From: Holophagae bacterium
Lineage (GTDB): Bacteria; Acidobacteriota; Thermoanaerobaculia; Thermoanaerobaculales; Sulfomarinibacteraceae
Length of the DNA stretch: 32,045 nucleotides
Direction: 5' to 3'
Assembly (NCBI GenBank): GCA_003105185.1
Contig: PQAJ01000047.1
Location: forward strand, 4,737 to 36,781
This document shows, piece by piece, positions 1 through 32,045 of the stretch (the stretch's first letter is position 1; every line of letters begins with the position of its first letter). Position numbers and translations under genes: made by a program. Under the pieces are notes generated by a model, which was not told the origin of the DNA, did not search any database, and was given only the letters and a program-made list of their open reading frames with translations.

Positions 1-383
1 TCGCCCGCAAAACCGTCGATTTGAGCGAACAGCGTGGCCTCGAGGTGGCCGAGGCTCACCGCCACCGACTGACGGCTGGCATCCAGCGCCGGGATCGGGG
101 ACGCCTCGGCGAGGAGCGGTGCAAGGTCGGCGCGAATGAGGGCCGCGACCTCGCGGAAGGTCGCCCACATGACGACCAGCCGGCTGGGCGAGCAGTTGAG
201 GATCGCGATGTTGCTCTCGTGCACGGCGTCGAGCCGGCGCAGGCAGCCGAGCAGGGTGCGCAGCCTGGGGTTCTGCCAGCGCTCGAGCTCCCGGCGCCAC
301 ATCCCCTCTGTCACGCTGTCGGGAAGAGTGATCGCGTCGACCGGATCCACTCCCCGCTCAGCGGGTGTCAGCCTGCGCCTCAT
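1..383 (-). CDS. Partial CDS (runs off the left edge), unknown function; reads MRRRLTPAERGVDPVDAITLPDSVTEGMWRRELERWQNPRLRTLLGCLRRLDAVHESNIAILNCSPSRLVVMWATFREVAALIRADLAPLLAEASPIPALDASRQSVAVSLGHLEATLFAQIDGFAG
   Basis: Open minus-strand frame from ATG at 383 to the window edge without a stop; natural amino acid composition, unlike the Arg-rich overlapping plus-strand ORF. Absent from the ORF track because it is unterminated. Confidence 0.6.
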   Translation of the reverse strand, partial: MRRRLTPAERGVDPVDAITLPDSVTEGMWRRELERWQNPRLRTLLGCLRRLDAVHESNIAILNCSPSRLVVMWATFREVAALIRADLAPLLAEASPIPALDASRQSVAVSLGHLEATLFAQIDGFAG

Positions 384-595
384 CGGAATCCCCTCTCCGA
401 TGCCGCCGGGCACCGGTCGTACCTCCAACAGCGTAGCGGAAGACGAGCGATCGAAGAAGTGCCCCGGCCTGCCCGCGTGACGAGCGCCACCACGGCGGTG
501 GAATGGCCGGGCGCCTTCGGCGACGCGGGGGCTGTCCGAGACACACGCCGTGGACTGACGCGGAGCGCCGAACGGCGCGGGCGGCGCCGGTGCGG

Positions 596-1927
596 TCAGG
601 GTGTGTCCGGCAGCGGGGCGCGGTGGACGAAGATCTGCGTGAGGTGGTGCACCGTGCCCCGGCGCGGGTCACGCCGGCTGGCCACGCCGATGCCGAAGTG
701 CGTGGCCTCCGGCGCGAGCACGGCCGCGCGGTGCCCGGGGCTGCGCATCAGGCTCTCCTGCGCTTCGGTGAGGGTCGGGCCCATCGCGATGTTCTCCGCG
801 GCGAAGGTCGCCGGGTAGCCGGCGCTCTGGAGGCGGTCGACGACGCTGCCGGTGTGCGGCGACACGTGGGCGAAGTAGCCCTCGTCAGCCATCTCGGCGC
901 TGTGGGCGCGGGCGATCGCGGCGAGCTCCGGGTCCCAGGTCAGCCGGGAGAGGCCGAAACGGGCGCGATCGTCGTCGACGAGCCGGGCCGCGAGCGACTC
1001 GGCCTCGTCGGTGGTGTCGACCCATGACTCGTCCGCCGCCGGGTGCCCGAGCCAGTGGGTGGGTGGCGTCCGGCCGACCTCGATCGGGAACAGGGCGAGC
1101 ACCTCGGGTCCGGCCGGCCCATGGCCGATCAGCTCCACCCACTGTGTGCCGGACTCCTCGGCCAGCGCCACGCCGGCCACCGCCCAGCCCCCGCTGACGC
1201 CGACCGCGGTCGTCGAGACCGACCCTCGGGGGCTGGTCACGGCGACAGTGGCGCCGGTGAAGCGGTCATCGAGGCGGAACTGGAGAGGGAGGTCGGCGCC
1301 GGGGTCGCCGGAGGTGGGGGCCGGGAGCATCGTCATCCGACGGTCGACGAGCAGGATGAACCAGCGGGTGTGGTAGGGCGGCGGTGCCGGCGAGGCGGCG
1401 GCGCCGAGGTGGGAGTAGCTGTCGCGGTGCAACAGCGTGTCGAGCTGATCGAGCATCGCGCCCGGGCCGGGCTCGCTGGTCAGCAGCACCGACAGACTGG
1501 CGGTCGGGTCCGGGCAGCCCGCCCAGTGCAGGGCGAACTCGGTGAAGGCGAGGGGAATGTGCTGCTCGAATCCGGCGGGGAGGTCGGCGTGGGCCTGAGC
1601 GGCGCGCTCGAGGCAGGCTTCGAGGCCGAGCTGCGGGAAGCGGCTGCGGACCGCGGCGCTGAGCGGTGAGGAGCTGTCGGCGTCGGTCTGGTAGTGGGTG
1701 GCCGCCGGGCCCGGGAGCTCGATCGAGTAGAGATCGGGCGCCGCCGAGCCGGGTGGGGCTGGGGTGGGGGCCGCCATCGCTGGAGGAACAGGTGCGCGTG
1801 CGCAGGCGGCGCCGACGGCGAGCAGGAGAGCGGTCACGGCGAGAGTGCCGTAGCGCGTGCCGGCGCCGGCTCGACGCTGTGCCGAAGCGCCGCAGACGCT
1901 CTTTGGATAGCGATGAGCTGCGGTCAT
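596..1927 (-). CDS. Secreted CAP/SCP (cysteine-rich secretory protein, PR-1-like) domain protein
   Basis: C-terminal RLTWDPELAAIARAHSAEMADEGYFAHVSPHTGSVVDRLQSAGYPATFAAENIAMG...SPGHRAAVLAPEATHFGIGVA is typical of CAP domains; hydrophobic N-terminal segment. ORF track start is 1936; ATG also at 1927. Confidence 0.85.
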   Translation of the reverse strand: MTAAHRYPKSVCGASAQRRAGAGTRYGTLAVTALLLAVGAACARAPVPPAMAAPTPAPPGSAAPDLYSIELPGPAATHYQTDADSSSPLSAAVRSRFPQLGLEACLERAAQAHADLPAGFEQHIPLAFTEFALHWAGCPDPTASLSVLLTSEPGPGAMLDQLDTLLHRDSYSHLGAAASPAPPPYHTRWFILLVDRRMTMLPAPTSGDPGADLPLQFRLDDRFTGATVAVTSPRGSVSTTAVGVSGGWAVAGVALAEESGTQWVELIGHGPAGPEVLALFPIEVGRTPPTHWLGHPAADESWVDTTDEAESLAARLVDDDRARFGLSRLTWDPELAAIARAHSAEMADEGYFAHVSPHTGSVVDRLQSAGYPATFAAENIAMGPTLTEAQESLMRSPGHRAAVLAPEATHFGIGVASRRDPRRGTVHHLTQIFVHRAPLPDTP

Positions 1928-2024
1928 CAGAGACACGATACCGAAGCCGGGACGAGGCTGTCAGCCATTCGACCGTGCGGCACGGTCGCCCCGTGCCCGC
2001 GGCGCGAGGACCGGGCCTCTCGCC

Positions 2025-5000
2025 TCATGGCGGCGGGGGCAGGCCGGGGATCCGCTGACCGGAGGTCCAGGGCGCCCCGGCCTCGGCCATCCGCTGCTCG
2101 AACTCCGGGAGGTCGACGTCGACCGCCTTCCGCAGCTCGACCTGGAGCAGGGCGAACTGCTGCTCGGCGAGCTCGAGGCTGCGGCGGTGGGTGGCCGTCG
2201 GCCCGTAGGTAGCGCTGTCCACGCCTTCGATGGCGACCCGGAGGCGCAGCGCCATCGTCGGCGGCATCGGCTCCCCGATCTGCCGCCGGCTCTGGTTGCC
2301 CGACATCTGCTCGTCGATGGCCAGCAACCGCTCGGTGAGCGCGCGCAGGTCGCGGTCGAGCTCGCCGCCCGGTGGGGCAGTGGAGCGGTCGAGCGCCGTC
2401 TTGAGCCTGCCCACCCGGGCCATCGCGTCGTCCAGGGCGCCGCGCGCGCCGTCAACGGCCAGCTGAACATTCGCCGCGCGCTCCAGGAAGGCGGCGGTCT
2501 CCGCCGGCGGCGCGCCGGGCAGGGCCCCTTCGCGGAGGCGCACGACCTCGAACGCAACTGGCCCTGCGAGCTCGGTGACCTCGCCGTCGACCCGCTGGGC
2601 GATGCTCACGGTGTAGGTCCCCGGCGCCACGAGGTAGCCGGCGGGAGCGCGGCCCTCCTCCTCCCACTCCTGGTCGCGCTCGCGGTCGGTGATGGCGTCG
2701 TGGGCCGGCGAGCGGAGGTCCCAGGCAACCCGGTGGAAGCCCTTGCCGGTGGGCCCGTCGACCCGGCGGACGACGGCGCCGCTCGCGTCACGGACGGTGA
2801 GGACGATGGCCGGCCCCTGCTCGCGCCGCTCGCGCTCGATCTCGTCCCAGCCAGGGTAGGGAGTGCTCGCACCGGTCTTCTCGAGCTCGCGCTCACGCTC
2901 CCGGCGGGCCTCCTTGCGGCTGGTCAGTCCGTGGGCGAGGTGGTAGGTGAAGACGGCGCCGAACGGCGGATTGGGCGCGACGAAGGCGGCGGCGCCCTGG
3001 TCCGCGGCGCCGCGGCCGCCCCACAGGGAGCGCTCCACGTACCACCAGGCGGGCCGCACGCCGAACAGCGTTGCCTCGCGCTCGAGCAGGCCGGCGTCGA
3101 GGGCGCGCAGCGGCGAGTAGTCGTCGAGGATGAAGATGCCGCGGCCGAACGACGCCGCGATGAGGTCGTTCTCGCGGCGCTGGATGGCGAGGTCGCGGAA
3201 CGAGATCGTGGGCACGCCGCCGGTCAGCTCGATCCAGTGGCTGCCGCCGTCGAGGGTGCAGAAGATGCCGAACTCGGTGGCCGCGAACAGCAGCTCCGGC
3301 CGGACGTGGTCCTGCACCACCCGCCAGACCAGGTGCCGGTCCGGCAGGTCGCCGGCGATCGAGCGCCAGCTGCGGCCGCGGTCCCGGCTTGTCAGCAGGT
3401 ACGGCCGGAAGTCGCCGGTCTTGTGGTTGTCGAGGGCGACGTAGACGGTGTCGGCGTCGTGGAGGTCGGCCTTGAGGTCGTTGACGAAGGCGGTGGGCGG
3501 CACCCCGGGAAGCGCGGCAACCCCGATCTCGCGCCAGCCCTCGCCGCCGTCCTCGCTGACCTGGATCAGGCCGTCGTCGGTGCCGACGTAGAGCAGCCCC
3601 TCGGCCAGCGGCGACTCGGCGATCGCGGTGATGGTGTGGTAGGCGGACATCGCCTCGAGGTCCCACGGCGCGTCGTAGGACCAGACCCGACCCATCAACG
3701 GCTCGAGCAGGCGGTCGCCGCCGCGGCTGAGGTCGCCGCTGACCGGCCGCCAGCTGTCGCCGCGATCGTCGGAGCGCCACAGGCGCTGGCTGGCGTAGTA
3801 GAGTCGGGTCGGCGAGTGGGGGCTGACCAGGACCGGCGAGTCCCAGTTCCAGCGCTCCGGCGGATCGCCGGGCTCGGGCTGGGGCTGGATGTAGACGTTC
3901 TCGCCGGTGGTGCGGTCGTGGCGGGAGAGGTTGCCCTGCTGCCACTCGCAGTAGGCGATGTCGGGGTTGCCGGGCTCGGTCGCCGGCTGGTGGCCGTCGG
4001 CGCCGAGCGGGACGTACCAGTCGTCGTTGCGGATGCCGTGAACGGTGTCGGTGCGGGACGGGCCGCTCTCGGTCGAGTTGTCCTGGGTGCCGCCGTAGAG
4101 GTGGTAGAAGGGCGCGGCGTCGTCGACCGCGACCTTGTAGAACTGGGTCACCGGCAGGTTGGCGATGAACCGCCAGGTTGCGGCGAGGTCGAAGCTCTCG
4201 TAAAGCCCGCCGTCGGTGCCGGCGAGCAGGTAGTCCGGGTCCCGGGGGTCGAAGGCGAGGGCGTGGTTGTCGCTGTGCTTGTTCTTCTCGGAAAGCCGGC
4301 GGAAGCTGGCGCCGCCGTCGTCCGAAACCTGGATCCGCCAGTCCATCAGGTAGATCCGGTCGAAGGCGTGGGGGCTCGCCACCAGCTCCTGGTAGTAGTG
4401 CGGGCCGGTGGCGCCGGACACGGCCTCGGAGCGCTTGACCCAGCTTTCACCGCGGTCCTCGGACCGCCAGATGCCGCCGCTGCGGCGGTCGAGCTCGATC
4501 GCGGCGTAGGCGACCTCGGGCTGCTGGGGCGAGATCGCGAGCCCGATCTTGCCGAGATTGCCCTCGGGCAGCCCCTTGGTCACGCGGCGCCAGGTCAGGC
4601 CGGCGTCGCTCGAGACGTGGACCCCGGACTCGGGCCCGCCGTCGATCAGCGCCGCGACCGAGCGCTGGTGCTGCCAGGTGGCGGCGATCAGGTGGTCGGG
4701 GTCAGCCGGGCTCCTGACGACGTCGGTGACGCCGGTCCACTCGCCGCCGCCGAGCACCTTGGTCCAGGTCGCGCCGCCGTCGACGGTCCGGAACAGCCCG
4801 CGATCGCCGCCGGGCGACCACAGCGGCCCCTGGCTGGCGACCAGCACCACGTCGGAGTCGCGAGGGTCGATCAGGATGCGCGCGATGTGCTGGGAGTCGG
4901 GCAGCCCGCGGCGCTCCCAGGTGGCGCCGCCGTCGCGGCTGCGGTAGACGCCGTCGCCGAAGCCGGCGTGGCGGCCGCCGATGTTCTCGCCGGTTCCGAC

Positions 5001-5336
5001 CCACACCACCGACGGGTTGCCCGGGTCCAGAGCCACGCAGCCGATCGAGTAGGAGCCCTCATGATCGAAGATCGGAGTCCAGGTGGTACCGCGGTTGTTG
5101 GTTTTCCAAACACCGCCGGATCCGACGGCCACGTACCAGGTGCTCTGATCGGTGGGGTCGATCGCGATGTCGGCGATCCGCCCGGACATCAGCGCCGGCC
5201 CGATCGATCGCAGCTCGAGCCCGGCGAGGTCGTCGGCAGCGAGGCGGCCCGATTCGGTGATGGCGGGCGCTGCCGCCAGCGCGGGTAAGGGAAGGGCGAC
5301 GGCGAGCACGAGGAGGGTCCGGATCGCGGTCAGCAT
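2025..5336 (-). CDS. Secreted BNR/sortilin-VPS10-type beta-propeller protein ('glycosyl hydrolase' BNR-repeat family)
   Basis: Multiple Asp-box-like repeats (S.DGG.TW, SDDGGASFRR, SEDRGESW, SRDRGRSW); signal peptide MLTAIRTLLVLAVALPLPALAAA beginning at ATG 5336; C-terminal helical tail. Confidence 0.88.
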   Translation of the reverse strand: MLTAIRTLLVLAVALPLPALAAAPAITESGRLAADDLAGLELRSIGPALMSGRIADIAIDPTDQSTWYVAVGSGGVWKTNNRGTTWTPIFDHEGSYSIGCVALDPGNPSVVWVGTGENIGGRHAGFGDGVYRSRDGGATWERRGLPDSQHIARILIDPRDSDVVLVASQGPLWSPGGDRGLFRTVDGGATWTKVLGGGEWTGVTDVVRSPADPDHLIAATWQHQRSVAALIDGGPESGVHVSSDAGLTWRRVTKGLPEGNLGKIGLAISPQQPEVAYAAIELDRRSGGIWRSEDRGESWVKRSEAVSGATGPHYYQELVASPHAFDRIYLMDWRIQVSDDGGASFRRLSEKNKHSDNHALAFDPRDPDYLLAGTDGGLYESFDLAATWRFIANLPVTQFYKVAVDDAAPFYHLYGGTQDNSTESGPSRTDTVHGIRNDDWYVPLGADGHQPATEPGNPDIAYCEWQQGNLSRHDRTTGENVYIQPQPEPGDPPERWNWDSPVLVSPHSPTRLYYASQRLWRSDDRGDSWRPVSGDLSRGGDRLLEPLMGRVWSYDAPWDLEAMSAYHTITAIAESPLAEGLLYVGTDDGLIQVSEDGGEGWREIGVAALPGVPPTAFVNDLKADLHDADTVYVALDNHKTGDFRPYLLTSRDRGRSWRSIAGDLPDRHLVWRVVQDHVRPELLFAATEFGIFCTLDGGSHWIELTGGVPTISFRDLAIQRRENDLIAASFGRGIFILDDYSPLRALDAGLLEREATLFGVRPAWWYVERSLWGGRGAADQGAAAFVAPNPPFGAVFTYHLAHGLTSRKEARRERERELEKTGASTPYPGWDEIERERREQGPAIVLTVRDASGAVVRRVDGPTGKGFHRVAWDLRSPAHDAITDRERDQEWEEEGRAPAGYLVAPGTYTVSIAQRVDGEVTELAGPVAFEVVRLREGALPGAPPAETAAFLERAANVQLAVDGARGALDDAMARVGRLKTALDRSTAPPGGELDRDLRALTERLLAIDEQMSGNQSRRQIGEPMPPTMALRLRVAIEGVDSATYGPTATHRRSLELAEQQFALLQVELRKAVDVDLPEFEQRMAEAGAPWTSGQRIPGLPPPP

Positions 5337-5435
5337 GCGAGACCTCCGGCGGGCAACTCTCACCACGGTGAGACTAGCAGGGCCGATCCTGCGGCGGAAC
5401 CGGGGCCGGCCCGCTGCGCCCGATCGTCGTGCCGG

Positions 5436-8177
5436 CTACGGACCGTCGACTCCGGCCACGAGCTCGGGACGCGGGAAACCCGCCGCCTCGAGCTGGCTCG
5501 TGACCGAGGCGGCGTCGCCGACCAGCACCACCAGGAGCGACTCCCAGTCATAGAGCCCGGAGCGGGCGAGCGCATTGACTGCGGCCAGGTCGACGCTCTC
5601 GAGGCTCGCGAGCGCGGTCGCGATCCCATCGAGCGGGCGGCCGTTGGCGGCGAGCTCGGTCAAGCTGCCGGCGAGCGAGCCGGTGGTTTCGGCGGTGCCG
5701 ACGAGGTCGTAGCGTACCGTCCTGACCGCCTTCGCGAGCTCGTCCGCGGCCACGTCGCCGGAGGCGAGGCCCTGGAACTCGCGCCTGAACTCGCCGAGGG
5801 CGGCGGCGGTGACCTCGGACTGGACCGAGGACCAGGCCAGGAGCTCATGCTGGTTGGCGCGCTGCCGGAATGCGCTGCGCGCGCCGTACGTGTAGCCGTG
5901 CTCCTCGCGCAGGTTGCGGTTGAGCCGGCTGGTGAAGGTGGTGCCGAACAGGGTGTTGAGGCACTCCCGTACCGCCCGCTCGACCTCGTCCGCCGGCGCC
6001 GGAACCGGCCGCGCGAGGAGGATCATGGTCTGCGCCGCCGCCGGGCGGTCGACGAGGACGATCCGCGGTGAGGCTGCCGCGACCGCCGGCGCGGGGAGAG
6101 TGGGGGCGCCAGCCGCGGCCACGGACCAGCCGCCGAATCGGCGGTCGAGCTCCGCACGCAGTGCGGCCGGCTCAAAGTCGCCGACGAACACGAATCGGGC
6201 CGAGCCCGGGTTGATCAGGATGGGCAGGGTGGCGCGCATTGCATCCACGGTCAGCGCACGGACGGTGTTGAGGTAGCCGTCGGCGGGTCGACCGCGGGGG
6301 TCCTCGGCGCCGTAGAGCAGCGATGAGGCGGTGAGGAAGGCCACGGTTCGCGGGTCCTCGCCACGCGCCCCGATATCCTCGAGGGCGAGGTCGTGCTCGC
6401 GGTCGAAGTCGGCGGCCAGCAGGTTGGGTCGGAGGACGGCGTCGGCGTAGAGGTCGAGGGTTGGCTGGAGGCGCGACGAGAGACCACGGACGGTGACCGT
6501 GGTCCCGTTCGCGCTCGCTGATGTCGTCAGCTGCGCGCCCAGCGAGGCCACCGCATCGGCGAAATCAGCGGCGCTGCGGCCGCCGGCGCCCGCGGTGAGC
6601 ATGGTCGCGGTGAGCGAGGCGAGCCCGGCTTGGGCGGGCGCCACGGCGCCCTCGCCGCCGGCGACGAGCAGCGCGCCCTGGAACAGACCGCTGCCGGGTC
6701 GGGAAACCACGTCGACCGGGATGCCGTTGTCGAGGGTGAAGTGCTGCGGGAGCGGGGGCTGGGGCGTGGGCTCAGGGAAGTTGTCCGGCCGCTGATCGAG
6801 GCCGGCGCCATCGACGGCTGTGTCGAGCGGCAGGACCCTGAGATCGAGGCGCCCTTCGCCGAGCACGCGGCCGGCCCACTGCTTGAGGCCGGCGGCGTCG
6901 ACCGAGGTGTAGCGGGCGAGGTCGCGGGCGAAGGAGTCGGGCTCGCCGAAGTGGAAGCGGTACTCGTTGAGGCTGTCCGCCCGGGCGCGGAGGTCCTCCA
7001 TCCCGCGGAGGAAGGAGGCCTCGGTGGCCGCCTTGACTCGCTCCAGCTCGCCTGCAGTCGGACCGTCGGTCGCCAGGGTGGCGACCTCCTCGAGCACGGC
7101 CCGTTTGATCACCTCGAGGTCGCCGCCGGCGACGGCGGTCACCTCGACATGGAACTCGGAGCCGAGGAGGCCGGACGACTGATAGACCTCGACCTCGCGG
7201 GCGGTGCGGTCGGTCATGATGAGACGCTGGTGCAGGCGGCTCGAGGGCCCATCGCCCAGGATGTCGGCAATGAGATCCATCTCGGCGTCGCCGTCATGGT
7301 AGCCCGCGGGCGACGGCCACACCAGGTAGAGCTTGGGCGCCTCGACGCGGTCGGTGGCGACTAGGCGCAGCTCGCGCTCGAGGGTGGGAGGGGGGGCGGT
7401 GCGGCGCGCTCCGGGCGGCCGCGTGGGGACGGCGCCGAAGGTGCGTGCGATCAGGGGCTTGACGACCTCGGCGTCGAAGTCGCCGGCGACCACCAGGCTG
7501 GCATTGGCCGGCACGTAGTAGGCGTTGAAGAAGGACACCACGTCGTCGACGGTGGCCGCCTCGAGGTCGGCGGGCTCGCCGATGCCGGAGTTGTGGTAGG
7601 GGTGGCCCTGCGGGTAGAGGGCGTCGGGGATGATGAACGCGGCGACACCGTAGGGTGCGTTCTCGTAGTTCTGGCGGCGCTCGTTGAGCACCACGTCCCG
7701 CTGGAGGTCGAGCTTGGACTGGGTCATCGCGCGGGCGAGACCGTCGAGGCGGTCGGCATCGAGCCACAGCAGGGTGGGCAGCAGCGACGACGGCCCCCAG
7801 CTGTAGTAGACGGTGTCGTCCATGCTGGTGCCGGCGTTGTTGGCGCCGCCGCCGGCCTCCATGATGTCGTCGTAGGAGCTGCCCGGCGCGCGTTCGGTGC
7901 CCATGAACATGAGGTGCTCGAAGAGGTGCGCAAAGCCGCTGCGCCCGGGCGGGTCGTCCTTGGAGCCGACGTAGAACCAGGTGTCGACCACAACCTGGGG
8001 CAAGGTGTCGTCCTGGTGCAGGATCACGGTCAGTCCGTTGGGCAGGGTGTAGGTCTCGCACTCGACCTCGAGCGCAGAGGCGGCGAGGGAAGCGAGGCCA
8101 GCCAGGACGGCGAGCACGAGCACGAGGCGAGCAGTCGATCGCATGTCGGTCTCCGTAGCGGCGTCGATACCGGTCAA
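5436..8177 (-). CDS. M16 family zinc metallopeptidase (two-domain, insulinase/pitrilysin-like), secreted
   Basis: HxxEH motif in GFAHLFEHLMFMGTERAPG; duplicated M16 halves; signal peptide (MRSTARLVLVLAVLAGLASLAASA) near the N-terminus. The true start may be the internal Met of MRSTARL. Confidence 0.92.
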   Translation of the reverse strand: MTGIDAATETDMRSTARLVLVLAVLAGLASLAASALEVECETYTLPNGLTVILHQDDTLPQVVVDTWFYVGSKDDPPGRSGFAHLFEHLMFMGTERAPGSSYDDIMEAGGGANNAGTSMDDTVYYSWGPSSLLPTLLWLDADRLDGLARAMTQSKLDLQRDVVLNERRQNYENAPYGVAAFIIPDALYPQGHPYHNSGIGEPADLEAATVDDVVSFFNAYYVPANASLVVAGDFDAEVVKPLIARTFGAVPTRPPGARRTAPPPTLERELRLVATDRVEAPKLYLVWPSPAGYHDGDAEMDLIADILGDGPSSRLHQRLIMTDRTAREVEVYQSSGLLGSEFHVEVTAVAGGDLEVIKRAVLEEVATLATDGPTAGELERVKAATEASFLRGMEDLRARADSLNEYRFHFGEPDSFARDLARYTSVDAAGLKQWAGRVLGEGRLDLRVLPLDTAVDGAGLDQRPDNFPEPTPQPPLPQHFTLDNGIPVDVVSRPGSGLFQGALLVAGGEGAVAPAQAGLASLTATMLTAGAGGRSAADFADAVASLGAQLTTSASANGTTVTVRGLSSRLQPTLDLYADAVLRPNLLAADFDREHDLALEDIGARGEDPRTVAFLTASSLLYGAEDPRGRPADGYLNTVRALTVDAMRATLPILINPGSARFVFVGDFEPAALRAELDRRFGGWSVAAAGAPTLPAPAVAAASPRIVLVDRPAAAQTMILLARPVPAPADEVERAVRECLNTLFGTTFTSRLNRNLREEHGYTYGARSAFRQRANQHELLAWSSVQSEVTAAALGEFRREFQGLASGDVAADELAKAVRTVRYDLVGTAETTGSLAGSLTELAANGRPLDGIATALASLESVDLAAVNALARSGLYDWESLLVVLVGDAASVTSQLEAAGFPRPELVAGVDGP

Positions 8178-8261
8178 GCCTGCGCTCGGCGCAGCTGCCG
8201 GGCGCTGCCTAGTGTAGCCCGGACGCCTCCCGGCGCGGCGGTCAATTGCAGCCGCAGCGCG

Positions 8262-10040
8262 TCAGCGGGCTGGAGAGGACCTCTCCGCCGGTGCGGCCGC
8301 CTCGCGCTGTGCAGCGTCGGCGGCGAAAGCGGGCCGGACGCGCCGGAACTCGAGCCACCGCCGCAGCAGCCCGGGCAGCTCGCCCGGTATGCGGTCGGCG
8401 GGGCGGCGGATCGGCGGTCCGGCCAGCGTGAGGGCGGCCGGCTGCGAGGCGATCGAGCCGGCGGCGTTGGTGACGATGCAGTCGTAGTCGCCGAGCGAGT
8501 CGAAACCGACGCCGGAGATCTCGAGGACGGAGGTCGCGGCGCCGGTGTTGCGATGGTCGTCGGCGAGGGCGACGGTGTTGCGTCGCCACTGGTAGGCCGT
8601 GGCTGCCGGGTCCGCGACCGTGACGGCAAACCGCGCGCTGCCGTTGACGGGCGCGATCGCCGGCGCGGGCTGGCTGGTGACCGCGGGGGGCTCCCGAGCG
8701 GTCAACACCAGGCGGTGGCGGACGCCGCTGCCGAACTTCCGGGCGCCGGCGAGCTCCATTCGTGCTTCGACGGTGACCAGCCGGGGCGCCTGGACTGGGA
8801 GCGACGAGGGCGCCTGCAGGGTGCCGCCGAGGAGGGCGGTGTCGCCCGGCGCGACCGGCGCCCCTTCGGGTAGCGGATCGACCTCGGCCTCCCAGCGGAT
8901 GTCGTCGACCGCCAGGCTGAGATGGTAGCCCGCGTCGGCGGTCCAGGTCGTGGACCCGGTGTTGCGGATCTCGAAGCTCAACTCGAGAAACTGCTGCGAG
9001 CCGACGAAGGGCGGCAGGTCTGAGGTCGAGACGTCGGCGTCGTCGACGAAAGCCGTTGCGACGAAGTCCGAGTAGGCGAAGTACGCGAGCTTGGGCTCGA
9101 GGCCGGGCGGCGCCTCGAGGATCCCCCACGACAGGGTCGGGTCGTTGCTCGGGTCTGCCATCTCGTAGAAAAAGATGCGGTCGATCCAGTCGTGGCTGCG
9201 GGCGCTGCCGAACCACAGCCCGAGGAGGTTCTGGTAGAAGGCGGCCTGGCCGGTCTGCCCATAGGCGTCGCTCTCGACCCCGGTCTCAGTCAGCCAGAAC
9301 GGTCGATCGCCCCAGCCGCCGTCGTCCAGCACCTCGCGCACCGCCGGCGGCTCCCACGGCAGGCTGCCGCCCTCGGCCAGCTTGTCGGTGACGTCGCCGG
9401 CCGTCCCGTTCGAGGGGTAGACGTGGTGGGAGACGACGTCGAGCAGGGGTCCGGCGTCGTCGACCACCTGTGCCAGCCAGTCGTCCCAGTCGCCGCTCGA
9501 AAGGTGGGCGAGGTCCGGAGCGACCAGCAGCGCGCCGGGATCGGCGGTCGCGACCGCCTCGATGCCGGGGAGCAGGATCTCGTCGAGGTACTGGGTCCGG
9601 GTGCCTTCCCAGAAGTGGTCGAGGTTGGGCTCGTTCCAGAACCCCCACGCGTCGATCCGGCCGCGGTAGCGGGCGGCGACGACGTAGCAGAACTCGCGCC
9701 AGTCGTCGGGATCGGTCGGGACGCCGCTGAACTCGCTCCCGGAGGTGGCCCACTGCGGCGTGCCCTGGAGGGTGGCGAAGATCCGCAGGCCACGCGCCTC
9801 GAGGTCGTCGACGAGGCTGTCGTAGCGCGTCCAGTCGAAGGTGTCGCGGTGGATCTCGATCAGCCCCCAGACGACATCGATGCGAACCCAGCCGATGCCG
9901 GCAGCTGCAACCTGGTCCTGGATGGCTTGCGATGGAACGTGGGCGTTGACCCCGAAGGTCGAGCCGTGGGCGGCTGGGGGGGCGATCACCGCGATCGCCC
10001 CGGCCAGAGCCGTCGCCGCAACAGGGGCCCATCGACTCAT
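8262..10040 (-). CDS. Clan GH-A-like glycoside hydrolase with C-terminal Ig-like domain
   Basis: WGFWNEPNLDHFW (acid/base NEP motif) and FWLTETG (nucleophile-type Glu); VTSQPAPAIAPVNGSARFAVTVADPAATAYQWRRN...GDYDCIVTNAAGSIASQPAALTL is a classic Ig-like segment; N-terminal signal peptide. Confidence 0.85.
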   Translation of the reverse strand: MSRWAPVAATALAGAIAVIAPPAAHGSTFGVNAHVPSQAIQDQVAAAGIGWVRIDVVWGLIEIHRDTFDWTRYDSLVDDLEARGLRIFATLQGTPQWATSGSEFSGVPTDPDDWREFCYVVAARYRGRIDAWGFWNEPNLDHFWEGTRTQYLDEILLPGIEAVATADPGALLVAPDLAHLSSGDWDDWLAQVVDDAGPLLDVVSHHVYPSNGTAGDVTDKLAEGGSLPWEPPAVREVLDDGGWGDRPFWLTETGVESDAYGQTGQAAFYQNLLGLWFGSARSHDWIDRIFFYEMADPSNDPTLSWGILEAPPGLEPKLAYFAYSDFVATAFVDDADVSTSDLPPFVGSQQFLELSFEIRNTGSTTWTADAGYHLSLAVDDIRWEAEVDPLPEGAPVAPGDTALLGGTLQAPSSLPVQAPRLVTVEARMELAGARKFGSGVRHRLVLTAREPPAVTSQPAPAIAPVNGSARFAVTVADPAATAYQWRRNTVALADDHRNTGAATSVLEISGVGFDSLGDYDCIVTNAAGSIASQPAALTLAGPPIRRPADRIPGELPGLLRRWLEFRRVRPAFAADAAQREAAAPAERSSPAR

Positions 10041-10052
10041 GCACGGCCCCGA

Positions 10053-10283
10053 TCAGGTGCGACCCGGAGGGTGTTCGTCATCCGGAGACCCGGTGTCAGA
10101 ATCGCGGGAGGGCGGCAGCGCGAAGGTGCCGTCGAGACGGTCGAGCATCTGCTCGTGCCTCCGCTCCAGGGCCTCCCGCTCGCGGCGGTAGCAGGCGTCG
10201 TCGAGCTCGCCGCGGCGGCGGCGTTCGCCAAGAGCATCGAGCTGGCGGGCGAGCCAGCGGTCGGCGTCGAAGTTGTAGGTCAC
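10053..10283 (-). CDS. Small SHOCT-like/coiled-coil protein, 76 aa, coupled to fmdB
   Basis: GTG start at 10283 overlaps the fmdB TAG stop (TAGTG). Reads VTYNFDADRWLARQLDALGERRRRGELDDACYRREREALERRHEQMLDRLDGTF..., similar to short C-terminal SHOCT helices. Confidence 0.55.
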   Translation of the reverse strand: MTYNFDADRWLARQLDALGERRRRGELDDACYRREREALERRHEQMLDRLDGTFALPPSRDSDTGSPDDEHPPGRT

Positions 10284-10447
10284 TAGCTCTTGCGCGAGGT
10301 CTTGGCAAAGAACCCGGAGAGCACGGGTTCGACCTTGCGGCCCTTGCACTTCGGACAGACCGGTCGGGCGTGCTCCCGCTGCGCCACGGTCATGATCTTC
10401 TCGAACACCTTGCGGCAGTTGGAGCAGCGAAACACGTAGGTCGGCAT
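10283..10447 (-). CDS. FmdB-type zinc ribbon protein
   Basis: MPTYVFRCSNCRKVFEKIMTVAQREHARPVCPKCKGRKVEPVLSGFFAKTSRKS: MPTYxFxCxxC...CPxC typical of the FmdB family. Confidence 0.9.
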   Translation of the reverse strand: MPTYVFRCSNCRKVFEKIMTVAQREHARPVCPKCKGRKVEPVLSGFFAKTSRKS

Positions 10448-10512
10448 CTCATCCCTCCATGGTCCGCTGAGCAGGTTTGGGCACCGGCACCGGACACTCG
10501 AGTACCACGATA

Positions 10513-10555
10513 GCGTCCGCGCGGCGGTTCGACAACCGGCCGCCGGCGCGGACGC
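10513..10555. terminator. Strong GC-rich hairpin (about 15 bp stem, one bulge), possible terminator or attenuator
   Basis: GCGTCCGCGC-GGCGG ... CCGCC-GGCGCGGACGC inverted repeat with loop TTCGACAACCGG; no U-tract on either strand. Confidence 0.45.
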
Positions 10556-10611
10556 GCGCGGGCCTCTCCGCACACCGGAGCGCCGGTCGTGCGCGTGTCC
10601 GGCCGGAGCGC

Positions 10612-10806
10612 TCAGCGCGCGTAGCGGGCGAGGTTGGTCCAGAACTGCCGGTTGGCGTTGGGGACGCCGTAGGCCGCGAAGCTGGAGTTGTCGGACACCA
10701 GCCCGTGGTAGTCGGCAACGCGGGTCATGATGCCGTGGTCGGACGCGAGGTCGCCCCAACCGTGAATGGCGAAGCCGGCGAGGTCCTCCATCCTGAGGCT
10801 GACCAC
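10612..10806 (-). pseudogene. Short C-terminal fragment (DUF4350-like/periplasmic type) of a degraded larger gene
   Basis: VPVVSLRMEDLAGFAIHGWGDLASDHGIMTRVADYHGLVSDNSSFAAYGVPNANRQFWTNLARYAR reads as natural protein but has only a short N-terminus; an in-frame TGA lies about 18 codons upstream of the GTG. Confidence 0.4.
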
Positions 10807-10906
10807 GGGAACCTGCGGCTCGGCGGCGGCGGAGGTTGCGCGGGCTGCGCGAGGGTTTGATCATGGCGGGCGGCGCCGACGGCGACCGGGTGCGAGACAA
10901 TGAACT

Positions 10907-11332
10907 GTGATGGACGACCGTCCGCTCGACGCGCCCCCGTTGTTCGAGCCGGCGCTGGAGGCGCTGGCGCGGTGCTGGAACCGCCTCGATCCGGAGCTGC
11001 TCGACCCGTGGCTGGCTGAGGGTGTCCGCTACGAGTCGGCGGCGACGGATCTCTACTTGAGCGGGCGGCAGGCGGTGATCGACCACCTCCGCCGCAAGGT
11101 GCTGCGGATCGAGCAGGCGGGGGAGGCGGCGCGGATCCGCGCCGAGCTGGGCTGGGTCCCGACTGCCGGCCGCGGCCGCCGCCCGTGCGTGATCTCATCC
11201 CAGGGCGATGTCGAGCGGGCGGCGGTGTTCCTGGTGACGCTGGCGGCCGACGGGAAGATCGAGCGGATTGAGATCTGCACCGCCGATCCGGATCCGCGGC
11301 TCGCGGACGGGTCGGGGGTCGTCCCGTGCTGA
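10907..11332 (+). CDS. NTF2-like/SnoaL-type small protein
   Basis: EALARCWNRLDPELLDPWLAEGVRYESAATDLYLSGRQAVIDHLRRKVLRI...GKIERIEICTAD has the NTF2-like pattern. Start GTG 10907 or ATG 10910. Confidence 0.6.
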   Translation: MMDDRPLDAPPLFEPALEALARCWNRLDPELLDPWLAEGVRYESAATDLYLSGRQAVIDHLRRKVLRIEQAGEAARIRAELGWVPTAGRGRRPCVISSQGDVERAAVFLVTLAADGKIERIEICTADPDPRLADGSGVVPC

Positions 11333-11841
11333 AGGCCGCGTGGGATCTCGTCGAGTCCCCGGTCGGGCCGCTCATGACGGTCGTCGACGGCGAAGGCCGG
11401 CTGGTGAGGGTGTGGTTCGGGAACGACTGGGCCGGGCTGGGCATGCCCGCAGCCGAGCGGGACGCCGCCCGGTGCGCGGAGGTCGCGCGCCAGCTCCGCG
11501 AGTACTTCGCCCGGCAGCGCAGGGAGTTCGACCTCCGGGTCGCGCCGGCCGGGTCGCCCCTTCAGCAGCAGGTGTGGCGGCAGGTGGCGGCCATCCCCTA
11601 CGGCGAGACCCGCAGCTACGGCGAGATCGCAACCCGGGTCGGCGGCGCGGCCGTGGCGCGCGCGATCGGGCGTGCCAACGGCGCCAACCCGATTCCGATC
11701 GTCATCCCGTGCCACCGAGTGGTCGGAGCCGACGGCTCGCTGGTGGGTTACGGCGGCGGCCTCGCGGTCAAGGCGGCGTTGCTTCGCCTCGAGGGCGCGC
11801 GCTTGGCGTCTCTCGGCCAGCTGCCGCTCGACCTGGGTTGA
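11326..11841 (+). CDS. ogt: Methylated-DNA--[protein]-cysteine S-methyltransferase
   Basis: Active-site motif IPIVIPCHRVVGADGSLVGYGGGLAVKAALLRLEG; upstream QQQVWRQVAAIPYGETRSYGEIA. GTG start overlaps the previous gene's stop. Confidence 0.95.
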   Translation: MLKAAWDLVESPVGPLMTVVDGEGRLVRVWFGNDWAGLGMPAAERDAARCAEVARQLREYFARQRREFDLRVAPAGSPLQQQVWRQVAAIPYGETRSYGEIATRVGGAAVARAIGRANGANPIPIVIPCHRVVGADGSLVGYGGGLAVKAALLRLEGARLASLGQLPLDLG

Positions 11842-11861
11842 CCGACCACGCCGGAGAAGGC

Positions 11862-11879
11862 CGGCGGTCAGGACCGCCG
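11862..11879. terminator. Compact palindrome between convergent genes
   Basis: CGGCGGTC-AG-GACCGCCG, perfect 8 bp arms; contains the TGA stop of the minus-strand WS/DGAT gene. Confidence 0.45.
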
Positions 11880-13289
11880 AGCCGCTGGTGCCGCCTGGAA
11901 CTCCTCGGGCGCCGACATCATGGCGCGCAGCTCCTCATGGAAGCCGGCGACGATCGCGTCGGGATCCGGGACCAGTCCGGAGTCGGTGACGACGCCGACG
12001 CGGACCTCGCCGGCGTAGCTGATGATGCTGACGCCGAGGCCGAGACGGGCCGACTGCGGGACCCAGAACATGATGCTGCGCACGGGCGCGCCGGCGAGGT
12101 AGAGCGTCTGGCGCGGCCCCGGCACGTTGGTCATGACCGCGGTCGCCTTGGATCCGAAGAACCGGACGGCCTGGGTCTCGACGGCGGGTGTCGTCATGCC
12201 GATCGCATCGAGGATGGCGTAGGTCACCGCCGCCTCTGCCGAGTTCTTGATCGCGTCCATGCGCTCCTTGAGCACGCGCAGCCGCTCCCCGCGGTCGGCG
12301 ATGCCGACCGGCAGGGCGAGGAAGACCAGGCCGAAGCGGTTGCCGAGCAGCTCGACCTCGTCGTCGGGCCGCAGGTTGACCGGGAGCACAGCGCGCAGGT
12401 CGAGGCCGTCTGGCCGCGCGCCGCGTTGCACCATGTAGCTGCGCAGCGCACCGGCGACGCCGGCGAGCAGCACGTCGTTGATCGTCGCGCCGACCTTCTT
12501 GCCGAAGGCCTTGACGTCGTCGAGGGGCAGGACCTCGGACCAGGCGCAGATCTTGCGGGTGCAGAGGCTGCCTCGAAACAGCGTGTCGGGGTCGGACGGC
12601 ATGGCGGCAAGGCGAGCCGTGATCCCGACCGCGGTCGCCCCCTGGCGCAGCGCGGCCTTGGCCCGCTCCGGATCGAGCACGGTCCGCAGCCCGCGGTTGG
12701 TCGTTCGGCGGGCCGAGCGGAAAGCGTTGTCCACGACCTCCGGCAGCCAGGTCCCGCCCCCGAGCGGCCGCCGGTGGCGGCGCTGCCGGCGGGCCACGGC
12801 CGAGCCGGCCGGGGAGTCGTCGGTCATGCTGAGCATCACACGGACGAGGGCGACGCCGTCGGCGATGCAGTGGTGGAGACGGGCGACCAGCGCCGATCCA
12901 CCGCAGTAGTTCTCGATGTACTGGAACTGCCAGAGCGGCTTGCTGTAGTCGAGCGGCGTGCTCATCAGGACGCTGACCATCTCCTGGAGCTCGGTCTTGC
13001 CGGCGGGATCGGGGAGCGCCACGCGGAGCAGGTGGTGGCGGAGGTTGAAGTGGCGGTCCTCGACCCAGTGCGGACGGCCGAAGGGCAGGGGCGACTCGAT
13101 GACCCGTTGGCGAAAGCGGTCGTAGCACATCAGGCGGTCCTCGATGAGCTCCTTGAGCTGACGGAACTCGAGCCGCTCGGCGAACGACATCACGCCGGTG
13201 ATCGTCATCAGGTTGGTGGGGTGCTCCATCCGCCACCAGGCGGCGTCGACGTTCGCAAGCGGTGTGCCCTCGCCGAAACCCACGACCAT
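11868..13289 (-). CDS. WS/DGAT family wax ester synthase/diacylglycerol O-acyltransferase
   Basis: Catalytic HHxxxDG in RLHHCIADGVALVRVMLSM; N-terminal MVVGFGEGTPLANVDAAWWRMEHPTNLMTITGVM; TNVPGPRQTLYLAGAPVRSIMFWVPQ typical of the C-terminal domain. Longer ORF start at 13334 is possible. Confidence 0.93.
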   Translation of the reverse strand: MVVGFGEGTPLANVDAAWWRMEHPTNLMTITGVMSFAERLEFRQLKELIEDRLMCYDRFRQRVIESPLPFGRPHWVEDRHFNLRHHLLRVALPDPAGKTELQEMVSVLMSTPLDYSKPLWQFQYIENYCGGSALVARLHHCIADGVALVRVMLSMTDDSPAGSAVARRQRRHRRPLGGGTWLPEVVDNAFRSARRTTNRGLRTVLDPERAKAALRQGATAVGITARLAAMPSDPDTLFRGSLCTRKICAWSEVLPLDDVKAFGKKVGATINDVLLAGVAGALRSYMVQRGARPDGLDLRAVLPVNLRPDDEVELLGNRFGLVFLALPVGIADRGERLRVLKERMDAIKNSAEAAVTYAILDAIGMTTPAVETQAVRFFGSKATAVMTNVPGPRQTLYLAGAPVRSIMFWVPQSARLGLGVSIISYAGEVRVGVVTDSGLVPDPDAIVAGFHEELRAMMSAPEEFQAAPAARRS

Positions 13290-13420
13290 GAACCCCTCCC
13301 TCGCGACCGCGAAACCGATTGCTGTTCTCAACACTCTAGCATGTCATGAGGCGAGCGGCGTCCGGCCGTGGGGCTCGTCGGGGTTGGAGCGCCGAGGCGG
13401 GACCGGCTGTCCGTGAATCC

Positions 13421-13590
13421 TCAGTCGGAGGCCCGGTGCGGCTCGCGCCAGCCGTCCTTCCATCGCCGCAGCGCGGCGAAGACCTCCGTCTCGTCGACGA
13501 GGGCCCGCCCGGCGAAGCGCTCGGCCGCCGCGATCACCGCGGGCTGCGTGCACCGCAGGAAGGGATTGGTTTCAAGCTCGAGGGGATGCC
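13421..13590 (-). pseudogene. gloB: Remnant of hydroxyacylglutathione hydrolase (glyoxalase II) C-terminus
   Basis: HPLELETNPFLRCTQPAVIAAAERFAGRALVDETEVFAALRRWKDGWREPHRASD matches the conserved GloB C-terminal signature (TNPFLR...FAxLRxWKDxF/W); the metal-binding N-terminal domain (THxHxDH) is absent and the upstream frame is occupied by the divergent ATP-grasp gene. Confidence 0.6.
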
Positions 13591-13648
13591 GAGGTGCGGC
13601 GGCGGTGGTGCGAAATGGGGCGATCGGGCGCGCTGTTCTCTCGACCGG

Positions 13649-14920
13649 ATGAGAAGCACGGGCACTCGCTACCTGATCGTTGCCGACCCGCTGGAGACGC
13701 TGAATCCCGAGTTCGACCTCGGGGTCTGCGTGAGCCGGGAGCTGATCGCACGGGGGATCGCGGTCGACTACCTCGACCTGCTGGCCAGCGATCCTCGGCA
13801 GCCGAGCGAGCGCTACCTCGCGACGCTGCCGGTCCGGGAAGTCTTGTCGTCGGACGCCGGGCGCGACCCGTTCTGGGAGCTCGGCCCGACCCGCCTCGCC
13901 TCGGTCAGGGACTACCGGGTGATCCTGCAGCGGATGGACCCGCCGGTGGACGCGGCGTTCATCGCCCACAGCCGTCACTTCGAGGCGGTGCCGGAGAGCA
14001 TCGTGCAGATCAACCGGCCGCCGGCGACCTACACGCTGTCAGAGCACACCGTGATCCTGCGCTATCCCGAGTTCGCCGCGCCGACCACGGTCTGCGGCAG
14101 CTTCGAGGAGCTGGTGGCGGCGGTCCGGCGGCAGCCGGTGGAGGCCGTGCTCAAGCCGAAGAGCACGTGCTCGGGAAAGGGTGTGAGCTTCGTGGCCCAG
14201 TCCGCGCCGGCGGATGAGCTGCGCGGGTTCTGGGAGCAGTGGCGTCCGGAGGTCATCGTTCAGCCCTACCTGCCGGCCATCGAGGCGAGCGGCGACCTCC
14301 GCATCCTGACCATCAACGACCGGGTGCTGGGGTCGGTGCTGCGCGTCCCGGCGCCAGGGTCACGGCTCGCCAATCTCCACCAGGGCGCCTCGCCGGCTCG
14401 GTTGGAGCCGAGCCAGCGCCAGCTCGACGCGTGCCGCGCGGTGGCGGCCGACCTCAACCCGATGGGCCTGCACCTGCTCGGTCTCGACTTCATCGGCGAG
14501 CACCTGACCGAGGTCAACTTCACGTCGCCGACGACGATCGTGCAGATCAACGAGGTCAACGGCATCCGCGCCGACATCGACCTGGTCGACGAGCTGGAGC
14601 GGATGTGGCGGGAGCGCGCCGGGTCGCCGCCGGTCGCCCAGCCGGCCCGGCGTAACCGCCTGATCTGCAAGGACCGCCCCGTTCCCGAGGGCTGGGTCGT
14701 GATCGGCCAGGCGCACAGCCCGGCCTGCCCGGGCGCCGGGGACAACGCGTGGATCATCAAGCGGCCGGGGCGCCGCGAGGTGGTGGCGGCGGCGTCACCG
14801 GTTCCGGCCGGGTACGCCCGGGTCCGTCCGACCCGCTCGGCGCACTGTCCGGGGGACGGCGACAACGCCTGGGTGATCGAGCGCGGAGCCGGGGCAGGAG
14901 GCGACCGCGGCGCGGGCTGA
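13649..14920 (+). CDS. Glutathione synthase-like ATP-grasp protein with tandem C-terminal Cys-containing repeats
   Basis: MRSTGTRYLIVADPLETLNPEFDLGVCVSRELIARGIAVDYLDL...RMDPPVDAAF...INRPPATYTLSEH...VLKPKSTCSGKGVSFV...VIVQPYLPAIEASGDLRILTINDRVLGSVLRVP...LDFIGEHLTEVNFTSPTTIVQINEVNG: gshB-like ATP-grasp motifs. The ORF-track start at 13346 is too far upstream. Confidence 0.85.
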   Translation: MRSTGTRYLIVADPLETLNPEFDLGVCVSRELIARGIAVDYLDLLASDPRQPSERYLATLPVREVLSSDAGRDPFWELGPTRLASVRDYRVILQRMDPPVDAAFIAHSRHFEAVPESIVQINRPPATYTLSEHTVILRYPEFAAPTTVCGSFEELVAAVRRQPVEAVLKPKSTCSGKGVSFVAQSAPADELRGFWEQWRPEVIVQPYLPAIEASGDLRILTINDRVLGSVLRVPAPGSRLANLHQGASPARLEPSQRQLDACRAVAADLNPMGLHLLGLDFIGEHLTEVNFTSPTTIVQINEVNGIRADIDLVDELERMWRERAGSPPVAQPARRNRLICKDRPVPEGWVVIGQAHSPACPGAGDNAWIIKRPGRREVVAAASPVPAGYARVRPTRSAHCPGDGDNAWVIERGAGAGGDRGAG

Positions 14921-14928
14921 GCCCCGCG
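14909..14928. terminator. Compact hairpin between convergent genes with a stop codon in the loop
   Basis: GCGCGGGC-TGA-GCCC(C)GCG; the TGA is the ATP-grasp stop codon at 14918-14920. Confidence 0.35.
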
Positions 14929-15660
14929 TCAGGATCCATCGGGTGCGGCGGCCGACCGCGAGGGCAGGTTGCGGCCGATGAACATCTCGAGGCGCAGGCG
15001 GTCGGAGCCTTCGAATGAGACGAAGCGGACGCCGACGCCTTGCATCTGCTCCCGTTTCGGGTCGGTCGCGCGCATGATCTCGGCGTTGCCGCGTATCGGC
15101 TTCGCCTCGTCGGGCACGACCATCTCGAAGCCGAAGATCGTGCCGACCGGGAACTGGGTCACGCCCCGCAGCAGCATGCCGGAGGTCGAGATGTTGTCGA
15201 TCTGGGCCATCAGCCGCAGCGGTCGACCATCGGCGAAAAGCTGCACCCGTGCCGGGATGCGAACCGGAACTCTCGACGCCGGCTGTGCCAACTCCTCGAC
15301 CGCCGTGACCAGGCGGCGCTCGATCTCGTCCGCGATCACGACCCGGTTGGCGCCCTTGCCGATCAGGGCCTGGGCGGCCTCAGAGTAGGGCGTTTCGCTG
15401 ATCAGGACAAGGCCTGCCCGGCGGCACGCCGAGCCCTTGGCGCGGGCAGCGTCGAGAAAGCGATTGAGCGCCTCGCGGGACACCGGGAAGCCGATGATCA
15501 CGACGTCGAACGCGGTGCCCTGGACGAGCTCGAGCGTGGTCTGGTCCCAACGCACCCGGTGGAGGTCAGCCCGAATCTGGTGCAGGGTATCGGCGATCCT
15601 CCGGTGGGTGGCATCATCGACCCTGGTGACCAGGACCTGGATGGCGCCGCCGGCTGGCAT
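14929..15660 (-). CDS. PilZ domain protein with N-terminal receiver-like/unknown domain
   Basis: C-terminal VRIPARVQLFADGRPLRLMAQIDNISTSGMLLRG...GFEMVVPDEAKPIRGNAEIMRATDPKREQMQGVGVRFVSFEGSDRLRLEMFI is PilZ-like (N.S..G); N-terminal part has Rossmann/REC-like DVVIIGFPV. ATG at 15660 (TTG at 15669 in the ORF track). Confidence 0.75.
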   Translation of the reverse strand: MPAGGAIQVLVTRVDDATHRRIADTLHQIRADLHRVRWDQTTLELVQGTAFDVVIIGFPVSREALNRFLDAARAKGSACRRAGLVLISETPYSEAAQALIGKGANRVVIADEIERRLVTAVEELAQPASRVPVRIPARVQLFADGRPLRLMAQIDNISTSGMLLRGVTQFPVGTIFGFEMVVPDEAKPIRGNAEIMRATDPKREQMQGVGVRFVSFEGSDRLRLEMFIGRNLPSRSAAAPDGS

Positions 15661-15674
15661 ACTCGTCAATTATA
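15661..15674 (-). promoter_or_regulatory. Candidate -10 box (TATAAT) 8 nt upstream of the PilZ ATG
   Basis: Minus strand GGTATAATTGACGAGTATG; perfect TATAAT in a very GC-rich window, no strong -35. Confidence 0.35.
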
Positions 15675-15681
15675 CCGGCGG

Positions 15682-18600
15682 TCAGGGTCCTCCCGCTGTG
15701 ACCGGGCGGACGACGGCCGGGATGTAGATCGGGTCGCCGCTCTCGCCGTCAATCACCGAGGCGTGGGCGACGTACCGCGCACCCTGGTCAACGCTGGTCA
15801 GGGTGGCCCACGCCGTGCCGGTGAAGCCGAACTGGCCGGAGAGCAGCCGCTCGACCTGGACGAAGCGGGTGGCCGGGACGAGCACCTCGAGCTCGCCGAT
15901 GAAGTCGCCGTCGTCGGCGAACGCGCGAACCGTGACCGTGATGTCCTCTCCTGAGACCGAGGTGATGCCGAGGTTGGTGCGGAAGCCGCTGGCCGAGCTG
16001 AGGCCGGCGAGCACTGCGACCTCGCCCGTGCGGATCAACTGATCGGCGGTAACCGTGGGCACGGACTGACCGTAGGTGCCGGTGGGATCATCGTTGTAGG
16101 TGCGGCTGAACACGGCGACGCCGGGGGCACTGGGCTCCAGATCAAGGGAACCGGAGCCGCTCGTGCCGAAGGTCTCGCGGACGACGTCCTCGAGCTCGAG
16201 CGCTGCGAGCGGCGGCACCTCGAGCAACCGGAAGATGGTCGAGCTGCCGGGCTCGGCGGGCTGGAAGGCGGCGTCGATGCGGGCGCTCTCGGCGGCCCGG
16301 GACACGATTGACAGGTCGGAGCGCCACATGGTCCCGTTGGCGCCCGGGTTGGAGGCGACGACCGGGACCAGGAAGCTCGGCGGGGGAGAAGCGAGGTCGA
16401 CTGCGACCGGCAGAACCAGGGTCGGGTCGTGGGAGCCGTCGTCGACCACCGACGCGAAGGCGAGGTAACGTGCGGTCGGATCACCGGCGACAAGCTCGAG
16501 GAAGGCGCCGCGCAGCGCTGCTGCAGTGACACCCTGGAAGACGTCGGTGAGCTGCCGGAACCCGAACGGCTGGGCGTTGAGCGTGCGGCGCGCGAGCTCG
16601 CTGCCGTCCGGGGCCAACAGGGTGTACTCGACTGAGAGCGAGCTGTCCGCGAGGTTGAGCACCCCGAGGTTGGAGTGGAAGCCGTCGTTGGCGGCGAGCC
16701 CCCCGATGACATAGGTCACCGACCCTGCGAGCTCCTGCTCGCCGCCGAGGGCCGGGATGAACTGGCCGTAGGTGCCGCCGTCCTCGTCGGCGTAGGTTCG
16801 CGAAACCGCGACCAGGCCGGGCTGCGAGGCGTTGAGCGCAACCCCGCCGGCGCCGACGTGGCCGAGGTCGGCGACCAGGTTGGCGAGCGACCGCTGCTGC
16901 CCGGCTGGCAGCGCCAGGGTCAGATCGGCAGGGGCGTCGGGAGCAGGGTTGCCGGGACGGAATCTGAGGTCGACGACGATGTCGTCGGCGGTCGGATTGA
17001 CCAGGAAGGCGCGGGAGCGCCACTGCGCGTCGCCGAGACCGGTGGTGCTGGCGGCGGCCGGGAAGGCCGACGCCTCGAACGCGGCCGGATCCTCGGCCAC
17101 GTAGGCGCTCAGCGGGACTGTGACTCGGGGCAGCGAGGGGTCATTGGACGAGATCGTCAGGGCGCCCCGGACCGGACCCGGCGGGGCCCCCTGGAGCCCG
17201 ATCGGGAAGGGCAGCGTCTGTCCCGGGGCGAGGACCACCGGGAAGACGAAGAACTCGGGCACGGTGAAGGGCGCGTCGGCGGCGATCGCGGTCATCACGA
17301 GGTCGTCGGTGCCGGTGTTCGCGATCGTCGCGGTCGCAGTGCCGGTGATGGCGACGAGCCCGAGATCGATCGGCGTCGGGGTGATCGCGAGCCGCGGGGC
17401 GCCGACACCGGTGCCGGTGAGGGAGACCATGTGCTCGGGCCGCGCGGGATCGTTGGTCGCGAGGACCAGGGTGCCGGTGTGGGCCCCGACCTGGCTCGGC
17501 TGGAAGCGCAGGAAGATCGTGGTCGACTGGGCCGGGCCGACCTGTGCGGGGATCGCGCTGGCGAGGGCGAAGCCGTCACCCGAGATCGTGCCGGTGAGCG
17601 TCAGCGGCTCGGCGCCGAAGTTGAAGACGTTGATCGATCCTTCGCCAGTGGCTCCGATCGGCACGTTCCCCAGGTTGGCGCTCGAGGAGGCCTGTATCGT
17701 GGGGTCGGCGAAGCGCACGCTGCGCCCCGTCACCGGCAGGTAAGCCAGCCCATCGGGGTAGGACGGGTCGTTGCTGGTGACGAACACGTAGGCCGACTGG
17801 CTGCCGGTCGAGGACGAGGTGAACTCGATCACCAAGTCGACCGCCTCACCGGGGGCGAGCGTGAGTGGCAGCTCGTCGGGAGCGGCGATGCGGAACTGGG
17901 CGGAGCTCGAGGACTCGATCGAGGAGATCACGAGCTCGGAGCCGCCGGTGTTCGTGACCGGCACGACGATCGGTGCGGTCTCGCCGCGCAGGACCTGGCC
18001 GGCGTCGAGGTCCGGGAAGTCGCGTCCGAAGTCGATGTCCGGCTCGGCGGCCGGCGAGAGGTAGGCGAGGATCCGGCTGCCGGGATCGAGGACGACGCCG
18101 GTCGGAGTCGCCGAGACCGGCACCTCGAGGGTCTGCTCGGCGACGGCCTCGAGCCAGATCCGGTGGTCCTCGGAGCCGGCAACGGTCTGGATACGGACGT
18201 CTATCGGGGTCCGGAAGTAGGGGGCGTTCGAGTGCTCCTGGGTGACGGTCAGGCGGACCGCCGGGCCAGACACGGCTTCCCACTCGTACTGGAAGCGGGG
18301 CCGATTGGCGCCGTACACCCACTGCTCGAAGAACCAGTCGAGGTCGATGCCGGAGGCCGCTTCCATTGCCGCCTTGAAACCCTGGGTGGTGGCGGAGCCG
18401 GCGGCGAAGGCCTCCCGGTAGGCGTGCAGGCCGTCGAAGAAGGCCTCGTCGCCGACCACGTAGCGCAGCATGTGGAGGATCATGCCGCCGCCGTCGTAGA
18501 CGGTGTTCGAGAACGCAACCGGGTTGTCGTAGAGCGCGCCCTTGTAGTAGAAGAGCGAGTCGGCGTCGCGCCGGTACTGGTCGAGGTACTCAAGGCCGTA

Positions 18601-19779
18601 GGTCTCCTCGGCCCACACGAACTCGGCATAGGTGGCGAAGCTCTCGTTGAGCCACAGCTCGCGCCAGTCGTCGCAGGTGACGAAGTCGCCCCACCACGAG
18701 TGGCCGAGCTCGTGGACGTTGAGCCACTCCATCCACGGGTCGCCGAAGAAGTCGCCGATCGTGGTCAGGGTCTGGTGCTCCATGCCGCCGCCGAAGGCCG
18801 CGGTCAGGTTGCCGTACTTCTCCTCGACGAACGGGTACTCGCCGAAGCGGGTGGCGAGGACGCGGATCAGCTCGGGCGTGATCGCGAGGTCGGCCTCGCC
18901 GGCCTCCGCCCGCTCGGGGTACATGTAGGCCACCACCGGCATCGTCGATCCGTCCTGCGCCTCGTACGGCCACTCGCGGTAGGCGTAGTTGGAGACGTCC
19001 ATGACCACCAGGTAGGTGGCGACCGGGTACCGCGACGACCAGGTCGTGGTGGCGGTGCCGTCGCCGTTGTCGGAACGGTCGACCTCGAGGCCGTTGGAGG
19101 CCACGGTCAGCTCGGCCGGAGCGGTCACGGTCAGGTCGACAGTGGCCTTGTCATCGGGCCGGTCGTTGCATGGGAACCAGACCCGGGCGCCGAAGGGCTC
19201 GGCGAAGGTGAAGATCTCGGGGAAGCCGCGGTGCGAGTACCAGTTGACGCCGTCGCCGAAGCGCGAGGCGCGCCCGCCGTATGTTATCTGGAGGGTCACC
19301 GAGTCGCCGGCCGCGAGGGCGTCGGGGAGCAGGGCCGCGAGCCGGTCGTCGGCGTGGGAGAACGGTAGCGAGCGCGGCGAGTCCGCGGGCAGTCGGCCGT
19401 CGGCGAGCAGGGTGACGGAGAGCACCCGCAGGCCGAGGTCGGCGTCGAGCTCGATGGTGCGCAGGCCCTCCCTCACCGCTGTCACGTCGATCGTCGCCGT
19501 ACCGGACAGCAGCTGCTCGCCGATGTCCAGGAACAGGTCGAGGTCGTAGTGGGTGACGTCGATCGGCGACGGCTCGGGGACCGGCGCCCAGCCCTTGGGC
19601 GTGGCGGTCCCGAGCGCGAGCGCGCGCTGGTAGCGCGCCTGCTTGGCGGCGATCTCGTCGGCGTGCCGGGCCGCGGCAGCGGGCAGCCGGCTGCTGTCCC
19701 CGAGTTCATCGACTTGTGCGAGCGCTGCCGGGGCGACCAGCAGGACGACCAGGATGGCGGTGAGATGGCGACGCATCAT
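15682..19779 (-). CDS. Secreted M1 family (gluzincin) aminopeptidase-like metallopeptidase with ASH/choice-of-anchor-D domains and a duplicated C-terminal module
   Basis: VHELGHSWWGDFVTCDDWRELWLNESFATYAEF (HExxH-18-E zinc motif) and FGGGMEHQTLTT (GxMEN-like) in the M1 domain; three repeats of the VTNTGGSELVISSI...ITSNDP type; signal peptide MMRRHLTAILVVLLVAPAALA from ATG 19779. Confidence 0.93.
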   Translation of the reverse strand: MMRRHLTAILVVLLVAPAALAQVDELGDSSRLPAAAARHADEIAAKQARYQRALALGTATPKGWAPVPEPSPIDVTHYDLDLFLDIGEQLLSGTATIDVTAVREGLRTIELDADLGLRVLSVTLLADGRLPADSPRSLPFSHADDRLAALLPDALAAGDSVTLQITYGGRASRFGDGVNWYSHRGFPEIFTFAEPFGARVWFPCNDRPDDKATVDLTVTAPAELTVASNGLEVDRSDNGDGTATTTWSSRYPVATYLVVMDVSNYAYREWPYEAQDGSTMPVVAYMYPERAEAGEADLAITPELIRVLATRFGEYPFVEEKYGNLTAAFGGGMEHQTLTTIGDFFGDPWMEWLNVHELGHSWWGDFVTCDDWRELWLNESFATYAEFVWAEETYGLEYLDQYRRDADSLFYYKGALYDNPVAFSNTVYDGGGMILHMLRYVVGDEAFFDGLHAYREAFAAGSATTQGFKAAMEAASGIDLDWFFEQWVYGANRPRFQYEWEAVSGPAVRLTVTQEHSNAPYFRTPIDVRIQTVAGSEDHRIWLEAVAEQTLEVPVSATPTGVVLDPGSRILAYLSPAAEPDIDFGRDFPDLDAGQVLRGETAPIVVPVTNTGGSELVISSIESSSSAQFRIAAPDELPLTLAPGEAVDLVIEFTSSSTGSQSAYVFVTSNDPSYPDGLAYLPVTGRSVRFADPTIQASSSANLGNVPIGATGEGSINVFNFGAEPLTLTGTISGDGFALASAIPAQVGPAQSTTIFLRFQPSQVGAHTGTLVLATNDPARPEHMVSLTGTGVGAPRLAITPTPIDLGLVAITGTATATIANTGTDDLVMTAIAADAPFTVPEFFVFPVVLAPGQTLPFPIGLQGAPPGPVRGALTISSNDPSLPRVTVPLSAYVAEDPAAFEASAFPAAASTTGLGDAQWRSRAFLVNPTADDIVVDLRFRPGNPAPDAPADLTLALPAGQQRSLANLVADLGHVGAGGVALNASQPGLVAVSRTYADEDGGTYGQFIPALGGEQELAGSVTYVIGGLAANDGFHSNLGVLNLADSSLSVEYTLLAPDGSELARRTLNAQPFGFRQLTDVFQGVTAAALRGAFLELVAGDPTARYLAFASVVDDGSHDPTLVLPVAVDLASPPPSFLVPVVASNPGANGTMWRSDLSIVSRAAESARIDAAFQPAEPGSSTIFRLLEVPPLAALELEDVVRETFGTSGSGSLDLEPSAPGVAVFSRTYNDDPTGTYGQSVPTVTADQLIRTGEVAVLAGLSSASGFRTNLGITSVSGEDITVTVRAFADDGDFIGELEVLVPATRFVQVERLLSGQFGFTGTAWATLTSVDQGARYVAHASVIDGESGDPIYIPAVVRPVTAGGP

Positions 19780-19796
19780 GACCCTCCAGCCGGAAG

Positions 19797-19802
19797 ATTG
19801 TA
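19797..19802 (-). promoter_or_regulatory. Candidate -10 box (TACAAT) for the M1 gene
   Basis: Minus strand TACAATCTTCCGGCTGGAGGGTCATGATG; also contains an SD-like GGAGGG before the ATG. Confidence 0.3.
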
Positions 19803-19859
19803 GCGGGTCCGTGCCGGGTCTGCTTGCGGCGTCGGCCGCCGTGGGGCACACTGGCCGCG

Positions 19860-20960
19860 ATGACGACGGCGAGCAGCCTGCCGCCGTGGGGACCGCGTGA
19901 GCGCGTCGCGCTGGCGCCGCTGACCACTCTCGAGCTGGGCGGTCCGGCGCGCTACCTGGCGGAGGCCGAGGACCAGGGGACGATCGTCGACGCCCTGCGC
20001 TGGGCCGCGGGCCTCGGCCTGCCTGTGACCGTGCTCGGAGGCGGCAGCAACGTGGTGGTTGCCGACGGCGGCGTCGACGGGCTTGTCCTGCGGATCGGCC
20101 TGCGCGGCGTGGCAGTCGAGAGGGCGGCCGACACGGCGCTGGTGACGGCCGCTGCCGGCGAACCGTGGGACGAACTCGTCGCGCGCTGCGTCGACGAGGG
20201 TTGGGCCGGCCTGGAGTGCCTGTCGGGCATCCCCGGTACGGTCGGCGCGACGCCGATCCAAAACGTTGGGGCCTATGGCCAGGACGTCGCCCAGACCATC
20301 GAGCGGGTTCGCGCCCTCGACCGTCGGACGTGCGAGGCGACGACTTTGCTTCCGGCCGATCTGCGCTTCGGCTACCGCTCGAGCGCCCTGCGCGAGCAGC
20401 CCGAGCGGCACGTCGTGCTCGCGGTCAGCTTCCGGCTGCGGGTCGCGAGCGCGGCGACGGTGGCGTACCCGGAGCTCGGGCGAGTGCTGGCGGCGGGTCG
20501 GCAGCCGCCGACGGTGGCGGCGGTCCGGGAGGCCGTGCTCGAGCTGCGTCGCGGGAAGTCGATGGTGCTTGACGCGAACGATCCCAACCGTCGCAGCGCC
20601 GGCTCGTTCTTCATCAACCCTGTGCTCTCGGCGCCGGAGCTTGCGGCGCTGCGGGAGCGCGCGGCCGCCGGCGGCATCACCGACGAGGTGCCGACCTTCG
20701 CGGCGGATGGCGACCGCTGCAGGATCCCGGCCGCCTGGCTGATCGAGCGGGCGGGCTTCGCGAAGGGGCACCTGAGCGGCCGGGTCGGCATCTCGACGCG
20801 GCACAGCCTCGCCCTGGTCAATCGCGGCGGGGCGACCGCCGATGAGCTGCTATCGCTGGCGCGCCACATCGCGGCGCGGGTCGACGAGCGGTTCGGAGTC
20901 CGGCTGCGTCCCGAGCCGGTCTTCCTCGGGTTTCCCGCGGGGAATCCACTGGATCCCTGA
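19860..20960 (+). CDS. murB: UDP-N-acetylenolpyruvoylglucosamine reductase (type I)
   Basis: LGGPARYLAEAEDQ...VTVLGGGSNVVVADGGVDGLVLRI...CLSGIPGTVGATPIQNVGAYGQDVAQTIERV...GSFFINPVL...AAWLIERAGFAKG...STRHSLALVNRGGATADELL. Confidence 0.97.
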   Translation: MTTASSLPPWGPRERVALAPLTTLELGGPARYLAEAEDQGTIVDALRWAAGLGLPVTVLGGGSNVVVADGGVDGLVLRIGLRGVAVERAADTALVTAAAGEPWDELVARCVDEGWAGLECLSGIPGTVGATPIQNVGAYGQDVAQTIERVRALDRRTCEATTLLPADLRFGYRSSALREQPERHVVLAVSFRLRVASAATVAYPELGRVLAAGRQPPTVAAVREAVLELRRGKSMVLDANDPNRRSAGSFFINPVLSAPELAALRERAAAGGITDEVPTFAADGDRCRIPAAWLIERAGFAKGHLSGRVGISTRHSLALVNRGGATADELLSLARHIAARVDERFGVRLRPEPVFLGFPAGNPLDP

Positions 20961-21000
20961 ACTTGGCAAAGCGGCTCGACACCGCATCGACTGCGTCCGG

Positions 21001-21077
21001 CAGGGACACGGGGACGGGAACGGGGACGGGACCAGGAACGGGCAGGGGTTGGTGGCCCTGAGCCCTAACCCCTAACC
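21001..21077. repeat. G-rich degenerate hexameric repeat followed by telomere-like CCCTAACCCCTAACC
   Basis: GGGACACGGGGACGGGAACGGGGACGGGACCAGGAACGGGCAGGGG then GGCCCTGAGCCCTAACCCCTAACC in the convergent murB/ABC intergenic gap. Confidence 0.65.
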
Positions 21078-21083
21078 ACTCGC

Positions 21084-21905
21084 TTAATCAGCGGCATACG
21101 TCACCTCGAGCCTTCTCGCCTTGCGGACCGCGAGGACGAGCAGCGCGGCAGTGGCGGCGAGGAGCCCGAAGCCGGCGAGCCAGGGATCGACCGGACGGGT
21201 GAGCAGCGCGAGCGGGCCCAGGGACGGGGGCACCGGGAGCAGGGAGCTCAGGTAGTGGACGAAGCTGAGCGCCTTGAGCGCAGGCGGCAGGAACGGTGTG
21301 GCGACCTCCCAGCCGAGGAAGAGCAGCGCCGGCACCATCGGGTTCGAGAAGTAGAGGCCCGCGAGCAGGAACAGCGCGCCGTAGGCGCAGCACGCGAGCG
21401 CCACCACCGCGAGGTAAGCGGCGAGGTGGGAGGCACCGGTCGCCGACAGCACCTGGCGGAAGCCGGCGGCGCCGTGGGGCAGGTGGAAGAGGACGAAGGT
21501 GATGGCGGTGGCCGGCAGCAGCACCAGCCACGCCGCGATCAGGCTGCCGACGTACTTGCCGGCCACCAGCACCGCCCGGTCGAGCGGCGCGAGCAGGCTG
21601 TAGTGCAGGCTGCGCTCGAGGATCTCGCCGCGGAACGCCTTGGCGAAAATCACGGCGCAGGCGAAGAAGACCACGAATCGGAGGTGGAAGAGGGCGAACA
21701 TCTGCGCGAAGTCCGCCGTGCTGTGGCCGAGGTCGAGCCGCTGGCCGGCGGGCAGGAAGAGGGCGCGGAGCCCGGCCAGCGACAGCGGCATTGCCACCAG
21801 CAGCAGCACCGGCACGATCCGCCCGCTGAAGACCGAGCGAACGAGCTCGTGGCGGGCGACGGCCCACGCCTGGCGGCGCCACAACAACCAGCGGGCGCTG
21901 CTCAT
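21084..21905 (-). CDS. ABC transporter permease (ABC-2 type)
   Basis: MSSARWLLWRRQAWAVARHELVRSVFSGRIVPVLLLVAMPLSLAGL...; several TM segments; start ATG 21905 overlaps the ATPase stop by 4 nt (ATGA). Confidence 0.85.
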   Translation of the reverse strand: MSSARWLLWRRQAWAVARHELVRSVFSGRIVPVLLLVAMPLSLAGLRALFLPAGQRLDLGHSTADFAQMFALFHLRFVVFFACAVIFAKAFRGEILERSLHYSLLAPLDRAVLVAGKYVGSLIAAWLVLLPATAITFVLFHLPHGAAGFRQVLSATGASHLAAYLAVVALACCAYGALFLLAGLYFSNPMVPALLFLGWEVATPFLPPALKALSFVHYLSSLLPVPPSLGPLALLTRPVDPWLAGFGLLAATAALLVLAVRKARRLEVTYAAD

Positions 21906-22846
21906 GTCGGGACCCCCGGCTGGCCGATCAGGTAGCCGTAGACGGCGTCGACGCTCTCGTCCGCGGGGAGCACCGACTCCACGGCCGTGCCCGAGGCGAT
22001 GACGATGCCGGTCAGGCTGGCGTAGAAGGCGTCCGCATCGCGGGTCCGGACGAGCACGCTCGCCCCGTCGTCGAGCAGCTTGGCCTCGACCACGTGGTCG
22101 AGAGCCAACGCGGCGGCCGCGATCGCCCGCGGCCGGTCGCAGCGGACCAGAACCTGGATCGGCTGGCTGGTGATCTCGCCGCGCACCGCGCGGATCTGGC
22201 CCTCGGCGACCACCGACCCGCCGTGGACCATGACCACGGCATCGCAGATCGCGTCGACCTCGTGCAGGATGTGGCTGGACACGATCACGAAGCGGCCCTC
22301 GGCCGCGAGCTCCTTGAAGAGGCGGATCATCTCGGCCCGTCCCATCGGGTCGAGCCCATTGAGGGGCTCGTCGAGAACCAGCACGCGCGGCGCGTGACTG
22401 AGCGCGTGGGCGAGCTTGATCCTCTGGCGCATGCCCTTGGAGTAGCCGGCGATCCGGCGGCGGGCGGCGTCGGCGAGCCCGACCTGCTGCAGCAGCTCGA
22501 AGCACCGCCGGTCAGCCTCCCCCGCGGGAACACCGTGCAGCGCGAGGGCGTGACGGAGGAACGACAGGCCGGTCGCACCCGACGGGAAGGAGTCGTACTG
22601 GGTGCAGTAGCCGACGATGCGGAACAGCCGCTCCGGGTCGCCGGGGTTCACCCCGAGCACGGAGATCTCGCCCCGGGTCGGCCGCAGCAGCCCGGTGAGC
22701 AGGTGCATCAGGGTGCTCTTCCCGGAGCCGTTGGGTCCCACCAGACCGGTCAGCCCGGGCTTGAGGTCGAGAGTGATCCGGTTGACGCCGAGCACCTCGC
22801 CGTAGAACTTGGAGACGTCGCGCAGGGTGATGGCGTCGAGCGTCAT
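21902..22846 (-). CDS. ABC transporter ATP-binding protein
   Basis: Walker A GPNGSGKST, signature YSKGMRQRIKLA, Walker B RVLVLDEP, H-loop SSH; ATG 22846. Confidence 0.95.
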   Translation of the reverse strand: MTLDAITLRDVSKFYGEVLGVNRITLDLKPGLTGLVGPNGSGKSTLMHLLTGLLRPTRGEISVLGVNPGDPERLFRIVGYCTQYDSFPSGATGLSFLRHALALHGVPAGEADRRCFELLQQVGLADAARRRIAGYSKGMRQRIKLAHALSHAPRVLVLDEPLNGLDPMGRAEMIRLFKELAAEGRFVIVSSHILHEVDAICDAVVMVHGGSVVAEGQIRAVRGEITSQPIQVLVRCDRPRAIAAAALALDHVVEAKLLDDGASVLVRTRDADAFYASLTGIVIASGTAVESVLPADESVDAVYGYLIGQPGVPT

Positions 22847-23703
22847 CGCACGACCTCGTGCGCGCGCAGCTTGCGGTTGAGAACAACGATCGAGAGCAGC
22901 CCCACCACGGCCAGGGTGAGCCAGTTGACGGCGACCGGCAGGCCGCTCGAGGTCGGGGCGCCGAACAGGTGCTGGACCACGCTGGCGATGGCGCGGGTGA
23001 GGTGAACGATGTCTCCGATCGAGCTCCGGGTGATGCCGTTGACCGCCGAACCGAAGGCGCTGAGCACGAACAGCAGCGCGAACAGGGCGCCGAGCGCCGC
23101 CGGCCGGTAGCGCACCCAGGCCGAGATCGCCAGCCCGAGCAGCGAGATGACCAGGATCCAGACCAGGTGGCCGACCAGGTAGGCGAGCCCGATCCGCCAG
23201 TTCGTCACGCCCCAGCCGCCGCCCTCTTCGACGGCCTGGAGAAGGAACAGCGCGAGCCCCATCACCCAGGTCGGCGGCGAGACGACCAGGAAGAGCGCGG
23301 CCAGCTTCCCGAGCACGTAGTCGCGGCGGTCGATCGGACGGCTCAGGTAGAGGGGCAGGGCGCTGTTCGCGAGGTCGGGGGCGATCAGGCCGGGCGCGAG
23401 GATCGCCATCAGGAAGAACCCGGGAATGGCCTGCCACAGGAAGAGCAGCCGGAAGAAGACGAGGGTCAGACCGCCCATGAACTCGCGAGTCAGGCCGAGC
23501 TGCTCGAGCAGCGCGAGGTTGTGGCTGATGTAGATCAGGAAGAGCGCGAGCAGCGACGGCAGAAAGCAGGCTGCGTAGAAGGCGGTGAAGAGCCGCGAGG
23601 AGAAGGCCTCCGCCAGCGCGTAGCGGGTCACCACCAGGAACCGCCGGCGCATCGGGGTGAGTCGACCGGCGTACGGGCGCCATGCGCGCTCATACACCGC
23701 CAC
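22843..23703 (-). CDS. ABC transporter permease (ABC-2 type)
   Basis: [56 protein letters not shown]...; six or so TM segments; 4 nt overlap with the downstream ATPase. Confidence 0.88.
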
Positions 23704-24640
23704 GGTCGTCCTCCATGGCGCGCAGGAAGATGTCCTGCAACGAGTCGCGCTTGCAGTCGAGCCGCCGGATGGCGACCTGCTGGCGGGCGGCGACCTGGAA
23801 CAGGTCGCGCACCGCGACCGCGGGCGGCATCACCAGCTTGAGCCGGCGTTCGCCGGCGAGCGCGACCTCGCAGCCGAGGCCGGCCAGCGCCTCGCCGAAG
23901 CCGGGAGCGGCGCTCGTCAGCTCGAGCTCGACGAAGGAGCGGTTCGCACGGCGCTGCTCGGTGAGGTTGCAGCAGGCGGCGACTCGCCCCTGCTTGAGGA
24001 TCAGCACCTCGTCGCACACCGACTCGACGTCAGCCAGCAGATGCGAGGAGAGCAGGATGTGGGTCTCGCCGCGGTCGCGGATGTCGCGGATCAGCTCGAG
24101 CATACGCGAGCGCGCCGGCGGGTCGAGGCCGTTGGTCGGCTCGTCGAGCATCAGCAGCCGCGGCCCGTGGGCGAGGGCCTGCGCGAGCTTGACCATCTGC
24201 TTCATGCCGGTGGAGAAGGTCCCGATCCTCCGGTAGCGGGCCTCGCCGAGTCCAACGTAGAACAACGTCTCGTGCGCCCGCTCGAGGGCGGCGCGAGGCG
24301 GCAGCCCGCTCAGCTCGGCCATCAGGCGCACGAAGCGGACCGCGGTCTGGCCGGCGATGAAGGCGTCGCTCTCCGGCATGTAGCCGACGCGGCTGCGCAA
24401 CTCCTTGCCGTTGCCGGTGATCTCCTGTCCGAGCACGCGGGCGCCGCCGGCGCTGGGGTGGAAGAAGTCGAGCAGCGTGCGCAGCAGGGTGGTCTTGCCG
24501 GCGCCGTTGGGACCGAGCAGGCCGATGGCGCGGCCCGCGAGCGACGCGTGGAGGTCGGACAGCACAGGCCGGCCGCCGAGCCGGACGGAGAGACCGTCGA
24601 GCTCGACCACCGCTGCCGGGGAGGGCGGGCCGGTTTTCAT
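23690..24640 (-). CDS. ABC transporter ATP-binding protein
   Basis: [23 protein letters not shown]..., Walker [10 protein letters not shown], signature [15 protein letters not shown], Walker [16 protein letters not shown]-loop SSHLLADVE. Confidence 0.95.
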
Positions 24641-27261
24641 CCTCGCGATGATAGCGGGTCCGCGCTTTTGTCGCCGCTGCGGGGTCGCCCGGCGAGCAGC
24701 CCGGTGAGTCCGGCGGCCGGCATTCCGGTCAACACGCCACTGCCACTGCCACTGCCGCTGGCGACGATGCCGTTGTCCGTGCCGTAGGCGCAGAGCAGGC
24801 CGGGCCCGCCGCCCTCCTCGAGCAGCGCCCTGGCCTCGGGTGGGAGCTGCGCGATCCCCTGCTCGGGGATCGCGGCGAGCAGGCCGTCGAGGTTGCGCCA
24901 GACGACAGCCGAGCAATCGGCGTTGCCGTCGCGCGGCAGCAGCTCTTGGAAGGCCGCGCTGCGGGGCAAGGTGAGACCCGAGCTGCGGTGCTGCAGGGCC
25001 TGCTCGATGAGCGCGGTGCCAGGAGCCGCCACGAGGTAGCCGTCGACCACGAGCAGCGCGAGCTCGACGGTGGCGTCCGGTTGGCGCAGGACGTGGTAGG
25101 TCCTGCCCGCCACCACGGTCTCGCTGAGCTCGATCTCGGCCCGGCCGTCGGCGGCCAGCTGACGGTTGATTTCGGCGACCGCCCGTTCGAGGGTGTCGAG
25201 CAGGGTCTCCGGGTCATAGACCTCGACGATCAGCTTCCACGAGGGCAGGGGAAGGATTGGCCCATCGAGGGCGAAGGCGGCCTCGCCGCCGAGCGGGGCT
25301 GCGAGATCAGCGCGCAGATCGATGCCGTACAACCGCTCGAGCTCGGCAAGCTCGTTTGCCGCTCCTGGCTCGACGCTGGCCACGGCCGCCAGCAGCTCGT
25401 CGAAGATCACCGCGGCGTCCTTGGACACCGCGGCCGCGGCGAAGCTGGCGTCGGGCGACACGAAGTCGAGGCTGCCCATCGGCGCCGGCTCGGCGAGCCA
25501 GCCGGGGATGCCGTGGCGGGGGCCGGCGAAGTCGAGCGCGGCGTTGAGAGCGTGGCGGGCGCCGTCGCGGGACGAGCTGACCACCAGGGTGGTGGCGTCG
25601 GCGATGCCGAGCCGGTCCCGCATCACGGCCTCCCCGGCGGTGGCGGGCGCCGCCGGTCCGGCCATGATCCGGCCGAGGTCGAGCCCGACGACCCACGACA
25701 CGCCGCGGCGGTAGGCCTCGTCCAGGCGCTCGCGGAGGTCGCTGGCGGCGAAGCCGGCCGCGCCGCTGCCTTTGCCGCGCCGAGCCACAGCCAGCAGCTG
25801 CTGGGGGTGGGGTGCGGCGACGACGAGATCGCCGTCGATCCATACCAGCAGCTCGGCGGTCGACGCGGCGGCGTCGGCCGGGTCGTCCACCAGCTCGAGC
25901 ACGGCCGACCCGGCGGCCGCGTTGGCGCGCGACACCTCGTCGCGCAGGATGGCGGTGAAGGCCGCGGGATCGTCGAGACGAGCGATGACCACCGGCCCGG
26001 CGTCGGGGTGGAAGCCGCGCTCGGTGAGGACGACCACGACCTCGTCCCCGACCGCCTCGCCGAGCGGCTGCAAACGATCGAGGATGGTGTCGATCTCGCG
26101 GTCGATCCCGGTGGCGATCACCTGCTCCCGCCACCACGCCTGCAGTACCGGGCTGTCGGCGAGCCGCTGCTCGAGGATTGCGCGTGCCTCGCCGAGGCCG
26201 TCGGCCAGGTTGGGCAGCGCGACATAGAGCACGGTGTCCTCGGGCACGAGGTCGAGCAGCCGCGACGACGTGCGCGGCGTGTCCGGCTCGATGGCGTCGG
26301 CGAGCTCGCGGTGGAGCCGCGACAGCTCGCGCAGCAGGGCCGCGTGCTGCTCGGCGTGGGGACTCCAGGCGACCTGCTCCGCGATGCTCACCGGCTCGAG
26401 GCGCTCGCTCGTGGTCACCTGCTCGCCGGGCGCAAGGACGTCGAAGCGGCCGCCCCGGCGGACCTCGACCTCGCCCTCGAGGACCGACACCCGCGATCCC
26501 TTGAGGCCGTGGTCGACGGCGAAGACGGTGCCGCGGACCGCGACCTGGCAGTCTGCGGTGGCCACGAACAGCCGGCGGCTGCCCTGATCAGCGGCGTCGA
26601 CGATGATGGTGCCACGTCGCAGCCGGATGGTGGTGCCGCGCAGTCCGCCTCGAAGTTCGAGCTCGCTGCGGGGTGCGATCTCGACCAGCGAGCCGTCGGC
26701 GAGGAGGAGCTGGGCGGAGGCGTCGCGCGCAGTGCGCAGCAGCTCGCGTGAACGAACCACCGAACCCGGCGCGAGGGGCTCGGTGTGGTCGGCAGCGACT
26801 CGCTGGATGCCTTCCCCAACAGCCACGGTGGCGGTCAGAACGCGGTCGGCGGCCAGGTTGCCGATGGCGGGGATGGCGGCGGCGGCCAGGCCGAGGGCCA
26901 TGATGGCGGCTGCCGCGATGCGCGCCCAGCGGGGAACTGTTCGCCTGGAGGGCCGGATCGGCACGGCCGGGACCTCGGACGCACCGCCGCGCGCCGCCAG
27001 CAGCGCTCGCCGGCAGGCGACGCACTGGCGCGTGTGGTCCTCGACGAGCAGCGCGCGTCCCGGGGTCAGGCGGCCGGCGACGAGCTCCGGAATCAGGAGC
27101 TGGTAGTCAGGGCAGCCGGCGATCGGGCGTTCGAGTCCGGTCGAGATCCGCTGCCACACACGCTGGGTGGCGGCGGCAACCGTGGCCTCGTCGAGTCGAT
27201 CCGAGCGGATCGCGTCGGTGACGCGGTCCAGCGTCTCGAGGTTCCTGTCGTGATCGGTCAT
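24637..27261 (-). CDS. Zinc-finger anti-sigma-like/FecR-like membrane protein with a large DUF3352-like extracytoplasmic domain
   Basis: [12 protein letters not shown] (HxxxCxxC zinc finger), TM segment [25 protein letters not shown], FecR-like [61 protein letters not shown], then [43 protein letters not shown] (DUF3352-like). ATG 27261 overlaps the sigma stop by 4 nt. Confidence 0.85.
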
Positions 27262-27809
27262 GGCGATCCTCCGAGGTGGGGTGCGAGTTCGGCGGCGAGC
27301 CGCTCGCGGATCCGGTGCAGGGTGACGGCCACGGTACCGGGGGTGGTCCCGAGCAACGCGGCAATGCCCTGGTTGTCGAGGTCCTCCAGGTAGCGCAGGA
27401 CGAAGGTCTCGGCCTGGCGCCGGCTCATCGTCGCGAGCGCCTCGCGCAGGAGGCGCGCCAGGTCCCGTGCCTGGTGGAGGCGATCGGGTCCGGGCGTCGG
27501 GTCGGCGATGGCCGCACACGGCGCCGCCTCGAGTGCAGTGGTGGAGCGGTTCGCCCGCGACTGGACGAGGTCGAGTGCGGCGTTGGTGGCGGCGCGACGC
27601 AGGTAGGCCGCGGCGCCGCGCGACAGGTCTGGTGGGTCGACGCGCCGGGCCAGGCGCTCGAACACGGTGTGCAGGACGTCCTCGGCGTCGCTCGCGCTGC
27701 CGGTGACGCGGTAGGCGGTGCGGATGACGGAGGCGGCGTGCCGGCGGTAGATCGGCTCGAGCCAGTGGCCGGCTGGCGATGGTTCGGACCGGGCGGGCGC
27801 TGCGTTCAC
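27258..27809 (-). CDS. ECF-type RNA polymerase sigma factor
   Basis: Region 2 IYRRHAASVIRTAYRVTGSASDAEDVLHTVFERLAR and region 4 MSRRQAETFVLRYLEDLDNQGIAALLGTTPGTVAVTLHRIRERLAAEL. GTG 27809 preceded by AGGAGG-TTCGA-GTG; the ORF track start 27839 is less likely. Confidence 0.92.
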   Translation of the reverse strand: MNAAPARSEPSPAGHWLEPIYRRHAASVIRTAYRVTGSASDAEDVLHTVFERLARRVDPPDLSRGAAAYLRRAATNAALDLVQSRANRSTTALEAAPCAAIADPTPGPDRLHQARDLARLLREALATMSRRQAETFVLRYLEDLDNQGIAALLGTTPGTVAVTLHRIRERLAAELAPHLGGSP

Positions 27810-27853
27810 TCGAACCTCCTGGCGTCGCTCCTCATTCACTGGAACGGGCCTCC

Positions 27854-27872
27854 ACGTTGGAGATTAACGTTG
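27854..27872. promoter_or_regulatory. Direct repeat ACGTTG-N7-ACGTTG upstream of the ECF sigma gene
   Basis: CCACGTTGGAGATTAACGTTG; two identical hexamers 13 bp centre to centre, in a locally AT-richer patch. Confidence 0.3.
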
Positions 27873-27920
27873 AAACGGGGTTTAGGATCTGGGATTTCGA
27901 AGATGAGGGCGCACCGGTGG

Positions 27921-28018
27921 CCGCCTCCGTGCCCCTATCCGTCTCCGTCTCCGCGACCGCGCGAATGGGTGGCAGCCCACCTCCCGGGCACGGGCACAGT
28001 GACGGGCCCGGGAACGGT
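27921..28018. repeat. Imperfect inverted repeat element made of hexameric-like units with a central hairpin
   Basis: CCTCCGTGCCCCTATCCGTCTCCGTCTCCGCG ... GGTGG-CAGC-CCACC ... CGGGCACGGGCACAGTGACGGGCCCGGGAACGG. Confidence 0.55.
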
Positions 28019-28117
28019 TGAGCGGACCTTGCCCTCGGGCCCTCGCCGCTCACTCCTTGCAGCCCTCGACGTCTCCGTGCCATAGTGCACAACAGACCGA
28101 GTCGCAACGAGGGTGCC

Positions 28118-28924
28118 ATGCAGGACTACGTCGTCAGTCTCGAGGCCGACCACCCTGGCTTTCACGACCCGGAGTACCGGCGGCGGCGCGACGAGATCGC
28201 GCGCCTCGCGCCGGCGATCGACGGCGAAGGCGAGGCGCAGCGCGTCACCTACAGCGACACCGAGCGCGCGACCTGGGCGACCGTCTTCGAGCGGTTGACC
28301 GGTCTCTATCCGACCCACGCCTGCGGCGACTTCAACGCGGTGATCGATGACCTGGACTACCGCGCCGGCGCGATACCCCAGCTCCCGGACGTGAGCCGCT
28401 TTCTGACCGAGCGAACCGGCTTCCGCCTCCAGCCCGTGGCGGGGCTGGTCTCCGCGCGCCAGTTCCTGGGCAAGCTGTCGCAGCGGGTGTTCTGCGCCAC
28501 CCAGTACATCCGGCACGCGAGCCAGCCGCTGTACACGCCGGAGCCCGACATCGTGCACGAGCTGATGGGGCACGCGCCGATGCTCGCCATCCCGGAGTTC
28601 GCGGACCTCTCCCAGAAGATCGGCGAGGGGTCGCTGCGGGCCGACGATCGGCAGATCGAGCAGCTCGCCACCCTGTACTGGTTCACCATCGAGTACGGGT
28701 TGCTCCGCATCGATGACGGCTACCGGGCCTACGGCGCCGGCCTGCTGTCGAGCTTCGGCGAGCTCGAGCACGCGCTCAGCGGCGCGGTCGAGGTCCGCCG
28801 TCTCGACCCCGAGCTGGCGAAGGACACGCGCTACCCGATCACGACCTACCAGCCGCTGCTGTGGTGGGTGGACTCGATTGGCGAGGCCTTCGCGAAAATG
28901 GACGCCTTCGTCCGCTCCATGTGA
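28118..28924 (+). CDS. Pterin-dependent aromatic amino acid hydroxylase (phenylalanine 4-monooxygenase family)
   Basis: IRHASQPLYTPEPDIVHELMGHAPMLAIPEFADLSQKIGEGSLRA...LATLYWFTIEYGLLR...YGAGLLSSFGELEHAL, the highly conserved AAH catalytic core; ATG 28118. Confidence 0.96.
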   Translation: MQDYVVSLEADHPGFHDPEYRRRRDEIARLAPAIDGEGEAQRVTYSDTERATWATVFERLTGLYPTHACGDFNAVIDDLDYRAGAIPQLPDVSRFLTERTGFRLQPVAGLVSARQFLGKLSQRVFCATQYIRHASQPLYTPEPDIVHELMGHAPMLAIPEFADLSQKIGEGSLRADDRQIEQLATLYWFTIEYGLLRIDDGYRAYGAGLLSSFGELEHALSGAVEVRRLDPELAKDTRYPITTYQPLLWWVDSIGEAFAKMDAFVRSM

Positions 28925-28949
28925 CGGGGCCTCAAGCGGGAAGTCGAAC

Positions 28950-29085
28950 TACGAAGACACAAAGGCGATTCACCTACGGTCCTGCGGATAGCCGCGATCG
29001 ACGAAGACCGAGAGCGTAACCTCACCGAGCACCTCATTTTCTGAAGGACTTTCGTGCCTTCTTCGTGTCTTGGTGTCTTCGTGGC
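28950..29085. repeat. Dispersed-type 'GAAGACAC' intergenic repeat element with inverted ends
   Basis: ACGAAGACACAAAGGC at 28951 and, inverted, CCACGAAGACACCAAGACACGAAGAAGGCACGAAAG at 29050-29084; ends next to the Rieske stop codon. Confidence 0.55.
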
Positions 29086-29445
29086 TCAAACGTCGAAGAA
29101 CCCACCGAGCTTCGAGGTGTCGAGGAAGACCTCGCCTTCGCGGATCTCGATCGGCAGAGACTTGAGGTGGGAGCCCTTGCACGGGCCGTCCACGCAGAGG
29201 CCGTCCTCCGGCCGGTAGCGGGCCCCGTGCGAGTTGCAGACGAGGAACCGGCGGTCGGCGTCCCACAGCTCGCCCGGGTCGCGGTCGTCGAGCGGCAAGG
29301 GGAGATGGCGGCACTGGTTCTTGTAGGCGCGCACCTCGCCGCCGGGGACGGCGAGGAGAATGCCCTCCTCGTCGAACGGGCCCTCGCGGTAGCCGAAACG
29401 CAGGCCGGTCGGTGGGATGTCGCTGACGCTGGCGATCCGCTGCAT
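29086..29445 (-). CDS. Rieske-type [2Fe-2S] ferredoxin-like protein
   Basis: CRH-x22-CNSHGARY cluster ligands (CxH...CxxH), 119 aa; SD-like GAGG before ATG 29445. Confidence 0.85.
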   Translation of the reverse strand: MQRIASVSDIPPTGLRFGYREGPFDEEGILLAVPGGEVRAYKNQCRHLPLPLDDRDPGELWDADRRFLVCNSHGARYRPEDGLCVDGPCKGSHLKSLPIEIREGEVFLDTSKLGGFFDV

Positions 29446-29692
29446 TGTCCCTCGCACCTCGAGAACGGTCTCCGGCAATCGCTGCAGATCATAGCTGAGC
29501 GGATCGTCGACGTTGAGAACTGAGGTGGGCGCGGGTCCGGCTTGGTCGTGCGGACGACGTCGTGACGAGTCCGGCTTCAGGCTTCGTGCTCGGCACTTCG
29601 CCGTGACATGAGCGCAAGCGGGTCGGTGGGCGGCTCTGACCCTTCGTCCATTCCCGTCGTCAGGCTGTGTACAATCCGGGTTCGGAGCTGTC

Positions 29693-30391
29693 GTGAGCAC
29701 GCCGATCCTGACCGTGGTGATCCCGACCCTCAACGAGGCGGGGACCATCGCGTGCTGCCTCGGCTCGATCGGAGCGGACCGTGGGGTCGAGGTGGTGGTG
29801 AGCGACGGCGGCAGCACCGACGGTACGGTCGAGGCGATTCGGACGAACGGGAGGGCGCGCTTGGTCGACGGTCCGGCCGGCCGCGGCCAGCAGCTGCGGC
29901 GCGGCGCTGAGGCCGCAATCGCGCCGCGGCTGCTGTTCCTGCACGCCGACTGCCGCCTGCCGGGGGGCTGGCTCCCCGCGGTGGTCGAGGCGTTGGAGGA
30001 TCCACGGACCGCCCTCGCCTGCTTCCGGCTGGCGACCGAGCCCACCGAGGCCGGGGCGAGCCGGCTGCGGCGCGTGTGGTTGCGGCTGCTCGACCTGCGG
30101 TCGTTGGGACTCGCCATGCCGTACGGGGACCAGGGGTTCGCGATGCGGCGCGAGGTCTACGAAGAGACCGGCGGGTTCCCGGCCATCCCGCTGATGGAGG
30201 ACCTGGTGATGGCGCGAGCGTGCCGCAGGCTGGGCCGCATCCGGCGGATCCCACTGGTGGTGCGCACCGGCTCGCGACGCTTCGACGACCACGGGTTGCG
30301 CAGCCGGGCGATGACCGCGACCTTCCCCCTGCTGTTCCGGGCCGGTGTGCCCGCCGAGCGGCTCGCCCACTGGTACGGAGTGGCGCGGTGA
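29693..30391 (+). CDS. TIGR04283-type family 2 glycosyltransferase (annotated 'arsenosugar biosynthesis' by neighbourhood)
   Basis: MSTPILTVVIPTLNEAGTIACCLGSI...VVVSDGGSTDGTVEAI...GRGQQLRRGAEAA...LLFLHADCRLPGGW...GLAMPYGDQGFAMRREVYEETGGFPAIPLMEDLVMARACRRLGRIRRIP. Confidence 0.92.
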   Translation: MSTPILTVVIPTLNEAGTIACCLGSIGADRGVEVVVSDGGSTDGTVEAIRTNGRARLVDGPAGRGQQLRRGAEAAIAPRLLFLHADCRLPGGWLPAVVEALEDPRTALACFRLATEPTEAGASRLRRVWLRLLDLRSLGLAMPYGDQGFAMRREVYEETGGFPAIPLMEDLVMARACRRLGRIRRIPLVVRTGSRRFDDHGLRSRAMTATFPLLFRAGVPAERLAHWYGVAR

Positions 30392-31044
30392 GCTGCGTTG
30401 TCGTGTTCGGACGGGAGCCGGTTCCGGGCCGGGTGAAGACCCGGCTCGCGGCGGGCGTTGGTGAGGAGCTGGCAGCGGCCATCTACCGCGAGCTCCTCGG
30501 GCACACCCTGGGGGTTGCCGGCTCGATCGATGCGGACGTCGTGCTGGCGCTGGCCGATCCGCCGGCACGGGGCTGGCGGCCGGAGCGGGCGGTCGCGGTC
30601 GAGGTGCAGGTCGCCGGCGATCTTGGACGGCGCCTCGCCGACGCGTTTGCCCGACGCTTCGCCGAGGGGTACCGGCGGGTGGTGGTGGTCGGTTCGGACT
30701 GCCCGGAGCTGGCGCCACGCCACCTCCGGGCGGCATTCGATGGTCTCGCGAGGCATCCGGTCGTGCTCGGACCGGCCTGGGACGGCGGTTACTGGTTGGT
30801 CGGGGCGCGCGCGCCCGGAGTGGATCTGTTCAGTGACATCCCGTGGTCGACCGGGCAGGTGCTGGAAGCCACCCGGGCGCGGCTGCGGGCAGTGGCCGCG
30901 GGCTGGCTGGAGCTCGAGCGCCTGCACGACCTCGACACCGATGCCGACCTGCGCCGGGCGCTCGACGGGGAGACCATCGGCGGCGAGCTGCGCAGCCGGC
31001 TGCAGGCGACCGCCCGCTCGATCGGGAGAGCGTGCGCACCGTGA
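30388..31044 (+). CDS. TIGR04282-type glycosyltransferase (annotated 'arsenosugar biosynthesis' by neighbourhood)
   Basis: MSCVVVFGREPVPGRVKTRLAAGVGEELAAAIYRELLGHTL...VVVVGSDCPELAPRHLRAAFDGLARHPVVLGPAWDGGYWLVGAR; GTG 30388 overlaps the previous stop (GTGA). Confidence 0.92.
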   Translation: MSCVVVFGREPVPGRVKTRLAAGVGEELAAAIYRELLGHTLGVAGSIDADVVLALADPPARGWRPERAVAVEVQVAGDLGRRLADAFARRFAEGYRRVVVVGSDCPELAPRHLRAAFDGLARHPVVLGPAWDGGYWLVGARAPGVDLFSDIPWSTGQVLEATRARLRAVAAGWLELERLHDLDTDADLRRALDGETIGGELRSRLQATARSIGRACAP

Positions 31045-31832
31045 ACGCGACCTCCGGCACCCCCGGGGCTCCCGCCCTCCCGGACCGCTGGCGGCGACTG
31101 GCGCAGCTGCCGACCGGGCACCGGACCCAGGTCTGGATCGCCGAGGACCACCAGCTCGGCGAGCGGGTCGTGCTGAAGCTCTTCCCGCCGTGCGCAGACG
31201 CCATGGTCAGGGCGCGCGCGCTGACCGAGGTCCGGCTGGGCCTGCTGCTGCACCATCCCCATCTGGTCCAGCTCTACGAGGTGCTGGAGTGGGAGCAGCA
31301 CCTGATCGCGGTGATGGAGCTGGTGGTGGGTGGAGACTTGGCGCGGCGGGTCGCCCTGCAGGGCGCGCAGGCGGTCCCGATGGTGGTCGAGTGGACGGGG
31401 GAGGCGCTGTCGGTGCTGGCGTTCCTGCACGAGCAGCAGCTCATCCACCGCGACGTCACGCCCTCCAACCTGCTGCTCGATCACCACGAGCGTGTCAAGC
31501 TCGGCGACCTCGGGCTGGTCGGGCGGCTCGACCGGCTCGACGATCCGGTCGGCGGTACCTCGGGGGTGGGCACGCCCGGCTACATGGCCCCGGAGCATGC
31601 GGCGGGTGGCGACCCGACTCCGGCGTGGGACCTCTACGGTCTCGGCGTCACCATCCGAGAGGTGCTCACAGGCGTGCGCTCGTTCGCCGACCGCGCGCCG
31701 GCGAAGGTGCCGGAGAGCTGCCCGCGCTGGCTGCGCCAGTTCCTGGAGCGCCTGCTGGCCCGTGATCCCCGGGATCGCTGGCCGACCGCGGTCGAGGCGC
31801 TCGCCGTCTTCGAGGCCCAGCGCACCGCCTAA
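31041..31832 (+). CDS. Short soluble Ser/Thr protein kinase-like protein
   Basis: RVVLKLF, LIHRDVTPSNLLLDHHERVKLGDLGLVGRL, GTPGYMAPEHA, WDLYGLGVTIREVLTG; GTG 31041 overlaps the previous stop (GTGA); GTG 31032 also possible. Confidence 0.88.
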   Translation: MNATSGTPGAPALPDRWRRLAQLPTGHRTQVWIAEDHQLGERVVLKLFPPCADAMVRARALTEVRLGLLLHHPHLVQLYEVLEWEQHLIAVMELVVGGDLARRVALQGAQAVPMVVEWTGEALSVLAFLHEQQLIHRDVTPSNLLLDHHERVKLGDLGLVGRLDRLDDPVGGTSGVGTPGYMAPEHAAGGDPTPAWDLYGLGVTIREVLTGVRSFADRAPAKVPESCPRWLRQFLERLLARDPRDRWPTAVEALAVFEAQRTA

Positions 31833-31834
31833 TC

Positions 31835-32045
31835 GTGGGCTTTGCGGTCCGTACCGCGGTTTGCCGCGGGATGGGCGAGCGCCTCGAGCGGTCGCCCTTC
31901 GAGAGAATCTCCGGCTACGGGCTGCTGCGGAGCCTGACCAAGCGGCTCTCCGGCAAGAGTGGCGAGACGGCCTGGCATCCCGGCATGGTCGAGATCGAGG
32001 AGGCACTCGTTCCCGGGTTCATCATCGAGGCCTATGACCTCAGGA
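31835..32045 (+). CDS. Partial CDS (runs off the right edge), unknown function
   Basis: Open frame from GTG 31835 (or ATG 31871): ...MGERLERSPFERISGYGLLRSLTKRLSGKSGETAWHPGMVEIEEALVPGFIIEAYDLR; natural composition, just after the kinase stop. Confidence 0.5.
   Translation, partial: MGFAVRTAVCRGMGERLERSPFERISGYGLLRSLTKRLSGKSGETAWHPGMVEIEEALVPGFIIEAYDLR

Follow-up and report, generated by a model that had tools for sequence, protein, structure and literature searches.

What is the additional C-terminal segment of the GshB-like ligase encoded at 13649-14920 of the window (the whole 32,045-nucleotide stretch of DNA analysed), and does it signify that the enzyme makes something other than glutathione, as originally predicted? 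The ligase part of the protein comprises the following features.

13649-14920, + strand: GshB-like ATP-grasp ligase and tail domain in one frame, 423 aa plus stop (Pfam, NCBIfam)
13670-14020, + strand: GSH-S N-terminal domain (GSH-S_N), residues 8-124 (Pfam)
14051-14560, + strand: GSH-S ATP-grasp domain (GSH-S_ATP), residues 135-304 (Pfam)

The ligase has the GSH-S_N plus GSH-S_ATP architecture of GshB, with Pfam scores on the 423-aa protein well above the cut-offs for both domains (GSH-S_ATP 2.3e-30, 105.7 bits versus 23; GSH-S_N 7.6e-9, 36.1 bits versus 21.3). Its best NCBIfam match is glutathione synthase NF003573, at 163.5 bits versus a cut-off of 272, and the GshB model TIGR01380 gives 153.4 bits versus 299; since the equivalog cut-off is reached for neither model, the ligase is called GshB-like only. 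Among proteins of solved structure, 1gsa, the glutathione synthetase of E. coli, is nearest to the ligase (E 5e-18), and the two have the GD-RIL, NL and GLD-IG-LTE-N-TSPT segments in common. The C-terminal catalytic segment GLD...TE.N...TSPT, whose residues have a role in Mg binding, is well kept (GLDFIGEHLTEVNFTSPT versus GLDIIGDRLTEINVTSPT in 1gsa), GLDFIG/TEVN of the window ligase aligning with GLDIIG/TEIN of E. coli GshB. The two proteins differ in a loop that reads KPLDGMGG in E. coli and KPKSTCSG in the window, and in the C-terminal tail, which is absent from GshB; as had been proposed, the tail lies outside the canonical glutathione synthetase, the Pfam GSH-S domains stopping at residue 304 of 423. 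To judge from its sequence, the window enzyme is a divergent GshB-like ligase.

The tail itself consists of two tandem repeats, one of which is degenerate.

14651-14887, + strand: two-repeat tail domain, modelled as all-beta (AlphaFold), its homologue in three MAGs of the sister genus being an ORF of its own that overlaps the ligase gene
14660-14779, + strand: repeat 1 (C-x5-P-x-G-W...C...N..IKRPGRRE), the conserved copy, both Cys present in 4/4 homologues
14780-14887, + strand: repeat 2, the degenerate copy, its first Cys replaced by Ala in the window and no Cys present in the sister genus

VPEGW begins at 14681 in one repeat and VPAGY at 14801 in the other, a distance of exactly 120 nt or 40 residues, and the two repeats are identical at 14 of 30 residues. 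The best internal 30-residue match in the tail is 15, as compared with 6.3 ± 1.0 and a maximum of 13 in 2000 shuffles. Frame, spacing and shuffle test agree with the original prediction of tandem 40-residue Cys repeats of 120 nt period on a GshB-like ATP-grasp protein; the repeats are present within the interval 14681-14890 given for them, but the conserved unit is wider (about 14651-14887) and starts at NRLIC. The 120-nt repeats are not reported by Tandem Repeats Finder because their DNA is only 60% identical, and the duplication is therefore not recent. Third-position GC (0.91 in the tail, 0.94 in the enzyme) shows that the composition of the tail is that of coding DNA, and dN/dS between the four available tails, as ratios from dN and dS, is about 0.18-0.61 (0.39-0.61 versus the window, 0.18-0.30 within the sister genus g3). 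The tail repeats are genuine, they code for protein, and purifying selection acts on them.

Conservation within the repeats is uneven. Cys340 and Cys360 of repeat 1 (window numbering) are kept in all four homologues, and repeat 2 of the window has one Cys left, Cys400. The CPGxGDNAW motif, previously regarded as conserved and as a possible modification, metal or substrate-presenting site, does not hold up in either respect: repeat 1 of the three g3 tails reads CPGDGANAW, CDGEGANAR and CDGDGPNAR, with CPG in one and CDG in two, and repeat 2 of all three has lost both the Cys-Pro-Gly and the DNAW motif; a catalytic role for the motif was rejected on the same grounds. There is hardly any variation in IKxPGRREVV and SPxPxGY across the tail homologues, and the pattern that persists is C-x5-P-x-G-[WY]-x10-C...N..IKxPGRREVV, a rare repeat whose other carriers look secreted.

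The AlphaFold model of the tail (five sequences) has a pLDDT of 93.6 and a pTM of 0.82, with three of five tail models at 93 and the other two at 77 and 73, and is all-beta, with six strands, three per repeat. In the full-length model (pLDDT 58) the tail stands apart as its own domain, with values of about 80-90, and the linker ahead of it has low confidence; the ATP-grasp part is poor and unusable for docking the tail on the ligase. The tail is thus predicted to be a compact, independently folding two-repeat beta domain rather than a flexible substrate, which argues against its being a substrate-presenting module. By sequence, no solved relative of the tail was found, and a Foldseek search with the tail model produced no significant match, neither in the PDB nor in the set of viral models; the top viral-model match, Tetraselmis virus 1 A0A2P0VNP0, has a probability of 0.82 but an E-value of 0.95. 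The top PDB match is the MABP domain of MVB12B (3tow; E 0.52, probability 0.23, TM 0.31). MABP is likewise a beta domain made up of repeats, with motifs resembling P-x-G-Y/F; the tail was not assigned to this beta-prism, the E-value and TM score not being significant and the tail having no Pfam match.

The origin of the tail is indicated by comparison with the sister genus at the following feature.

14612-14650, + strand: fusion junction/linker, where the overlapping stop and start of the sister genus are both lost (DNA alignment)

In three MAGs of genus g3 (G002, G010 and G014, corresponding to loci L059, L058 and L060) the tail homologue is a separate ORF located directly downstream of the ligase in another frame, an arrangement that was no part of the original prediction. 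It encodes a protein of about 90 residues, and its ATG or GTG start overlaps the ligase TGA by 8 nt (gatggctga, ggtggctga). In the DNA alignment of the window junction with these relatives, both the TGA and the GTG/ATG are lost through indels and substitutions, so that one open frame results, and no in-frame ATG, GTG or TTG is found in the tail frame of the window between the junction and 14699. A fused gene is the natural reading of this junction.

We consider it likely, with a probability of roughly 0.6, that the tail is a small all-beta non-catalytic partner, encoded elsewhere by a separate overlapping gene and here fused to the GshB-like ligase. In the sister genus, the small tail protein is probably made together with the ligase, because its start codon overlaps the ligase stop. 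In the window lineage, as the sequence shows, indels and substitutions at the junction have deleted stop and start, merging the two frames. The tail may bind the ligase or a client, affecting stability, assembly, localisation or activity, while the ligase, given its family and neighbourhood, would add the last residue in glutathione-type synthesis. Overlap and fusion are suggestive of such a partner role, which is the most likely one; counted against it are the fact that only four genomes carry the tail and the secreted appearance of the distant relatives of the repeat.

The partner reading has to be weighed against the possibility that a small unrelated gene, situated between gshB and the convergent gene downstream, was fused by accident and is neutral to the ligase.

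14929-15669, - strand: PilZ-domain gene, convergent with the ligase and syntenic in genera g1, g3 and g5

Orthologues 64-76% identical to the window ligase, which belong to several genera of its family, stop directly behind the ATP-grasp domain, and the tail is therefore not intrinsic to the enzyme. That these ligases manage without it, that the tail is confined to two genera and that just a single genome has the fusion are all consistent with a passenger. However, the purifying selection noted above extends to comparisons with the fused form, and an open and, in the model, well-folded domain has been retained after fusion, making an accidental passenger possible but unlikely.

The ligase gene tree does not settle the relations among the window, g3, g5 and g2+g7; it leans to window+g5 (79/81), and a window+g3 clade is not rejected (p-AU 0.105). 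As the tree does not group the window with the tail-bearing genus, a single origin of the tail is not established. Tail-less orthologous ligases are syntenic in genus g5, and either a single gain of the tail followed by its loss in g5 or a transfer could account for the distribution.

The window comes from an uncultured bacterium of the Thermoanaerobaculales (Acidobacteriota), the order to which the MAGs of its named relatives also belong, and a match to the window protein is present in 24 of 60 relatives. A profile built from the four tails, run on 149 genomes of the class, has strong matches only in those four genomes; a fifth genome (G139, the same DNA as L057) is matched at E 4e-11, and samples of 297 and 396 genomes from the phylum contain only scattered extra matches. 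The weak class and phylum matches L036-L038, L040-L046 and L048-L054 were judged from their alignments to be chance. Beyond the phylum, the search for the tail took in collections of plasmids, phages and viruses as well as a single scan of genome contigs; viral contigs, plasmids and phages gave no convincing homologue except a Haliscomenobacter repeat protein (WP_013769094), whose match at E 0.02 is backed by its own repeats. None of the Pfam, NCBIfam or PHROG families matches the tail with an E-value that is meaningful, and a text search found no paper on the repeat motif.

The distant relatives are themselves repeat proteins. A DM9-repeat protein of an uncultured Acidobacteria MAG (L057, 3092-4249) ends in two copies of the Cys repeat of the tail, L039 has two copies, G172 (L047) has a single Cys repeat ahead of a VWA domain, and the Haliscomenobacter hydrossis plasmid protein WP_013769094 (L056, 2503-3246) has five C-x5-IP-x-GW Cys repeats; the gene for the latter lies near two SUMF1/EgtB/PvdO-type genes. 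The core common to the tail and these repeats is C-x5-[IV]P-x-G-[WY]-x8-10-C. Two Cys spaced by P-x-G-[WY] in tandem 40-residue copies are found fully in repeat 1 of the window and only in part in repeat 2. The L057 and Haliscomenobacter proteins follow the same repeat plan as the window tail, with two Cys per repeat, and proteins of this type have two to five copies and, like the tail, an IKRPG-like or IKRI end. They differ in having no ligase, in some cases DM9 or VWA domains, and apparent signal sequences (by inspection, in all of G139, G172, L039 and WP_013769094), whereas the window tail has one degenerate repeat and no signal sequence; inspection of the start of the fused protein and of the g3 ORFs (MADHLDNPKARMNRVIC...) likewise revealed no hydrophobic signal.

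A special case of the partner reading is that the Cys pair of repeat 1 is a redox or metal sensor regulating the ligase. The invariance of both Cys in the four homologues, the recurrence of the Cys-PxG-Cys pattern in the distant repeats and the glutathione-related genomic context in relatives are consistent with this; however, the same two Cys could form a structural disulfide in the apparently secreted distant repeats, one or both are gone from repeat 2, and Pfam and NCBIfam recognise no metal-site signature. We regard such a switch as doubtful, and to the same degree the wider reading in which the tail, a small all-beta protein not described before, is dedicated to GshB-type ligases of the Thermoanaerobaculales as their partner in regulation or assembly, has an overlapping gene in one genus and is fused to the enzyme in another, and senses the cellular thiol state through its Cys pair.

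It is improbable that the fusion was created by an assembly or sequencing error that merged two frames, the real genes being separate as in the sister genus. The fusion is observed in a single MAG assembly, without reads, and the junction lies on a short, GC-rich, imperfect tandem duplication of 10 bp (14617-14638), where indel errors occur. Against this, several indels and substitutions distinguish the junction from its relatives, so one sequencing error would not create the fused frame; start and stop are both gone, and a separate tail would have no usable start codon nearby.

Least probable is a graspetide-type enzyme-substrate RiPP system in which the ATP-grasp enzyme modifies the tail and the repeats are core peptides: an ATP-grasp gene with a short overlapping ORF behind it that is both repetitive and conserved, with enzyme and peptide forming one chain in the window, recalls such systems, but the enzyme best fits the GSH-S families, with RimK-type families weaker, the tail is modelled as a compact, folded beta domain rather than a leader plus flexible core, the repeat motif is kept neither between copies nor between homologues, and most orthologous ligases have no such peptide.

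Returning to the fused partner as the preferred reading, the GshF bifunctional glutathione synthetases also couple an ATP-grasp ligase of the GSH type to a second module. GshF (named in PMC12840475) joins two enzymes, whereas the window protein joins a ligase to a small non-enzymatic beta domain; what the fusion adds to a familiar type of enzyme is a small beta domain that has no name. The locus, with overlapping genes in one genus and a single fused gene in another, offers a clean natural example of how a small partner gene can turn into a domain, and it draws attention to a beta-repeat domain of small size missing from both Pfam and NCBIfam. If the partner role is true, a bacterial enzyme of the GshB type would have in the tail a subunit for its regulation or assembly; our limited literature search found no description of one.

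The neighbourhood of the gene bears on the product of the ligase.

13424-13588, - strand: gloB (glyoxalase II) remnant, C-terminal 55 aa only (HAGH_C 2e-10, TIGR03413 1.6e-7)

This remnant is the only HAGH_C match in the window MAG, and gloB is intact and divergent from gshB in the relative L059. The left flank of the window differs from that of the relatives, which have an intact gloB there; a wax ester synthase/diacylglycerol acyltransferase gene (11868-13334, - strand) lies to the left of the remnant. A glutaredoxin gene adjoins gloB and gshB in L060 (about 1793-2044, - strand); used as a query against the window MAG, in a search run without a positive control, it gave no match. A glutamate-cysteine-ligase-family gene (GCS2) is present in the genome (L063, G000:C28:47462-48334), and a GCS2-type homologue in a relative has EgtA as its best match, below the cut-off. 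PF08886-type GshA had no match anywhere searched, the controls being equally without a match, so that this absence carries no information. Glutathione is a plausible product, as gloB and glutaredoxin in relatives and the glutamate-cysteine-ligase-like gene in the genome suggest. The idea that the tail implies a different peptide or thiol fits poorly with the close orthologues that lack it and with the presence of GloB and glutaredoxin genes near gshB in relatives.

On the other side of the PilZ gene, a long M1-family peptidase with HYDIN/ASH-type Ig-like domains is encoded at 15682-19851 (- strand) of the window, and an M1-peptidase-like frame also follows the PilZ gene in relatives. In three genomes the GCS2-type genes (L063, L062 and L066) are located directly upstream of what appears, by eye, to be a phosphoglucose isomerase frame.
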